Part shown: in pieces, positions 1-64,000 of the stretch
Layout: the number at the start of each line of letters is the position of its first letter
Numbering within the stretch: position 1 is the stretch's first letter
From: Paenibacillus sp. Soil766
Lineage (GTDB): Bacteria; Bacillota; Bacilli; Paenibacillales; NBRC-103111
NCBI RefSeq assembly: GCF_001428105.1
Contig: NZ_LMSJ01000030.1
Location: 1-64,000 of the forward strand
Length of the DNA: 64,000 nt
Direction: 5' to 3'
The notes under the pieces: model-generated
Database searches by the model: none
What the model was told of the DNA's origin: nothing
Seen by the model: only the letters and a program-made list of their open reading frames with translations
Translations under genes and position numbers: made by a program

Positions 1-22
1 CCAGGATCAAACTCTCCATAAT
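1..22 (-). rRNA. 16S rRNA, 5' end only
   Basis: Read on the minus strand the first bases end in GAGAGTTTGATCCTGG, the universal 5' end of bacterial 16S rRNA (the 27F primer site). Only the first ~22 nt are in the window; the gene continues off the left edge. An rRNA operon directly downstream of lysS and in the same direction is the arrangement known in B. subtilis. The exact mature 5' end is inferred. Confidence 0.88.
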
Positions 23-171
23 AGAAAAGCTGAAATGCTCATTTGAAGCTAGCGAGATTTTGCAATCTCTTTTATAGTCGATTACTCGACTGTGCTTACT
101 CACTCGTTGTTCAGTTTTCAAAGATCAAACGACTCTTGTCCTACCCGCTCTCTTTCGAAAGCCGGAAGACC

Positions 172-200
172 AATATACCACACTGAGTTTTTATTTGCAA
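172..200 (-). promoter_or_regulatory. rRNA operon promoter, proximal (P2-like)
   Basis: On the minus strand a -35 TTGCAA (195-200) and a -10 TATATT (172-177) are separated by 17 bp. The transcript would run about 145 nt into the 16S gene through a leader that contains CTTTGAAAACTGAACAA, a stretch typical of Firmicute rRNA leaders with antitermination signals. Confidence 0.65.
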
Positions 201-269
201 CTCTTAATTTCGAGTTGTTTTTTGTTGTGTTTCTGTGTTTCTCGTGTTGTCCTCAGCGGCAACTTTTAT

Positions 270-299
270 AAGATACCACAGACCATATATACTTTGCAA
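270..299 (-). promoter_or_regulatory. rRNA operon promoter, distal (P1-like)
   Basis: A second minus-strand pair, TTGCAA (294-299) and TATCTT (270-275), is spaced 18 bp and lies just downstream of the lysS terminator. Tandem promoters are usual for rRNA operons. The -10 is a weaker match than that of the proximal promoter. Confidence 0.45.
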
Positions 300-318
300 G
301 TCCTAATTTCAAAAAAAT

Positions 319-342
319 TAGAGGCACCGAATGGCGCCTCTA
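319..342 (-). terminator. lysS terminator
   Basis: Ten-base arms TAGAGGCGCC / GGTGCCTCTA on the minus strand (one G-U pair) are followed by ATTTTTTT. The hairpin sits right after the lysS stop and separates it from the rRNA promoters. Confidence 0.85.
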
Positions 343-352
343 AACGAAGGAA

Positions 353-1861
<1,509 letters not shown>

Positions 1862-1892
1862 CTACGAATTAGTTTAGGGCTGTTAACGGAAA

Positions 1893-1914
1893 AAAGCTTC
1901 CTGAGGGAAGCTTT
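1893..1914 (-). terminator. greA terminator
   Basis: Nine-base perfect arms AAAGCTTCC / GGAAGCTTT with a 4-nt loop, followed by T residues on the minus strand. It lies 44 bp upstream of the lysS start, leaving little room for a separate lysS promoter. Confidence 0.8.
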
Positions 1915-1936
1915 CCAAAAGGCTTGCGGCTGCACG

Positions 1937-2413
1937 CTACTTTTTAATATCAATAATTTGATACTGAATGACGCCAGCAGGTACTACAACATCAACGTTG
2001 GTGCCCTTTTGCTTGCCTAGAATAGCTCTACCCACAGGGCTTTCATTAGAAATCTTATTCTGCAACGGATCGGATTCAGCCGAACCTACAATGTTGTATT
2101 CTACCAAGTCACCATATTCCAAGTCTTTCAGCGTAACAATCGATCCAACACTAACTGTGTTAATATCGACATCATCGTTATTAATAATCCGCGCATTGCG
2201 CAGCATTTTTTCTAAAGTAATGATTCTTCCTTCAATAAAGGCTTGCTCATTCTTCGCATCTTCGTACTCGGAGTTCTCACTAATATCGCCATAACCGATG
2301 GCAACCTTAATTCTTTCCGCGACTTCACGGCGTTTCACGGATTTCAGATGCTCAAGCTCATCCTCTAATTTCCGTAGCCCTACTGGTGTAAGAATGACCT
2401 CTTTTTCAGCCAT
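1937..2413 (-). CDS. greA: Transcript cleavage factor GreA
   Basis: Binds RNA polymerase and stimulates cleavage of the 3' end of backtracked RNA. 158 residues from the start [10 protein letters not shown], the normal GreA length and N-terminus; the open frame extends further upstream, but GGGAG sits ten bases before this ATG. The N-terminal coiled coil carries the acidic tip ([13 protein letters not shown], about residues 41-53) that reaches the polymerase active site. The C-terminal FKBP-like domain contains the [10 protein letters not shown] signature. A consensus sigma-A promoter lies upstream and a terminator follows, so it looks like a single-gene unit. Confidence 0.95.
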
Positions 2414-2583
2414 TGCCAACTGATCTCCCGTCATGTGAAAGATTTTCATATCGTTGAATCGATGCTTCCTGCTAGGAGTTAGGTCTTTATAGAGCTGATT
2501 CAAGTAGTATGAATTCACGTTTCATAATAAGTTGCTTACTCGTTAGTCTTTCAATATATGCAGGAACACATTAATATTGACTG

Positions 2584-2612
2584 ATTATATTGCAACGGTT
2601 TCAAAATGTCAA
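2584..2612 (-). promoter_or_regulatory. greA sigma-A promoter
   Basis: Perfect hexamers on the minus strand: TTGACA (607-612 of this kilobase, i.e. 2607-2612), 17 bp, TATAAT (2584-2589). A second TTGACA adjoins it upstream (2613-2618). Transcription would start near 2577, about 165 nt before the chosen greA ATG. Confidence 0.75.
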
Positions 2613-2634
2613 TGTCAACCATTGCTGCTTCTTT

Positions 2635-3651
2635 TTAATGCAGCACAGCTGATTCTTCGGCTGTCCCAGACACGGAACTCGTCGCAAGATGTTCGACATA
2701 GGCGTCCAATGTACGAACCATTTCATCCCGCTTCTCGGTCTCCATAATGACGTCTTTCACACGGGCTGCTCCTGTCATCCCCTTGAGGTACCAAGCCATG
2801 TGTTTACGCATTTCCTTCACGGCAACATGCTCGCCTTTAAGGGCAATTAAACGATCCATATGCAAAATCGCGATGCGGATTTTCTCTTCTGCCGACGGTT
2901 CCGGCGGGAGTTCACCATTGGCTAGGTATTGCACAGTACGATACAACATCCAAGGGTTGCCTAAGGCACCACGACCAATCATAACACCATCCACACCTGT
3001 TTGATCCAGCATGCGCTTCGCGTCCTCCGGTGTGACAACATCTCCGTTACCAATAACTGGTATGGAAAGAGCTTGCTTCACCTCGCGGATAATATCCCAA
3101 TCGGCTTTGCCCGTGTACAGTTGCTCACGCGTACGTCCATGAACACTAACGGCGCTTCCGCCGCCTCTTTCGACAGCTTTTGCATTTTCGACAGCATAAA
3201 TATGTTCCGAATCCCAACCAATACGCATCTTCACCGTAACCGGTTTACTTACAGCGGCAACAACTGTCGCAATCATAGCTTCGATTTTATCTGGTTGGAG
3301 CAACCATCTAGCGCCTGCATCACATTTCGTGATTTTGGGAACAGGGCACCCCATGTTGATATCAATAATATCGGCGTTCGTATGTTGGTCAACAATTCTA
3401 GCCGCTTGAACCAACGTCTCCGTGTCGCCTCCAAAAATCTGAAGACTCAATGGCTTTTCACGATCATCCACATATAACATTTCCAATGAGCGTGCATTAC
3501 CATGAACAATCGCTTTATCACTAACCATCTCCGCACAGACTAAGCCTGTACCAAACTCTTTGGCGATTAATCTAAAGGCAGGATTACATACACCCGCCAT
3601 CGGGGCTAACACAACTTTATTGGGAGCTTCGACATTTCCTATTTTCAGCAC
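2635..3651 (-). CDS. dusB: tRNA-dihydrouridine synthase DusB
   Basis: FMN- and NADPH-dependent reduction of uridine to dihydrouridine in the tRNA D-loop. About 338 residues, TIM-barrel. Visible family marks: VVLAPMAGVCNPAFR near the N-terminus, the catalytic-loop NMGCPVPKITKCDAGA (Cys near residue 100), VKMRIGWD, HGRTREQLYTGKADW, and VIGNGDV with VMIGRGALGNPW for phosphate binding. I chose GTG (VLKIGNVEAPNK) with an AGAGGAG ribosome site eleven bases upstream, which matches B. subtilis DusB; an ATG seven codons earlier overlaps the stop of the preceding gene and has no such site. Last gene of the pab/fol cluster. Confidence 0.94.
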   Translation of the reverse strand: MLKIGNVEAPNKVVLAPMAGVCNPAFRLIAKEFGTGLVCAEMVSDKAIVHGNARSLEMLYVDDREKPLSLQIFGGDTETLVQAARIVDQHTNADIIDINMGCPVPKITKCDAGARWLLQPDKIEAMIATVVAAVSKPVTVKMRIGWDSEHIYAVENAKAVERGGGSAVSVHGRTREQLYTGKADWDIIREVKQALSIPVIGNGDVVTPEDAKRMLDQTGVDGVMIGRGALGNPWMLYRTVQYLANGELPPEPSAEEKIRIAILHMDRLIALKGEHVAVKEMRKHMAWYLKGMTGAARVKDVIMETEKRDEMVRTLDAYVEHLATSSVSGTAEESAVLH

Positions 3652-3668
3652 CGAAGATTCCACTCCTC

Positions 3669-3881
3669 TCATTTCACAACTACTGCGACTAATTCCTCGG
3701 GTTCTATGTTAAGAACTTGCGAGATATTATGAATCATTTTGTTATCTGGCTTGCGCGTTCCACGTTCAATTGCCCCTAAAATGGCAATGGATACGCCTAA
3801 CAAATCGGCCAATTCACTCTGCGTATACCCTTTTAACTTACGAAAAGCGCGAATGCGCTGTGCTATTGAGCTTTTTTCCAT
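3669..3881 (-). CDS. Small XRE-type helix-turn-helix protein (YazB-like)
   Basis: 70 residues, almost entirely one Cro/C1 helix-turn-helix: RIRAFRKLKGYTQSELADLLGVS then a recognition segment ending GAIERGTRKPDNKM. Position between folK and dusB is that of yazB in B. subtilis, whose role is unknown to me. It overlaps the 3' end of folK by 19 bp and is followed by dusB, so it is translated from the folate operon. A ribosome site GGAAGG lies inside folK. A DNA-binding role is inferred from the fold. Confidence 0.85.
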   Translation of the reverse strand: MEKSSIAQRIRAFRKLKGYTQSELADLLGVSIAILGAIERGTRKPDNKMIHNISQVLNIEPEELVAVVVK

Positions 3882-4375
3882 AGGATGACGCCTTCCTTTC
3901 CTTCCAGTTTCTCCAAGTGTGCAGAGATAGATTCAAACAGAGCGTCCTGCCGCGCGTAGAGAACCTCAGAGAGGGGCACTAATACAAAAGCCCGCTCATG
4001 CATCCGCGGATGCGGAATGATCAAGTCGGGGGTCGAATGCTGATGTTCACCATACAAGAGTAAATCCAAGTCAATTGTTCGGGGGCCCCAACGTAAATCA
4101 CGCGTCCGACCCAAACGATTCTCGATGGCTAGCAAGGTAGTCAGTAACGCTTCAGGCGATAAGTCCGTATGAATTTGAATTACCATATTTAGAAAAGCAG
4201 ATTGATCCACATAGCCAACAGGCTCGGTTTCATAGATGCTGGACTGCCCCGTCACCGTTATCCCCGATTCCTCATCCAGCGCTGCGATTGCACCCTGCAA
4301 ATAATGTTCGCGCTTATCAATATTGGAGCCTAATGCAACATAAGCAATTGTGCGTTCTCGATCTTCGGCTGTCAT
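3863..4375 (-). CDS. folK: HPPK, 6-hydroxymethyl-dihydropterin pyrophosphokinase
   Basis: Transfers pyrophosphate from ATP to 6-hydroxymethyl-7,8-dihydropterin, supplying the substrate of FolP. 170 residues, usual length. Motifs: YVALGSNIDKRE at the N-terminus, TEPVGYVDQSAFLNM pterin region, and the signature RWGPRTIDLDLLLYG with the two Mg-binding aspartates, followed by IPHPRMHERAFVL. Starts by a 4-bp overlap with the folB stop (ATGA), indicating translational coupling. Confidence 0.96.
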   Translation of the reverse strand: MTAEDRERTIAYVALGSNIDKREHYLQGAIAALDEESGITVTGQSSIYETEPVGYVDQSAFLNMVIQIHTDLSPEALLTTLLAIENRLGRTRDLRWGPRTIDLDLLLYGEHQHSTPDLIIPHPRMHERAFVLVPLSEVLYARQDALFESISAHLEKLEGKEGVILWKKAQ

Positions 4376-4740
4376 TCCAATGCCCGCTTTCGGTTGATCT
4401 CTATGGTAACACCGTCAAAAATAACGGCGAAGGGCGGATGCGGCTTAATGACGCGAACCGTCACTTCATTGATACTAGTATAAGTATGCAGGAGCTCGGA
4501 TGCAATATTTTCTGCTAATGCCTCGATTAATTTGTACGTACGCCCTTCTACGATCTCTTTGATCAGGAAAAAAGCTTCGCCATAATGAACCGTTTCCGTC
4601 AAGTCATCGGTCTTTCCAGCTTTATCTAAAGGAAGCATTAGCTCTACATCAACGTAGAAGCGTTGGCCCAACGTATTTTCTTCAGGGAACACACCGTGAT
4701 TGCCAAAAAATTGCATGCGGGAAAGAATGATTTTATCCAT
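4372..4740 (-). CDS. folB: Dihydroneopterin aldolase
   Basis: Converts dihydroneopterin to 6-hydroxymethyl-dihydropterin and glycolaldehyde. 122 residues, typical for the tunnel-fold octamer. Starts MDKIILSRMQFFGNHGVFPEE, whose FxGxHGxxxEE pattern is diagnostic; the catalytic lysine lies in VRVIKPHPP near the C-terminus. Ribosome site GGAGG upstream. Third of the coupled folP-folB-folK set. Confidence 0.95.
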   Translation of the reverse strand: MDKIILSRMQFFGNHGVFPEENTLGQRFYVDVELMLPLDKAGKTDDLTETVHYGEAFFLIKEIVEGRTYKLIEALAENIASELLHTYTSINEVTVRVIKPHPPFAVIFDGVTIEINRKRALE

Positions 4741-4776
4741 AGGGGAAGCCTCCAGGGTTGAAATAAAGAGTGAGCT

Positions 4777-5598
4777 TTACAGTTTACTGCGCAGCATAGC
4801 ATCCGTCATAAGGGCTAACCGTTTGATAGCTTGAACATCGTGGACTCTAACGATTCCGCACCCTTGCGCGATGCCAAGTACGACAGTTGCTGCCGTTCCT
4901 TCGAGACGCTCTTCGGGAGGCAACCCTAGGGTAATCCCGATGACGCTTTTGCGGGATGTGCCCAAAAGAACCGGATACCCCAGATCTGCGATCGGGCGCA
5001 GGTTGTTCATGAGATAGAGATTTTGCTCGTAGGATTTGGCAAACCCGATACCAGGATCGAGAATGATATGTTCTGGCTTAACACCTGCATGAAGTGCCTG
5101 GTCTGTATAGCGCTGGAGATCCCAAATGACTTCCGGGAGAAATTCGACATATTCTGAGCTTATCCGATTATGGGTGATAATGAAGGGACAATCATATCGC
5201 GCCACTACGGCTGCCATGGCGGCATCCGCTTGACCACCCCAAACATCATTGATGATGTGGGCCCCTGCCTCCAGGGCTTGTCTAGCTACTTCGGCTTTGT
5301 AGGTATCTATGGAAATCGGGATGCTAATTTCACGGCGAATCGCCTCAACGACAGGGATGACACGATGTAGTTCCTCATCTACGGTTACAATCGCAGCACC
5401 CGGTCGTGTGGATTCTCCGCCAATATCGATGATGTCTGCGCCTTCCGCAACCATTTGGCGGGCTTTGCGAACCGCGTCTTCGACATGTTGGTAGCTGCCG
5501 CCATCCGAAAAGGAGTCTGGCGTTACGTTTAATATGCCCATAATGATCGTGCGATCACCAATGGGCAGTTCGTGTCCTCTACAGGATAACACATTCAT
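4777..5598 (-). CDS. folP: Dihydropteroate synthase
   Basis: Joins p-aminobenzoate and hydroxymethyl-dihydropterin pyrophosphate; the sulfonamide target. 273 residues. Markers: IMGILNVTPDSFSDGG (pterin loop), GADIIDIGGESTRPGA, INDVWGG, ILDPGIGFAKS, LLGTSRKSVIG near the C-terminus and RVHDV. Lies 22 bp after pabC, which with pabA and pabB makes its second substrate, so one transcript encodes the whole branch from chorismate to dihydropteroate. Confidence 0.97.
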   Translation of the reverse strand: MNVLSCRGHELPIGDRTIIMGILNVTPDSFSDGGSYQHVEDAVRKARQMVAEGADIIDIGGESTRPGAAIVTVDEELHRVIPVVEAIRREISIPISIDTYKAEVARQALEAGAHIINDVWGGQADAAMAAVVARYDCPFIITHNRISSEYVEFLPEVIWDLQRYTDQALHAGVKPEHIILDPGIGFAKSYEQNLYLMNNLRPIADLGYPVLLGTSRKSVIGITLGLPPEERLEGTAATVVLGIAQGCGIVRVHDVQAIKRLALMTDAMLRSKL

Positions 5599-5619
5599 TT
5601 AAGGTTCACTTCCTGTTCA

Positions 5620-6486
5620 TTACAGTGATAAAGCGTAGTGTTGGCTCAACTGTTCCGTTATCGGCCCCCGAGAACCCATGCCTACGGTATAAGCTTGTCC
5701 ACTCGGTGTGTAAAGCGTGGTGACGGGAACGATTTCTTGGATCGAATTCACGAGAAATACTTCTTCTGCATCTACGAGATCCTCCCAACGGTACAAACCG
5801 TCCTGTGTAGGAAGCTGAAGCTGCTGTGCGAGATTAATCACATGCGCTCTAGTAATGCCCGGCAAGATGCCCGTATCGAGCGATGGGGTGTAGAGGAAGT
5901 TATTTTTGACGAAAAAGAGGTTGCTGACGATCCCTTCCGCCACATAGCCATCTTCCGATAGCATAAGGCCTTCCGCCCCAGCAGCCCATGCATACTGCCC
6001 AAGCTCTCTTCGAGCCAAAATGTTGTTCATATAATGAAAAGACTTAAACCGATATAAGCCTTCCGGTGTGTTACGTGGCAGCTTCAGTAGCTGCAATGCT
6101 TTGCCATGAAGGTAGGTTCTTTCATCCCTCGGAGGCAAAGGCTTGATGTAGATGATTTCCGATGGCTTCGTATAATCGCCGGAAGGAAGACCTAATGCCT
6201 CGACGCCCGCAGAAACGGTATAGCGGATATACGCCTCTTCAAGATGGTTAGCTTGGAGCAGATCTTGGATGAGGCGTGTCAGGTTCTCTAGGTTGGGCTC
6301 ATAGACGATGCCAAGCTCTTGGCATCCATCCGTTAAGCGACGGATATGTTCAGCAAGTAAGTATGGCTTGCGACTGTAGGTTCGAAACGTCTCGAACAAG
6401 CCAATCCCGTAAAGAAAACCGTGATCGTATACAGAGACCACGGCTTGTGTTTCTTCGGTTAAGATACCATTGATAGAGATGATCAT
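5620..6486 (-). CDS. pabC: Aminodeoxychorismate lyase (class IV aminotransferase fold)
   Basis: Splits 4-amino-4-deoxychorismate into p-aminobenzoate and pyruvate with PLP. 288 residues. Fold-type IV marks: VYDHGFLYGIGLFETFRT at the N-terminus, the PLP lysine in YRFKSFHYMNN (about residue 145), and EGIVSNLFFVKN. D-amino-acid and branched-chain aminotransferases share this fold; the pabA/pabB neighbours decide the call. Eight bases separate it from pabA. Confidence 0.92.
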   Translation of the reverse strand: MIISINGILTEETQAVVSVYDHGFLYGIGLFETFRTYSRKPYLLAEHIRRLTDGCQELGIVYEPNLENLTRLIQDLLQANHLEEAYIRYTVSAGVEALGLPSGDYTKPSEIIYIKPLPPRDERTYLHGKALQLLKLPRNTPEGLYRFKSFHYMNNILARRELGQYAWAAGAEGLMLSEDGYVAEGIVSNLFFVKNNFLYTPSLDTGILPGITRAHVINLAQQLQLPTQDGLYRWEDLVDAEEVFLVNSIQEIVPVTTLYTPSGQAYTVGMGSRGPITEQLSQHYALSL

Positions 6487-6493
6487 ACGTTAG

Positions 6494-7075
6494 TTAAACC
6501 CCTGACTTCGCTGTGCGGCGAAGAAAATTACGCAGTATTTGATGACCATGCTGGGTGATGATCGATTCTGGGTGGAATTGCACCCCTTCGATCGGATACT
6601 CTTTATGACGCAAAGCCATGATTTCTCCTTCAGCCGTTTGTGCGCTGATTTCTAGGCAATCGGGCAAGGTTTCCGTTTTAACGATTAGAGAATGATAACG
6701 TGTTGCAATGAAAGGTGACGGAAGCCCTTCAAATAAAGTTTTCCCGTCGTGGAAAATCTCCGAGGTTTTACCGTGCATCAAGCGCTCTGCGCGAATCACA
6801 TCGCCACCGAAAGCTTGGCCAATGGATTGATGTCCGAGGCAAACGCCGAAAATCGGGATAATCCCTTTAAAATGGTCAATCAGTGATAAGCTAATTCCAG
6901 CTTCATTCGGCGTGCAAGGACCTGGAGATATTAAAATATGGTCAGGCGCTAACGCTTCGACACCTGCCAAATCGATTTCGTCATTGCGACGAACGATGAC
7001 TTCCTCGCCAATCTCTCCCAAATACTGAACAAGGTTGTACGTAAACGAATCATAATTATCAATCACTAAAATCAT
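6494..7075 (-). CDS. pabA: Glutamine amidotransferase subunit of aminodeoxychorismate/anthranilate synthase
   Basis: Class I glutaminase giving ammonia to PabB. 193 residues. Motifs: [18 protein letters not shown], oxyanion region [11 protein letters not shown], the nucleophile in [11 protein letters not shown] (Cys about 79), and the catalytic His/Glu in VQFHPESI. In B. subtilis this subunit is shared with tryptophan synthesis (TrpG); that sharing may hold here but cannot be seen from the sequence. Confidence 0.94.
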
Positions 7076-7110
7076 TCTAAGCTCCCCTTTCGTCTCAGCC
7101 CTCTCAGGCC

Positions 7111-8640
7111 CTAAGCTCGGCTCATGCTCCGCTCACTATATTCAATTGCTTTCCACATTGCTTTGGCTTTATTCAAGGATTCGATGTACTCACGCTCTGG
7201 TATGGAATCTATGACGATCCCAGCCCCTGCTTGAATATGCCCCATCCCATCAACCGCCACTAACGTGCGTATAATAATATTAAATTCCATATTGCCATTA
7301 TAGTCAATCCATCCCATTGATCCTGTGTAAGGACCACGACGTACGGGCTCTAGTTCTTCAATGATTTCCATGCAGCGAATCTTCGGAGCGCCTGTAATGG
7401 TACCACCAGGGAAGGTCGCCGCAATGACATCATAGGCATCCTTGCCCTCGGCCAATTCTCCGACGACTTCGGAGACGATATGCATCACATGGGAATAGTA
7501 CTCGATGACCATGAAGTCTTTCACATGGACGGAGCCATATCGCGAGATGCGGCCCAGGTCGTTGCGCTCGAGATCGACCAGCATGACATGCTCAGCGCGC
7601 TCTTTGTCGTTGTGGATGAGCTCGCCGGCTAGGCGCAGATCATCCTGTGCGTCCTTGCCGCGAGGGCGCGTGCCCGCGATCGGGCGCGTCCGCAGGATGC
7701 CGTCCTCGAGCTGCACGAGCAGTTCCGGCGAGCCAGAGACAAGGGCGAAGCCCGCGAAGCGCAGCAAGCCCATGTACGGCGAAGGATTTACGATGCGCAG
7801 CGCTTCGTAAATCTCCTCCGGCGTCGTGCGCAGCTGCCGGCTCTGTCTAACCGACAAGTTGACTTGGAACACGTCACCTTGGGAGATGTAGGCTTGGATG
7901 CGCTCCACCGCAGCCATGTAAGCGGCTTTGTCGAAGGCAGGCTGGATGCCTGCGATGCTTTCGACGTCGATGTGCAGCTGCTCGTGTGCCATCGCGGGTT
8001 GGTCGGCACCGCTCAGCGGTGTGCCGGACCAGTTGCCTGCGCGGATCGCGTGCCAGCGGACGAGCATGGCTTCGGCGCGAGCGTGCGCCTGCGCGTAGAG
8101 CTCGCTGAGGTCTGCGCCCTTGGCGACAGGCATATGCACAGCGATAAAGAGACTCTTCTCCGTGTGATCCAACGTCCATACCTGATCATACATAGCGAAG
8201 CTATAATCAGGGATCGGCAGATCATTCTGCGCTTGCTCTGGCAGTTTCTCAATGGTGCGAATCACATCGTAGCTCCAGTAGCCTACGCAGCCGCCGACAA
8301 ATTTGGGCGCACCTTGGACTTTCGGGCTACGATAAGCGGACATCCACTGCTTGACGATGTCGAGTGGCTTACCCTGCAGGTGTGATATCTTTGAGTTCGT
8401 GTGACCTTTGATTTCCGCTTCCAAGCCTGTCCCCCGCACTGTCGAAAAAGGATGCAACCCAAAGTGCGTATATCGTCCGCCTTTTCCGCTTTCAAGTACG
8501 AAGGAGTCTGGTGAAGCTTCTTTCCATGCGTCTTCCCACGAGGCCATCCGATCATCGGCTAAGCCTAATTTAATTATATACGGCAGCATGTTGTAGCTAG
8601 AAGACCACTCCTGCCATTGTTCCACTGTAGTTAAGATCAT
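7111..8640 (-). CDS. pabB: Aminodeoxychorismate synthase component I
   Basis: Chorismate-utilising enzyme forming 4-amino-4-deoxychorismate with PabA. 509 residues. The C-terminal half shows the family core: [73 protein letters not shown] and [10 protein letters not shown]. Its closest alternative is anthranilate synthase TrpE; the PIAGTR motif and the pabA/pabC/fol context favour PabB. The middle (about 7540-8110) is far more GC-rich than both ends. A TATACT lies at 8679-8684, just after the cysK terminator, and could be the -10 of this operon. Confidence 0.93.
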
Positions 8641-8705
8641 ACTTGCGCTCCTTAAAATCCGTTAATTCGTTGTCCATTAGTATACTCCAACCCTATACAG
8701 AAAAA

Positions 8706-8733
8706 AAGCCCCAGCTGCAATAGCTGAAGGCTT
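8706..8733 (-). terminator. cysK terminator
   Basis: Minus-strand arms AAGCC..CAGCT / AGCTG..GGCTT with a small internal mismatch, followed by seven T. It separates cysK from the pab/fol operon. Confidence 0.8.
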
Positions 8734-8758
8734 GATCTCTTTGGCATACGATTCAATC

Positions 8759-9700
8759 TTATTGCTCTTCGAATTGGTACAACGGCGTGGAAAGGTAACG
8801 CTCACCGTTACTTGGAATTACAGCAACTACACGTTTGCCAGCGCCTAGCTCTTTAGCAACCTTCAATGCTGCGAAAATCGCTGCACCGGAGGAAATTCCG
8901 CCAAGAATACCTTCTTCTTTGGCAACACGACGTGACGTTTCGAACGCATCTTCGTTCTCAACCGTAATAATTTCATCGTACACATTCGTATTCAAAATAT
9001 CTGGAACAAAGCCTGCGCCAATACCTTGAATTTTATGAGGACCTGGCTTACCACCAGAAAGAACTGGAGATGCCGAAGGTTCAATTGCATAAATTTTGAT
9101 GTTCGGGAAGTTTTCTTTCAAAACGCCACCCGCACCTGTGATTGTTCCACCTGTACCGATACCGGAGATGAAAGCATCCAGTTTACCGTCATGAGCGTTG
9201 ATCGCTTCCACGATTTCTGGTCCTGTTGTTTCGCGGTGAACTTTCACGTTCGCTTGGTTCTTAAATTGTTGTGGAATGAAGTAGGAAGGATTCTCCGCTT
9301 GAAGCTCTTCCGCACGTTTAATGGCACCCTTCATACCTTCTGCTCCAGGAGTTAGAACGAGCTGTGCACCGTAAGCGCGAAGCAGGTTACGTCTCTCCAA
9401 TGACATTGTTTCTGGCATAACTAGAATTGCTTTGTATCCTTTAGCTGCTGCCACCAAAGCAATACCGATTCCAGTGTTACCACTCGTCGGTTCTACAATT
9501 GTGTCACCTGGCTTTAATTTGCCTTCTTGCTCAGCAACTTCGATCATGGAGATGGCAATACGGTCTTTCACACTTGCACCAGGATTTTGGTACTCTAGTT
9601 TCACATAAACCTCTGCACTGCCTTCTGGTACAACACGGTTCAAACGAACTAGTGGTGTATCTCCAATCAAATCCGTAATGCTCTGTACTAATCTTGCCAT
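8759..9700 (-). CDS. cysK: Cysteine synthase A (O-acetylserine sulfhydrylase)
   Basis: PLP enzyme making cysteine from O-acetylserine and sulfide. 313 residues. The PLP lysine is in [11 protein letters not shown] (about residue 43); PTSGNTGIG binds the substrate; GTGGTITG binds the PLP phosphate; GISSGAA near the C-terminus. Ribosome site GGAGGGG. It has its own promoter and terminator, so it is separate from the foldase gene upstream and the pab operon downstream. Confidence 0.96.
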
Positions 9701-9734
9701 AATATTTCCCCTCCAGATTAAGTTTGAATGATTT

Positions 9735-9751
9735 CCGAGTTAATTAGTCGG
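9735..9751. promoter_or_regulatory. Candidate operator in the cysK leader
   Basis: Near-palindrome CCGA-N9-TCGG centred in TTAATTA, located 15-31 bp downstream of the cysK -10. A CymR-type repressor site is possible because CymR controls cysteine genes in Bacillus, but the match to that consensus was not verified. Confidence 0.3.
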
Positions 9752-9765
9752 TATTAATTATACTA

Positions 9766-9794
9766 ATCTTAACAATGCACTCACAGGTTGTCAA
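9766..9794 (-). promoter_or_regulatory. cysK sigma-A promoter
   Basis: TTGACA (9789-9794), 17 bp, TAAGAT (9766-9771) on the minus strand, in the gap between the foldase gene and cysK. Confidence 0.6.
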
Positions 9795-9812
9795 TCAATT
9801 TCTCACAATCCC

Positions 9813-10763
9813 TTATCGGAGCGATGGATCCAACACACTCACCTTCCATTTGCCACGTAGCTGCGCGACAAACTCTTTCAATGGAGGGGCTTGTTGCAAC
9901 GCGAGCTCCATGCGTACATTCTCCCGAATGAACACTAGATCCGGGTTCTTTTTGTCCCGTCTACTTTTGAGTAATACGACGGCAAATCCTTGCAAAACAG
10001 GGATGGGCTTACTGACTTCGCCAACCTTCAGTAATTTCGCTGTCTCCAAGATCGGAGCCTCCACAAAAGGATCATCCCCTTCAATCCAACCCAAATCACC
10101 ACCATTGTTATTGGTGGCATCATCAATGGATCGATCTCTGGCAAGGATCCCGAAACTCTCCCCTTTGGCTAGTTCCGCAATGACTTTCGTTGCTTGTTCC
10201 TTCGTGGATACAATGATCTGCCCAATGTTGTATTCCGTTTCTTGTTCAAACTCATCTGCATGGGTCTTTATGTATGTATCAACCTGAGTATCTGTGATGT
10301 GAATGGGTGCCGTGGCTAGTTTCTCAAGTAACAACTTATTCGATACATCTTCTCGGATTTCCTGCTCAGACATTCCCAGTTGACTTTGCATGGAGTCATA
10401 AAATTGCCCTTCACTTTCGTACCCTTGCTGCATCCTTTTCAGCTCACGATTGATTTCCGCACTCTCTACCTTAATCCCCGACTCATTTCCCTCTAGGCGA
10501 ATTACTTCGCGATCCAGCATTTGACTTAGCTGCTCTGGGCCATAATGGCGTGCGAGCGCTGATTCTAGCTCATCCATGGTAATTTCACGATTCCCAATTT
10601 TGGCGATAACTCGTGTATGCTCCTTCTCACCCTGCTGTTCTGGCTGCGGTGATTGTCTTGGTTCTGATTGGTTGATGGCATGACTGATCAGCAAGGATGC
10701 AAGCACGAGAATACATATCGCCATCGCGATGATGACTCCCCACAATCGCTTTACATTGCGCAT
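9813..10763 (-). CDS. Membrane-anchored parvulin-type peptidyl-prolyl isomerase (YacD-like)
   Basis: About 316 residues from the ATG of MRNVKRLWG, preceded by GAGGG; a longer frame begins 16 codons earlier without such a site. One hydrophobic N-terminal segment (about residues 8-30) without a lipobox cysteine suggests a signal anchor rather than a lipoprotein. The outer domain has a SurA/PrsA-like N-terminal helical part and a parvulin core (YNIGQIIVSTKEQA, GESFGILARDRSID, GGDLGWIEGDD, VSKPIPVLQGFAVVLL). Probably a foldase for exported proteins. The position between hslO and cysK is that of yacD in B. subtilis. It is distinct from the lipoprotein PrsA encoded near 43 kb. Confidence 0.85.
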   Translation of the reverse strand: MRNVKRLWGVIIAMAICILVLASLLISHAINQSEPRQSPQPEQQGEKEHTRVIAKIGNREITMDELESALARHYGPEQLSQMLDREVIRLEGNESGIKVESAEINRELKRMQQGYESEGQFYDSMQSQLGMSEQEIREDVSNKLLLEKLATAPIHITDTQVDTYIKTHADEFEQETEYNIGQIIVSTKEQATKVIAELAKGESFGILARDRSIDDATNNNGGDLGWIEGDDPFVEAPILETAKLLKVGEVSKPIPVLQGFAVVLLKSRRDKKNPDLVFIRENVRMELALQQAPPLKEFVAQLRGKWKVSVLDPSLR

Positions 10764-10828
10764 CCTATTTCCCTCTTTTACTTCCATATTGCTGCTTGCA
10801 CCTGTGTTCACTAGCTAAATCAAGCAGA

Positions 10829-11704
10829 TTACCATGTTTGCCGATCAATCATCCGTTGTAAATCGTCTCCTTCATACCGGTAAGCTTCATTACAGAAATG
10901 ACAAACGACTTCGGCAACTCCCTCTTCTTCCAGCATTTCTTGAAGTTCTTTTTTGCCCAGCGAAATCAGTGTAGACTCCACTTTCTCCCGACTGCATTTG
11001 CAGCGGAACATGACGTCCATCTCGTCAAGCTTACGGAAGGAGGGGAGTATGGTTTGTAAAATTTCTTCTAAATTCAATCCTCCGCCTAACATGTTCGTGA
11101 ACGTTGGGATTTGAGCTAACATCGCTTCAATCTCATCAATTTCACTATTCGTTAAACCTGGAAGCAGCTGAATCACAAATCCCCCAGAAGCAAGGATCGT
11201 ATGGTCCTTATTCACCAAAACGCCAAGTGCGACAGCCGAAGGTGTTTGTTCAGACATAGCAAAATAGTACGTAAAATCTTCTGCCAACTCACCTGAAATT
11301 AAAGGAACGCTTCCTTTGTACGGTTCTTTCATGCCTAGATCTTTCGTTATGTATAAAAAACCGTCTGTGCCCACGGCAGCAGCAACATCTAATTTGCCAT
11401 TCTCTTTGAGCGGCGGATCTACCAAAGGATTATCTACGTATCCCCGTACTTCACCCTTCGCATTCGCATCAACCACGATTTGGCCGATCGGGCCATCCCC
11501 TTTGACTTGCACAATGAGATGTTCCTCTCCCTTGAGCATAGCAGCAATAAGAAGCGCCGCCGCGGCTGTTCTTCCTAAAGCAGCTGTTGCTGTTGGTGTC
11601 GTTTGATGCCTTTGACTTAACTCTTCCGTAAGAAGAGTCGTCTGAACAGCGAACGCGCGTACGCGTCCATCTAGCGCTGTTCCTCGAATTAAATAATCAG
11701 TCAT
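10829..11704 (-). CDS. hslO: Redox-regulated chaperone Hsp33
   Basis: Holdase activated by oxidation. About 291 residues. The C-terminal zinc site is visible as FRCKCSREK and VCHFCNEAY (CxC then CxxC), the redox switch of the family. The N-terminal half has TTATAALGRTAAAALLIAAM and GVLVNKDHTILASGG. Start taken at ATG ACT (MTDYLIRG) with AAGGAAGG eight bases upstream; an ATG two codons earlier is too close to that site. Follows coaX by 23 bp, as in B. subtilis. Confidence 0.95.
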   Translation of the reverse strand: MTDYLIRGTALDGRVRAFAVQTTLLTEELSQRHQTTPTATAALGRTAAAALLIAAMLKGEEHLIVQVKGDGPIGQIVVDANAKGEVRGYVDNPLVDPPLKENGKLDVAAAVGTDGFLYITKDLGMKEPYKGSVPLISGELAEDFTYYFAMSEQTPSAVALGVLVNKDHTILASGGFVIQLLPGLTNSEIDEIEAMLAQIPTFTNMLGGGLNLEEILQTILPSFRKLDEMDVMFRCKCSREKVESTLISLGKKELQEMLEEEGVAEVVCHFCNEAYRYEGDDLQRMIDRQTW

Positions 11705-11727
11705 GTCCATGTCCTTCCTTAAGCAGC

Positions 11728-12492
11728 CTAAACATTTTTCTCATAAATCATTTGTAATCCTTGTAAAGTAAGCAAGGGGTTGACGACTCCAATCGTCCGT
11801 GACTCACTGGAAATAAGCTCAGCCAATCCACCCGTAGCGATAACTGTAGGATTTACATTAAACTCTTGAATGACCCGTCCGACGATCCCATCAACCTGGC
11901 CGACATACCCATAAATAATTCCGGCTTGCATCGCTGCAACGGTATTCCGACCGACAACGCTTTTCGGCTTAACCAGCTCAATGCGGGGCAACTTCGCTGC
12001 TTTCTGATACAGTGCCTCGGTGGAGATCCCAATGCCAGGAGCAATGGCGCATCCCACTAGCTGTCCTGAGGAATCGATGTAATCGTAAGTTGTCGCTGTG
12101 CCGAAATCGACGATAATACACGGAGCTCCATATAGCTCCAATGCCGCTACCGCATTCACGATGCGATCAGCGCCAACTTCCTTCGGATTGTCCACACGGA
12201 CGTTCAATCCTGTTTTGATCCCTGGGCCTACGATAAACGGGGCTCTTTTCAAGTAGTGTAAGCAAAGGTTTTCCATCGCATTCATCAACGGGGGCACGAC
12301 TGATGAAATAATGACACCCTCTACTTGTGCAAAGGAAATACCCGAGTGTTGGAACAAACTATGCAGCTGCATGCCATACTCATCTACGGTAGCCGACCGA
12401 TTCGTGCTTACCCGCCAATGATGCAAGAGCGTACGTTCTTGGTAGAGGCCGAGCACAATGTTTGTATTCCCGACATCGATAACGAGAATCAT
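11728..12492 (-). CDS. coaX: Type III pantothenate kinase
   Basis: Phosphorylates pantothenate, the first step of coenzyme A synthesis. 254 residues. ASKHA-fold marks: [14 protein letters not shown] at the N-terminus, [26 protein letters not shown] and VIATGGLA. Its start overlaps the nadC stop by four bases, so it is translationally coupled to NAD synthesis genes, an arrangement absent from B. subtilis, where coaX follows ftsH. Confidence 0.95.
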
Positions 12493-13358
12493 AGTGCCGT
12501 CCCCTTCCGCGCATTCAAATCTAGTGAAATATCGAGCGCTGTAACCGAGTACGTCAGTCGTCCAACAGAAATCACGTCTACACCCGTTTCTGCCATTGCT
12601 TTAATCGTTTGCGGTGTGACCGAACCTGACCCTTCTACTACAATATGCGGCGCTTTGCTTTTAATTATCGAAACTGCTTCTTTCATTTGAACTGGAGCCA
12701 TATTGTCCAACATGATGATATCCGCACCCGCTTGGAGCGCTTCATGAAGTTGCTCGAAATTCTCAACTTCCACCTCGATCTTCATCGTATGGGGAATGTT
12801 CTGACGAGCTGCTTGAATCGCTTGAGTAATGCCACCAGAGCCTTTGATATGATTATCTTTGATCATAACCGCATCATAAAGACCGAAACGATGATTGTAC
12901 CCACCACCAACGCGTACCGCATACTTCTCAAGCAATCTGTGTCCAGGCGTTGTTTTGCGTGTGTCAACCAGTCTAGTAGGCAAGCCTTCTAAAGCAACCA
13001 CAAATTCATGTGTCTTCGTGGCGATCCCCGACAATCGTTGCATCAAATTCAGACTTAACCGCTCGCCCAAAAGGATGCTTCGTGTATTGCCTTCCACTTC
13101 AGCTAGTATGGTCCCTTTATTAACAGACGATCCTTCAACCACTTTTGTTTCAAAACGAAGAGAAGCATCGATCACAGCAAAAACCTCCTGTGCGATGCGA
13201 AGCCCACAAACAATTCCATCTTCTTTGACGTGGATAATCCCTTTGGATACTTGTTCCAAAGGGATTGTTGTCAGAGTCGTGACATCGCCAGTGCCGATAT
13301 CTTCTTCAAGCCAAAGGCGAATTTGCTTCCGAACTAATTCCATATTTATTTCTAACAT
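12489..13358 (-). CDS. nadC: Nicotinate-nucleotide pyrophosphorylase (quinolinate phosphoribosyltransferase)
   Basis: Makes nicotinate mononucleotide from quinolinate and PRPP. About 289 residues. Marks: [80 protein letters not shown] and VEGSGSVT. The start MLEINMELV lies directly after the nadB stop; the nadB C-terminal codons GAG GAG serve as the ribosome site, so translation is coupled. Confidence 0.96.
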
Positions 13359-13359
13359 A

Positions 13360-14970
13360 CTAGATCCACTCCTCAATCCTATCTTCCCCGCGCTGGAAAA
13401 CTATATGCTTCCTCCATACCAAGTCATCCCGATCAGGGAAATCTTCTCGATAGTGACCACCGCGACTTTCCTCACGGGTTAATGCTGCTGTCGTTGTTAA
13501 AAGGGCTACGTTAAGCAAATTAGCAAACTCATACTCTTCGCGCTTCGTCATCAAAGAATCAAAGATCGACAATTGTCTCGCTAATTCCTCATAACCCTTT
13601 TGCAAGCCTTTGGCCGAGCGTTTGAGACCTGCGTAGCGGAGCATGACCTTCTGAAGCTTCAACTTCTTCTCTACAACGGCTTGATTCGGTATCTCCGTCC
13701 GAGGAGCTTCAGAAGCTGAACGGATTTGGATATCCCCTTGAAGGGCAGGTAACTCTTGAATTCGTTCAATAATTCGACGTCCGAAAACGATGGCTTCCGA
13801 TAACGAGTTGCTCGCTAAACGGTTAGCGCCGTGTACACCTGTAGATGAAACTTCGCCACATGCAAATAGGCGACGAACCTGGGTTTCTCCGTATAGATCA
13901 GTTTTTACGCCACCCATCATATAATGCGCTGCTGGGGCAACTGGGATCCAATCGGTGCTCATATCGAGCCCATAATTCAGGCAATATTCATATATCGTTG
14001 GGAAGCGATGTTTAATCAATTCTTCTGATTCGTGTGTAATGTCTATGTAGACAAACGTTGATTTACAGCTCTCCATCTCGTCAACAATGGCACGTGCAAC
14101 AACATCCCTTGGCGCTAGCTCCAATTGTGGATGATAGCGCTCCATGAAGCGCTCTCCCTTGATGTTGCGCAAATAGGCGCCTTCTCCCCGCACCGCTTCA
14201 GAGATCAGAAACCGCGGTGCGCCTGGATAGCATAGCGCTGTTGGGTGGAATTGAATGAATTCCACATCCTGAATTTGCGCGCCAGCTCGGTGGGCAATCG
14301 CAATCCCATCACCTGTAGCGATGTCTGGATTCGTTGTGTAACGGAACAGCTGTCCCGCGCCACCGGAGCAAAGGATTGTGGCGTTGCCGCGCACAAACAC
14401 ACGCTGTCCGTTAGGCTTCTGCACAAGCGCGCCGTAACATTCGCCGTCTTGGGTAATCAGGTCGATCACGAAGTGGTCGTCCCAGAGTTCAATATTCGGA
14501 TCTTGCTTCGTACGCTCCGAAAGAGCTCTGACGATTTCCGCACCCGTTGCATCGCCATTAGAGTGCAATATTCGACGCTGACTATGTGCTCCTTCCTTCG
14601 TCAAAGCAAATTCCCCGTTCTCTAGATCGAACTGGGTTCCCATTCGAATCAAATCCTGAACGCCTTCAGGCCCTTCATGCACAAGAACATCAACAGCCTC
14701 TGTCGAACAAAGCCCTGCACCTGCAATCACAGTATCCTGACGATGATATTCCGGTGAATCTTCGTCTGAGATTACAGCTGCAATTCCGCCTTGCGCATAG
14801 CGGGTGTTGCTATCCAGGAGAGATTTCTTCGTAATCATAAGCACTTTCTTATTCTCACTAGCGCGAAGCGCCGCGAATAACCCTGCTATACCCGCACCAA
14901 TAACAATTACATCCGTATGTATATGAGGAATAGAATCTAAATCAACATCTACGAGATATCTAGGAATCAT
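13360..14970 (-). CDS. nadB: L-aspartate oxidase
   Basis: FAD flavoprotein oxidising aspartate to iminoaspartate for quinolinate synthesis. 536 residues. FAD fingerprint VIVIGAGIAGLFAALRA at residues ~21-37; then SNTRYAQGGIAAV, HRAGAQIQDVEFIQFHPTAL, EAVRGEGAYL, HYMMGGVKTDLYGET and GEVSSTGVHGANRLASNSLSE. Fumarate reductase flavoproteins are the alternative; flanking nadA and nadC settle it. Confidence 0.96.
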   Translation of the reverse strand: MIPRYLVDVDLDSIPHIHTDVIVIGAGIAGLFAALRASENKKVLMITKKSLLDSNTRYAQGGIAAVISDEDSPEYHRQDTVIAGAGLCSTEAVDVLVHEGPEGVQDLIRMGTQFDLENGEFALTKEGAHSQRRILHSNGDATGAEIVRALSERTKQDPNIELWDDHFVIDLITQDGECYGALVQKPNGQRVFVRGNATILCSGGAGQLFRYTTNPDIATGDGIAIAHRAGAQIQDVEFIQFHPTALCYPGAPRFLISEAVRGEGAYLRNIKGERFMERYHPQLELAPRDVVARAIVDEMESCKSTFVYIDITHESEELIKHRFPTIYEYCLNYGLDMSTDWIPVAPAAHYMMGGVKTDLYGETQVRRLFACGEVSSTGVHGANRLASNSLSEAIVFGRRIIERIQELPALQGDIQIRSASEAPRTEIPNQAVVEKKLKLQKVMLRYAGLKRSAKGLQKGYEELARQLSIFDSLMTKREEYEFANLLNVALLTTTAALTREESRGGHYREDFPDRDDLVWRKHIVFQRGEDRIEEWI

Positions 14971-15098
14971 GACAGTTCACCTGTTCTTCACCATTAATAC
15001 CTCGTAAAGCAACGTTAGCTTGTCCCCAAATTCGCTCATTGGACGAAACTAGCCTTGCTTCACGAGGGCACCTATTCAAGACAAGAGAGTAGCGCATG

Positions 15099-16037
15099 CT
15101 ACTTAACTTGTAACATGCGCTCCAAGGACAATCTTGCTTTATCTGCTACGTCTTCCGGTACATAGATCTCTGGTTGCATCGTCTCAAGACATTTCACGAT
15201 TTTCTTCAAATTGTTCACTTTCATATTAGGGCAAACCAAGTACTTCGTTGCAAAATGAAATTTCTTATTAGGGCTATCTAGACGCAACTGATAACCAGTT
15301 CCATCTTCGGTCCCTACGATAAACTCCTGGCAGTCGGACTCTTTGCAATATTTAATAATCGCAGTCGTGCTACCCACAAAGTCCCCAAGCTTCACCACTT
15401 CTGGGCGACATTCAGGATGAACAACGAATTGTGCATTCGGATATTGCGCTCTCATTTCTTCCACATCTTTAACAGTCAGCATATCATGCGTGTTGCAGTA
15501 GCCTTCCCAGATGATCACTTTTTTGCTTGTGAATTTTGATACATAGTCACCTAAATTTTTATCCGGTACCCAGATAACCTCATCTGAATCGACGGAATTG
15601 ATAACATTGATCGCATTCGCGGAAGTACAACAAATATCGGTTTCGGACTTCACATCAGCCGAAGTATTAATATAAGCAACGACCTTGGCATTCGGATGCT
15701 GGCGTTTAAGGGCCCGCAGACCTTCTACATTCACCATATCTGCCATCGGGCAACCAGCCCGTTCATCTGGAATAATTACGGTTTTATTGGGCGCAAGAAT
15801 CTTCGCACTTTCCCCCATGAAATGAACACCACAGAATACGATGACATCTGCATCGGTTTGTGCCGCCTTCTGAGCAAGCAAAAAGGAATCTCCTCGAAAA
15901 TCCGCTACCTCTTGAACTTCGTCACGCTGATAATAATGAGCAAGAATAATGGCATTCCGTTCTTTCTTCAATTGCAACAGTCGTTCTTTGAGCTCGCGGT
16001 TTTGCTCCGCTTTACGCTCTAATGCTAAGGCTTCCAT
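15099..16037 (-). CDS. nadA: Quinolinate synthase
   Basis: 4Fe-4S enzyme condensing iminoaspartate with dihydroxyacetone phosphate. 312 residues. Substrate and cluster signatures: ILAHYYQRDEVQEVADF, DVIVFCGVHFMGESAKIL, CCTSANA, VVHPECRPEVV and FIVGTEDGTGYQL. Ribosome site GGGGAGG. First gene of the nadA-nadB-nadC-coaX unit; 128 bp separate it from nadB. No clear NadR-type operator was recognised upstream. Confidence 0.96.
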   Translation of the reverse strand: MEALALERKAEQNRELKERLLQLKKERNAIILAHYYQRDEVQEVADFRGDSFLLAQKAAQTDADVIVFCGVHFMGESAKILAPNKTVIIPDERAGCPMADMVNVEGLRALKRQHPNAKVVAYINTSADVKSETDICCTSANAINVINSVDSDEVIWVPDKNLGDYVSKFTSKKVIIWEGYCNTHDMLTVKDVEEMRAQYPNAQFVVHPECRPEVVKLGDFVGSTTAIIKYCKESDCQEFIVGTEDGTGYQLRLDSPNKKFHFATKYLVCPNMKVNNLKKIVKCLETMQPEIYVPEDVADKARLSLERMLQVK

Positions 16038-16180
16038 GGTGCTTCCTCCCCTATCTGGGACGTAAGAATCGTCTCAATCGTCTATCTAAAAGTAGTATGA
16101 TCTAAAAGCAATAAAATTAGAGATTTACAACTAATTTACACATTCTCCTATCGCCTGTCAATGCGCAAATACATTGAAAA

Positions 16181-16228
16181 AACTCGGAATTCCGCGCACA
16201 CTGGATGTGTACAACGGATTTCCGAGTT
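16181..16228 (-). terminator. ftsH terminator
   Basis: Fourteen-base arms AACTCGGAAATCCG / CGGAATTCCGAGTT on the minus strand with one mismatch and a 20-nt loop, followed by TTTTTT. It isolates ftsH from nadA. Confidence 0.8.
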
Positions 16229-16239
16229 CGCATTGCAAC

Positions 16240-18201
16240 TTACTCTTCTGTTTGATCCGGTTTAATCTCTTTATCTTCTTTGTCTTTGTCAAACTCCAGC
16301 TTATTGCTTTCGCTAGCTTGGCTTTGACCTTGAATAGTAACCTTAACATCTTCCTCATCGGTGCTAGCGTTAAGCTTGCCTTGTTCCAAGAGTTCGATGA
16401 TTTCGTCTTTATCCAACGTTTCTTTCTCTAGCAATGTTTTGGCAACGAGGTGGATCTGATCTGCATGTTCGGTAAGAATCGTGCGTGCACGTTCGTAGCA
16501 CGTACGAATAAAGCTCTGCATTTCCTGATCGATTTCGTAAGCAATCGCATCACTATAATTCTGCTCGTGTCCGATGTCGCGGCCCAAAAATACTTGACCT
16601 TGGGAGCTGCCGAACTGCATCGGTCCAAGCTTATCGCTCATTCCGTATTCCATAATCATGCGACGAACGATTCCCGTTGCTTTCTGGAAGTCGCTGTATG
16701 CGCCTGTGCCAATTTCTCCGATGAACAATTCTTCGGAAACACGGCCACCCAGGAGTCCAGTTACTTTATCCAGAAGCTCGTTCTTCGTTTGCATCATGCG
16801 ATCTTCGCCTTCTTTAGGCAGCATCATCACATATCCGCCAGCGCGTCCACGAGGTACGATCGTAACCTTATGAACCATGTCCGCATTCTCCGCATGGTAA
16901 CCGATAATCGCATGACCCGCTTCATGGTACGCTACGATACGTTTCTCAGCTTCGGAGATGATACGGCTTTTCTTCTGTGTACCTACAATAATACGGTCAA
17001 ATGCTTCTTCAATTTCTGCCATCGAAATATCTTTACGATTACGACGAGCTGCAATCAAAGCTGCTTCATTCAACAAGTTCTCAAGATCAGCACCTGTAAA
17101 ACCTGTTGTATAACGTGAAAGTGAATCTAGCTTAACATCTTTAGCAAGCGGTTTGTTACGCGCATGAACTTTCAATACAGCTTCACGGCCTTTGATATCC
17201 GGACGATCTACCGTGATTTGACGGTCGAAACGGCCTGGACGCAATAAGGCAGGGTCTAGAATATCAGGTCGGTTCGTTGCAGCTACGATGATAATCCCTT
17301 CGTTCGCGCCAAATCCGTCCATTTCAACTAGCAATTGGTTGAGTGTTTGCTCACGCTCATCATGTCCGCCGCCTAAACCAGCGCCACGTTGACGACCAAC
17401 CGCATCGATTTCATCGATAAAGATAATACAAGGTGAATTCTTCTTCGCATTCTCGAACAAGTCACGAACACGCGATGCGCCGACACCGACGAACATCTCA
17501 ACGAAATCAGAACCGGAGATACTGAAGAAAGGAACGCCTGCTTCACCGGCAACTGCACGAGCCAGTAGTGTCTTACCTGTTCCTGGAGGGCCATTCAATA
17601 GAACCCCTTTAGGAATTCTAGCGCCAACTGCTGCGAATTTGCGAGGATCCTTAAGGAACTCGACAACCTCGATCAATTCTTGCTTCTCTTCATCCGCACC
17701 TGCCACATCTTCAAATGTGACACGTTTCTTCTCCTCGTTATATAGGCGCGCACGGCTCTTGCCGAAGTTCATCACTTTACCGCCGCCGCCTTGCGCTTGA
17801 TTCAATAAGAAGAAGAACAAAATGAAGATAATGACGAATGGAATAATGGACGTAAGAAAGCTAATCCAAACGCTATCGCGTTCCATCGGTCCGTACTCTT
17901 CCGAAGGTACGCCGTTCGCTTCAATCATTTGTACGACTAACGGCTCGTAAGGAGCATGTGTTTCGAAGCTCTTCTTATCAGCACCATTAGGCGGGTTAAT
18001 ATACTTACCCTTAATCGAATAGGTATACCCATCAAACTTTAATACAACGGACTCTACATTTTTGTTTACTACTGCTTGTCGGAATTTATCGTAAGTGATT
18101 AACTCCTTCTGTTCATTCTGGGTACTGATGAAATGAACGATCCCCACGGTAACCAAAAATATAAGCAAATAAAAGCCGGTATTCCGGATAATTCGATTCA
18201 T
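16240..18201 (-). CDS. ftsH: ATP-dependent zinc metalloprotease FtsH
   Basis: Membrane AAA+ protease for quality control and regulatory turnover. About 653 residues from MNRIIRNTG, with GAGAGGAGG upstream; an earlier in-frame ATG lacks that site. Two membrane segments (about 5-25 and 112-133) flank an extracytoplasmic domain. Walker A GPPGTGKT about 204-211, Walker [36 protein letters not shown], zinc motif HEAGH about 425-430. The tail is unusually rich in acidic and lysine residues after residue ~605. Confidence 0.97.
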
Positions 18202-18234
18202 AACGAGCCTCCTCTCAAACGGCACACAATTATT

Positions 18235-18264
18235 ATTTTACCACATTCCGGTAAAGCGCTACAA
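18235..18264 (-). promoter_or_regulatory. ftsH promoter candidate
   Basis: Minus-strand TTGTAG (18259-18264), 18 bp, TAAAAT (18235-18240), ending about 35 bp before the ftsH ATG. The -35 is imperfect. Confidence 0.4.
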
Positions 18265-18298
18265 CATTACTGTCCTACTGCGCCTGCGGAACATGACA

Positions 18299-18838
18299 CT
18301 AGCTCGAATAGATCTCTGGTTTCAATATGCCGATAAATGGAAGGTTACGATACTTCTCTGCATAATCCAGACCATATCCGACAACGAACTCATCTGGCAG
18401 TGCATAACCCGCATAATCAGGTTCAAGCTCTACCGTTCTGCGTGCCGGTTTATTAAACAGCGCAACAACCGAAATTGTCTTAGCGTTGCGACGTTCTAGC
18501 ACATCTATCAGATAACTTAGCGTTAAGCCACTATCGATAATATCTTCCACGATCAGGATATGACGTCCTTCCACGGGTACATCAAGATCTTTGATAATCT
18601 TAACAACGCCAGAGGATTTCGTGGATTGACCGTAGCTGGATACCGCCATAAAATCAATTTCCAAAGGTACTTTAATTTGCTTTACAAGATCCGCCATGAA
18701 AATAAAAGCGCCCTTCAGCACACAAATAACCAATGGATTCTTACCTTCGTAATCAGTGGAAAGCAATTCCCCTAATTCTTTAATCTTGCCTTGAATTTGT
18801 TCTTCACTGTAAAGTACTTCTTGAATGTCGCTGTACAA
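18299..18838 (-). CDS. hpt: Hypoxanthine phosphoribosyltransferase
   Basis: Purine salvage: hypoxanthine or guanine plus PRPP to IMP or GMP. 179 residues. PRPP-binding motif [17 protein letters not shown] about residues 95-111, the flexible-loop [11 protein letters not shown], and [11 protein letters not shown]. The start codon appears to be TTG (LYSDIQEVL) with GGGGG seven bases upstream. Sits between tilS and ftsH as in B. subtilis, where HprT is reported to associate with TilS and FtsH. Confidence 0.95.
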
Positions 18839-18899
18839 GGATGAACCCCCTAGATTATATTATGAATCCTTATAAATTTACATTCTAGAAGAACGAAAT

Positions 18900-20327
18900 T
18901 TACGTATGTTCCTGCAGCACTAGCTTCATATGAAGCACACGTTCTGTGTCTGATCCGACCAAAGCGTGTTTGGACCTACGAAATCCAGCAATCCAGAGAA
19001 TCCGTCCAGATGCATCGACCAGTAGTGGGATGACCTCACGCCGAGTTGGCGGAATTTTGGCATCAATGAACATATCCTTTACTTTTTTGGACCCGTTTAA
19101 ACCAAGTGGTTCCAATCGGTCTCCCGATCTGCGGCTTCTCAAAAAAAGAGGCAATTCTACTTGGTCTACATCCAAAAATACGTCGCCATTATGGTCTGGT
19201 GATGAAGCAGCTTTCTCATACGAGCTCGAAGGCATCCATGAGTAGATCAATTTGGCGTTCATGTCCGGCAGGTCCAGCTCATTCGATGCTAACCCGATCT
19301 CATAAGCATAAGGCTTAGGATCTGGCGCAAAGGTCTGAAATTGAATAGATCCATATTCTCTCACAATATAAATCTGTTCATCCACTTGGAGAACTTGATT
19401 CGACATCTGATCTTTCACAATTAACTCACGCACACGCTCAATTCGTGTAAATACCAGCCGTTCCCTTTCCAAACAAAGACAGTTTAATATTAATTTAATC
19501 AAACGCCTTTGTAAAGCAACGTGAAGCTCAGCGAAATCACGCCGATCTAAGCGGCCAATGCCCGGCTGAAATGTCACAATTCGGCGAAAAACCTTATCGG
19601 TTTCCCCGTCCAAATAATCATTCTCAGCTTGCATCACATCCGTCAATCGATTGAGTGACTCTGGAAGTTGTTCATTATACTGTTTCAACATCGGCATAAG
19701 ATCTAGCCGAATCCGATTGCGGAAATACTTCCGCAGCTCATTGCTGCTGTCCTTACAATAGGCAATTTCATGCTGAGCGCAATAATTCACAATATCTGAT
19801 TTGTATATACGTAAAAAAGGACGAATCAGTTCCACTTTTTTTTCGCGCCTGCGTTCCGGCATGCCAACGAGCCCTGAAGGGCCTGTCCCACGTAGGATTC
19901 GCATCAACATCGTTTCGGCTTGGTCATCGGCATGATGGGCCAACGCGATCCGTTGTGCTCCGTACTGGTCAGCAACTTGATGGAGAAATGCATACCTTTT
20001 CTCACGCGCTGCCGCTTGCCCATTTAAAGAAGCTTCCTCTATATAAGCAGGAACATCGATGACAGCAATTTCACAAGGAAGCCCCATCCCCGCTGCAAGC
20101 TCAGCAACAAAATCTGCCTCCGCATCCGATTCCATACCCCTGAATTGATGATTCACATGCGCAACAACGATCGTCCACTGACGATTGTCCGCAAGACCAA
20201 AAAGGACATGTAACAGCGCCACTGAATCAGGTCCCCCTGAAACCGCGACGACAATTACATCTCCCATATCTGCAAGCTTTTCTTCTGCAATTCGTCGTTC
20301 CACTCTGGCAACAAGATCCGTTTCCAT
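18900..20327 (-). CDS. tilS: tRNA(Ile)-lysidine synthase
   Basis: Converts C34 of tRNA-Ile(CAU) to lysidine with ATP and lysine, changing its codon reading. 475 residues. The N-type ATP pyrophosphatase loop VAVSGGPDSVALLH is at residues ~27-40; LAHHADDQAETMLMRILRG and the C-terminal substrate-binding domain RRSGDRLEPLGLNGSKKVKDMF follow. Essential in most bacteria. Confidence 0.96.
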   Translation of the reverse strand: METDLVARVERRIAEEKLADMGDVIVVAVSGGPDSVALLHVLFGLADNRQWTIVVAHVNHQFRGMESDAEADFVAELAAGMGLPCEIAVIDVPAYIEEASLNGQAAAREKRYAFLHQVADQYGAQRIALAHHADDQAETMLMRILRGTGPSGLVGMPERRREKKVELIRPFLRIYKSDIVNYCAQHEIAYCKDSSNELRKYFRNRIRLDLMPMLKQYNEQLPESLNRLTDVMQAENDYLDGETDKVFRRIVTFQPGIGRLDRRDFAELHVALQRRLIKLILNCLCLERERLVFTRIERVRELIVKDQMSNQVLQVDEQIYIVREYGSIQFQTFAPDPKPYAYEIGLASNELDLPDMNAKLIYSWMPSSSYEKAASSPDHNGDVFLDVDQVELPLFLRSRRSGDRLEPLGLNGSKKVKDMFIDAKIPPTRREVIPLLVDASGRILWIAGFRRSKHALVGSDTERVLHMKLVLQEHT

Positions 20328-20360
20328 CTCGCATTCCTTTCGGCCTTTTCTTACCCCGCT

Positions 20361-21266
20361 CTACCAAAACATATAAATCGTTGCACCAAAAATAAAAATA
20401 GATGTAGCAAAGCATAGTTTAAGCCATGGCATTTTCAACTTCGTCTGCGCAACCTTCTTACCTGCAATCAGCTTTTTCCATTCCACAATTGCTTCTTCCG
20501 ACGTACTAAACTCGCCGCGTAAAGCTTTATTCAGAAAAGGTGCCAACTGCGCAGCAACTGGATTTTCCCGCATAATGGACGTCAGTTGATCCAACTCCCG
20601 GTTTTGAGGGAGTGTTTTGATAAAGCCAGCGAAGCGTTTGCGGTGATCTAATGTTTTTAATAGTAAAATGGCAAATGAGAATAGATCGTAACTTTCCTCC
20701 GCAACCCGCTCCCCCATATTCCAAAACCCGCGGTCGTAGACTTCTGTTAATTGCTTAATCGCTCGGCCCTTGGGTGATACGCCTCCGAAATCGATAAGGT
20801 CCACATCACCATAGTTAGATACAATCATATTTTCGGCCTTCAAGTCTCCAAATACATACCCACTCTTGTGGATTTCAGTGAGCTTCCGCAATAGGTTCGT
20901 CCCTATCACATAGATCCAATCTTGACTGCGCTTATGTATAAATTCAGATAAGGTTACGCCCTCGATATATCGCATGACATAGAAGGAAATCCCCTTACCC
21001 TGAATAATCATATCATCCGAATCAATCAAAAAGTTCTTAAATGAATTCTCTTTCAACGAAATAGCAAGCAAGGAATTGATCTCTGATTGATGGTCGACCG
21101 TTTCATATCCAGCTTTGAGCGCAAATCTAGCGTTTCCCCTTCGTACTAGAGCAACAATACCATTGGAACCTGCACCTAATAAGCGTTCGACCACATACAC
21201 ATGGCCGTTCCACTTCCCCTTAATTGCTGCCCCTGGGCGAAAGGCTTCATCATACCACGTAGTCAC
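20361..21266 (-). CDS. Membrane-anchored Ser/Thr protein kinase (YabT-like)
   Basis: 301 residues: kinase domain then one C-terminal membrane segment (about 280-298), the layout of B. subtilis YabT, which sits at the same place and is reported to be a DNA-stimulated kinase active in sporulation. Glycine loop LLGAGSNG (29-36), lysine K51 in FALKAG, catalytic loop GDLKAEN (140-146), DFG 159-161. The usual HRD triplet reads FGD, so the His and Arg before the catalytic Asp are missing. The start is GTG with GGAAGGG upstream, overlapping the yabS end by 17 bp, so the pair is coupled. Confidence 0.85.
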   Translation of the reverse strand: MTTWYDEAFRPGAAIKGKWNGHVYVVERLLGAGSNGIVALVRRGNARFALKAGYETVDHQSEINSLLAISLKENSFKNFLIDSDDMIIQGKGISFYVMRYIEGVTLSEFIHKRSQDWIYVIGTNLLRKLTEIHKSGYVFGDLKAENMIVSNYGDVDLIDFGGVSPKGRAIKQLTEVYDRGFWNMGERVAEESYDLFSFAILLLKTLDHRKRFAGFIKTLPQNRELDQLTSIMRENPVAAQLAPFLNKALRGEFSTSEEAIVEWKKLIAGKKVAQTKLKMPWLKLCFATSIFIFGATIYMFW

Positions 21267-21975
21267 TCAGCATCCCTTCCTCAGTCGTCTTTGGTGAGAA
21301 AGGCTTTTCTGTCACGAACTGCAACGTTTGCAGCAGCGCTGGACCGGTTGGTGTCGTACCCTTCATGTTTATTTTATAGAACATCTTGTCGACATTTGCA
21401 AGCTGATTCGTCCAACCATGATCCATTTCTAGTTCCTGATCACTTGATTTGGTAGATGGGAAATGAAAAACAGCAAGTTCACTCACGCCGCTCCGAGCTC
21501 TTAAACTAAGCAAAAGATCATGAATCGCTTCACGCACAGCGGCAAGCTTCGGCTTCATACTAGCGCTTGCATCTATTAAAAGGGCAACACGTAGAGACGT
21601 GGTTTCACTCATATTATCAATAACTTGCACGACTTCAGCTCGCTTCTCCGGTGGCAATTGCTCTAATTGTGAAATCCCCAATATACTTTGCAGTTCTTTG
21701 CCCACAGCATGCTGGATGGTTGCATTCACCGTTTTCCGGGTCATCATTTGCACCGTATGCGACAGCTGTTCGGAATTAACAATCCGACTCATGCCACCGC
21801 CTGCTGCTGCAATCTCTCGAATCTCTTCTGAGCCAAGCACGCCTAACTCCCCATGATCAATCACACCAATGACATTCACAGCAACACCCTCTGCTTGCGC
21901 TTGTGCCGCTGCTATCACGGGGCTTACGCCAACATTGGAACAACCATCTGTAATTAATAAAATTTGTTTCATCAT
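21250..21975 (-). CDS. VWA-domain protein (YabS-like)
   Basis: About 241 residues from MMKQILLITDG, preceded by GGGAGG. The protein opens with a segment that looks like the C-terminal half of a von Willebrand A domain (LLITDGCSNVG), and a metal-site motif DASAS occurs much later (VALLIDASASMKPKL, about residue 134), followed by VSELAVFHFP and KGTTPTGPALL. Same position as yabS of B. subtilis, upstream of yabT. Function unknown; a metal-dependent protein-binding partner of the kinase is an inference. Confidence 0.8.
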   Translation of the reverse strand: MMKQILLITDGCSNVGVSPVIAAAQAQAEGVAVNVIGVIDHGELGVLGSEEIREIAAAGGGMSRIVNSEQLSHTVQMMTRKTVNATIQHAVGKELQSILGISQLEQLPPEKRAEVVQVIDNMSETTSLRVALLIDASASMKPKLAAVREAIHDLLLSLRARSGVSELAVFHFPSTKSSDQELEMDHGWTNQLANVDKMFYKINMKGTTPTGPALLQTLQFVTEKPFSPKTTEEGMLSDYVV

Positions 21976-22126
21976 GATCTTCTGCCTCCCTGGCCGATAA
22001 GATTCGCTCTCTAGCAGTTTCATCTCCTAGTTTTTCCATTTATGAGAGTGTCTAATCATCTTGCAGGCAGGGATTGAGGGAGGTATTTACTCGACTTTAT
22101 TCTAAATTGCGTCCGTTAAGAAACCA

Positions 22127-22155
22127 AATAAGCAGGAGGCATCCCCCCGCTTATT
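22127..22155 (-). terminator. Terminator after the adhesin gene
   Basis: Thirteen-base arms AATAAGCGGGGGG / CCTCCTGCTTATT on the minus strand with G-U pairs; the following TTGGTTTCTT is a weak T tract. Located 30 bp after the adhesin stop. Confidence 0.55.
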
Positions 22156-22184
22156 CGCAGCGCTGTTTAATCGCTTTAAGTTAG

Positions 22185-25100
22185 CTAGCGTCTCCTCCGA
22201 ACTTTCCTTCCTACCATCAAGCCAACTAGTATGAACGTAAGTCCAGCAAGCTTGACATAGAGATGACTAGACTCACCCGTTACCGGCAATGTTGCAGGCT
22301 CAGCAGCGGGAGGAGTCACTGCACCATGATCAGAAGGTTTAGGTGACGGAACCGTCCCAACCGGTGGTGTAGGCTTAGGAGTCGGTGTGATTGACGGACT
22401 CGGAGTAATACTTGGTGTTGGTGTTGGTGTCGTCGATGGCGGTGGTGTTGGTGTCGTCGATGGTGGCGGCGTTGATGTCGATGATGGCGGCGGTGTTGAT
22501 GTCGATGATGGCGGCGGTGTTGATGTCGATGATGGTGGCGGCGTTGACGTCGATGATGGCGGCGGTGTTGACGTCCTCGCGTTCGTATACGTCACCTTCT
22601 TATTCTCTGCCGATTGTAGTGTGATTGGATGCTCACTTCCGTCTAGCGCATACCCAGTAGGAGCCGTAATCTCCTTAATCACATAGTCCCCAGCTAGCAA
22701 CCCCTGGAAAATGGCTACACCAATTTCATTTGTCGTTTGCGTCTGAATTAAATTCTTCGTTTCGCCTGACTTCCGATAAAGCTCATAAATTGCTCCACGT
22801 AGAAATAATTCTCTATTGGAGACATCAACCTTCTTTACTTCTATGGAACCGCGGACGCCATTGCCTGTGCCTGAACCCGAGGATACACCGACTACAATGT
22901 CTTTAACGATTATTTCCTTGAACGTTGACTCATGCTTCCCGCTGAAGTTCACGGCATTGGAGACCGATTCCTGATCCCGGGCTGCAATCACAGACTGATA
23001 CTCCAGCACAAAGGCTGTCGAGATCAGGCTCTTGAATTTTAAACGGAACGTCTGATTCCCTACTGCATCGGTCTGAATGTCAACGGTGTAGCCAGTACCC
23101 TTTACTAATTCCACATCCTTAGACAAATCACCATTACTGGCCGCCTTCATACTGAACAAATGAAAAGAATCCGAAAGCAATACTTGATTCCTAGATGGCG
23201 TATCGAATATTTCCGCATCTGTTATCTTGGACTGCCCTGGGTTGATGGTAATCTGCCAGTTGATCTTATCACCGTTCTGTGATCCGTTCTTGCTCACGTA
23301 TTCTTCGCCATGAGGGATTGGAACAGTGGCTGTAAGATTGCCAGAAACTTGGGTAATGCCATCAAATAGTTTTGCTATATTCACCACCTGTTTAGTTAGT
23401 AACTGGTTTTCAAAACTTGTTTTAAAATCAATCGTATATGCCTCTGAAATGGGGTCAAGGAATGTAATGATAAGTTTATTCTGAGGCGTAACCTCATAGC
23501 GGTACCGTGCAGAGTCCACCAAATCACCCCGCGAATGGGCCCCGTTAGGAGCGATAACCATTTTATGAATAACTAACGTGTTATCAATCAGGGTCTGACC
23601 CTTCTCCAAATTATCTTCAATTTTGGCTTCGGAAATACGTTTGCCATTGTAGTTAATCCCCACATACCAAGAGAGTTGTTTATTCTCTGCGTTATATGTA
23701 CCACTTTTGAAACCATTATTCATCACATTGCTGGAAGGACTGAACTCCGCTGTGACTTTTGCCGCATGCGTTTCATTTTGGCTAATCCAATCGATTGCAG
23801 CCTGATTAGTAAATACAGTTGCACGACCTAATGGCGTTGCTGCATCCAGGTTGAACGCAGTATCATAAGTAATTTCTACAGGCTGAGAAATCGCCTTGGT
23901 AAAGGATAGGGTGAATCCAAAATCTGCATCAATACTGCTATCTAGTGTGTAGTCTTCTGGATTTGTGAGGATTACATTACCTTTCTTTACTACTAATGAG
24001 TTAGGCAGCAGTCGCAGCCCTTTATTAGAGAAAATATCCGTCACAACGACGTGATCCATGGCCTGGCTGTCACCATTAATGACGATTTTCCACCCGACCT
24101 TCTTCGATTGATAATTGACATCACCTCCCGACTTAACAATCCAAACTTGCGTGTAGGGCTCGGGGACCGTAACGCTGCTATTTCCTCCCGTCCTAACCGT
24201 ATTTGTGAGAACTCCATCCACATATATGGGACCTATTGCTTTCGTTTCATAAATAATTTTATACGCAGAAGAGATGTCTTCAAGAAATTGCAATTTAAAG
24301 CCTGCGCTTCCCCCTTCTGTTTGTAAGGAAACCGTATATTTATCAGCTGGCACTTCGCCAGCGAGTGCAGCAACACCGTCGCTATTGAATGTCACCTTAT
24401 ACACATGTAAGGAATCTCCTACCAGCCGATGAATATCATCAAATAAATCCGTCAGGACAGCCTCTGATTGCGGGATTTCCTCTTCTCCGCCGTTATACAA
24501 GACAGCCCATTGCATGGTCTGAGTTATTGGCGTATACGTTGTCATGTCCTTCACCAGCATTTGCCCACGTGATACACTAACTGTTGAAGAAGCTCGAACA
24601 GGTTGATCCATATTAGTCCCAAAGAAACTGGCTTCATTCTTAAAAGAAGTCTTGAGCTTATCCGTAATAGGTGTTGTATATTGAATACGGTAGGCCGACG
24701 TAATTGGACTATTCGTAAACTGAACGCGAAGAGCTCCACCTACTGTACTCACCGAATAGCTGCCACTATCCAATTCCGCCCCCTGAATGACCGACCCATT
24801 GAGTTGTACGTTTAATTGATACACGGCAACCGTCACAGGAACCGATAATCCCTCAGGAATCGAATCCGTAACAACGGCATCTGGTACAGTATCCAGCTTC
24901 TTGTTCACATCTACCGTCCAATTAATCGATTTCGCATTATAGCTTGCAGGAGCACCAGATTTATTAATCGTTGAACCAACGATAGGCCTGAACTTTATGG
25001 TAAATATTTGATCTCCGCTGCGAATAGGAATGACGATTGTTTGTTCAGTAGTCCCTGTAATTTGGCTCTTGTTAAATTGCGTAAGGAAACTCAACGTTCC

Positions 25101-25514
25101 CTTCAAATTATCATGGCTTTCAATGAATTCGTTAAACGTAATCACCACATGATGGCTATCCTTATCGGCATGGAATTCCCCTACCGTTGAACTGTTATCT
25201 AGGACAAGGTCACCACTTACATGATTGAATAACACAAACTCCTGCGGCAGTGTAAAAGTAAATGTATCTCCGTTATGATAGCCATGACCATTTGGCAAAG
25301 ACCATGTGTAATCCAGCTTCGCCTGGGCATTCTGATCATACACATTCCCCGTAACAACTTGACCGTTACTATCGTATACCGCTAATGTGACACTATCTAG
25401 GATGTTGCCCGATATTTCAGTTGCATTCACTTGGCTAGATAAGGTAATTCCGTATAGGCATTGCATAAACATCAAGAGCGCAATCAGCATGGCCTTCGTT
25501 TGTTTCTTCACCAT
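22185..25514 (-). CDS. Large LPXTG-anchored adhesin with collagen-binding-like repeats
   Basis: 1109 residues. Signal peptide about 1-31 (LLMFMQCLYGITLSSQVNA). A first adhesin domain (about 32-180) is followed by five modules of roughly 130-145 residues, each opening with a hydrophobic-x-W pattern (INWTVDVN, MQWAVLYN, VGWKIVING, LSWYVGIN, INWQITIN), as in Cna/SdrG-type MSCRAMM domains. Then one SpaA/Cna-B domain (GSIEVKKVD to IKEITAPTGYALDG, which may form an isopeptide bond), a spacer of TSTPPPSS repeats, LPVTGES, a membrane helix and RKVRRRR. Predicted to be secreted and linked to peptidoglycan by the adjacent sortase; the ligand is unknown. It has no counterpart in the B. subtilis spoIIE-yabS interval. 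Confidence 0.9.
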   Translation of the reverse strand: MVKKQTKAMLIALLMFMQCLYGITLSSQVNATEISGNILDSVTLAVYDSNGQVVTGNVYDQNAQAKLDYTWSLPNGHGYHNGDTFTFTLPQEFVLFNHVSGDLVLDNSSTVGEFHADKDSHHVVITFNEFIESHDNLKGTLSFLTQFNKSQITGTTEQTIVIPIRSGDQIFTIKFRPIVGSTINKSGAPASYNAKSINWTVDVNKKLDTVPDAVVTDSIPEGLSVPVTVAVYQLNVQLNGSVIQGAELDSGSYSVSTVGGALRVQFTNSPITSAYRIQYTTPITDKLKTSFKNEASFFGTNMDQPVRASSTVSVSRGQMLVKDMTTYTPITQTMQWAVLYNGGEEEIPQSEAVLTDLFDDIHRLVGDSLHVYKVTFNSDGVAALAGEVPADKYTVSLQTEGGSAGFKLQFLEDISSAYKIIYETKAIGPIYVDGVLTNTVRTGGNSSVTVPEPYTQVWIVKSGGDVNYQSKKVGWKIVINGDSQAMDHVVVTDIFSNKGLRLLPNSLVVKKGNVILTNPEDYTLDSSIDADFGFTLSFTKAISQPVEITYDTAFNLDAATPLGRATVFTNQAAIDWISQNETHAAKVTAEFSPSSNVMNNGFKSGTYNAENKQLSWYVGINYNGKRISEAKIEDNLEKGQTLIDNTLVIHKMVIAPNGAHSRGDLVDSARYRYEVTPQNKLIITFLDPISEAYTIDFKTSFENQLLTKQVVNIAKLFDGITQVSGNLTATVPIPHGEEYVSKNGSQNGDKINWQITINPGQSKITDAEIFDTPSRNQVLLSDSFHLFSMKAASNGDLSKDVELVKGTGYTVDIQTDAVGNQTFRLKFKSLISTAFVLEYQSVIAARDQESVSNAVNFSGKHESTFKEIIVKDIVVGVSSGSGTGNGVRGSIEVKKVDVSNRELFLRGAIYELYRKSGETKNLIQTQTTNEIGVAIFQGLLAGDYVIKEITAPTGYALDGSEHPITLQSAENKKVTYTNARTSTPPPSSTSTPPPSSTSTPPPSSTSTPPPSSTSTPPPSTTPTPPPSTTPTPTPSITPSPSITPTPKPTPPVGTVPSPKPSDHGAVTPPAAEPATLPVTGESSHLYVKLAGLTFILVGLMVGRKVRRRR
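22421..22574. repeat. 24-bp tandem repeats (Pro/Thr/Ser wall-spanning region)
   Basis: About 6.4 copies of a 24-bp unit inside the adhesin gene, coding TSTPPPSS (later copies TPTPPPST). Copies differ at wobble positions. Such tracts change length by slippage and set the distance of the adhesin head from the wall. Confidence 0.9.
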
Positions 25515-25576
25515 CTTTGTTTAGACCTCCATTTCAGATATGCGCCTTTCCTTAGGCGAAAAAGTGCTTTAAAGAG

Positions 25577-25599
25577 TTATGATACAAATTGTATCATAA
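25577..25599. promoter_or_regulatory. 23-bp perfect dyad upstream of the adhesin gene
   Basis: Ten-base perfect inverted arms TTATGATACA / TGTATCATAA with a 3-bp centre, 63 bp before the adhesin ATG. On the minus strand it contains TACAAT, a possible -10. It lacks a T tract and GC stem, so an operator is more likely than a terminator. The protein that binds it is unknown. Confidence 0.5.
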
Positions 25600-25668
25600 A
25601 AACCAGAGTAAAATACAGCATGTTTTGAAAATATGTCATTTCCATCCTTTCTATACGTGAACTTCTAA

Positions 25669-26406
25669 CTATTCAACTAATTTCCCTTTCACAATTAAAC
25701 GATGCGTCGGGTCTACCATGGGATCGCAGGTAATTAACGTAATTTCCCGATTACTACCCTTGCTCTGCAGTACCCACACATCCGTTGGTAGAACATATAA
25801 CTTTTCTGCTACGCTGTAGACGAATTTCTGGCTTCCTGTATCTACTTCAATCAAATCACCAGGAACAACTTCATCTAACCGATTAAAATTCTTACCGTAC
25901 GTCAAATTCCGATGCCCAGCAATGGCATAATTGCCTATTGCACCAGCTTTTCCTGTATTTGCAATACTGGCAACTGCGACTTTCATATTATCCATGGTCG
26001 CACCTGATAGAATGGGGAGTTTCAAATCAATTTTATCAATACTCAGAACCCCTTCCATATTCTTAGGTTTTGCGGAGGGAGGCTTCGCTGTCGCCATGAC
26101 CTTCACAGCCGTGTCGCTCACGCTTGGGGGTTTCGCTGATTCAGATACCAACGGCTCACTAACCATTACATTTACATCTGATGAGGAAATCACATCACCC
26201 CCGACAGACGTCGTATTCCAAACACCTACGGCACGCAGTTGCTCGGTTTCCTCCCCAATCAACTGATCCATGGCCTGCATATTCTCTTGCCATTGTTGCA
26301 AAATCTGATGTTGTTGATAACTTTCATATCGATCATTTATCGTGGGATACAGAAACAGGCATGCACCCAGAAGTATGAGCAATATGGCTAACATCCTTCT
26401 GATCAT
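25669..26406 (-). CDS. Class D sortase
   Basis: Cysteine transpeptidase joining LPXTG-type proteins to the cell wall. 245 residues: N-terminal membrane anchor (about 4-22), a linker, then the sortase barrel. Catalytic triad seen as H165 (AGHRN), C227 (LITCDP) and R236 (THRLIVKG). The TLITC-type motif and small size suggest class D. It lies upstream of the LPVTG adhesin on the same strand with a 154-bp gap, so that adhesin is its probable substrate. Start 30 bp after the spoIIE terminator. Confidence 0.92.
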   Translation of the reverse strand: MIRRMLAILLILLGACLFLYPTINDRYESYQQHQILQQWQENMQAMDQLIGEETEQLRAVGVWNTTSVGGDVISSSDVNVMVSEPLVSESAKPPSVSDTAVKVMATAKPPSAKPKNMEGVLSIDKIDLKLPILSGATMDNMKVAVASIANTGKAGAIGNYAIAGHRNLTYGKNFNRLDEVVPGDLIEVDTGSQKFVYSVAEKLYVLPTDVWVLQSKGSNREITLITCDPMVDPTHRLIVKGKLVE

Positions 26407-26435
26407 TCAACTAACCGCCTTTCTTCTACTTCAAA

Positions 26436-26466
26436 AACCGCGCCGGCAAATGAGCCGGCACGGCTT
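26436..26466 (-). terminator. spoIIE terminator
   Basis: GC-rich arms GCCGTGCCGGC / GCCGGCGCGG(T) on the minus strand followed by TTTTTG, between spoIIE and the sortase gene. Confidence 0.85.
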
Positions 26467-26476
26467 ATTAGAACCT

Positions 26477-28984
26477 TTAACTAACTGTTTTCGGACGCTC
26501 CATGCGTGTAATGCCCGGCCAACGGAACGTTGCCCAATCCGGCTGCCTCTTCTCAATACGTGCTACAACAACAGTCATATCATCCTGAATCTCCCCGTGA
26601 TGGTGACGGAAAATACGCTCCAACAAGCAATCCGCGAAGTCCTGCGGCAAAGTGGTATCGATCTCCTGAATCATCCGCTTCATCCACATCTCCTTGTTCA
26701 CAGCATGGCCTGGGGCATCATAGATGCCATCTGTCATCATGACAAGGATATCCCCTGATTGCAAGGGTATGGAGACCAGATCGACATCAATTTCGCTCAA
26801 GATGCCCACCGGCAGATTGTTTGCCGAGATCGGGATAACCTCCGTACCACGCTTGATAAAGCTTGGCGTAGAGCCAATCTTCATAAATGTCGTGTGGGCA
26901 CTGTACATATCAATCAATGCCATATCCACCGTGGCGTACATCTCATCGGATGAACGCAGCATCAACACCGAGTTCAGCGACTTGATCGCGAGCTTCTCGT
27001 CCATCCCCGACTGCAGCAGCTGCTGCAGGATGCTAAGCGCTGTCTCGCTCTCCGCGCGCGCGCGCTCGCCATTGCCCATGCCGTCGCTCAGCGCAACGGC
27101 ATACTTGCCATTGCCCAGCTCCACCGTGGAGTAGCTGTCGCCCGAGAAGAGGTCGCCTCCCTTGGCAGCGCCGGCGACTCCGGTTTCCACCTCGTATTCC
27201 TTGGCGGAGCCGAATACGACCGTGCTGTAGCCCTCGCCGCGCGTGTGCATCTCCTCACGCATCACGGCGACGTTCTCGCCGATGATTTCGCTCAGAAGCG
27301 GCGCGATGATCTTCCGACATTCATCAAATCCTTTCGTATATTGATGGATAATTTCGATTTCGATGTTTCCTTCGTCTAAGGAAATCACATCGATGGTATG
27401 GATAGATAAGCCCAGCTCCTCCAGGGCATTACGAATTTGTTCTTCTTGAAGGAACAACTCCTGTCCTTCTCTCTTGATTTCCTTCGCTAAGTCTTCCATG
27501 ACCTGCGAAACACCTGACAGTTGGTCGGCTACAAGATGCCGGCTATCGATGATCTGTTTTTTCCAATGCCTGTCATTCTTATATAAGCTATATTGCCCTT
27601 TCATCACATCTAGCACTTGTTCCGAACGAATGCACACTTTCTTCCATTCAGGCGGAATCTGCTTCTTCGTCATACTCTCCTTCGTCTCAATTTGGCTCAT
27701 CATATCCGTCATATACGTGTAAGTTTGATAGAATTTCTGATCCCAGCACTGGCTCTTCTTCCAACACGACTCGCACGTCTTCTGAGCGACAGCATTCATG
27801 AAATGTCCGACATCTTCCTCCTTACGACTCACCTCATCTTCGGTCGTCAGCTGTTTGAAGCTGCGCGCCAGCTGGCGGAACACCTCAGAGAATTGCTCCA
27901 CGCGGCCAGCTGTCACATCCCGCACACGCTTCGCATAATCCTGCTGCGACTTCAGATTCTCTTGGGTACCAGGCACATACTTAGCAAGCATGAGAATCAC
28001 ACTGCGCGGTGTCAGGAGGAACAATGCAACGGCCGCAAGAGATTCCCAGGCTGAATTAATCATATCCACACTAGAACCCATATAGAAAGATAGAATAGAC
28101 GAGCCGATCAGCATCCCGAAGGCAACCATTAATCGATTCCCCTCTTTAAGTAGACCTGCGAGCATACCAGAGAAAGCAAGTAAACTCATCTGATAGATCG
28201 CATTGCTATTCGCAAGACTCAGGATCAGCCCTGTAACAACACCAACGGATGCTCCGAACGGCGCTCCTCCTACCAATGCAAACAGTAGTATCAAGTAACG
28301 AGATAGCACATGCTCTACCGTGACAGGACCCACAAGCCAACCCACAGTACCTGTCATGACCGAAGCCAGCAAAATAATTAAACAAATGATCTCCTCATGT
28401 TTCAGATGATAGTTTTTGCGGGTAAGCGTGAATACAGGGATCGCTTGAATGAAAATGAGCGTCAGCACCAAACTCAGCAACGCTTCAACGGTAAGCATCA
28501 TCAACGAGTACCACGTCAAGTTAGACACAACCAACTCCGCAAAGAGCTGCACGAGAAACGTTGAGCTGAACACGAGCAGCGGCGCTAACGAAACGTCTGA
28601 GCGTTCATATTTCTCAAGTGCCTTCTGGATCCCTAAGAAGATAATGATTTCTGTCACCAGATAACCGGTGTTCCCATTCACTGCGAGCAAGCTTCCGGCA
28701 AACGCTGCAATACCCACCCAATGTAAGATATCCTTTCTTGTAAAATAAATGACTGCGACAAACGCTAAAGCAAATGGTGACAACTGTTCCAGAATCATCG
28801 CCCGACCGAGCAAGAAGCCCATGACGATAAGCAGCAACGACCATTTCTTAGCAACAAAAGCTTGAACCCACCGATTCTCCACAGCTGCACCGTGAACGCC
28901 TACTTTTGCTTTCTGCCAAATTCCCGACCATCCGCTTCCCATCACCGCGCCTAAGCTTCGTCTTTGCATATTCTCGAACACCAT
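26477..28984 (-). CDS. spoIIE: Stage II sporulation protein E, PP2C phosphatase
   Basis: Dephosphorylates SpoIIAA and so activates sigma-F in the forespore; also acts at the polar septum with FtsZ. 835 residues. The N-terminal third holds many hydrophobic segments (about residues 50-330), then a central cytoplasmic region with a cysteine pair CESCWKKSQC, and a C-terminal PP2C domain with ALSDGMGNGERARAES and MMTDGIYDAPG plus DDMTVVVARI. A GC-rich block lies inside at about 26,990-27,300. Upstream is a promoter with Spo0A-type spacing. Confidence 0.97.
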   Translation of the reverse strand: MVFENMQRRSLGAVMGSGWSGIWQKAKVGVHGAAVENRWVQAFVAKKWSLLLIVMGFLLGRAMILEQLSPFALAFVAVIYFTRKDILHWVGIAAFAGSLLAVNGNTGYLVTEIIIFLGIQKALEKYERSDVSLAPLLVFSSTFLVQLFAELVVSNLTWYSLMMLTVEALLSLVLTLIFIQAIPVFTLTRKNYHLKHEEIICLIILLASVMTGTVGWLVGPVTVEHVLSRYLILLFALVGGAPFGASVGVVTGLILSLANSNAIYQMSLLAFSGMLAGLLKEGNRLMVAFGMLIGSSILSFYMGSSVDMINSAWESLAAVALFLLTPRSVILMLAKYVPGTQENLKSQQDYAKRVRDVTAGRVEQFSEVFRQLARSFKQLTTEDEVSRKEEDVGHFMNAVAQKTCESCWKKSQCWDQKFYQTYTYMTDMMSQIETKESMTKKQIPPEWKKVCIRSEQVLDVMKGQYSLYKNDRHWKKQIIDSRHLVADQLSGVSQVMEDLAKEIKREGQELFLQEEQIRNALEELGLSIHTIDVISLDEGNIEIEIIHQYTKGFDECRKIIAPLLSEIIGENVAVMREEMHTRGEGYSTVVFGSAKEYEVETGVAGAAKGGDLFSGDSYSTVELGNGKYAVALSDGMGNGERARAESETALSILQQLLQSGMDEKLAIKSLNSVLMLRSSDEMYATVDMALIDMYSAHTTFMKIGSTPSFIKRGTEVIPISANNLPVGILSEIDVDLVSIPLQSGDILVMMTDGIYDAPGHAVNKEMWMKRMIQEIDTTLPQDFADCLLERIFRHHHGEIQDDMTVVVARIEKRQPDWATFRWPGITRMERPKTVS

Positions 28985-29010
28985 CCATTTCTTCCCTTAT
29001 TTGTTACTCT

Positions 29011-29043
29011 AGTATAGATACAATCTAGCAGAAAGTTTGTCAG
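29011..29043 (-). promoter_or_regulatory. spoIIE promoter with 21-bp spacing
   Basis: On the minus strand CTGACA (29038-29043) and TATACT (29011-29016) are 21 bp apart, the unusual spacing known for Spo0A-activated sigma-A promoters of B. subtilis spoIIE. A near Spo0A box, TGACAAA (29036-29042, 6 of 7), overlaps the -35, and another, TGTCGGA (29070-29076), lies 27 bp further upstream. Confidence 0.65.
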
Positions 29044-29133
29044 AATGAGTTGATAGATTCAAAAAAGTTTCCGACATGTCCCGATGTCTTTGTCAACAGG
29101 TCCCAGCCCTTGCCTACTCTAGGTTCCTCATAG

Positions 29134-29147
29134 TGAAAACGTTTCCA
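29134..29147 (+). promoter_or_regulatory. Possible cre (CcpA) site
   Basis: TGAAAACGTTTCCA fits the catabolite-responsive element consensus TGWAANCGNTNWCA well, about 150 bp before spoIIE and outside the promoter proper. Function is unproven. The rest of the 28,985-29,268 gap holds only the spoIIE promoter; no tRNA genes are seen although B. subtilis has some here. Confidence 0.3.
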
Positions 29148-29268
29148 GAAGTCTGATTACCTCGAAACTTCGACCCGCATATGAGGGAGATACCCGTAAC
29201 TCCATGTCGATTGATTTCGGCTGTTTTTGCCGGACTTGTCGCACATCTGTCTTACACGGCAAAGAAAA

Positions 29269-29296
29269 AACCACATCCGCCGGAGCGAATGTGGTT
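29269..29296 (-). terminator. yabR terminator
   Basis: Twelve-base arms AACCACATTCGC / GCGGATGTGGTT (one G-U) with a 4-nt loop, followed by TTTTC on the minus strand. Confidence 0.85.
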
Positions 29297-29311
29297 CATC
29301 ATCTGCATCTA

Positions 29312-29911
29312 TTAGTCTCTTCTTCCGCCTCGGCCACCGCGTTTGGACTCGGTGTTCTTCTTCAAGGACGAAATCCGCTCTTCACTATCTTTGAGGAAAC
29401 GAGATACTTTATCTTCGAACGAAAACGGTCTAGCTCCGCCTTGCTGCTTGTTAAAGCCGCCGCGACCACCACCGCCGCCGCCACGATTGAAGCCACCGCC
29501 GCCACCCGGACGACCGCCACTACCACCTTGACCACCGCTTGGAGGACCACTACGGTCTCCGCCGCTGCTTGGACGACCACCTTGGTAACCGCCACTTGGA
29601 CGATCTCCACTAGGGCGACCTTGATAGCTGCTGCCACCTGTTCGTTCAGGACGAGCTGGTCTTTCCTCAACTGGCTTGTCAATCGTTTGCTTGATCGACA
29701 GTCCGATCTTGCCATCCTTGTCCACGTTAATTACTTTGACCGTTACCTTGTCTTCCAACTTCAAGTGGTCATTAACGTCCTTCACATAATTGTCCGCGAT
29801 CTCCGAAATGTGAACAAGACCGGTAACTCCTTCAGCAAGCTCGACGAATGCTCCAAAGTGAGTAATCCCCGTCACTCTTCCCTCTAACTTGGTGCCAACT
29901 TCAATTGCCAT
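29312..29911 (-). CDS. S1-domain RNA-binding protein with Gly/Arg-rich tail (YabR-like)
   Basis: 199 residues. Residues ~1-75 form a canonical S1 domain (VGTKLEGRVTGITHFGAFVEL, GLVHISEIADNYVKD, VKVINVDKDGKIGLSI). Residues ~85-165 are low complexity, dominated by G, R, P, S and Q. A final helical part, FSFEDKVSRFLKDSEERISSLKKN, ends in SKRGGRGGRRD. B. subtilis YabR, from the same position downstream of divIC, is about 128 residues, so the tail is expanded here. Likely binds RNA or ribosomes; the exact role is not known. Confidence 0.88.
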   Translation of the reverse strand: MAIEVGTKLEGRVTGITHFGAFVELAEGVTGLVHISEIADNYVKDVNDHLKLEDKVTVKVINVDKDGKIGLSIKQTIDKPVEERPARPERTGGSSYQGRPSGDRPSGGYQGGRPSSGGDRSGPPSGGQGGSGGRPGGGGGFNRGGGGGGRGGFNKQQGGARPFSFEDKVSRFLKDSEERISSLKKNTESKRGGRGGRRD

Positions 29912-30021
29912 AAAGTAAAATGTTCCTCCCTTAAAATGTTGAAAACACTGGCTACGCCGATTATAACCGATGCAGAAACCACGGTCAACACGGCATTCGC
30001 CACTTCTTCGTAACGTTTTTT

Positions 30022-30083
30022 ACCACATAAAAAAGTATAAGTTTTCGGTATCCGAAAATTGCTTTGTTATTGGCGATAAAACC
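30022..30083 (-). repeat. Structured hairpin element, copy A
   Basis: 62 nt read on the minus strand between divIC and yabR. Outer stem ATAACAAAG / CTTTTTTAT (one mismatch), inner stem TTTTCGG / CCGAAAA with loop ATA. Single-stranded parts ATCGCCA, ACTTATA and GTGGT are shared with copy B at 37,326. Could be an RNA domain in the yabR leader or divIC 3' end, or a small mobile repeat. Confidence 0.65.
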
Positions 30084-30133
30084 GACATCTAAACACGGTC
30101 GCTCACCTTCGAATTACCTCGATAAAGGTTTTC

Positions 30134-30457
30134 TCATTGCGGCCTCGAGGCGCTTAGTGGCGTCTCTCCCGTTTTACTGTAATGAAAGTCCCGGCGAATG
30201 ATCTGATTCAAATATTCGTCGTTATGCAGTCGTGCGATTTCCTTCGTCGTGAGGGCATTTATCTTCTGCGCTTCGGCGAGTTGTTGCTCCATATTCGCTA
30301 CGACGGCTTTCTTCTCGTGCAGCTTGGCGAACTGCCCCCAGATGTTAACAGCAGCCCAGCTCAGAAAACATAAGACGATGATCAAAAGGATACGCAGTCT
30401 TCGCTTCGAGCCTTCCCGACTGATGCGCTTGGTTGAAACGGTTGCTTGAGCATGCAT
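30134..30457 (-). CDS. divIC: Cell-division protein DivIC
   Basis: Bitopic divisome protein working with FtsL and DivIB. 107 residues: basic cytoplasmic N-terminus, one membrane helix about 22-41 (RILLIIVLCFLSWAAVNIWG), then a leucine-zipper-like coiled coil (KLHEKKAVVANMEQQLAEA) and the conserved LNQIIRRDFHYSKTGE end. Ribosome site AGGAGG. Order yabP-yabQ-divIC-yabR is conserved with B. subtilis. Confidence 0.92.
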   Translation of the reverse strand: MHAQATVSTKRISREGSKRRLRILLIIVLCFLSWAAVNIWGQFAKLHEKKAVVANMEQQLAEAQKINALTTKEIARLHNDEYLNQIIRRDFHYSKTGETPLSASRPQ

Positions 30458-30472
30458 GAATAGGAAATCCTC

Positions 30473-31048
30473 CTACTTCGAGAATATCCTGTGATAAAGC
30501 GCAATGATACGTCCCTTTAGTTTCTTCAACCAATCAGGGATCACCAAGTACTTATGCACAGGCTTAGTCATCCAGAGGAATAATCTCCACAAAGGATAGA
30601 GCAATTGTAGCACAATTCTGTAAAGGAATATAGCTACGGCTAGCAAAAAGCCTAAAATTATCACCGTTAGACGATATAACCCAATAATCGGTTTAATGAT
30701 TAAAATTTCGACAGTCCTCGTAAGGAAGCGGTAAATCGCCACAATAATTCGTATGAGAATGAGTATTAGACGAATGACAAGCGGACTAAGAAGACCGAAA
30801 TAGAAGCAAAGTCCGATCCCCATTCCAAGAAAAATAAAAATGCGAACTTGTCCTTCATTACTGTAAATGAGCATCTTGAACACTAGGATTATCGCCACAA
30901 TCCAATAGATACTATCTACAATTGGGATGGTCCATCGTGGCAATCGCAGCTTGCCCGAGAGTACATGAAAAATATCGAACAGAGCCCCTATGCAAATTCC
31001 ACTCAGGAACATCATGAAAATCGTCTGAAATTGAACGTGAAGCGTCAC
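30473..31048 (-). CDS. yabQ: Spore cortex biosynthesis protein YabQ
   Basis: 191 residues, highly hydrophobic: about five membrane segments (residues 5-25, 40-60, 67-95, 100-125, 120-150), ending in a basic tail. In B. subtilis YabQ lies in the membranes around the forespore and is needed for cortex formation. The start overlaps the yabP stop by four bases, so the two are coupled. Recognised by topology and position more than by motifs. Confidence 0.85.
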   Translation of the reverse strand: MTLHVQFQTIFMMFLSGICIGALFDIFHVLSGKLRLPRWTIPIVDSIYWIVAIILVFKMLIYSNEGQVRIFIFLGMGIGLCFYFGLLSPLVIRLILILIRIIVAIYRFLTRTVEILIIKPIIGLYRLTVIILGFLLAVAIFLYRIVLQLLYPLWRLFLWMTKPVHKYLVIPDWLKKLKGRIIALYHRIFSK

Positions 31049-31332
31049 TTAAATAACTTACCAAGAAACCCTTTGGATTTCTCCTGGGTGTTCCCGTCCA
31101 CATAGGCTAATTCATGAATAATACCTTCAATGGCGACTAATCCTTGCTCCAAGCTCAGGTTTTTGATGTGCAAATTTTGCCCCTTAATCATCAAGTAGCC
31201 CATTTCCGTTTCTAGGAGGAATTCTTCGCTATCAAAGCTTTCTACGTTCAAAACTCCCGATATTTCCAAGAGCTTGCGATTCAGCATCTTAATTTCTTGC
31301 CTTTTGTTACTGTTTTTTACAGGTTCAATCAT
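31045..31332 (-). CDS. yabP: Sporulation protein YabP
   Basis: 95 residues, YabP/YqfC family: LNRKLLEISGVLNVESFDSEEFLLETEMGYL... then MIKGQNLHIKNLSLEQGLVAIEG, a beta-rich fold. Strong ribosome site GAAGGAGGGG. Expressed under sigma-E in B. subtilis; the upstream 60 bp contain CATATCGT as a weak sigma-E-like -10 without a convincing -35. In B. subtilis yabP directly follows yabO(rqcP); here 6.1 kb of other genes separate them. Confidence 0.88.
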   Translation of the reverse strand: MIEPVKNSNKRQEIKMLNRKLLEISGVLNVESFDSEEFLLETEMGYLMIKGQNLHIKNLSLEQGLVAIEGIIHELAYVDGNTQEKSKGFLGKLFK

Positions 31333-31400
31333 GGCCTGTACCCCTCCTTCACCTATTCTTACGATATGGGGGGATGTCCTTTTTTAGAACTGCGAAAGCA

Positions 31401-31435
31401 AAACAGCCCAAGCTTCTATAGAGCTGGGACTGTTT
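31401..31435 (-). terminator. Terminator after the dioxygenase gene
   Basis: Fourteen-base imperfect arms AAACAGTCCCAGCT / AGCTTGGGCTGTTT followed by TTGCTTT on the minus strand; the plus strand also ends in TTTTT, so it may act in both directions. Confidence 0.65.
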
Positions 31436-31519
31436 TTACACGACTATGTTAAGTTGTAAAGCGACGTGTACCACTTATTCAATAATCTGGATGCCTCTTA
31501 AGCCTCGGCTCTCCTTCCT

Positions 31520-32191
31520 TCAGCTTACTTTGAACGCTGCCTTGGCCCAACTATATTCGGGGTCTTCCTGAGTCCCGTCTTTATAAGTTGAAATCAATGC
31601 CCATCTGTCTTGCCCGGACGTATTCGGGTAGGAGGCATGGTATAGTAGATCGTGAAAAATAATGGCATCCCCCCGCGAAGCGACTAAATCGACCACGTTC
31701 TGACCTTCGAGATCGCTGTCATCCAAGCGATTTTTAAAGCCAAGTCCGTCCGATGCATCGCCTCCATGAGTAGCGGATCCTAGCAAATGAGAACCGGGGA
31801 CGACCCTCAGACATCCATTTTCGGGGGTGGCATCATCCAAAGCGATCCACACCGACACCTTATGGCTTCCATTCCAATAGGGATAATCCTGGTGCCAAGG
31901 TGAACCGAAATCAGTGGACGAGTTTTTGAAAACGAGCTTGTCACTCAAGAAGATGACATCGTCTCCAATAATGTCCCTCAATGCCGCCACCAATACTGGA
32001 TGTGCAGCAGCTTTCTTGAATAAGGAGCTGGCCACCGCCATTCCCAAATAAACGCCTTCCTTGCCAACTCCGTTTTGTTCCAATATTGTACGAGCCGCTT
32101 CCTTGTACATGAGCACTTCTTCCCCCGAAAACAATTGAGGGAGCACGGTATACCCGATTGTTGCATATTCCTCTTTAGCTTGAACTGTCAT
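31520..32191 (-). CDS. Phytanoyl-CoA-dioxygenase (PhyH) family protein
   Basis: Fe(II)/2-oxoglutarate-dependent oxygenase fold, 223 residues from MTVQAKEEYATIGY, with GAGGAGG upstream. The facial triad is visible: H100 and D102 in PWHQDYPYW, H185 in DLLYHASYPN, and the 2-oxoglutarate arginine R196 in QDRWALIST. VSVWIALDDATPENGCLRVVPGSH is typical of the family. Substrate unknown. It is divergent from the AraC gene and shares its promoter region, so it is probably part of the same sugar-responsive cassette. Confidence 0.85.
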   Translation of the reverse strand: MTVQAKEEYATIGYTVLPQLFSGEEVLMYKEAARTILEQNGVGKEGVYLGMAVASSLFKKAAAHPVLVAALRDIIGDDVIFLSDKLVFKNSSTDFGSPWHQDYPYWNGSHKVSVWIALDDATPENGCLRVVPGSHLLGSATHGGDASDGLGFKNRLDDSDLEGQNVVDLVASRGDAIIFHDLLYHASYPNTSGQDRWALISTYKDGTQEDPEYSWAKAAFKVS

Positions 32192-32218
32192 TGCGCAAGT
32201 CCTCCTCTTTTTATATCT

Positions 32219-32246
32219 GAATAGGGTCAAGTGAATAGGGTCAAGT
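32219..32246. repeat. 14-bp perfect tandem repeat in the phyH-araC intergenic region
   Basis: GAATAGGGTCAAGT occurs twice head to tail, 28 bp before the dioxygenase start. On the minus strand each copy holds TTGACC, so it could affect a promoter as well as bind a regulator. Confidence 0.8.
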
Positions 32247-32315
32247 TGTGTCTTGACGACCGCATAAACAGCTTACCTTGATTCTGAAAAATTAAATATG
32301 CACCAAAAACGCTAC

Positions 32316-32375
32316 TTTGTGTACGGACTTGGCATTTACTAGTTTTTAATATTTAACATCAAATCCGTGCACAAA
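32316..32375. promoter_or_regulatory. Inverted 16-bp half-sites, candidate AraC-type operator
   Basis: TTTGTGTACGGACTTG at 32,316-32,331 and its inverse at 32,360-32,375 differ at only two positions. The arms are 44 bp apart centre to centre, about four helical turns, with an AT-rich middle. A plus-strand TTGGCA (329-334) and TTTAAC, 17 bp apart, lie between and over the arms and may be the araC promoter. Confidence 0.55.
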
Positions 32376-32583
32376 TTCGCTGTTCCCATGCATTGAGAGG
32401 AAGACACGAAATGTCGCATACTAGTACCAGTTAGATCAACTAAGGATGCCCAAGTGTACGCCGCATACGATCTACAAAATGTTCACAATCGTACACAGGG
32501 TCAATGGGTTTCGGCATCTGATTATGGATAATCGCATCAGGGCGTTTATACTATTTGAATATTCCAGAAAAGGAGTGTCTGCC

Positions 32584-33510
32584 TTGTCATTTGATCTGAT
32601 TCATTCCACAGTCGAATTTGAGCGGATCCGGTTATTGAGATCCGGTGATTTTATTGTGAAGCCAGGCTGGGTATACGGTCCGGTCTGCTTTCAGAACTAC
32701 CAGATTGTTTATTTCCCTACCGGAACGGAAACACGCTATATATGCTCAAATAAGTCGATCGTTCTGAATAAGCCTTGTGTCATCATTACGCCGCCAGGAT
32801 TAACGCATTCCTATGAATTCGACAAAGCGCAGCCGGTCCGGCATTTATTCATTACGTTCCATTGGGAAAGGGGGCCGGAAGAATCAGACTCCGATAAATT
32901 ATCGTCATCGGGCGACTCCGTCTGCTTACAATCGGTAGAGGAGACTTTTGTACCGCTGCTAATCAAACAAATTTTGCATTTGTCCAACAAAAAGGTTTAT
33001 CTGTGGGAAGAACGCTGCAAGCTGCTGCTTGCTTCAGCACTGGCGGAGTTGGAGGGCTTAAAAGGGATGCCTTCGTCAAAATCCACGCCGATCTCGGATA
33101 CGAAGCATTCGTTGCCCGTTCTGAAAGCATTGGATTATATCGATTCTCATTTGAAGGAGCCGATCACGATCGCCCACTTGGCCCAGGAGGTCGGTTGGAG
33201 CCATGAGTATTTCACCCGAAAATTTGTCCAGTATATGGGGATGTCGCCCCAGAAGGCGATTATGACACGTAGAATCGAAAGAGCCTGCCAGCTTTTGCTC
33301 CAGGAGAAATGGACCATTTCCGAGATCGCCTATACCGTCGGCTTTCAGAACGTGCATTACTTTTATCGGACGTTCATGAACATGAAAGGAATGACTGCCT
33401 CCCAATACAGGCACAAGTACTCGGCACCACATCTCAGGCACTTGTCGCCCGTCAATGGCTCTGAAGCCTCGTATCCGCTGAACCATTATTACTATTATTC
33501 TCCCCTGTAA
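32584..33510 (+). CDS. AraC-family transcriptional regulator
   Basis: About 308 residues from a TTG (LSFDLIHSTVEF) with AAAGGAG upstream; the open frame reaches 46 codons further but without a ribosome site. The N-terminal part (about 1-170) looks like a cupin sensor domain (FPTGTETRYICSN, ITPPGLTHSYEF). Two helix-turn-helix motifs occupy the last ~100 residues: ITIAHLAQEVGWSHEYFTRKF and WTISEIAYTVGFQNVHYFYRTF. Lies directly upstream of an oligosaccharide importer, so it probably controls that operon and the divergent dioxygenase. Confidence 0.92.
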   Translation: MSFDLIHSTVEFERIRLLRSGDFIVKPGWVYGPVCFQNYQIVYFPTGTETRYICSNKSIVLNKPCVIITPPGLTHSYEFDKAQPVRHLFITFHWERGPEESDSDKLSSSGDSVCLQSVEETFVPLLIKQILHLSNKKVYLWEERCKLLLASALAELEGLKGMPSSKSTPISDTKHSLPVLKALDYIDSHLKEPITIAHLAQEVGWSHEYFTRKFVQYMGMSPQKAIMTRRIERACQLLLQEKWTISEIAYTVGFQNVHYFYRTFMNMKGMTASQYRHKYSAPHLRHLSPVNGSEASYPLNHYYYYSPL

Positions 33511-33588
33511 ATTCACCGAATTTACACTTACCCCGTGGAGCCGCACGGTGTCTTGAACAAATTGATCCGGAAGGGAAGTAGAAATTGT

Positions 33589-34557
33589 ATGGCTGCTATC
33601 ACAGCGACGGATAAGGATAAACCGGAACTTCCTTCCGTGAGGAAGCCGGTTCGGCCTGGAAGATGGAGGCCGTTTCGCAAAAATTGGGATCTTTATTTGT
33701 TAGCCATCCCAGTGCTCATCTATTTCATCATTTTCGAGTATTTCCCTATGTACGGTCTACAAATCGCTTTTAAAAACTTTGTTGCCTCGAAAGGAATTTG
33801 GGGCAGCCCTTGGGTGGGCCTTGTCCATTTTGAACGTTTTTTTGACAGCTACTATTTTTGGAGATTAATCGAGAATACGCTTGGCATCGGCATATATGAG
33901 CTTGTTGTCGGGTTTCCGCTACCGATTTTGTTGGCATTAATGATCAACGAAGTAAAAAATGGAATATACAGACGATTTGTGCAAACGGTTACATACGCAC
34001 CGCACTTCTTATCTACGGTAGTTCTTGTTGGGCTGATATTCATCTTTTTATCCCCGCAAACGGGTATTGTCAACCAGCTCATTAAGCTGTTCGGCGGAGA
34101 TCCTGTCTCTTTCATGATGAGCGCGGGGTGGTTTAAAACGATTTATGTGCTTTCAGGTGCATGGCAGCACATGGGGTGGAGTTCGATTATTTATCTGGCC
34201 GCCTTGGCCGGTGTGGATCAGCAATTGCATGAAGCGGCGAGAGTTGACGGAGCCAGTCGGATACGGCGAATATGGCACATTAATCTCCCTGGCATTATGC
34301 CGACGATCGTCACTCTGCTCATCCTGAACGTCGGTCGCATCTTGAGCGTCGGGTTCGAGAAAGTATTTCTCATGCAAAATCAATTGAATATGGAAACATC
34401 GGACATCATTGCCACACATGTATATCGAATGGGTATTGCGGGTGCACAGTACAGCTATTCGACGGCTGTCGGCTTGTTCAATGCGGTGATCACTTTCATC
34501 ATGTTGATCGTAGTGAACTATTTGGCCCGCAAAGTAAATGAAACAAGTTTATGGTAA
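33589..34557 (+). CDS. ABC importer permease, LplB/YtePQ type
   Basis: Inner-membrane subunit of a carbohydrate importer. About 322 residues from MAAITATDKDKPEL with GGAAGGGAAG upstream. Six predicted membrane helices; RKNWDLYLLAIPVLIYFIIFEYFPMYGLQIAFKNF at the start is typical of LplB-like permeases. The EAA loop reads EAARVDGASRIRRIWHINLPGI, the contact for the ATPase. The protein overlaps the ribosome site of the next permease. No ATPase gene is present, as is common for importers that share one (MsmX-type). Confidence 0.93.
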   Translation: MAAITATDKDKPELPSVRKPVRPGRWRPFRKNWDLYLLAIPVLIYFIIFEYFPMYGLQIAFKNFVASKGIWGSPWVGLVHFERFFDSYYFWRLIENTLGIGIYELVVGFPLPILLALMINEVKNGIYRRFVQTVTYAPHFLSTVVLVGLIFIFLSPQTGIVNQLIKLFGGDPVSFMMSAGWFKTIYVLSGAWQHMGWSSIIYLAALAGVDQQLHEAARVDGASRIRRIWHINLPGIMPTIVTLLILNVGRILSVGFEKVFLMQNQLNMETSDIIATHVYRMGIAGAQYSYSTAVGLFNAVITFIMLIVVNYLARKVNETSLW

Positions 34558-34571
34558 AGGGGGGATCGCAA

Positions 34572-35453
34572 TTGGGGCAAACGAGAGGCGATCGAGTTTT
34601 TGAAGTCCTTATTTATATGGGGTTGGCGCTTACGACATTGATCGTTATCTACCCGCTCATCTTTGTGATTAGTGCTTCCTTAAGCGACCCATCACAAATT
34701 ATGAAGGGCAATGTGTGGCTATGGCCTGTCGATTTTAATTTCGGATCGTACGTGAAGGTATTCCAGAATAAGAACATCTTGAATGGATATGCCAATACGA
34801 TGGTATACACCCTTTTAGGGACCGCAATTAACCTGCTGCTTACAACGATGATCGCATACCCGTTATCTCGCAGGGATTTTGCCGGACGCAATCTGATTAC
34901 CGGATTTATGGTGTTTACTATGTTTTTCAGCGGCGGGATTATCCCAACCTACTTGTTGATCCGCGACCTTGGCATGCTCAATTCGATTTGGGCACTAGTT
35001 ATTCCTGGTGCGGTATCCGTATGGAATGTTGTCATTATGCGGACGTTTTTCCAAAGCAGCATTCCCCATGAAATCCAGGAATCAGCCTCGATTGATGGCT
35101 GCTCTAATATCCAGATTTTACTTCGGATCGTACTGCCGTTGTCCATGCCGATTATGGCGGTCATGACGTTATTCTATAGCGTCCATCATTGGAATGCCTT
35201 TTTCAATGCGCTCATTTATCTAAACGACCGGGACAAATTCCCTCTGCAGCTATTTTTGCGGGAAATTTTAATTCAGAACGAGATGAACGACATGATCCAG
35301 GTTCAGGACGAGTCGCTCGTGAAGCATATGATGCAGGTAGAAGGGTTGAAATACGCGGTTGTTGTTGTTGCCAATCTCCCCGTGCTGATGTTGTACCCTT
35401 TTTTACAAAAGTATTTTGTCAAAGGCGTTATGGTAGGGGCTTTGAAGGGGTAA
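34572..35453 (+). CDS. ABC importer permease, LplC type
   Basis: Partner permease, about 293 residues. Start taken as TTG (LGQTRGDRVFEV) because AAAGGGGGG lies seven bases upstream; an ATG seven codons earlier overlaps the stop of the first permease. Six hydrophobic segments; EAA-loop ESASIDGCSNIQILLRIVLPLSMP. Ends QKYFVKGVMVGALKG, the usual C-terminus of CUT1 LplC-like permeases. Confidence 0.92.
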   Translation: MGQTRGDRVFEVLIYMGLALTTLIVIYPLIFVISASLSDPSQIMKGNVWLWPVDFNFGSYVKVFQNKNILNGYANTMVYTLLGTAINLLLTTMIAYPLSRRDFAGRNLITGFMVFTMFFSGGIIPTYLLIRDLGMLNSIWALVIPGAVSVWNVVIMRTFFQSSIPHEIQESASIDGCSNIQILLRIVLPLSMPIMAVMTLFYSVHHWNAFFNALIYLNDRDKFPLQLFLREILIQNEMNDMIQVQDESLVKHMMQVEGLKYAVVVVANLPVLMLYPFLQKYFVKGVMVGALKG

Positions 35454-35498
35454 CTCTTGAAGTGATAGATGAACAAAAACTAAGGGGGGCTTACATCC

Positions 35499-37106
35499 AT
35501 GCGCAAAAAGTGGGGAGTATCGATGAGTGTCGCGATGTGTGCAATGATACTGGTCGCGGGCTGCAGTAAGGATACAGGTACAAGTACGGATAACATGGGG
35601 AAAGAGGAGAAAACGGCCAATATGAATGCAACCGGATTCCCGATCGTGAAGGAGCCCATCAAGCTGACAATGATGGCAGGTCAGGCTCCGACAACCAATC
35701 CGAACTGGAATACTGTGAGGATTTTTAACGAATATGAGAAGACAACGAACATGGACATCGAATGGCAGATGGTTCCGACTGCGGGACTAGTGGAGAAGTT
35801 CAATCTGGTTATGGCCAGCAGGGATTACCCCGACGCATTCCATACGGCCAAATTGACAGCATCAGATCTGATCAAACACGGTTCAGAAGGATCGTTTATT
35901 AAACTCAATGATTTGATCGACAAATATGCTCCGAACTTTAAGAAGCTGCTCGACCAGAACCCCGCATTGAAAAAAGGGATTACGATGCCGGATGGCAACA
36001 TTTACTCATTCCCAACCTACTACGACCCGAACTTCACCTATTTGCTCGTGAGCTCGCCGTTATGGCTTAACAAAACATGGCTGGATAAACTGGGCATGGC
36101 TCCTCCGGATACGACCGAAAAGTTTTATCAGTATTTAAAGGCCGTGAAAACAACGGATTTGAACGGTAACGGCAAAAATGACGAGGTTCCGTACGCAGGG
36201 ATTAAAGCTGATAATTTGATCAATCACTTGAAGGGCGCATGGGGCTTGACGAACCGCGGACGTACGCATGCTTATGTCGATGTGGAGCCGCAATCTGGGA
36301 AGCTTCGCTTTGTTCCGACCGATCCGAACTATAAAGAAATGATGGAGTTCATTCATAAGCTTTATAAAGAAGGCTTGATTAGTAAGGACATTTTCACTGT
36401 ACCGGCAAATGAGTTTTATGCGAAGGGCACAGAAGGCATTTATGGATCATCCATCGTCACGAGCATGGAAACGCTGATGAAGCAAACGAATTATATCGGA
36501 GCTCCTGCACTGAAGGGGCCTCACGGAGATCAAATATTCTCCTTTATCGGTTCCTCTCTAGCATCGCCTGGTGCGTTTGTTATTACAGATAAAAACAAAT
36601 ATCCGGCGGAAACGGTGCGATGGATCGATTATTTCTACAGCGAAGAAGGGAACAAGCAGTTTTTCATGGGCTGGAAGGGCGAGACGTATGAGGAATTACA
36701 AAACGGCGATTTGCAGTATACGAAAAACGTAACGAATAGCCCTGACGGAAAAACGTTGGAGCAGGTTATCTCGCAGTATTTAACATGGCCAGGCGGGTCT
36801 TATCCGGGCATCGTGAAACAAAAGACGTTCAAAGCCGCAGTGCCTTCAATGATAGAAGCGACGGAAACGGTAAAACCGTACCTTCCGAAGGAAGTGTGGC
36901 CAGCCTTCATTTACACACTGGAAGAGAACGCAAGGATGAATCAACTCCACGCGGACATTGATGTCTATGTGAAGGAGATGCAAGCGAAGTTCATTGTCGG
37001 CGGCGTGACGGACTGGGATAAGTACGTGGAACAGTTCAAAAAAATGGGTCTTGATGAGTATTTGAAAATATACAATGCCGCCTACGAGCGTTACAAGAAA
37101 AACTGA
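35499..37106 (+). CDS. Extracellular sugar-binding lipoprotein
   Basis: Substrate receptor of the importer. 535 residues, the size of LipO/YtcQ-like family 1 binding proteins. The signal peptide ends in the lipobox VAGC with the lipidated cysteine at residue 22, followed by a Ser/Thr/Gly linker. Binding-protein features: TTNPNWNTVRIFNEYEKTTN, DLNGNGKNDEVPY (a calcium-loop-like DxNxNGxxDE seen in this family). The ligand is unknown; LipO relatives bind oligosaccharides. Ribosome site AAGGGGGG. Confidence 0.93.
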   Translation: MRKKWGVSMSVAMCAMILVAGCSKDTGTSTDNMGKEEKTANMNATGFPIVKEPIKLTMMAGQAPTTNPNWNTVRIFNEYEKTTNMDIEWQMVPTAGLVEKFNLVMASRDYPDAFHTAKLTASDLIKHGSEGSFIKLNDLIDKYAPNFKKLLDQNPALKKGITMPDGNIYSFPTYYDPNFTYLLVSSPLWLNKTWLDKLGMAPPDTTEKFYQYLKAVKTTDLNGNGKNDEVPYAGIKADNLINHLKGAWGLTNRGRTHAYVDVEPQSGKLRFVPTDPNYKEMMEFIHKLYKEGLISKDIFTVPANEFYAKGTEGIYGSSIVTSMETLMKQTNYIGAPALKGPHGDQIFSFIGSSLASPGAFVITDKNKYPAETVRWIDYFYSEEGNKQFFMGWKGETYEELQNGDLQYTKNVTNSPDGKTLEQVISQYLTWPGGSYPGIVKQKTFKAAVPSMIEATETVKPYLPKEVWPAFIYTLEENARMNQLHADIDVYVKEMQAKFIVGGVTDWDKYVEQFKKMGLDEYLKIYNAAYERYKKN

Positions 37107-37199
37107 TCAATTCGTACCTGCGAGTCTGTCCGGCGCAAGGACACGGTAGTGGTTCAAATGGATCGAACGTGGCAGTAGAGTAGCGAATTGACATTGCAG

Positions 37200-37219
37200 T
37201 AGAGGGCGAAAGCCCTCTA
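37200..37219 (+). terminator. Terminator of the sugar-importer operon
   Basis: Perfect eight-base arms TAGAGGGC / GCCCTCTA with a GAAA tetraloop, then TTTGCTTTT on the plus strand. Confidence 0.85.
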
Positions 37220-37325
37220 TTTGCTTTTCCATGAGAAAAACTTCTATCGAAGTCCTTCGAGGATGAGCGACCGCGTTATTAAGTGGAGAGACTTTGGTCT
37301 CCAACCAAAGATCCCTATATATGGT

Positions 37326-37389
37326 GGTTTTTATCGCCAATAAGAATTTGTTCTTCCGAGCCTCGGAAACTTATAAATTCTTATGTGGT
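37326..37389 (+). repeat. Structured hairpin element, copy B
   Basis: 64 nt on the plus strand between the importer operon and convergent rqcP. Outer stem ATAAGAATTT / AAATTCTTAT (perfect), inner stem TTCCGA / TCGGAA. It matches copy A at 30,022 in the unpaired segments ATCGCCA, ACTTATA and GTGGT, while both stems differ in sequence yet pair. No ORF of note lies in 37,107-37,447 apart from this and the two terminators. Confidence 0.65.
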
Positions 37390-37394
37390 CAAAA

Positions 37395-37435
37395 AAATAG
37401 CCCGAGACTCCCTCTGCAGGAATCCCAGGCTATTT
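37395..37435 (-). terminator. rqcP terminator
   Basis: Arms AAATAGCC / GGCTATTT with an extended imperfect inner stem, followed by seven T on the minus strand (counting the end of the arm). Confidence 0.75.
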
Positions 37436-37447
37436 CATCGTTATGCG

Positions 37448-37711
37448 CTATTCGGATTGGAAGGCTTCTTCCTTCAGCAGCGTGTACATCTGCGCAGCGT
37501 CTTCCTTACGGGTCGACTCTGTCAAAAGCTCAACGCGAATCGTCACTTTCTTTTGACCGAACTGAATGGATAGCTCATCTCCAACTTTCACATGCGTACT
37601 CGCTTTCGCATCCCTACCGTTAATCCACACGCGCCCTTGGTCGGACACATCCTTTGCAACCGTACGGCGTTTGATCAGACGAGATACTTTGAGAAATTTA
37701 TCGATACGCAT
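37448..37711 (-). CDS. rqcP: Ribosome quality control factor RqcP (S4 domain, YabO)
   Basis: 87 residues, Hsp15-like S4 domain: MRIDKFLKVSRLIKRRTVAKDV, GRVWINGRDAKASTHVKVGDEL. In B. subtilis RqcP works with RqcH to add alanine tails to stalled chains on 50S subunits. It follows hup with a one-base overlap (TAATG). A C-terminal acidic extension KEDAAQMYTLLKEEAFQSE is seen. Confidence 0.92.
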   Translation of the reverse strand: MRIDKFLKVSRLIKRRTVAKDVSDQGRVWINGRDAKASTHVKVGDELSIQFGQKKVTIRVELLTESTRKEDAAQMYTLLKEEAFQSE

Positions 37712-37983
37712 TATTTTACAGCGTCTTTAAGCTTGTTGCCCGCTTTGAAAGCAGGAACATTGGATTCTGCGATTTCGATTGGGTTGCCCGTTTGCGGGTT
37801 GCGACCTGTACGGCCAGAACGCTTACGAGTTTCAAATGTACCGAAACCAATCAATTGTACTTTATCTCCGGATGAAAGAGCGTCTGTCACTTCACCAAGG
37901 AATCCGTTAAGGACAACTTCTACGTCTTTCTTAGTAAGTCCGCTTTTTTCAGCGATGTTGTTGATCAAGTCTGTTTTGTTCAT
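37711..37983 (-). CDS. hup: HU-type nucleoid protein
   Basis: Histone-like DNA-bending dimer. 90 residues: MNKTDLINNIAEKSGLTKKDV, GEVTDALSSGDKVQLIGFGTFETRKRSGRTGRNPQTGNPIEI with the conserved arm and its intercalating proline (RNPQTG). Ribosome site GGGAGG. In B. subtilis hbs maps elsewhere, so hup next to rqcP is a difference that I believe is common in Paenibacillus, though this was not checked. Confidence 0.96.
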   Translation of the reverse strand: MNKTDLINNIAEKSGLTKKDVEVVLNGFLGEVTDALSSGDKVQLIGFGTFETRKRSGRTGRNPQTGNPIEIAESNVPAFKAGNKLKDAVK

Positions 37984-38103
37984 GTGTTTTCTTTACCTCC
38001 CAAAATGTTTGAAGATCCCATCTTCTATGTACCAAGTGTGGTTACATTTCATAACTATACCTTGCAACAAGTCTAGTATTCTGCTTTTTTCGTCAAAATC
38101 CTT

Positions 38104-39630
38104 CTATCGCTGATCAAGTTTTACAACTTTTTTTGCTTCCTGCCAGTAAACTTCCATCTCTGATAACCCAGTTTGTTCAAAAGATAAGCCCTTTAAACGT
38201 AGCTGTTCCTCGATATACGAAAATCTTTGCATGAATTTACGATTTGTTTGGGCTAGCGCTTCCTCAGGGTCCACTTTGAGGAATCTAGCAACATTAACGA
38301 TAGAGAAGAGAACATCTCCCAGCTCGTCACGGCGCTCCTGAGCCCCGTCTTCTGCTCCTAACGCAATCGCTTCGCGCAGCTCGGAAAGCTCCTCTTCCAC
38401 TTTAGCCAACACATCATCCAGTTCTGTCCAGTCAAAACCTACCGCCGCCGCTTTCTTCTGCAGCTTCATCGCCTTCATCAAGCCCGGCAACTCACGTGGA
38501 ACCCCGTCTAGCACCGATTGTTTCGTCACATCAATGCCTTTCTTCCGCTTCTCTTCAACCTTGATTGCATTCCAATTAACCAACGCCTCATCGGCATCCT
38601 CTGCCGTCGACTCTCCAAATACATGCGGATGACGGCGGATCAGCTTCTCATTCAATGTCGCGATCACATCATACACGGAGAAGGTGCCGATTTCTTCTTC
38701 CATTTGGGCATGCAGCATGACTTGTAAAAGCAAATCGCCAAGCTCCTCGCACATGTGATCTGGATCATCTTCATCAATGGTTTCCAGCACTTCGTAGGCT
38801 TCCTCAATCAGATTCTTGCGCAGACTCTCATGTGTCTGTTCACGATCCCAAGGACAGCCCTCTGGGCTGCGCAGGGTTTGTACAATCTCATGGAGCTTAC
38901 CAAACGTTCGGTAATATGTTTCTTGCTGTTCGCTGCGAGGCACCCATACAAGTGACAAATTACCGTAGCCTTTGACATGATCCAACTCATGGAGCGGCAC
39001 TTCGATGATTTGTTCTTGACCTGCAACTCCTAAAGAGTGACCAACAACTACCCTGTACTCATCTGGATAGGCATCCATCAGGCTGATTTTTAGATCAGAG
39101 GCCGTATAGGTATCGTACACCTGCCCAATCACCGTATGAAGCTGTGGATTCAACGCATAACGGCTGATGCTCGTCGCATCCAGCAACTGGAAGCCATCGA
39201 TCGGATCGAAGCCAAAGCGTAAGAAGGCTTGGTCTAAGAAGCTCTCTCCACCTGTAATTTGGAGTTCGATGCCTTCAGAAGGGCAACGTTGTTTCAGAAG
39301 TTGCACCGTGTACTCCGCCACCATGGGATGACCTGGGACCGCGTACAACACTTCTGCCGCCTGGCTTTTCGCTGCATGGATTAATGCTTCCGCAATGGAC
39401 TCGTAGACGCCCTCGAACGACTCATTCGACATATAATTCGCGTCGAACGTTTCGTATGGGATGGCGTTCGCATCCAGCAGGTGAACCATCGGATGATCTT
39501 TCGTGCGCAGGAATAGCTTCGCTTGCGACTTTGCCACTAGTTGAAGCTTCTTCCATACGCCTAAGGTTAATTGATCTTCGTCTCCTGTCCCGAGTCCAAG
39601 GACAGTAATTCGCGGGTTGCTTGTTGACAT
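38104..39630 (-). CDS. yabN: YabN: tetrapyrrole-methylase-like domain fused to MazG pyrophosphohydrolase
   Basis: 508 residues. N-terminal ~220 residues resemble SAM-dependent tetrapyrrole methylases (ITVLGLGTGDEDQL, LYAVPGHPMVAEYTV). The C-terminal half is MazG: LRSPEGCPWDREQTHESLRKNLIEEAYEVLE with the metal-binding EExxE and EELGDLLLQVMLH, and a second copy near 420-470 (VEEELSELREAI, RRDELGDVLFSIVNVARFL). Hydrolyses nucleoside triphosphates to monophosphates. Same position as yabN of B. subtilis. Confidence 0.94.
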   Translation of the reverse strand: MSTSNPRITVLGLGTGDEDQLTLGVWKKLQLVAKSQAKLFLRTKDHPMVHLLDANAIPYETFDANYMSNESFEGVYESIAEALIHAAKSQAAEVLYAVPGHPMVAEYTVQLLKQRCPSEGIELQITGGESFLDQAFLRFGFDPIDGFQLLDATSISRYALNPQLHTVIGQVYDTYTASDLKISLMDAYPDEYRVVVGHSLGVAGQEQIIEVPLHELDHVKGYGNLSLVWVPRSEQQETYYRTFGKLHEIVQTLRSPEGCPWDREQTHESLRKNLIEEAYEVLETIDEDDPDHMCEELGDLLLQVMLHAQMEEEIGTFSVYDVIATLNEKLIRRHPHVFGESTAEDADEALVNWNAIKVEEKRKKGIDVTKQSVLDGVPRELPGLMKAMKLQKKAAAVGFDWTELDDVLAKVEEELSELREAIALGAEDGAQERRDELGDVLFSIVNVARFLKVDPEEALAQTNRKFMQRFSYIEEQLRLKGLSFEQTGLSEMEVYWQEAKKVVKLDQR

Positions 39631-39796
39631 AGAATGACACCTCCTGAGTAATGGTTATAGGGAGTTATGCGGCGAAATTCGCCAGTCGATTGGAACACAA
39701 TCCGTTGACTCCGGGCTACACTGTTGCACAGTATACATTATAAAGCGAGATATGCACCAGTTCGACTTACTAGTTTGAACAATAGCTCCCACGCCG

Positions 39797-41557
39797 CTAC
39801 TCATCACGATTCGGCGGCCTCAGCTTCGCCTGGAGCCTCGCCAGCTTCCGCTCCAGCTCCGGCATCAGCCGCAGCTCCTCGCGGCTGATGCTGCCGCTGC
39901 GCAGCAGCACAAGCGCGTAGACGGCCGCGCCGCCGGCTACGCCTATGAGAGCGATGGCGCTCGCGCTCCATCGCTCAGGCACGTGCCATGCCGCACTAGC
40001 GAGCATGGCCAGCCCTTGCAGCGCTGCGAGGCCGCCGCCCATCAGCCCCACGGCAAGCGTGGGACTGACGGCGTACGGCCGCAGCGCGAAGCGCACTCTG
40101 GTGCTGCGGCGCAGCTGCACCAGGTTCAGCCCCGCCGCAGCGGCGTAGGCGATCACCGCGCTGAGCGCGGCGCCGTCGATGCCCCAGCGGGGCATCAACA
40201 CGACGTTGCCGAGTGCTTTCAGCACGATGGCAACGAGCAGCGCAAGAACCGGCGTGCGGATCGCGCCGGTGCCCTGGAGAACGCTGGCACTGACAGCGTT
40301 CAGCGTACTAAACAAGGCCGTGAAGGCCAACACGGCCATCGTCCAGCTCGCCTCGGTGCTCGTATAGAGCATCAGATTGATCGGCATCGCTAAGAAGGCG
40401 AGGCCAAACGAGGCGCCGAGCCCGATCAACCACGCAAGCCTTATGGACATCTCTGCGCGAAAGCGGATCAGATCAACTTGCCCCCTTATTTTCGCTTCTG
40501 CGATAGCCGGTACCAAAACAGCCGACATTGAGGAGGCCACCATCACGACCAACTGAACTAGTGGAAGCCCACGGTTATAAAGGCCGAACTGACGCATAGC
40601 CTCCAGCTCGCTCCCAAATAAAGCATCCAGCAGTCGAGGCATGGTGAATGTATCCACAAGCGTGAGTAACGGCACAACAATAGCACCTAAGCAGACCGGG
40701 ATCGCATACACCGTGATCCGTTTCGCCCATTGCCAAGATGAACTTACTTGCTCGACTTCTAAGCCAGCGGCTACTACTTTCCTCACATCTTGGCCGCTTT
40801 CACCCTCTAGCTCAACATCCGCGGGTAAGTCTGCCTTCAGATGCTTTATACGCTCCGCACGCCGCTCTCGCCGCCAATACACGGCCATTACGGCTAGACC
40901 TGCTCCAGCGCCTGTCACAGAGCCAAATGTGGCCCCCGCAGCGATCCATGCCTCATCGTAGGCAAGTGCAACCAGATACAGCAATAACGCGACCATCGTA
41001 ATCACACGAATGAGCTGTTCAATGACTTGCGAGACCGCAGTAGGCACCATGTTTTGATACCCTTGGAAATATCCCCGCAGGACAGCAAGGACCGGAGATA
41101 AGAGCAGAGCAAAGGATACGCTGCGGATCGCCGTCACAGTCTGCGAAATACCAATCCAACCAGCAATCGTCTCCGCACCGAAATACAGCAGGAGAAATAA
41201 GAAAAACCCCGCACTCATCAATAGTGCAGATGAAACAACCACAATCCGTTTTGCACCAGGATGATCCCCTGCCATGACGCGTTCGGCTACAAACTTCGAC
41301 ACAGCGACTGGAAACCCAGCCGTAGCTGCAAATAAGATCAGAATATAGAGCGGATAAACCGCATTATAAATGCCAAAAGCTACATCTCCGGCTACGTTTT
41401 GCAAAGGAATCTTCTGCAGCGTCCCAAGTAACTTAGAGAGCACAGCCGCACCGCCAAGCAAGGCAGCGCCCTTTAACAGCTTGTTCCCCTGCTTACCGTT
41501 ACCATGCCCATGGAGCCCTTCTTTCTGGCAATCTTGCTCCTTGAAGGTAGCCTTCAT
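39797..41557 (-). CDS. SpoVB-like polysaccharide/lipid flippase (YabM position)
   Basis: 586 residues, MOP-superfamily exporter with about 14 membrane helices: LLKGAALLGGAAVLSKLLGTLQKIPLQNVAGD at the N-terminus is typical of SpoVB/YabM/YkvU. Probably flips a lipid-linked wall precursor during spore cortex synthesis or growth. The last ~170 residues are encoded by DNA much richer in GC than the rest (39,840-40,390). A poorly conserved loop with charged residues lies about 215-275. Assignment to SpoVB versus YabM rests on position only. Confidence 0.88.
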   Translation of the reverse strand: MKATFKEQDCQKEGLHGHGNGKQGNKLLKGAALLGGAAVLSKLLGTLQKIPLQNVAGDVAFGIYNAVYPLYILILFAATAGFPVAVSKFVAERVMAGDHPGAKRIVVVSSALLMSAGFFLFLLLYFGAETIAGWIGISQTVTAIRSVSFALLLSPVLAVLRGYFQGYQNMVPTAVSQVIEQLIRVITMVALLLYLVALAYDEAWIAAGATFGSVTGAGAGLAVMAVYWRRERRAERIKHLKADLPADVELEGESGQDVRKVVAAGLEVEQVSSSWQWAKRITVYAIPVCLGAIVVPLLTLVDTFTMPRLLDALFGSELEAMRQFGLYNRGLPLVQLVVMVASSMSAVLVPAIAEAKIRGQVDLIRFRAEMSIRLAWLIGLGASFGLAFLAMPINLMLYTSTEASWTMAVLAFTALFSTLNAVSASVLQGTGAIRTPVLALLVAIVLKALGNVVLMPRWGIDGAALSAVIAYAAAAGLNLVQLRRSTRVRFALRPYAVSPTLAVGLMGGGLAALQGLAMLASAAWHVPERWSASAIALIGVAGGAAVYALVLLRSGSISREELRLMPELERKLARLQAKLRPPNRDE

Positions 41558-41632
41558 CCCGATTTACTCCTCTACACAAACATGCTTCCTATGTACGTAT
41601 TATAGCGAAATCTACCCCTTCAGACAAAAAAA

Positions 41633-41670
41633 AGCTTCGCTTACAGATCCATCATCTCCGTAAGGAAGCC
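41633..41670 (-). terminator. spoVT terminator
   Basis: Arms GGCTTCCTTACGG / CTGTAAGCGAAGC(T) on the minus strand with one bulge, followed by eight T. Confidence 0.75.
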
Positions 41671-41689
41671 TTCGTTTGGAATTATGTGT

Positions 41690-42232
41690 TCATTGCTCCA
41701 TCTGCTTCGCTAGAAATCCAGCGGCAGTCTCGACCATTTTAACTTCCATATTGCCCATTTTCACATTCTCGTCCTTCGAAATCAGGATGACCGAACCAAT
41801 GGGATCTCCCCCTGCTACAATCGGCGCCGCTACGAAGGAAGTGAACGTTTCAGTGGTATCTTTAATAATCTCGAATTGACCTGAACTGCTTTCAATAACA
41901 GCCTTACGATTTTCCATGCAAGACTCTATGATCGCCCCAACGGATTTCTCTAAGTAATCCTTCTTAGATCCGCCAGCCATAGCAATGATATGATCTCGAT
42001 CCGAAATCAAGGCAACGTGATTGGTGCTTTCAAACAGTGACTCCGCATATTCTTTCGCAAAATCACCAAGCTCACCAATCGGTGAATATTTCTTCAGAAT
42101 AACTTCTCCATCACGATCAACGAAAATTTCTAAAGGGTCACCTTCACGAATGCGTAGGGTGCGCCGTATTTCCTTGGGGATTACAACTCTCCCTAAATCA
42201 TCTATCCGACGGACAATTCCAGTTGCTTTCAT
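41690..42232 (-). CDS. spoVT: Stage V sporulation protein T
   Basis: AbrB-family regulator of sigma-G-dependent genes in the forespore. 180 residues: N-terminal swapped-hairpin DNA-binding domain [39 protein letters not shown], then a GAF-like domain (about 55-178, HVALISDRDHIIAMAGGSKKDYL). Follows the SpoVB-like gene in B. subtilis order as well. A sigma-G promoter candidate lies about 100 bp upstream. Confidence 0.96.
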   Translation of the reverse strand: MKATGIVRRIDDLGRVVIPKEIRRTLRIREGDPLEIFVDRDGEVILKKYSPIGELGDFAKEYAESLFESTNHVALISDRDHIIAMAGGSKKDYLEKSVGAIIESCMENRKAVIESSSGQFEIIKDTTETFTSFVAAPIVAGGDPIGSVILISKDENVKMGNMEVKMVETAAGFLAKQMEQ

Positions 42233-42332
42233 ATCTCTAGATGCCTCACTTTCCGCTTTCGAATTAGATACGACACGAGCATGAAACCTTGTATGCTAGA
42301 TCGGGATTTGGTGGGAACTTGAAATCTATCCA

Positions 42333-42362
42333 TAGTATTCTTCACTTCCCATTCTTCTATGC
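42333..42362 (-). promoter_or_regulatory. spoVT sigma-G promoter candidate
   Basis: Minus-strand GCATA (42,358-42,362), 18 bp, AATACTA (42,333-42,339), against the consensus GHATR-N17/18-CATAMTA; one mismatch in the -10. B. subtilis spoVT is transcribed by sigma-G. Confidence 0.45.
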
Positions 42363-42441
42363 AGACGCCTCGACTAAGCAATTTACTTTATTTAGCTCTG
42401 CACCCTGCTGCGCTTATGATGTCCAAAAATGAGAAATAAAA

Positions 42442-42469
42442 ACAGGATGTCCATAATCGGACATCCTGG
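42442..42469 (-). terminator. prsA terminator
   Basis: Eleven-base arms CCAGGATGTCC / GGACATCCTG(T) around a 6-nt loop, followed by TTTTTATTT on the minus strand. Confidence 0.85.
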
Positions 42470-42476
42470 TAAGTTC

Positions 42477-43568
42477 TTACTTTGCAGCTGGGCTTGCCGC
42501 AGGACTAGCTGCTGGGCTAGCCGCTGGTGCTGGGCTTGCTTCAACTTTAGGAAGGTTATTCGTTTCGATCAATTTCGGATACTCTGTTTCTGCAAATTCA
42601 GACAAGGATTTCTCTGCAAGCTGAGATTTGATTTGTGTTTTAAGTGTATCATCCAGTTGCTTCGTGCTTCTGGATTCTACCTTCATCACGTGGTAACCGA
42701 ATGTGGATTCAACTGGATCACTAATTTTGTTCAATGGAAGTGTACTTGCTGCATCCTTGAACTCTGTTACCCACTCATTAATGTTAGCATCTTTGTACGT
42801 ACCGCCATTATCTTTGGAACCTGGGTCATCGGAATACTCTTTCGCAAGCGCTGCGAAGTCGCCGCCAGCATCCAGTTTCGCTTTCACTTCTTTCGCTCTT
42901 TTGAGCGCATCTTCCTTCGTACGAAGATCTGCTTGTGTTGCAGAATCTTTCAAGGAGATCAGAATGTGGCTAACGGTTGCAACATCAAACGCATGTGCTG
43001 CTGCCTGTTCTTTATATGCGTCTTGAACTGCTTGGTCTGTAACTTTGCTTTCCATGCTGCCCATTGTGTAGAAGCTTAACTTCATCAAAGATTCGATATC
43101 CTTCAACTCGATACCGTTGTCTTTCAACTGCTTGTCCATTCCGCCTTCTTGCTTACCGAAGTAGTCAGTAATGGCTTTCATTTGCTCCGTAACTTGTTTG
43201 TCAGCATCTGCTTTCACTTTGTCGTCTGCTTTGGCGGAAAGAACACGGAAAGTAACCATTTGCTTCAACATATCTTGTTGGAAAGCTGGATCAGCCAAGT
43301 ATTGAGCTAATTGCGGGGAGAACATTTTATTTACGTTGATGAAGGAATCGAATTCACCGCGTGTAATTTTCCCGCCTTCTTTGTACGTAGCAATAATATC
43401 GCTTGGATTACCTGTAGCAGCCGCCGTTGCGGAAGGCGAAGCTGTTGCAGCGCCTTCCTTTTTGTCTCCACACGCGCTGAGGACAGAGAATGCAAGGACT
43501 ACTGTCACCAAACTTAATATCCATTTTTTTGAAGTACGTCGTTGTCTGCTAGTTTCATTTGGCAACAT
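42477..43568 (-). CDS. prsA: Foldase lipoprotein PrsA
   Basis: Extracytoplasmic parvulin-type peptidyl-prolyl isomerase that folds exported proteins. 363 residues. Signal peptide with lipobox LSAC, lipidated cysteine at residue 33. Parvulin core about 195-290: VSHILISLKDSATQ, GGDFAALAKEYSDDPGSKDNGGTYKD, ISDPVESTFGYHVMKVES. Ends in a run of ASPAASPAA repeats. The start ATG overlaps the mfd end by 14 bp, with GGGG nine bases upstream. Confidence 0.94.
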   Translation of the reverse strand: MLPNETSRQRRTSKKWILSLVTVVLAFSVLSACGDKKEGAATASPSATAAATGNPSDIIATYKEGGKITRGEFDSFINVNKMFSPQLAQYLADPAFQQDMLKQMVTFRVLSAKADDKVKADADKQVTEQMKAITDYFGKQEGGMDKQLKDNGIELKDIESLMKLSFYTMGSMESKVTDQAVQDAYKEQAAAHAFDVATVSHILISLKDSATQADLRTKEDALKRAKEVKAKLDAGGDFAALAKEYSDDPGSKDNGGTYKDANINEWVTEFKDAASTLPLNKISDPVESTFGYHVMKVESRSTKQLDDTLKTQIKSQLAEKSLSEFAETEYPKLIETNNLPKVEASPAPAASPAASPAASPAAK

Positions 43569-46500
43569 CCTGTAATTCCCCTTTCGTTTTCAGAACACTC
43601 TTATATTGTACCAAGAATTTCTCCAACAATTCGATGGAGGCCTCCGGCTTCATGCCTTTAAAGCGGATAACAATAAGTAGCTGCGGATCTGCGTTCAATT
43701 TGATACGACCATCAAAGCCTTTGGACAAAGCAAGCAGCTTCTGACCATCCAGCCTGCCATTCTGGTCGATATGCACCTTGATTAGGTAATCCTCCCCTTT
43801 TTGGCTAATCGTTTCAATCCGGTATTCCGAACCGTATGCTTTCAAACGAGCCACTGTCAGTAGGTTGAACACGGCCTGCGGCAGATCGCCGAAGCGATCA
43901 ACGAGCTCATCATGCAGATCCGCGGCTTCTTCCAGCGTACGAATGGCGGCCACTTTTTTGTAAATTTCGATTTTTTGCATGCTGTCATAGATGTAATCAG
44001 ATGGCAGATACGCATCCAATTGAATGTCGATTGACGTATGCCATTCCGGCTCTGGAATGACCTCTTCTCCATCTATCGCAAGCTTCAGCTTTGCAATTTC
44101 TTCGGCTAACATTTGGGAGTACAAATCAAAACCGACAGATGCTATAAAGCCGTGCTGTTCAGCACCCAATAAGTTTCCTGCGCCACGAATGGATAAGTCC
44201 CTCATCGCAATTTTAAAGCCTGAACCAAGTTCTGTAAACTCTTTAATCGCTTGAAGTCGTTTCTCGGCTACTTCTGTCAGCACTTTGTCACGCTGATACG
44301 TGAAATACGCATAAGCGACGCGATTCGACCTACCTACTCGTCCGCGCAGCTGATAGAGTTGAGAGAGGCCCATTTTATCCGCATCATGGACAATAAGTGT
44401 ATTCACATTCGGGATGTCTACGCCGGTTTCGATAATGCTCGTGCTGACGAGAACATCGTACTCCCCGTCCAAGAAATCGAGAATCGTTTTCTCGAGCTCC
44501 TGCTCACCCATTTGACCATGTGCTACAGTAACTCGCGCATCCGGAATCATCATCGAGATTTGATCAGCGATTTGTGTAATGCCTTGCACGCGATTGTATA
44601 GATAGTAAACTTGCCCCTCACGCGCCAACTCACGCTCGATCGCTTCTCTAACCAGCGTTGGCCCGTATTCCACCACATAGGTCTGAACCGGGAAGCGGTT
44701 CTCTGGCGGAGTTTCAATGACCGATAAGTCACGAACACCCAGCATGGACATATGCAAAGTTCTTGGAATTGGCGTCGCCGTTAGCGTAAGCACGTCCACG
44801 TTCGTCTTCAGACGCTTAAGCTTCTCTTTGTGGGACACGCCGAAACGCTGCTCTTCATCGACGATGAGCAAGCCAAGGTCCTTAAACTGGACATCTTGTG
44901 ACAAAAGGCGATGGGTCCCGATGACAACATCTACGGTACCTTTCTTGACGCCTTTCATTACTTCAGTTTGTTCCTTCTTGGATCTGAACCGACTTAATAC
45001 CTTTACATTGAACGGGTAGCCAGAGAAGCGTTCACGGAACGTTTCATAATGTTGCTGCGCCAGAATTGTCGTTGGCACGAGCACGGCCACTTGCTTCCCG
45101 TCAATCGCAGCTTTGAAGGCTGCACGGACCGCAACCTCGGTTTTGCCGTACCCAACATCACCGCACAATAGACGGTCCATCGGACGTTCTTTCTCCATGT
45201 CCGTTTTGATTTCTTCTATCGCGCGCAACTGATCTCGCGTCTCATCATAAGGAAACATCGCTTCGAACTCGTTCTGGTACGAGCTATCCTTACCAAAGCC
45301 ATACCCCTTCGCCGCTTGGCGTTCGGCGTACAGCTTAATCAGCTCATCTGCAATATCTTTGACAGATGCGCGTGCTTTGCTTTTCACCCGCGCCCAATCC
45401 GTGCCGCCAAGTTTATATACTTTCGGCTCCTTCTCTTCGGAACCAACATATTTCTGAATCAAATCAATCTGATCAATCGGAACAGACAGCTTATCGCCGC
45501 CAGCGTACATAATATGCAAATAATCCTTATGAATCCCGCCAACTTCTAACGTACCTATGCCTACGTATTTCCCGATCCCGTGGTTGACGTGAACAACGTA
45601 ATCGCCGACCTTCAGCTCTTGATAGCTTTTGATCCGCTCTGCGTTCTCCAGCTTCTTCTCCACTTTACGTGCTTTACGCTGCTTCTGAGTGAAAATCTCA
45701 CCCTCTGTAATCACGACGAGATGAATCGAAGGCATTTCAAATCCGGTTTGCAGATTGCCATCGACAATCTCAGGAACTTCAATCTGGTAGTCGCCAAGAA
45801 CACGACGTACACGTTCTGCACGGTCGTCACCATTCGCTAGAAGAATGACCTTACTGCCATTCTTCTTCCATCGTTCCATCTCCGCCTTGAGGAGATTCAT
45901 CTGTCCATGGAAGTTCTGCATGACACGACAAACGAAGTTAACGATATTCTGCGGCTGAATACCCGCTACCTGACGTAGGAACAAGGACACATACAACGTT
46001 GGGAAGGGTCTGCGGTGCAGCAGGGTTTCATAAGATTTGGACAGCACAAAAGCCGGCAAGCTCTTCCCCTCAGTCAACGCATGCATCATCCACTCGGCTT
46101 CATCACGCTCGAGCTGCTTCGCTGTTTCCAGGAGGCGGGCAGGCTCGTCGATAATGAGTATCGAATCTTTGGGCATGTAGTCCATGAGCGTCTGTCTTTC
46201 CGTGTATAGGAGAGAAATATATTTATAAATGCCTGGGAACGTCTGACCTTCGCGCATAAGCTCGATATCGCGGCCTACGACCTCTAACAATTTGTCCTTG
46301 GCTGAGCGCTCAGTCATCTTCGCCAACTGTGCCTGCAGCAACTCATACGCGTGTTGCGCCGCTGATTGTAACCGCTTTCTATCCGCTTGAATCTCACGGC
46401 ATGGAGGGATCGTCACCGTTGTTAGTTTATCTATTGACCGCTGGTCACTTACATCGAAAGTCCGAATAGAGTCGACTTCGATATCAAAGAGCTCAATCCG

Positions 46501-47076
46501 AATCGCATTCTCCGACGTTAACGGAAATAAATCGAGAATACCGCCTCGCACACTCATTTCGCCTTTGGTTTCAACCCGTTCAACCCGTTCATATCCTAGG
46601 CTGGATAAGGAAGCCAGCAGTTCGTCTAATTGAACCGTATCACCGACGTTAATCGTTACTCGGGATTCTTCGAACACCTGTTTGAGCGGCAGCAATCTTC
46701 GCACGCCAGCAAATGGTGCAATAACTACGCCGCGGAATCCGCCGGCAAGTTTGGTGAGAACGTCAATACGCTGCGCTAACATCTCTGGGCTTGAAGCCGC
46801 TTCTTCCGTAGTCAGAAGCTCTTGAGATGGGTAGAGCAGCACTTCATCTGGGGAAAGACACTCCAAGAGGTCTTCCGCTATTTTTTGCGCAGCGAACATA
46901 TTATGCGTAACAACGAAAAGCGGACGCTCAAGCTCACGCGCAAGTGAGGCCAGCATGATTTGCCTGGAGGAGCCCGTTAAACCGGCAATGAGCTGCTCTT
47001 TCATTTCGGACTTAAGGCCAGTCACGATCGTTTGAAAGTCGGTATCCGCAGAAAAAGCTTGAATTAAAGCTTGCAA
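43555..47076 (-). CDS. mfd: Transcription-repair coupling factor
   Basis: Removes RNA polymerase stalled at DNA lesions and recruits UvrA. 1173 residues, normal length. UvrB-homology domain at the N-terminus, then the polymerase-interacting domain (LKVGDYVVHVNHGIGKYVGI, about 495), helicase Walker A LLCGDVGYGKTEVAVRAAF (about 650), DEEQ box LLIVDEEQRFGVSH, TATPIPRTLHMSM, and the C-terminal TRCF domain. Start is TTG (LQALIQAF) with GGGGAG nine bases upstream. Confidence 0.97.
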   Translation of the reverse strand: MQALIQAFSADTDFQTIVTGLKSEMKEQLIAGLTGSSRQIMLASLARELERPLFVVTHNMFAAQKIAEDLLECLSPDEVLLYPSQELLTTEEAASSPEMLAQRIDVLTKLAGGFRGVVIAPFAGVRRLLPLKQVFEESRVTINVGDTVQLDELLASLSSLGYERVERVETKGEMSVRGGILDLFPLTSENAIRIELFDIEVDSIRTFDVSDQRSIDKLTTVTIPPCREIQADRKRLQSAAQHAYELLQAQLAKMTERSAKDKLLEVVGRDIELMREGQTFPGIYKYISLLYTERQTLMDYMPKDSILIIDEPARLLETAKQLERDEAEWMMHALTEGKSLPAFVLSKSYETLLHRRPFPTLYVSLFLRQVAGIQPQNIVNFVCRVMQNFHGQMNLLKAEMERWKKNGSKVILLANGDDRAERVRRVLGDYQIEVPEIVDGNLQTGFEMPSIHLVVITEGEIFTQKQRKARKVEKKLENAERIKSYQELKVGDYVVHVNHGIGKYVGIGTLEVGGIHKDYLHIMYAGGDKLSVPIDQIDLIQKYVGSEEKEPKVYKLGGTDWARVKSKARASVKDIADELIKLYAERQAAKGYGFGKDSSYQNEFEAMFPYDETRDQLRAIEEIKTDMEKERPMDRLLCGDVGYGKTEVAVRAAFKAAIDGKQVAVLVPTTILAQQHYETFRERFSGYPFNVKVLSRFRSKKEQTEVMKGVKKGTVDVVIGTHRLLSQDVQFKDLGLLIVDEEQRFGVSHKEKLKRLKTNVDVLTLTATPIPRTLHMSMLGVRDLSVIETPPENRFPVQTYVVEYGPTLVREAIERELAREGQVYYLYNRVQGITQIADQISMMIPDARVTVAHGQMGEQELEKTILDFLDGEYDVLVSTSIIETGVDIPNVNTLIVHDADKMGLSQLYQLRGRVGRSNRVAYAYFTYQRDKVLTEVAEKRLQAIKEFTELGSGFKIAMRDLSIRGAGNLLGAEQHGFIASVGFDLYSQMLAEEIAKLKLAIDGEEVIPEPEWHTSIDIQLDAYLPSDYIYDSMQKIEIYKKVAAIRTLEEAADLHDELVDRFGDLPQAVFNLLTVARLKAYGSEYRIETISQKGEDYLIKVHIDQNGRLDGQKLLALSKGFDGRIKLNADPQLLIVIRFKGMKPEASIELLEKFLVQYKSVLKTKGELQDVAK

Positions 47077-47099
47077 ACAAGTACACTCCCCTCACAAAA

Positions 47100-47127
47100 A
47101 GAAGCCTCGGCACACTTGCCTCGGCTA
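47100..47127 (-). terminator. fin terminator, imperfect
   Basis: AGCCGAGGCA / TGCCGAGGCT on the minus strand pairs at its ends with a 2-bp mismatch inside, followed by TCTTTTTG. Between fin and mfd. Confidence 0.5.
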
Positions 47128-47151
47128 TTAACTCTTTATCTTCATCATAAA

Positions 47152-47379
47152 TTATTGCAACGGACTGGCTAGCAGGGATAATTCTGGGTTCGCTTCTAGT
47201 GCCTCATGACAGTAGTCGCAAACGACCCTAACCGTAACATCTCCATTCGTATTATACGATATTATATCTCTACGCTCATCAGGGGTCAAGAAATGGAAGC
47301 CTAACTGCTGCTCGGTAATCGCACGCTGATTAATTTCCCCGACAAAGGTATGACAGTGCCTGCAAATATACTTGATCAT
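47152..47379 (-). CDS. fin: Anti-sigma-F factor Fin (YabK)
   Basis: 75 residues from MIKYICRHCHTF, preceded by AAGGAGG. Two CxxC pairs, CRHC near the N-terminus and CDYC (about residue 54), suggest a zinc ribbon. In B. subtilis Fin inhibits sigma-F late in forespore development, aiding the switch to sigma-G. Located between pth and mfd as in that species; the start upstream of MIKY in the longer frame has no ribosome site. Confidence 0.9.
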   Translation of the reverse strand: MIKYICRHCHTFVGEINQRAITEQQLGFHFLTPDERRDIISYNTNGDVTVRVVCDYCHEALEANPELSLLASPLQ

Positions 47380-47412
47380 ATGTATGCCTCCTTCGACAAT
47401 TCGATTACATCC

Positions 47413-47441
47413 TAGTATGACCATTCTTCGGAATAATTAGC
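47413..47441 (-). promoter_or_regulatory. fin sigma-F promoter candidate
   Basis: Minus-strand GGTCATACTA (47,413-47,422) fits the sigma-F -10 GGNNANAHTR, and it contains the sigma-G -10 CATACTA. Upstream GCTAA (47,437-47,441), 14 bp away, is a 4-of-5 match to GYWTA. Confidence 0.4.
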
Positions 47442-47514
47442 CGAATCTGCCATTGTCATTTTCGAATAGGGAGCTTACATATCATCATATATACAGCAGG
47501 TTAATGCGTTGTGA

Positions 47515-48075
47515 TTATTTATTAAACTTCGCCATCGTTTTCTCGAAGGACTCGCCTAAGCTAAACTCCATTGCATCGCAGGTTAGATCCAGTACGTCAT
47601 TTATGGACTTCATCTCATCTTTGGAAAAATTGGACAGCACATAATCTGCAATGTTATAGCCTGGCGCAGGGCGATTCACACCAATTCGAATCCGATTGAA
47701 GATCTGTGTGCCCCCATGCTGAATAATGGACTTAATACCGTTATGTCCGCCTGGGCTCCCTTGATAACGAAGACGAATTTGACCGAAGGATGTGTCCATA
47801 TCATCGTAAACAATCACGACGTCTTCCAATTTCGCTTTATAGAAATCAAGGAAGGCTCGCATGGATTCACCTGAAAGGTTCATGTACGTCATTGGTTTCA
47901 ATAAATACACCTTCGTCCCGTTCACATTACCTTCTGCGAGCAGCCCCTTTCCTTTATTCTGAAAAGAGGTAATCCCCCACTTGGCTGCAAAGCGATCAAT
48001 CGCCATGAATCCAACGTTGTGCCGATTTAGCTCATACTGCTTTCCCGGATTTCCCAGTCCGATAAAACATTTCAT
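47515..48075 (-). CDS. pth: Peptidyl-tRNA hydrolase
   Basis: Releases tRNA from prematurely dropped peptidyl-tRNAs. 186 residues from MKCFIGLGNPG. Active-site asparagine and histidine are in LGNPGKQYELNRHNVGF; MTYMNLSGES, YDDMD and GGHNGIKSI follow. Known as spoVC in B. subtilis. A TTG three codons earlier is an alternative start. A hairpin with a T tract lies 30-60 bp upstream. Confidence 0.96.
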   Translation of the reverse strand: MKCFIGLGNPGKQYELNRHNVGFMAIDRFAAKWGITSFQNKGKGLLAEGNVNGTKVYLLKPMTYMNLSGESMRAFLDFYKAKLEDVVIVYDDMDTSFGQIRLRYQGSPGGHNGIKSIIQHGGTQIFNRIRIGVNRPAPGYNIADYVLSNFSKDEMKSINDVLDLTCDAMEFSLGESFEKTMAKFNK

Positions 48076-48108
48076 AATTTTCAAAATCCCCCTAGCGATA
48101 AACTAAAA

Positions 48109-48137
48109 AACCTTTGCGGAACCCGCTTCTAAAGGTT
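48109..48137 (-). terminator. Hairpin terminator or attenuator before pth
   Basis: Minus-strand arms AACCTTT+GCGG / CCGC+AAAGGTT with a 4-nt bulge, then TTTTAG. It ends only about 30 bp before the pth start, leaving no room for a promoter downstream. Confidence 0.5.
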
Positions 48138-48204
48138 ATTGTTTACAATATACCTGTTACCTAATGTTATCCATCCCATAAAAGCTGTAGGTGATAAAAG
48201 AACG

Positions 48205-48405
48205 ATGTATCTTCATGGAGAACAGCTTACAGAAGATGATCATTTCCAAGATCATATCGATGCGGACGTACCCGTCCAAGTATACTATCAAAATCTGCAC
48301 AAGGATATAGGCTTCGTTGAAATGTACAACCGTCATTTCGTTAAGATTAATCGTATCTTTTATAGCAGAAAGAAGCATACTTTTGTTTCGCGCCCTGGAT
48401 ATTAA
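48205..48405 (+). CDS. Hypothetical protein, 66 aa
   Basis: Plus-strand ORF from MYLHGEQLTEDDHFQ to SRPGY, ATG preceded by AGGTG at eleven bases. The composition looks like a real protein (mixed charged N-terminus, aromatic-rich middle VQVYYQN and HFVKINRIFYSRKK). The frame extends 22 codons upstream without a ribosome site. It occupies part of the place where prs (and ctc) lie between glmU and pth in B. subtilis. I do not recognise the family. Confidence 0.55.
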   Translation: MYLHGEQLTEDDHFQDHIDADVPVQVYYQNLHKDIGFVEMYNRHFVKINRIFYSRKKHTFVSRPGY

Positions 48406-48428
48406 GCGCTTTCATTGGGGGAGCAGCT

Positions 48429-48530
48429 GTGACTTTCCAACTCTTCGACCGTCCCACGATTGCTGCAGGCGCACTAGCACGAGAAAAAGAACCTCTATCG
48501 GTCTCGCTCCGCCTGGACGCTTCCACGTAA
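48429..48530 (+). CDS. Possible 33-aa ORF
   Basis: GTG start with GGGGGAG five bases upstream; reads MTFQLFDRPTIAAGALARE and ends LRLDAST. It follows the 66-aa ORF by 23 bp on the same strand. Too short to judge by sequence alone; the good ribosome site is the only strong argument. The rest of 48,531-48,632 shows nothing. Confidence 0.25.
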   Translation: MTFQLFDRPTIAAGALAREKEPLSVSLRLDAST

Positions 48531-48632
48531 ACCAGGCTGAGTGGGCAGCACTTCATTTCTAGCGTACCCCGCCTCAAGAGGTTCCATTCCTATTGCTCAA
48601 TTACTCCGTCGCAAATGGCAACACACCGTCCA

Positions 48633-50030
48633 TCAACGACCTTTATTTTCTTTCTTCGCCTTCATCCGCGCTTTAATTTTTTCAGCGTAACCCGCCTTAT
48701 TCTCTTGTCGCACACGAGCGATAGCCAAATCGCCTTCATTCACATCATTTGTAATTGTAGCCCCAGCAACGACAAACGCACCGTCCCCAATTTTCACAGG
48801 AGCAATCAAATTGACATTGCTGCCAATAAACGCATCGTTCCCGATTTCGGTTACGTTTTTATTAAACCCATCATAATTCACCGTAATAGCACCGCAACCG
48901 ATGTTCACATTCGTCCCGACTACCGCGTCACCAACATAGCTCAGATGAGAAACCTTCGTTCCTTCACCCAGTGTAGCATTCTTAATCTCTACAAAATCGC
49001 CAACCTTCACTTGCTTGCCAAGCTTAGCGCCAGGTCTCAAATAAGCAAACGGGCCAACCGATGTTTCGCTATCTACAAATGCCCCTTGAAGAACGGATTG
49101 TTTAATCGTCACTTCATCTTGAATTGTGGAATCGATGATTTCAGTTTGCGGTCCAATCGTACAAAGCTCACCAATCTGTGTGTTTCCGCGCAAAATTGTA
49201 CCCGGCAGTAGAACGGTATCGGCGCCAATCGTAACATCCTTCTCGATATACGTATTCAGCGGATCAATAATCGTAACACCGTTCAACATATGCTCGCGAT
49301 TAATCCGCGCCTTGAAAAGTTGCTCCGCTTCGGACAACGCCACACGATCATTTACACCAATCGATTCAGCAGGATCTGCCATGCAATACCCTTGAACAAC
49401 TTCGCCAGCGCTTGTCATAATCCCGATAACATCGGTTAAATAGTACTCATTCTGTACATTCTTGTTCGTAACCGACGCCAGCGCTTTGAACATTTTGCGA
49501 TTATCAAAAATGTACGTACCTGTATTAATCTCCTGAACAGCCGCTTCCTCTGGTGTGCAATCCTTCTGCTCGACGATTCGCGCAACGCGTCCGTCTTCTC
49601 CACGAATAATACGTCCGTAACCATGTGGTTCACCTAGCTTTGCAGTCAGAATCGTCGCCGCTGCGCCTGATTGTCGGTGCAATTCAATCGTCTCTTGCAG
49701 CGTAGCTGCCGTAATAAGAGGCGTATCGCCGCAAATGACAACCGTCATTCCCTCTTCCTCACCTAGCAGATCCTTGGCCTGAAGCACGGCATGCCCCGTT
49801 CCTAGTTGTTGCTCTTGCAGCGCATACTGGGCACGATCGCCTAAATAGCCTTTTACAGCTTCCGCACCAAATCCAACCACTACCACTGTCTGCGTTACTT
49901 CTATATGTTGCAGCGTGTCCACAACGTGACCCACCATCGGTTTACCAACAACCGGGTGAAGCACCTTGTAAAGCTTTGATTTCATTCGTTTCCCTTGTCC
50001 TGCAGCCAACACAATTGCCATGAGCTTCAA
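48633..50030 (-). CDS. glmU: Bifunctional GlcN-1-P acetyltransferase / UDP-GlcNAc pyrophosphorylase
   Basis: Makes UDP-N-acetylglucosamine for peptidoglycan and teichoic acids. 465 residues. N-terminal uridylyltransferase: VLAAGQGKRMKSKLYKVLHPVVGKPM, GTGHAVLQAK, VICGDTPLI. The C-terminal half is a left-handed beta helix with hexapeptide repeats (about 250-440) carrying the acetyltransferase site (NYDGFNKN). Start is TTG with GAGGAG eleven bases upstream; an ATG follows three codons later. Confidence 0.96.
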   Translation of the reverse strand: MKLMAIVLAAGQGKRMKSKLYKVLHPVVGKPMVGHVVDTLQHIEVTQTVVVVGFGAEAVKGYLGDRAQYALQEQQLGTGHAVLQAKDLLGEEEGMTVVICGDTPLITAATLQETIELHRQSGAAATILTAKLGEPHGYGRIIRGEDGRVARIVEQKDCTPEEAAVQEINTGTYIFDNRKMFKALASVTNKNVQNEYYLTDVIGIMTSAGEVVQGYCMADPAESIGVNDRVALSEAEQLFKARINREHMLNGVTIIDPLNTYIEKDVTIGADTVLLPGTILRGNTQIGELCTIGPQTEIIDSTIQDEVTIKQSVLQGAFVDSETSVGPFAYLRPGAKLGKQVKVGDFVEIKNATLGEGTKVSHLSYVGDAVVGTNVNIGCGAITVNYDGFNKNVTEIGNDAFIGSNVNLIAPVKIGDGAFVVAGATITNDVNEGDLAIARVRQENKAGYAEKIKARMKAKKENKGR

Positions 50031-50142
50031 CGAATATCCAACTCCTCTATTATAAATTCATGATTTCTCTTTATATCTCTAGAGCCTATGTCTATAAAAT
50101 GAGTTCTTCCCCCAATATAGCATCATTACCTGCGAAAAGAAA

Positions 50143-50163
50143 AGAGAGCCCTAAGGGCTCTCT
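50143..50163 (-). terminator. spoVG terminator
   Basis: Perfect nine-base arms AGAGAGCCC / GGGCTCTCT with a 3-nt loop, then TTTCTTTT on the minus strand. Confidence 0.85.
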
Positions 50164-50175
50164 CAATAATCTGAA

Positions 50176-50466
<291 letters not shown>

Positions 50467-50501
50467 TCACCACCTTTTTCCATCTCTGAGACTTGGGTGA
50501 T

Positions 50502-50530
50502 ATATTCAACATCTCCATGCAAATTCCTTC
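50502..50530 (-). promoter_or_regulatory. spoVG sigma-H promoter
   Basis: Minus-strand GAAGGAATT (50,522-50,530), 11 bp, GTTGAATAT (50,502-50,510) matches the sigma-H consensus RNAGGAWWW-N11/12-RNNGAATWW at every defined position. B. subtilis spoVG is the classic sigma-H gene. Confidence 0.8.
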
Positions 50531-50578
50531 TTATTTTTTTGAAATTTTTGATAATTTAATGTGTTCTTAATGTTTCTG

Positions 50579-50962
50579 TTAAATTTCGACAGGAATCACA
50601 GCAATTAGTTCAATTTCGACAAAAACATCACGAGGCAATCTCGCAACTTCAACGGTAGATCTAGCAGGTTTGTGATCTCCGAAGTAGGCAGCGTAGATCT
50701 CATTCAGCTCGCCGAATTGGTTCATATCCTTCAAGAAGACCGTCGCTTTCACAACTTGCCCAAAAGATGAGCCCGCTGCTTCAAGCACGCCTTTCAAATT
50801 TTCGAAAACTTGAACAGCCTGTTCTTTGATACCGCCTTCTACGATTTGACCATCTAAGCCTAACGGAATTTGTCCGGAAGTAAACAACAGGTTACCCAGT
50901 TTAACTGCTTGTGAATAAGGTCCAATAGCAGCAGGTGCTGCTGATGTTGAAATAAGTTCCAT
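50579..50962 (-). CDS. ridA: RidA enamine/imine deaminase (YabJ)
   Basis: Hydrolyses reactive enamines such as 2-aminoacrylate. 127 residues. Marks: [66 protein letters not shown], and the active-site arginine in [21 protein letters not shown]. Ribosome site AAAGGAG. It lies 14 bp after purR, as yabJ does in B. subtilis. Confidence 0.95.
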
Positions 50963-50976
50963 CTTAGAAATCTCCT

Positions 50977-51801
50977 TTATTTCGAATCAAAATAGTTGCC
51001 AGGCTCTACCGTAATTTGTTTCGTCTTGGAGTCTACGCCATACAATCGAGCTAGTGACACGTAATTATCCACCAACTGCTCCTCGGCCTCGCAGGATTCC
51101 ATGAATACACCAACACCTTGTACAGTTGCTTTAAATTCGGCTAACAGGTCCATCATGCCATGAATCGTTCCGCCAACATGCATGAAATCATCGATAATCA
51201 GCACCTTGGATTCTTCCTTCAGTGCGCGTCTTGCAAGTGACATGGTCTGAATCCGTTTGTTGGAGCCCGATACATAGTTAATACTAACGGCTGAACCTTC
51301 CGTCACTCGGCTGTCTCTACGCACAATAACAACAGGCAAATTCATATAGGTGGCCGTCGCATAAGCGAGCGGTATCCCTTTGGTTTCAACGGTCATAATC
51401 ACGTCCACCTCGCGACCAGCGAAAGCGGATGCAAAGGTTTTGCCAATTTCGTTCAAATACTGGGGTTGTCCCATAATATCTGACATATACAAATATCCAC
51501 CCGGAAGAATCCGTTCTGGTTGTTGAAGTTGCAAACATAGGTTCTGGATAAACTTCAGTGATATTTCTTTGGGTACTTTCGGTGAGAACTTCACGCCTCC
51601 GGCTGCTCCGGCCAGCGTATTCAGTTCACCCAAACCTTCTTCTTCAAAAACTTCCTTAATGATGGCAAGATCTTCGCTTATGGAAGATTTCGCGGAGTTG
51701 TAACGCTCGGCAAAAGTCGTTAAAGGGATTAACGAGTGGGGGCGAAATAACAAATATTGTGTCATTTCTACCAGCCTAGCGCTCCTTTTCAACTTTTTCA
51801 T
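50977..51801 (-). CDS. purR: Purine operon repressor PurR
   Basis: PRPP-sensing repressor. 274 residues from [15 protein letters not shown] with GGGGGG seven bases upstream. N-terminal winged helix (about 1-75), then a type I phosphoribosyltransferase fold with the PRPP motif [20 protein letters not shown] (about 190-210). A PurBox-like site overlaps its own -10, suggesting autoregulation. Confidence 0.96.
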
Positions 51802-51815
51802 CGCACTACCCCCCA

Positions 51816-51831
51816 AAATCCGAATATTATA
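51816..51831 (-). promoter_or_regulatory. PurBox and -10 of purR
   Basis: AAATCCGAATATT (51,816-51,828, plus strand) matches the PurBox AWWWCCGAACWWT at 12 of 13 positions and overlaps TATAAT of the purR promoter (minus strand, 51,826-51,831). Only one clear box is seen; PurR operators normally contain two. Confidence 0.5.
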
Positions 51832-51965
51832 ATGAAAATATACCACTTATATACGTATTTGTTCAAGCAAACCATGAAAAATATGTTAACATAAACTTAA
51901 CACACATCTTACATCAATTATGTTTCATGCTCGACTTTTACCATTATGCCCCTTTAGATGAAAAA

Positions 51966-51984
51966 GAGCCCCAATGAGGGGCTC
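51966..51984 (-). terminator. ispE terminator
   Basis: Perfect seven-base arms GAGCCCC / GGGGCTC with a 5-nt loop, followed by TTTTTCAT on the minus strand. Confidence 0.85.
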
Positions 51985-51996
51985 AAATAAGCTTCT

Positions 51997-52851
51997 TTAG
52001 GTCAGCATGCGCACAGCATAAACATCCTTACAAAAGCCTCGCAACCCGTTATAGATACGCGGCACTTTCGCTTCCTTGGAAACAAGACCAAAGACGGTTG
52101 GCCCGCTGCCCGACATCAATACACCGTCTGCACCTAAGCGCTGCATGCACTCCTTCAGATGTCTGACCTCTGGATACAGATCCAGCGTCACTTCCTCCAG
52201 CACATTGCCTAGATTATCGCACAAACGATCGAACTGCTTGTCCCGTATCGCACTTAGTACACCCGCCGTGGAAGGATGCTGCTTGATTTCACGCGCGTTC
52301 AGCTTTCCGTAGATCTCTGAGGTCGATACATTAATGGGCGGCTTCGCTAAGACAACCCAACACTGAGGAGGAGCTGAGATATGTTCCAGCTTCTCGCCAC
52401 GCCCTGTTGCAAGAGCAGTCCCTCCAGTCACACAGAAAGGCACATCCGAACCAAGCTCTGCGCCAAGCACTTGAAGTTCCTCATTTGGGATATTCAGATT
52501 CCAGAGACGGTTGAGCCCTCGCAATGTTGCCGCTGCGTCGCTGCTCCCGCCCGCCAAACCTGCAGCCACGGGTATCCGCTTGTCCAAGTGAATGTAGACG
52601 CCCTGCTTGACGTCGTAGCGGTCTTTAATAAGACGCGCAGCCTGAAAGGCTAGATTCTTCTCATCGAGCGGAATATACCCCGCCTGACTCGATATGATAA
52701 TCGTGTCACGCGCCATCTCCTGCATTTCGATCCGATCAGCCAGATCCACCATCGTCATCACCATCTCAACTTCATGGTAGCCGTCTGGCCTTTTATGTAA
52801 AACATCAAGAGACAAATTAATTTTAGCCGGTGCTTTCTCAAAAATCTTCAT
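51997..52851 (-). CDS. ispE: 4-diphosphocytidyl-2-C-methyl-D-erythritol kinase
   Basis: GHMP kinase of the MEP isoprenoid pathway. 284 residues. Marks: [22 protein letters not shown], the ATP loop [20 protein letters not shown] (about 90-110), [19 protein letters not shown] and [12 protein letters not shown]. Position between sspF and purR is conserved. Confidence 0.96.
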
Positions 52852-52910
52852 CCGATCACCTTCTTTTGCTCGTTAGCCACCCCGATATTATAACAAAAGC
52901 ATAAAAAAAA

Positions 52911-52932
52911 AGCTAAAGCATTTGCTTTAGCT
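52911..52932 (-). terminator. sspF terminator
   Basis: Perfect nine-base arms AGCTAAAGC / GCTTTAGCT followed by nine T on the minus strand. The sspF stop codon lies inside the first arm. Confidence 0.85.
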
Positions 52933-53319
52933 GTAAAACGGACGTTGCACTCCTTGTCCAGACTGTTGGTAAGACTGCTGGTAGCCCGCTGGCGGCGGAT
53001 AATTCGTAGAGCCCGCTTGTTGCTGATGATGACTGTTATATGACGGTGAATAGTTTGTATAACCCTGTCCATTAAATGCCGGCTGACTAGCAGTCGACTG
53101 ATGATAGTTAGACGAGGTGGTTTGCACGTTGATCGGAGCCGAAACGTATTGCTTGGCCAAATGCTCTTGTGCAATTTGAATCGCCCGCTTCACCATATTC
53201 CCTGCATCCTTCGTTCGAATCCCCGACCAGCCTTCTCGCTGTACGACATCGTAGAAACCAAGATCCTTCGCTAACTCATATTTAAAGCTCTCTGACATCA
53301 CACTTCTTCTTCGACTCAT
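52927..53319 (-). CDS. sspF: Small acid-soluble spore protein SspF-like, with long Gln/Tyr/Ser-rich tail
   Basis: Residues 1-58 match alpha/beta-type Ssp[47 protein letters not shown]. These proteins coat and protect spore DNA. The B. subtilis protein stops near residue 61; this one has 130 residues with an added tail rich in Q, Y, S, N, P and H ([22 protein letters not shown]). Ribosome site AAGGAGG; a perfect sigma-G promoter lies upstream. The stop sits in the terminator, so the tail is not a readthrough artefact of this frame. Confidence 0.92.
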
Positions 53320-53393
53320 ACCAAATCCTCCTTATCATTTGCGCACCATGAACGCTGCAACCATCATAAGCAGTGATTGATGACGATTTCGAT

Positions 53394-53422
53394 TAGTATG
53401 CCCTATCACTGTAAGTACATGC
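53394..53422 (-). promoter_or_regulatory. sspF sigma-G promoter
   Basis: Minus-strand GCATG (53,418-53,422), 17 bp, CATACTA (53,394-53,400): a full match to the sigma-G consensus GHATR-N17/18-CATAMTA, about 75 bp before the sspF ATG. Confidence 0.75.
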
Positions 53423-53463
53423 ACTACACGAACTCCAGCCTGATCAGCCTATCTATACAAAGC

Positions 53464-53487
53464 AAAAACAGACCGCAAGGGCCTGTT
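53464..53487 (-). terminator. veg terminator
   Basis: Arms AACAGGCC / GGTCTGTT with one G-U pair and a 5-nt loop, followed by TTTG on the minus strand. Confidence 0.7.
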
Positions 53488-53508
53488 CATTATCGGAACG
53501 CTATTAAG

Positions 53509-53784
53509 CTAATGCTGTATGTAAGTGATGCGAACCTGACCATCATCGTTGCATACGGTAACTTCGACGGACTCGGTGAGGATATCGGCGTAGCTGTATG
53601 ACACTCGTTTGAAGGCGTGAGATTCTTGATCTAATTTCACAATAAACACAGAAGGGTAGGTTTCTTCTAAAACACCGGAACGCTCGACAGTCTTACGACG
53701 GCCACCATTCGCTCTCAACATGATCTTCTGCCCAACATGGGGCTCCAAACTGCGTTTGATTTCCAATAGCGCATTTTTTGCCAT
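53509..53784 (-). CDS. veg: Veg protein
   Basis: 91 residues from [13 protein letters not shown] with AGGTGG upstream; the track-like TTG two codons earlier is unlikely. Conserved Veg core: [50 protein letters not shown]. Small beta-barrel protein linked to biofilm gene control in B. subtilis. Two consensus promoters precede it, so very high expression is expected. Confidence 0.95.
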
Positions 53785-53811
53785 TGTCAACTACCACCTC
53801 TTTCCTTGTCA

Positions 53812-53840
53812 ATTATAACTCATTCACCCCATCATGTCAA
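53812..53840 (-). promoter_or_regulatory. veg promoter, proximal
   Basis: Perfect sigma-A promoter on the minus strand: TTGACA (53,835-53,840), 17 bp, TATAAT (53,812-53,817). Confidence 0.8.
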
Positions 53841-53852
53841 ATGAGGTCAAAT

Positions 53853-53882
53853 ATTATATCAGCACCCCAATCCCGTTGTCAA
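53853..53882 (-). promoter_or_regulatory. veg promoter, distal
   Basis: Second pair with perfect hexamers, TTGACA (53,877-53,882), 18 bp, TATAAT (53,853-53,858), 41 bp upstream of the first. The 53,883-54,041 stretch beyond it shows no gene. Confidence 0.75.
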
Positions 53883-54041
53883 CGGCATTTTTATAGGTTT
53901 TCCGATTTCTCCTCCCTTCAGGTTGTCACCAATGTTCGCAAATTATTCACACTTTTCCAGTTACGGAGAAACTTCTCTCCCCTGAGCTTACGCACATTGA
54001 ATAAACACTGGGAACAACAGCCTGCCGTGGACAAAAAAAAG

Positions 54042-54088
54042 AACACTCTCTGTCGCCCTCCAATACGGAGTTCATAACAGAAAGTGTT
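54042..54088 (-). terminator. yabG terminator
   Basis: Twelve-base arms AACACTTTCTGT / ACAGAGAGTGTT (one G-U) around a 23-nt loop, followed by CTTTTTTTT on the minus strand. Confidence 0.75.
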
Positions 54089-54173
54089 ACTTAGAATCGC
54101 AAGATTCAGGATAGCTTTCACTCGCATCAAATAACTACAAGCATCCCCCGTTCTCTAGGGACGCCTAATTCAG

Positions 54174-55055
54174 CTATACAGACTCTTCTGTGTGCTGAAT
54201 ACCAGGAACACCCATCCGATAACTGCCTCGCGTCTCCACCCCACCTAGCCCCTCTAATCCCGTCACCGTCAAATCCATAATATCCAACATCGAAATCGTT
54301 TCTCTTGTTGGGGTATAGGACAGCTTAGCTGCGATGCATAGCGGATCTAAGGCGTGAATGAGTATGCGTGCAGGGGAACTGGCGAAATTAGCCCCAGCCC
54401 GCAATAAAGCTTCGAAGTGCGACTGACAAGCACCTGCCACAATAATTAAAGAATCCCGATCCCTCTCATATTGTCGGGCCACTCGAACCGCATTCACGAA
54501 GTTCTGGGAATTCTTATAGCTCGACAGATTACTTGGGCTCACACTTTGCCGATTTTTCAAAATACCATCATGCCCCGTAATGACGACAATGTCCGGTTTA
54601 TATTGAGGAAGCAATCTTTGCAGTGCTTCCGCCATTTGCGCCTCAGGAATAAAGAAACCTTCTGCCGGAATGCGTAATTCGCCGTAGAGCTGCATGCTTT
54701 TGCGCAGATAGCTCGGATCGCCATCCAAGTGTAGAACTCTTCCGGGCACTTCAAAATAGCTGTTATGAGCTGGTTGTGACTTTTGTTTATGATTGACAGC
54801 TATCTGATTCTTTTCCTGCAATTGCACTTGGGACACCGCCAGTCGACGCAGCGACTCACGAAATTCAGGCGAGCTTGACCGTGGATGATCTAAGGTCTCC
54901 TTAGGATTCGCTTTTGTCAGATCCGTGAGCGGCGCATCTGCAAGTAACCGAAAATCGACACCCCTTAGAATGGCCTTGAGATGCTCAATTCGTTCAATTT
55001 TAAACACGACGTCGCCGCCATAGGAAATACGGGTAACAAAATCTCCTTGCCTCAT
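54174..55055 (-). CDS. yabG: Sporulation-specific protease YabG
   Basis: Coat-associated protease that processes spore coat proteins such as SafA and SpoIVA. 293 residues: MRQGDFVTRISYGGDVVFKIERIE, RVLHLDGDPSYLRKSMQLYG, PDIVVITGHDGILKN, VAGACQSHFEALLRAGANFASSP, ALDPLCIAAKLSYT. The conserved Cys and His of these motifs are likely catalytic. Ribosome site GGAGGGG; a sigma-K-type promoter candidate lies just upstream. Confidence 0.94.
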   Translation of the reverse strand: MRQGDFVTRISYGGDVVFKIERIEHLKAILRGVDFRLLADAPLTDLTKANPKETLDHPRSSSPEFRESLRRLAVSQVQLQEKNQIAVNHKQKSQPAHNSYFEVPGRVLHLDGDPSYLRKSMQLYGELRIPAEGFFIPEAQMAEALQRLLPQYKPDIVVITGHDGILKNRQSVSPSNLSSYKNSQNFVNAVRVARQYERDRDSLIIVAGACQSHFEALLRAGANFASSPARILIHALDPLCIAAKLSYTPTRETISMLDIMDLTVTGLEGLGGVETRGSYRMGVPGIQHTEESV

Positions 55056-55077
55056 CGCACAAATCCCCTCCTAAGGG

Positions 55078-55105
55078 TATCCTATGGCGAGACTAGGCAT
55101 TTGGT
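55078..55105 (-). promoter_or_regulatory. yabG sigma-K promoter candidate
   Basis: Minus-strand CATAGGATA (55,078-55,086) fits the sigma-K -10 CATANNNTA; an AC 17 bp upstream (55,104-55,105) fits the short -35. Start of transcription would be only ~30 bp before the ATG. Confidence 0.4.
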
Positions 55106-55111
55106 GCGGGT

Positions 55112-56023
<912 letters not shown>

Positions 56024-56086
56024 TTAGACCTCATTATCTATTAGGTTCTCATTCTCGTCATTCAATGCAATGCGTTCCGAATGCGT

Positions 56087-56620
56087 TCAATTCAAATGCT
56101 CGAGCGCCGCCTCAAATTCCTCTCGCGAAATCTGAAACATCGCACAACGCTTATAAAATTGCTTGCCATTGCAATAACCAATGCCTAGCGCATTGCCTAC
56201 GGCCAATCGGCGAGCTGCCGCATCCGGATGCACGATGAGACCGGCAGCGATCAAATCCTCCATCGTCAGCTGCGAGACGGCCGCGTCATACTCCGTCCGC
56301 AGGCTCTGAAGCGCTTGACGGATCGTCTCCGGCGTCGCGTTCTCGACGCCGATGTCGCCTTTATACGCCGCTTGCTCCTGCGTAATGAAGGCATGCTTGC
56401 AGCCAGGAACCTTGGCTGCCACGATTTTGCGAATCCGTTCCCCTGCGTGATCCGGATCCGTGAATATAATGACGCCTCTGCGCTGTTGAGCCAGCGCAAT
56501 CCGCCCCAGCACAGCTTGTCCGATGGCGGAGCCACCTGTTTCAATCGTATCCGCCTGCACAGCCCGCTTGATGGCAGCTGTATCGTCCTTACCTTCCACA
56601 ACGATCATTTCTTTTATCAT
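56087..56620 (-). CDS. rnmV: Ribonuclease M5
   Basis: Toprim-domain RNase that matures 5S rRNA. 177 residues: MIVVEGKDDTAAIKRAV, RRGVIIFTDPDHAGERIRK with the acidic Toprim site DPDHAG, FITQEQAAYKGDIGVENATPE, and GIGYCNGKQFYKRCAMFQISREEFEAAL. In B. subtilis rnmV is also next to ksgA. Confidence 0.95.
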   Translation of the reverse strand: MIKEMIVVEGKDDTAAIKRAVQADTIETGGSAIGQAVLGRIALAQQRRGVIIFTDPDHAGERIRKIVAAKVPGCKHAFITQEQAAYKGDIGVENATPETIRQALQSLRTEYDAAVSQLTMEDLIAAGLIVHPDAAARRLAVGNALGIGYCNGKQFYKRCAMFQISREEFEAALEHLN

Positions 56621-56649
56621 CTACGTTTTCCTTCCCAGTACAAGCAGAA

Positions 56650-56674
56650 AAAGAAGAGGGGTCTCCTCTTCTTT
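56650..56674 (-). terminator. Terminator after the 3D-domain gene
   Basis: Perfect ten-base arms AAAGAAGAGG / CCTCTTCTTT with a 5-nt loop, then TTC on the minus strand. Confidence 0.7.
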
Positions 56675-56738
56675 CGCACAGGCATATGCCAGGCTACGTG
56701 TATAGCCTAGTGTTCCCGGCCTAACTAACGTTTACACC

Positions 56739-57878
56739 TTAGTTTTGGGACGGTTTTGTGGGGCCAACCACGTACACCGTGTACCCTTGTTTGGTTCCAA
56801 ATTTATTCGCGTAACCATGATCTTCGAAATATACATCGACCATTTGACCTTTCACGCCGCTGCCAATATCTTCAGCACGACGGAAACCAAGACCTTCAAT
56901 ATATACCCACCAACCCAGTGGAATCACCTTGGGGTCAACAGCAATCGTACGCCCTTCAGTTACGGTAGTACCTGTGTAGGTTTTACCATAACCTGCGGAT
57001 CCCTCGGTTTTGCCTGTCGACGCAACGCCCGCTGAATAGGCAGTAAGTTTCACGTTTTTGAGAATTTGCTTGTAGCCGAAGGTCACACCGTTCTTGGAAA
57101 CCTCATCCACGCTCGGTGAAGAGGCAGAGAGCACAACCACGGGATTTTTCGTACCTACGGATACTACCTTTTTAACGCTTTCTGTTTGTACTTCCTCACC
57201 CACAACTGCTTCCGCGACTAAAACACCGTCCTCGAAAGTCTTCTCTTTCTTCTTGACCAACACGCCTTCTTTACCTTCTTGGACCACTTGCTCTTTGCCT
57301 TTGAGTAAAGATGCGTCATTCTTTTTCTCTGTCTCGAATGCGATCGGTTCAGAGACTTCCTCCGTCTCTTTGGTCACACGGACGATCTTAATTTCATCGC
57401 CTGTGCCAAGAGCGGCCGTCGGTTCGGGAGAAATACGATCGTTCTCCCCAAGTGCAATATTTAAACGTTGCAATGCACTTTCTACCGTTCTTGCAGTTGT
57501 GTAAACAGTGGTGGTCTTTCCATCAGCAGTCAATTGAATTGGTGAGGCCTGCTCGATAACAATTTTGTCTCCACCCTTGAGCTTGGTCGTGAGTGAAGCT
57601 GAAATTTCATCGTGCTCACCAATCGTTATGGCTTGTTCATCCAGTAGGCGTTGCAGGACCCATTGCTTCGTGTGCACAATAGTTTCTTGTCCATTCACAA
57701 CCACGGATACGCTCTTGGTAGCCGTTCCGTACAACAACACCAAAAACATGAAAGTCATTGCGATTGAGATTATAGCTAGGCTTAAAATCAAACGCAAGTT
57801 TTCATGCTTCCATCGCAATGCGAAGGACATGCTGGATGATCGTTTTACATGGGTCTCGCTAATTGAGATACTGCCCAC
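56739..57878 (-). CDS. yabE: YabE-type cell-wall protein: DUF348 + G5 + 3D domains
   Basis: 379 residues. A cytoplasmic start, one membrane segment about 27-50 (LILSLAIISIAMTFMFLVLL), two DUF348 modules (about 55-160), a G5 domain (about 160-240: ETEKKNDASLLKGKEQVVQEG... region) and a C-terminal 3D domain (about 275-375: AYSAGVASTGKT, RTIAVDPKVIPLGWWVYIEGLG, EDIGSGVKGQMVDVYF) with the three aspartates of the lytic-transglycosylase-like site. Probably cleaves or remodels peptidoglycan. GTG start with AAGGAGG nine bases upstream. A c-di-AMP riboswitch and terminator precede it. Confidence 0.9.
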   Translation of the reverse strand: MGSISISETHVKRSSSMSFALRWKHENLRLILSLAIISIAMTFMFLVLLYGTATKSVSVVVNGQETIVHTKQWVLQRLLDEQAITIGEHDEISASLTTKLKGGDKIVIEQASPIQLTADGKTTTVYTTARTVESALQRLNIALGENDRISPEPTAALGTGDEIKIVRVTKETEEVSEPIAFETEKKNDASLLKGKEQVVQEGKEGVLVKKKEKTFEDGVLVAEAVVGEEVQTESVKKVVSVGTKNPVVVLSASSPSVDEVSKNGVTFGYKQILKNVKLTAYSAGVASTGKTEGSAGYGKTYTGTTVTEGRTIAVDPKVIPLGWWVYIEGLGFRRAEDIGSGVKGQMVDVYFEDHGYANKFGTKQGYTVYVVGPTKPSQN

Positions 57879-58091
57879 TTCTTCGGTCCTCCTTCAAAGC
57901 CTCGCCGCCAGGTTACAGCATGATTAAATTTGACGCGACTAAGGTTTTTAGTTTAACTTAACACGCTTGCCATCATCAGCTTTGTTGCCTTGCCGAATCT
58001 GGTCGTCCCCCCCTTTTACCTATTCATCATCCTATGAATTCCGGGTTGTTTTATGTCTATTGGTCTGTGTATAACCCTATATGTGGACAAA

Positions 58092-58125
58092 AAGCCAGCA
58101 AGAAGAGGACTCTTCTCGCTGGCTT
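58092..58125 (-). terminator. Riboswitch expression-platform terminator
   Basis: Sixteen-base arms AAGCCAGCGAGAAGAG / CTCTTCTTGCTGGCTT on the minus strand, nearly perfect, then TTTG. It lies between the riboswitch and the yabE start and would end transcription early. Confidence 0.8.
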
Positions 58126-58141
58126 AGTTTGCATAGTGAAA

Positions 58142-58362
58142 TACAAATAGCACGCACGACAATCGTTACCTCTCTTACGCTTACGAGGTTAGCTGACGGA
58201 TTCGGACGTGAGAGTCGCCCTACGTAGACGCAAACTGCTTGTTTGACGTCTATGATTCACCCCTGTTACTCTCTGCTTACTTAACCGCATCGGAATGCTC
58301 ATTAAGCTGGCAGTGGTTCCCCCGTTTCCACATTTGGAACTCAGCGAATGGAAATTTGGCAA
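58142..58362 (-). promoter_or_regulatory. c-di-AMP riboswitch (ydaO/yuaA class)
   Basis: The minus strand holds the hallmark segments in order: CGCTGAGTTCC (58,336-58,346), GGGGGAACCACTGCC (58,309-58,323), GGGGTGAATC (58,255-58,264 region) and CCGAATCCGTCAGCTAACC (58,187-58,205). These are the conserved core of the ydaO motif, an off-switch for cyclic di-AMP that often controls wall hydrolases and potassium transport. Boundaries are approximate; a CAAAT / ATTTG pairing may close P1. Confidence 0.88.
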
Positions 58363-58389
58363 ATTGGATATTAAGTTATTATGAAAAGT

Positions 58390-58418
58390 ATATTACGCTG
58401 TTAATCTCAACCTGTAAA
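58390..58418 (-). promoter_or_regulatory. Promoter of the riboswitch-yabE transcript
   Basis: Minus-strand TTTACA (58,413-58,418), 17 bp, TAATAT (58,390-58,395). It would start RNA near 58,383, giving a leader of about 500 nt. The remaining 58,420-58,620 is AT-rich and must hold the plus-strand ecsA promoter; TATAAT occurs at 58,534-58,539 and 58,574-58,579 without a good -35. Confidence 0.55.
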
Positions 58419-58639
58419 GGGATTAACACCCGTTAAAAAGGGCTAAATCGACTAAATTTCGATTATTTTTCATATATAACCCACTTATATCTACATGTGT
58501 CTAACTTTAACGTACGTATACTCGATTTTTCAGTATATAATGATCAAAACTAGGCTAAAAATGCAAATTTGTTTATAATGATTCTGGAAGTATTTGATTG
58601 AAAAATTCCAATAATTTGCTATTTAGGGAGGCAATTGTG

Positions 58640-59383
58640 ATGGGTCCCATCCTGCAAGTAAACGCTTTATTCGGTGGATATTTACCCAACAAACCCATTC
58701 TTCATAATCTAACCTTCTCGATCCGCCAAGGTGAAATGATGGGGCTTATCGGACTCAATGGTGCAGGGAAAAGTACCACCATCAAAAATATTCTAGGGCT
58801 GCTTCAACCACAAAAAGGGTCCATTCGCATTAACGGTTTAACATTAGCCGAAAACCCGCTACCCTACAGAGCGACATACGCTTATGTGCCCGAAAGTCCA
58901 GAGCTATATGAAGAGCTCACGATTCGCGAACACCTCGAGCTAACCGCGATGGCTTACGGTATTTCGAAAGCGGATTACGAGACCCGTTCTCGATCCTTGT
59001 TAGAGCAGTTTCAAATGAAAGACAAGCTGAATAGCTTCGCAAGTCATTTATCCAAAGGGATGAAACAGAAGGTTATGATCATGAACGCATTCCTGATTGA
59101 ACCCTCTTTATACATTATCGATGAACCATTTCTCGGACTCGACCCTTTAGCGATTCGTTCCTTGCTTGATCTCATGGTTCAAATGAAGAAGAAAGGTGCA
59201 TCATTTCTCATTTCCTCACACATTTTGTCTACAATTGAAAAATACTGCGATGCTTATGTCGTACTACATAAAGGCCACATGGTTGCTCAGGGAGATTTAG
59301 TCGAATTACGCGCCCAGACGGCTCTGCCTCAGGCGTCATTAGACGACATCTTTTACAAGCTCGTTCAAGGAGACATGGCATGA
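58640..59383 (+). CDS. ecsA: ABC transporter ATPase EcsA
   Basis: ATPase of the Ecs exporter, linked in Bacillus to secretion, competence and intramembrane proteolysis by RasP. 247 residues, the length of B. subtilis EcsA, from MGPILQVNALFGG with GGGAGG ten bases upstream. Walker A GLNGAGKST (about 40-48), signature HLSKGMKQK, Walker B LYIIDEPFLGLDP, switch His in LISSHIL. Coupled to ecsB by a 4-bp overlap. Confidence 0.92.
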   Translation: MGPILQVNALFGGYLPNKPILHNLTFSIRQGEMMGLIGLNGAGKSTTIKNILGLLQPQKGSIRINGLTLAENPLPYRATYAYVPESPELYEELTIREHLELTAMAYGISKADYETRSRSLLEQFQMKDKLNSFASHLSKGMKQKVMIMNAFLIEPSLYIIDEPFLGLDPLAIRSLLDLMVQMKKKGASFLISSHILSTIEKYCDAYVVLHKGHMVAQGDLVELRAQTALPQASLDDIFYKLVQGDMA

Positions 59384-60630
59384 GTCACTTAACGGATAGT
59401 ACACATGCATTTAACACACACGCATTATGGAAGCAGCGTTTTCAACATTATATGAAGGAATCCATAGGATATTGGCAATATGCTGCACGCAGTAACTTTA
59501 TTGGCTTCCTGTTGTTTCTTGTCATCGTTTCTTCCTATTATTATGCAAAAACATTACAGCGTCTTCCGACAGATTATCCGTACCTATGGATCGTGTTGCT
59601 CGTACTCGTTCCACTCGTCGCTTCAAGCTCTATTCGAACGCTGACTCGCAGTGCCGATCGAATGTTTCTATTGCGGATTGAACATGAAATGGGTGCTTAT
59701 TTCCGAAGCAGCTTTCTGTATAGCTTTTCACTTCAGGGTGTTTGGTTATTTCTCGGTTGGGTGGCTTTAAACCCTCTGTATAAGCACTGTCTAGGTTCTG
59801 AAGCACGGCCATTTCTCCTCATTCTCGCTCTATTACTTCTATTAAAAATAGCGAACCTATTAGCGAGTTGGCAGGAAGGAAGATTTGCCGATGAACGAAC
59901 TCGATTCATCTCTGTTTGGTTTCGATGGGCGGCATCCCTTGCCTTAATTACGATCCAATTCCACTATAGCAGCTTATGGGCATGCTTAGCTGCCCTACTA
60001 CTTGTATTCGTTTGGCTGATTGCATTCCGATACGCGGGTAAATATGTGATCGGATGGGACTATCTGATTGCCAAAGAGAAACAGAAGCAAGCCAATCTCT
60101 ACGCCTTCTTCAATTGGTTCGTAGACGTACCTCAATTACCAACACGAATAGCCCGCCGAGGTTGGATCAGCGGGCTTACCCGAATGATTCCATTTCGACA
60201 GGATTCGGCGTTTCTCTACTTATATATGAAGACACTGCTGCGCACCGAAATGTTCGCTATTGTGCTCCGTCTGACTGTGATCGGCATCTTAGCCTTAGCA
60301 GTTGCAGACTCCACAACTGCACGTTGCGTCATCCTACTCATCGCACTTGTGATCTCGATGGTGCAGCTTACTTCATTGGAACGTGCACATCGCTATACGT
60401 TTTGGCTCCATATGTATCCATTAGAGCCTCAAACTAGAGCAGGTTCTCTAGCTTTTATCATCTGGCTAACCCTCTCAGTAGAGCTTGTTATCCTAACGAT
60501 TCCATTCATGATGGGAACCCCCATCCTATACATCGTAGTCCCTTTACTCAGTCTTGCCTTTATTTCTTTCGCTTGCGGCGTCGTCCTCCGCCGGAGGTTC
60601 AAGAAAAATGCCTTACTTGAGGCCGAGTAA
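59380..60630 (+). CDS. ecsB: ABC transporter membrane subunit EcsB
   Basis: 416 residues with about nine hydrophobic segments spread along the protein (for example FIGFLLFLVIVSSYYYAKT and LWACLAALLLVFVWLIAFR). Start ATGA overlap with ecsA. Size, topology and partner fit EcsB. Its last 18 bp overlap the end of tatD on the other strand, and no terminator is seen for either gene there. Confidence 0.88.
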   Translation: MSHLTDSTHAFNTHALWKQRFQHYMKESIGYWQYAARSNFIGFLLFLVIVSSYYYAKTLQRLPTDYPYLWIVLLVLVPLVASSSIRTLTRSADRMFLLRIEHEMGAYFRSSFLYSFSLQGVWLFLGWVALNPLYKHCLGSEARPFLLILALLLLLKIANLLASWQEGRFADERTRFISVWFRWAASLALITIQFHYSSLWACLAALLLVFVWLIAFRYAGKYVIGWDYLIAKEKQKQANLYAFFNWFVDVPQLPTRIARRGWISGLTRMIPFRQDSAFLYLYMKTLLRTEMFAIVLRLTVIGILALAVADSTTARCVILLIALVISMVQLTSLERAHRYTFWLHMYPLEPQTRAGSLAFIIWLTLSVELVILTIPFMMGTPILYIVVPLLSLAFISFACGVVLRRRFKKNALLEAE

Positions 60631-61380
60631 CCGAATCGCATTGTTTGTTGTAATCTCAGCGATCTCTTCTAACGTCATTCCCCGAATTTCCGCGGCAGTC
60701 TCAGCCACCAAGCGAACATAACCGGTTTCGTTGCGCTTACCGCGGAAAGGATGGGGCGTTAAGTATGGCGCATCCGTTTCGATCAATAAACGATCAAGCG
60801 GAACCTGCGCCAGTACCTCTTTCGGCTGCACCGCATTTTTGAACGTAACAGGACCTCCAAAAGAAATATGGAAATTCATATCCAGACACCGCTTCGCTGT
60901 CTCCCAACTACCCGAGAAACAATGCATGATACCCCCTACCTCCGCTGCCTTCTCTTCTTTGAGAATCGTTAGAATGTCCTGATGTGCATCCCGATTATGA
61001 ATCACAATCGGCATCCCCAGCTTACGCGCAAGACGAATTTGCTCCCGAAAAACGCGTTGCTGAACATCCTTAGGCGACTTGTCCCAATAATAATCCAGAC
61101 CAATCTCCCCGATCGCAACCACCTTCTCATGCTGGCATAAGGACTCAATCCATTCCAAATCGCCAGGCATCATATCTATCGCATCTACAGGATGCCAGCC
61201 AACCGTCGAATAAATCCAATCGTATTTCTCAGCAAGCTCGATTGAGCTTGGGATCGTTTCTCGATTAAAGCCGACATTGACAATTCTCGTAACGCCAGCC
61301 TCTAACGCCCGCTGAATGACTTCCTCTTGATCTTCTTTAAATTGCTCCGCATTTAAATGTGTGTGTGAATCCGTTAGCAT
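60613..61380 (-). CDS. tatD: TatD-family deoxyribonuclease
   Basis: Metal-dependent DNase, 255 residues. Metal ligands visible: LTDSHTHLN (HxH), AIGEIGLDYYWD (Glu), VIHNRDAHQD (His), MHCFSG (His) and IETDAPYL (Asp). Same place as yabD in B. subtilis, upstream of yabE, though there metS precedes it. Ribosome site AAGGGAG. Confidence 0.94.
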   Translation of the reverse strand: MLTDSHTHLNAEQFKEDQEEVIQRALEAGVTRIVNVGFNRETIPSSIELAEKYDWIYSTVGWHPVDAIDMMPGDLEWIESLCQHEKVVAIGEIGLDYYWDKSPKDVQQRVFREQIRLARKLGMPIVIHNRDAHQDILTILKEEKAAEVGGIMHCFSGSWETAKRCLDMNFHISFGGPVTFKNAVQPKEVLAQVPLDRLLIETDAPYLTPHPFRGKRNETGYVRLVAETAAEIRGMTLEEIAEITTNNAIRLLGLK

Positions 61381-61463
61381 GATCGTTCTCCCTTATGTAA
61401 CTGAATATGAATGATGTTCCGTCATTTGCTTATAGCTTCTTCTAAATAGCTTCTTATACCTGC

Positions 61464-62741
61464 TTATTCTTGCTCTCCCAACATCGCCCAAACATCCGGA
61501 TAATCTTCAGCATTCAACCGCTCAAGCAACTCCTCTGGATAATACACATGATGTTTACCCATCTGGAACCCACTAATCGACTGTACAATTTCGGAACGAT
61601 GCGTAATTTCAGTTAACGTCTCCTTATGATCCAGCAAAAGGATTGGCTGAGTATCATCATTTTCACCCGCTCTGTACACGTCATAGGATTGATTCGAAGG
61701 GAAATCGATCTCCATATAGTACGTTGGATCGAAGCCAACTTCTTTCATCACTTTTTCCATACGCTGAATGAGTTGTTCCTGATCACCATCGAAGGTACTG
61801 TACTTGTACAATTTACGATCCAAGAATCGTTTGCACATATCCGCCAGCATACCATCCTTCTCTTGACTCCAAAAGGTCAGCATCGTTTGCATGACAGACT
61901 CATCCAGCAGCAAATAATCTTCTAAGGAGATTTGATTCTGAATGAGATGAAGAATCGGCTCCACCATGAATCCAAACGTGTAGCCTTCTTCATACAAATG
62001 CTTAGCGCGTGCAAACACTTTATGCAAAAGAATTTCTGCGCTTCTGGTAACTGGATGAAAATAAACCTGCCAGTACATCTGATAACGAGACATGAGATAA
62101 TCCTCTACAGCATGCATACCGCTCTCTTTGACCACAATATGCCCTTTGTAAGGTCTAATCACCCGTAGAATTCGTTCTAGATCGAATGTGCCATAGTTTA
62201 CCCCCGTAAAGTAGGCATCGCGCAACAAATAATCCATGCGGTCCGCATCCAACTGACTGGAAACCAGGCTAACGACAATCTCTTCGCTATAGGATTTACA
62301 GATGACACCTGCCACCTTCTTCGGAAAATCAGGCGAGACACGGCTCAGCACTTCGTTCACTTCGGTATCCCCTAACACAATGCGGCAGGACCAGTCCTCA
62401 TGCCTTGTGCCGAAAGCTTTCTCAATCGAGTGTGAGAACGGACCATGTCCCAAATCATGAAGCAATGCTGCGCATAAACATAGCAGCCGCTCTTCCTTCG
62501 GCCAATCCTCATAGTGATTGCGTTCAAATTGCGAAATAATTTTCCGCGTAATTTCATAGACACCCAGCGAGTGGGAGAAGCGGCTATGCTCAGCACCATG
62601 AAATGTTAAATAGGACGTGCCTAATTGACGAATGCGGCGCAAACGTTGAAACTCACGGGTATTAATCAAATCCCAAATCGTATCGTCTTGCACATAAATG
62701 TATTTGTGAACGGGATCTTTAAATACCTTCTCTTCATTCAT
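61464..62741 (-). CDS. HD-domain phosphohydrolase (YwfO / dNTPase-like)
   Basis: 425 residues from MNEEKVFKDPVHKYI with GGGAGG upstream; an extension of 29 codons in the same frame runs through Spo0A boxes and is unlikely to be coding. Metal site: EHSRFSHSLGVYEI (H52, H57), ALLHDLGHGPFSHS (H95, D96, H99) and a distal Asp in SQLDADRMDYLLRD. This resembles YwfO and Enterococcus EF1143-type deoxynucleoside triphosphate hydrolases; dNTP hydrolysis is an inference. It occupies the place of metS and is divergent from abrB. Confidence 0.88.
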   Translation of the reverse strand: MNEEKVFKDPVHKYIYVQDDTIWDLINTREFQRLRRIRQLGTSYLTFHGAEHSRFSHSLGVYEITRKIISQFERNHYEDWPKEERLLCLCAALLHDLGHGPFSHSIEKAFGTRHEDWSCRIVLGDTEVNEVLSRVSPDFPKKVAGVICKSYSEEIVVSLVSSQLDADRMDYLLRDAYFTGVNYGTFDLERILRVIRPYKGHIVVKESGMHAVEDYLMSRYQMYWQVYFHPVTRSAEILLHKVFARAKHLYEEGYTFGFMVEPILHLIQNQISLEDYLLLDESVMQTMLTFWSQEKDGMLADMCKRFLDRKLYKYSTFDGDQEQLIQRMEKVMKEVGFDPTYYMEIDFPSNQSYDVYRAGENDDTQPILLLDHKETLTEITHRSEIVQSISGFQMGKHHVYYPEELLERLNAEDYPDVWAMLGEQE

Positions 62742-62774
62742 ACAGCTTGAACCTCCCTCAATATAATTAATACT

Positions 62775-62822
62775 TTCGACATTTTCGACATGAAACCTTC
62801 GACAATGTCGATTAATGTCGAA
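62775..62822 (-). promoter_or_regulatory. Cluster of five Spo0A boxes
   Basis: The 0A box TGTCGAA occurs in either orientation at 62,775-62,781, 62,784-62,790, 62,798-62,804 and 62,816-62,822 (all 7 of 7), plus TGTCGAT at 62,806-62,812 (6 of 7). All lie 34-81 bp before the HD-domain gene. A promoter TTGAGC-N16-TATGAA lies just upstream, so Spo0A~P binding would probably repress. Confidence 0.75.
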
Positions 62823-63007
62823 TTTCATATCCCAATTTTATCAGAGCTCAATTGCTGTTTTTCCTGCACCTCTTCATACATCGGCCTTTGAAATGTACGT
62901 AATATAATCCTTACAACCCCTTGTAGATAGCGCCACCATCGTTTTTTACCCCGATACATAAATAATCAGAATAGAGATAAAACTACTCGTTTTCAGTGAA
63001 AATATGG

Positions 63008-63036
63008 TTGACTATTTTGGGAATCGTTGGTATCAT
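63008..63036 (+). promoter_or_regulatory. abrB sigma-A promoter
   Basis: TTGACT (63,008-63,013), 17 bp, TATCAT (63,031-63,036). Expected start near 63,043, followed at once by two Spo0A boxes. Confidence 0.7.
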
Positions 63037-63050
63037 AAGTCTTAAGTAAA

Positions 63051-63067
63051 TGTCGAAACATGACGAT
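63051..63067 (+). promoter_or_regulatory. Spo0A boxes of abrB
   Basis: TGTCGAA (63,051-63,057, perfect) and TGACGAT (63,061-63,067, 5-6 of 7) lie about +9 to +25 from the expected start, the same place as the Spo0A repression sites of B. subtilis abrB. Confidence 0.75.
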
Positions 63068-63108
63068 ATTGATAAAAAATTGATAAAATCGAAAGGGGTT
63101 TTATATAT

Positions 63109-63363
63109 ATGATGAAATCTACCGGAATTGTTAGAAAAGTGGACGAACTAGGACGCGTTGTTATTCCAATCGAACTGCGCCGCACGTTGGGTATTGGCGA
63201 GAAAGACGCTTTGGAAATATATGTAGACGGTGAGCGCATCATGCTGAAGAAATATGAGCCAGCTTGTATCTTCTGTGGCAATGCGGAGAATGTATCGTAC
63301 TTCAAAGGAAAAATTGTTTGTCATATTTGTTTAGCAGAAATGCCAACACCTGTGACAAAATAA
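63109..63363 (+). CDS. abrB: Transition-state regulator AbrB, with C-terminal CxxC-CxxC
   Basis: 84 residues. The N-terminal swapped-hairpin DNA-binding domain KSTGIVRKVDELGRVVIPIELRRTLGIGEKDALEIYVDGE is nearly that of B. subtilis AbrB. The C-terminal part differs: it is short and carries CIFC and CHIC 17 residues apart, a likely zinc-binding knuckle. Represses stationary-phase genes during growth. Start ATG ATG; AAAGGGG lies ten bases before the first. Spo0A boxes overlap its leader. Confidence 0.94.
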   Translation: MMKSTGIVRKVDELGRVVIPIELRRTLGIGEKDALEIYVDGERIMLKKYEPACIFCGNAENVSYFKGKIVCHICLAEMPTPVTK

Positions 63364-63432
63364 GAAAAGTAGTATATAATAGAAGTAGCACTTATCCTAT
63401 TGGTAATTCTAACCTTTTTCATATCTCCTTTC

Positions 63433-63478
63433 ATCTCTAACTCTGTTGGCTTCGGCCACGGGTTAGAGATCTTTTTTT
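63433..63478 (+). terminator. abrB terminator
   Basis: Long arms ATCTCTAAC..GGC / GCC..GGTTAGAGAT with a TTCG tetraloop and few mismatches, followed by seven T. Confidence 0.85.
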
Positions 63479-63556
63479 GTATCGACCTTAGAAGATAGAG
63501 AACTGACATCTGAATGGATGCAACGATATGACCTTTCTATATATGGTAGATGAATC

Positions 63557-63582
63557 GGCCCCTTTAGGGGCCTTTTCCTTTT
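63557..63582 (+). terminator. Second plus-strand terminator
   Basis: Perfect arms GGCCCC / GGGGCC with loop TTTA, then TTTTCCTTTT on the plus strand. On the minus strand it has no T tract, so it serves rsmI poorly. Either a backup for abrB or the end of a short RNA from 63,480-63,556. Confidence 0.6.
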
Positions 63583-63602
63583 CAAATGTTTAGCTGGGCG
63601 CC

Positions 63603-64000
63603 TTAACGCTCCAATAACGCATTATATACATCACGCTTCGATAATCCGCGATCCGTCGCAACCAGCTTCAGCGCATCCTTGCGATCAATCCCGCGCTCCT
63701 CGTAGTGGGCGACATGCTCGCCGAGCGTCTTCGCCTCCCACCAACCATCCGCCGCCTCTTGTACGGCCGCGGCGGATGCGCCTTCTGCGATCACGCAGTA
63801 CTCGCCTTGCGGCGGGTACTGCTCTAAGTGCGCGAGGCACTCTGCAATCGTGCCCCGCAGGAACTCCTCGTACCGCTTCGTCAACTCGCGGGCGAGGCAC
63901 ACCCTGCGCTCCGCCCCCCACACTTCTGCCATGCGCAGAAGTGTTTTCTCCACGCGGTGCGGCGATTCATAGAACAGCAGTGTGTCTTGCACATGCTGCA
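63603..64000 (-). CDS. rsmI: 16S rRNA 2'-O-ribose methyltransferase RsmI, C-terminal part
   Basis: Partial: the gene runs off the right edge, so the SAM-binding N-terminal half is missing. Seen are FYESPHRVEKTLLRM, RRVCLARELTKRYEEFLRGT, GEYCVIAEGA and a C-terminal helix-turn-helix-like end (DALKLVATDRGLSKRDVYNALL), all typical of RsmI, which methylates C1402 of 16S rRNA. Position next to abrB matches yabC of B. subtilis. The DNA from 63,640 to 63,970 is markedly GC-rich. Confidence 0.93.
   Translation of the reverse strand, partial: QHVQDTLLFYESPHRVEKTLLRMAEVWGAERRVCLARELTKRYEEFLRGTIAECLAHLEQYPPQGEYCVIAEGASAAAVQEAADGWWEAKTLGEHVAHYEERGIDRKDALKLVATDRGLSKRDVYNALLER

What the first reader, a model, noticed from the sequence alone, without database searches (positions are those of the whole stretch)
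30022..37389. Two divergent copies of a hairpin element with compensatory stem changes, inverted 7.3 kb apart
A 62-nt element at 30,022-30,083 (minus) and a 64-nt element at 37,326-37,389 (plus) share unpaired segments (ATCGCCA, ACTTATA, GTGGT) but differ in both stems, each of which still pairs: outer ATAACAAAG/CTTTTTTAT versus ATAAGAATTT/AAATTCTTAT, inner TTTTCGG/CCGAAAA versus TTCCGA/TCGGAA. Such covariation points to selection on structure, either a conserved small RNA domain or a palindromic mobile repeat (REP/MITE-like). One copy lies at the right border of the inserted sugar-importer cassette. The inverted pair could also allow inversion of the segment between.
Basis: seen in the sequence. 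Interest (0 to 1): 0.7.

Follow-up and report, generated by a model that had tools for sequence, protein, structure and literature searches.

The report
BOX-like mobile repeat beside gene terminators
The two look-alike hairpins are two of several dozen copies of a small, gene-less mobile DNA element found across the Paenibacillus family; it inserts cleanly next to A-rich tracts at gene ends and folds so that its own two ends can meet, but what moves it is unknown.

Summary
The full copies are window 30023-30136 (-, 114 nt) and 37232-37388 (+, 157 nt). The own genome has 36 model matches; 85 of 104 family genomes in 15 of 22 genera have some. Architecture is A-(B)n-C: a 5' module, a variable centre with 0 to 6 hairpin boxes, a 3' hairpin. 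Stem covariation holds over 87 copies. A further pairing, over 150 elements, joins the 5' terminus to an internal 'splint' that runs into the 3' hairpin, so that both ends can abut.

The copies are insertions. Relatives lack the element at two sites, and head-to-tail tandems give the same ends. No target duplication and no terminal inverted repeat were seen. The consensus target of 114 sites is R|TNANAAAA; 69 of 114 have an A-run plus hairpin, as beside an intrinsic terminator. Y1 and Y2 transposases, integron integrase and reverse transcriptase do not track the copies. No inversion was seen.

Verdict: a new BOX-like family with an unusual insertion mode; mobiliser unknown. Target choice through the splint is inferred, not shown.

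The parts
30023..30136 (-). Copy 1, complete element (short form, no box), TGAG...ATGTGG
   Evidence: CM R1 119.7 bits, E 1.8e-27; letters checked; absent in 17 of 20 fetched relatives
30071..30083 (-). Copy 1 splint GGTTTTATCGCCA: complementary to the element's own 5' end and continuing as the 5' arm of the 3' hairpin
   Evidence: P1 covariation over 150 elements; place
30023..30073 (-). Copy 1, 3' hairpin (module C), CCA...TGG with bulged G
   Evidence: place
30015..30022 (-). Host target flank of copy 1 (TAAAAAAC); closest relatives G005 and G014 read CAA|TAAGAAAACG or near it without the element
30134..30136 (-). First three bases of copy 1 (TGA) serve as stop codon of the DivIC-family gene 30134-30457; G005 and G014, without the element, have TAA there
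37232..37388 (+). Copy 2, complete element (one-box form)
   Evidence: R1 reports it in two pieces because of the box
37232..37275 (+). Copy 2 module A (5' end, hairpin CTTC-TATC-GAAG, GATGAGCGACCGCG)
37285..37324 (+). Copy 2 box (module B); 0, 1, 2 or 6 tandem boxes in elements looked at
37327..37339 (+). Copy 2 splint GTTTTTATCGCCA
37337..37388 (+). Copy 2, 3' hairpin (module C)
37389..37435 (+). Host target flank of copy 2: T-C-A-run, then the inverted repeat of a bidirectional terminator-like site at the end of the S4-domain gene 37448-37711 (-)
   Evidence: a similar A-run and repeat without the element in the 14 relatives printed

Best explanation
A family of non-autonomous, modular mobile elements of Paenibacillaceae, built A-(B)n-C like pneumococcal BOX. 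SHOWN by sequence: ends TGAGAAAA...ATGTGG; clean insertion without target duplication; consensus target R|TNANAAAA, often the tract beside a terminator-like hairpin; head-to-tail tandems at the same joint; a covarying complementarity in which the internal splint TTTTATCGCCA matches the 5' end (GAGAAAA) and, next to it, the 3' end (TGG), so both ends can meet. INFERRED: the element is excised or copied as a single strand (DNA more likely than RNA). The splint holds the ends for circularisation and then, because the host tract TNANAAAA resembles the element's own 5' end, pairs with the target and positions the joining, with no more than one base changed at the joint. The joining enzyme is supplied in trans and unidentified. 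Insertion at gene ends does little harm: the A-rich side of the terminator stays, and where the target is a TAA stop codon the element's own TGA replaces it.
For: Copy number and spread: 28 BLAST places, 36 CM matches in the own genome, 85 of 104 family genomes. Empty sites: 17 of 20 fetched relatives lack copy 1; a second site is readable as empty in 4 of 6 fetched relatives, the other 2 are too diverged there. Tandem joint GTGG|TGAGAAA in L147 and L089. Target over 114 distinct sites: -1 A .72, G .20, C 0; +1 T .85; +3 A .90; +5 to +7 A .77-.85; mean fold energy of the right flank -15.8 against -7.1 for base-shuffled flanks, left flank -6.6 against -6.6. Motif kept at 30 sites without a strong hairpin. 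P1 over 150 elements: 85.6% paired against 80.8 (highest of 500 shuffles 82.0), 63 double changes against 27 (highest 36), slid versions 50-66%. Near-identical copies at unrelated sites, e.g. 2 of 117 bases differ between two own-genome copies.
Against: No mobilising enzyme or autonomous relative found; the matches listed for five near-complete genomes show no long internal gene, though only some were opened. The 150 elements for P1 were picked with the motifs TGAGAAAA and TTTTATCGCCA (two mismatches allowed each), which fixes seven of the nine pairs beforehand; the free evidence is pairs 8 and 9 and the few departures, and part of it is the split of two subfamilies. P1 competes with other folds: enforced, the energy was unchanged in 1 of 5 test elements and 0.3 to 8 kcal/mol worse in 4. 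Splint-to-target pairing rests on A:T pairs in an A-rich tract, so an A-tract or terminator preference of an enzyme would look the same. At the second site relatives have C, not T, at +1, so that T may come from the element. Empty sites alone do not tell gain from loss. Strand and RNA/DNA state not shown.
Confidence: 0.62

Rival explanations
1. The same mobile element, but the target is chosen purely by a protein that prefers A-tracts or terminator hairpins; the conserved fold serves only recognition of the element's ends.
For: Hairpin of -8 kcal/mol or lower beside 84 of 114 sites (left flank 38 of 114); target contacts with the splint are A:T.
Against: Motif with fixed phase (T at +1, A at +3, R at -1) persists at 30 weak-hairpin sites.
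Confidence: 0.4
2. RNA-mediated copying (target-primed reverse transcription, SINE-like): the host T-tract primes cDNA synthesis on the element RNA's tail.
For: T-tract 3' end at the terminator, one-sided target, no duplication, RNA-like fold; reverse transcriptase matches in 26 of 30 genus genomes.
Against: G005 (25 CM copies) and G024 (7 copies) have no RVT_1 match; group II maturase domain absent from G005, G017, G021 and G029, all with copies. A lost enzyme is not excluded.
Confidence: 0.12
3. IS200/IS605- or IS91-derived miniature element moved by a Y1 or Y2 HUH transposase.
For: Hairpins near both ends, one-sided target, no duplication, A|T-like insertion point.
Against: Y1 domain in only 5 of 30 genus genomes, none in the own genome; Y2 in 11 of 30, none in the own genome.
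Confidence: 0.08
4. A functional regulatory RNA domain (attenuator, sRNA or 3' UTR element) kept for host benefit rather than a mobile repeat.
For: Conserved, covarying structure; position at gene ends.
Against: Empty orthologous sites, no shared neighbour gene in the 25 largest clusters, no Rfam family over its gathering score, near-identical copies at unrelated sites.
Confidence: 0.08

Closest known systems
BOX elements of Streptococcus pneumoniae (PMC3049150, passages read)
   Same: Composite boxA-(boxB)n-boxC layout with a variable number of middle boxes, interspersed intergenic copies, RNA-like fold, copies that supply the stop codon of a neighbour gene.
   Different: That paper states that BOX has terminal inverted repeats and makes target duplications; here neither is seen, and insertion is next to TNANAAAA/terminators. 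Sequence relation to BOX was not tested.
IS200/IS605-type miniature elements and REP/RAYT (recalled)
   Same: Hairpins near the ends, one-sided target, no target duplication, guide-like pairing.
   Different: No Y1 transposase tracks the copies; the end hairpin is followed, not preceded, by GTGG (REP layout recalled).
Integron attC cassettes (recalled)
   Same: Folded single-strand end with an arm complementary across the joint, a bulged base, head-to-tail tandem joints.
   Different: No integron integrase over the cut-off in 30 genus genomes; no gene; target beside terminators.
Group IIC introns (terminator targeting recalled)
   Same: Insertion beside intrinsic terminators.
   Different: Far too small, no group II intron match in Rfam, maturase does not track the copies.

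Membership tests
BOX-like composite repeat | fixed 5' and 3' modules with a variable number of middle boxes | tested here: met
   0, 1, 2 and 6 boxes seen
BOX-like composite repeat | terminal inverted repeats and target duplication (as stated for BOX in PMC3049150) | tested here: not met
   ends TGAGAAAA against CCACATAA; empty sites
MITE | ends match an autonomous transposon of the host | tested here: inconclusive
   no long element with these ends noticed among listed matches of five near-complete genomes; a scan of held loci was noisy and its output cut
IS200/IS605 miniature or REP/RAYT | Y1 transposase in genomes with copies | tested here: not met
   5 of 30 genomes have Y1, own has none
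IS91/Helitron-like | Y2 transposase in genomes with copies | tested here: not met
   11 of 30 genomes, own none
Integron cassette | integron integrase | tested here: not met
   0 of 30 over the cut-off
Group II intron derivative | maturase/RT in genomes with copies, intron RNA domains | tested here: not met
   no Rfam intron match
Known Rfam RNA | match over gathering score | tested here: not met
   none in window 28000-40000 or in six element loci (five weak matches below gathering)

The most novel reading that the evidence does not exclude
A gene-less mobile element that carries its own guide: one internal 11-nt splint aligns its two ends and, by base-pairing with TNANAAAA, also selects the insertion point beside terminators or stop codons, using an enzyme supplied by the host or another element.
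Probability: 0.3. Interest if true: 0.85.

Novelty: new variant of a known kind. Interest (0 to 1): 0.62.

Why it matters
Small interspersed repeats are common in bacteria, but their mobilisers and target rules are often unknown. This family has defined ends, empty sites, a sharp target motif and a covarying fold that can join both ends, and is present in 85 of 104 family genomes tested, so its mechanism is directly testable. A self-guided, terminator-seeking insertion that spares terminator and stop codon would be a useful model and possibly a gene-insertion tool.

Tried and rejected
Peptide-coding reading: parts of some copies read as a short open frame (seen by eye), but subfamilies differ by indels; not pursued. 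Associated gene: clustering of open frames within 2.5 kb of copies; the 25 largest clusters printed were transporters, sensors, regulators and the like by eye, with no recombinase noticed. Plasmids: two records of Paenibacillus cellulosilyticus, 12 places; phages: no match; viral contigs: four 18-mer hits, none an element, and none for a 5'-module pattern. Pairing GCGA/TCGC of the centre: 95% paired but no covariation, so no support. Literature: in ten full-text searches none of the listed papers was, by title, about such a Paenibacillus repeat; only the top rows were listed and the library lacks most subscription papers. Rows dropped before counts: one search starts from 177 profile hits and drops copies without both ends, without 60 nt of flank, with N, or with flanks like an earlier site, leaving 114; one search aligns 87 of the 97 short references; one search keeps 150 of 202 hits.
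Full report
OBSERVATION. They are the 3' halves of longer elements. Reading upstream of the copies shows a conserved 5' module starting TGAGAAAA and a variable centre. Full copies in the window are 30023-30136 (-) and 37232-37388 (+) (letters checked).

ANATOMY. Module A: TGAGAAAA, a small hairpin around TATC, then GATGAGCGACC. Centre: a dozen nucleotides, or boxes of about 37-40 nt with a hairpin core (one in copy 2, two in L141 and L224, six in L225), or another hairpin insert (L026, L029, L093). Module C: a long hairpin CCA-ATAAG...CTTAT-G-TGG with an inner stem. On 87 distinct short copies, 23 pairs form in 90.7% of cells (83.7 shuffled; 31-54 when slid), with 162 double-change cells (71.7 shuffled); the count of pair types shows no excess (23 against 22.6), and the small 5' hairpin is the weakest helix, 81.8%. 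Much of the covariation is the split of two subfamilies, but some pairs vary further.

Over 150 elements it is 85.6% paired (80.8 shuffled, highest of 500 shuffles 82.0) with 63 double changes (27, highest 36); slid versions give 50-66%. At the eighth pair C-G occurs 82 times, A-T 48, G-T 4, T-A 4, T-G once, and 11 of 150 do not pair. One G-A mismatch is conserved (139 of 150 unpaired there). Caveat: the elements were picked by the motifs TGAGAAAA and TTTTATCGCCA with two mismatches each, so pairs 1-7 were nearly fixed beforehand; pairs 8 and 9 are the free test. So TTTTATCGCCA can act as a splint on which the 3' end TGG and the 5' end GAGAAAA lie side by side. Enforcing P1 left the energy unchanged in 1 of 5 test elements and cost 0.3 to 8 kcal/mol in the other 4, so it is not the only fold.

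MOBILITY. At copy 1, 17 of 20 fetched relatives lack the element; three (G011, G012, G016) have one there (20 of the 29 other genus genomes were fetched). In the closest empty relatives the change is CAA|TAAGAAAACG to CAA[TGAG...GTGG]TAAAAAACG: nothing is duplicated, and the TAA stop of the DivIC-family gene is replaced by the element's TGA. At a second site (first copy in L018) four relatives are empty, reading CTGCA|CAAAGAAACC or close variants; two more fetched relatives are too diverged to use. Two head-to-tail tandems (L147, L089) show the joint GTGG|TGAGAAA. In the own genome two copies differ at 2 of 117 bases with unrelated flanks. G016 carries a boxed copy at the site where the own genome has an unboxed one, so boxes are gained or lost, or the site was hit twice.

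TARGET. From 177 profile hits, 114 sites with both ends, full flanks and dissimilar surroundings remain. Position -1 is A .72, G .20, T .08, C 0; +1 T .85; +2 A .70; +3 A .90; +5 to +7 A .77-.85. The right flank folds at -15.8 kcal/mol on average (base-shuffled -7.1), the left at -6.6 (-6.6); 84 of 114 right flanks and 38 of 114 left flanks reach -8; 69 of 114 have an A-run plus such a hairpin on the right. Thirty sites without a strong hairpin keep the motif. Neighbour genes by a simple open-frame caller: 46 sites between tandem genes opposite to the element, 28 convergent, 19 tandem co-oriented, 11 divergent, 10 at locus edges, none inside a frame. In 18 of 114 sites an open frame of at least 60 codons ends on the element's first stop triplet, against 13 of 228 in the two other frames; at 100 codons 15 of 114 against 6 of 228.

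SPREAD. The covariance model R1 matches 85 of 104 family genomes in 15 of 22 genera, with 36 matches in the own genome; counts near 35 look capped, and the search used stricter filters. Five near-complete genomes (1-2 contigs) list 19, 21, 30, 13 and 7 matches. In the genus, 6 of 30 genomes have 0-2 matches (G001, G002, G007, G015, G019, G025) and 4 more have 3-5 (G009, G023, G028, G029). Of 80 listed loci, 69 are named Paenibacillus; the 11 others gave no element with the model.

ENZYME. Y1 transposase: none in own, 5 of 30. Y2: none in own, 11 of 30. Integron integrase: 0 of 30 over cut-off, with weaker matches in all 30 and in all 14 control genomes, as for tyrosine recombinases in general. 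Group II maturase: 24 of 30, absent from G005, G017, G021 and G029, which hold 25, 13, 28 and 3 copies. RVT_1: 26 of 30; the four without a match are G002, G005, G019 and G024, of which G005 holds 25 copies and G024 seven. An enzyme lost after past activity, or one outside these families (for example another tyrosine recombinase), is not excluded.

MECHANISM. Shown: ends, clean insertion, target motif, complementary fold. Inferred: the splint joins the ends, and the host tract, which resembles the element's own 5' end, takes the same place on the splint. That would be target choice by internal pairing. Against it, the target contacts are A:T, so a protein that likes A-tracts would give the same logo.

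COMPARISON. PMC3049150 (passages read) describes BOX as boxA-(boxB)n-boxC, with terminal inverted repeats and target duplications, and with 36 copies encoding a stop codon. Layout and stop-codon use match; inverted repeats and duplication do not. PMC10969869 (passages read) reviews prokaryotic MITEs; the search of its text found no 'Paenibacillus'. Sequence kinship to BOX was not tested. No Rfam family reaches its gathering score. Among the papers listed by ten searches none was, by title, a description of this repeat.

VERDICT. A new BOX-like family with an unusual insertion mode. Confidence in the plain reading with the inferred steps 0.62; the self-guided reading is kept at 0.3.

Noticed in passing
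window 31390-37391: A ~6-kb block (PhyH-family gene, AraC-like regulator by eye, sugar ABC permeases, solute-binding protein, element copy 2) is missing between the YabP gene and the S4-domain gene in the 14 relatives printed; two of them (L205, L212) hold another insert there. Copy 2 is the block's right border. Whether the element took part in its arrival is open.
   Followed up: partly
G006 and G017 (single-contig genomes starting at dnaA): Element orientation opposes the assumed replication direction in 17 of 19 (G006) and 10 of 13 (G017) matches, taking the terminus at half the contig; may only reflect terminator orientation.
   Followed up: partly
L225 (G027), L224 (G026): Elements with six and two tandem boxes; box number could be a natural typing marker.
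   Followed up: no
L041/L068, L069, L070, L071, L072 (G018): A subfamily has 5' end GAGATAAACC with splint GGTTTATTC (read for L041 and L069), a compensated change. Copies share flanks, so a larger repeat carries them. The flank of L041/L068 reads TAAGATAAACC, others TAAGAAAAACC or near it.
   Followed up: partly
L126, L164: Truncated copies whose 3' hairpin runs directly into a terminator-like hairpin (by eye).
   Followed up: no
window copy 1 site in G016 (L203): Same site holds a one-box element in G016 and a no-box element in the own genome; G011's copy there (L204) is decayed.
   Followed up: no
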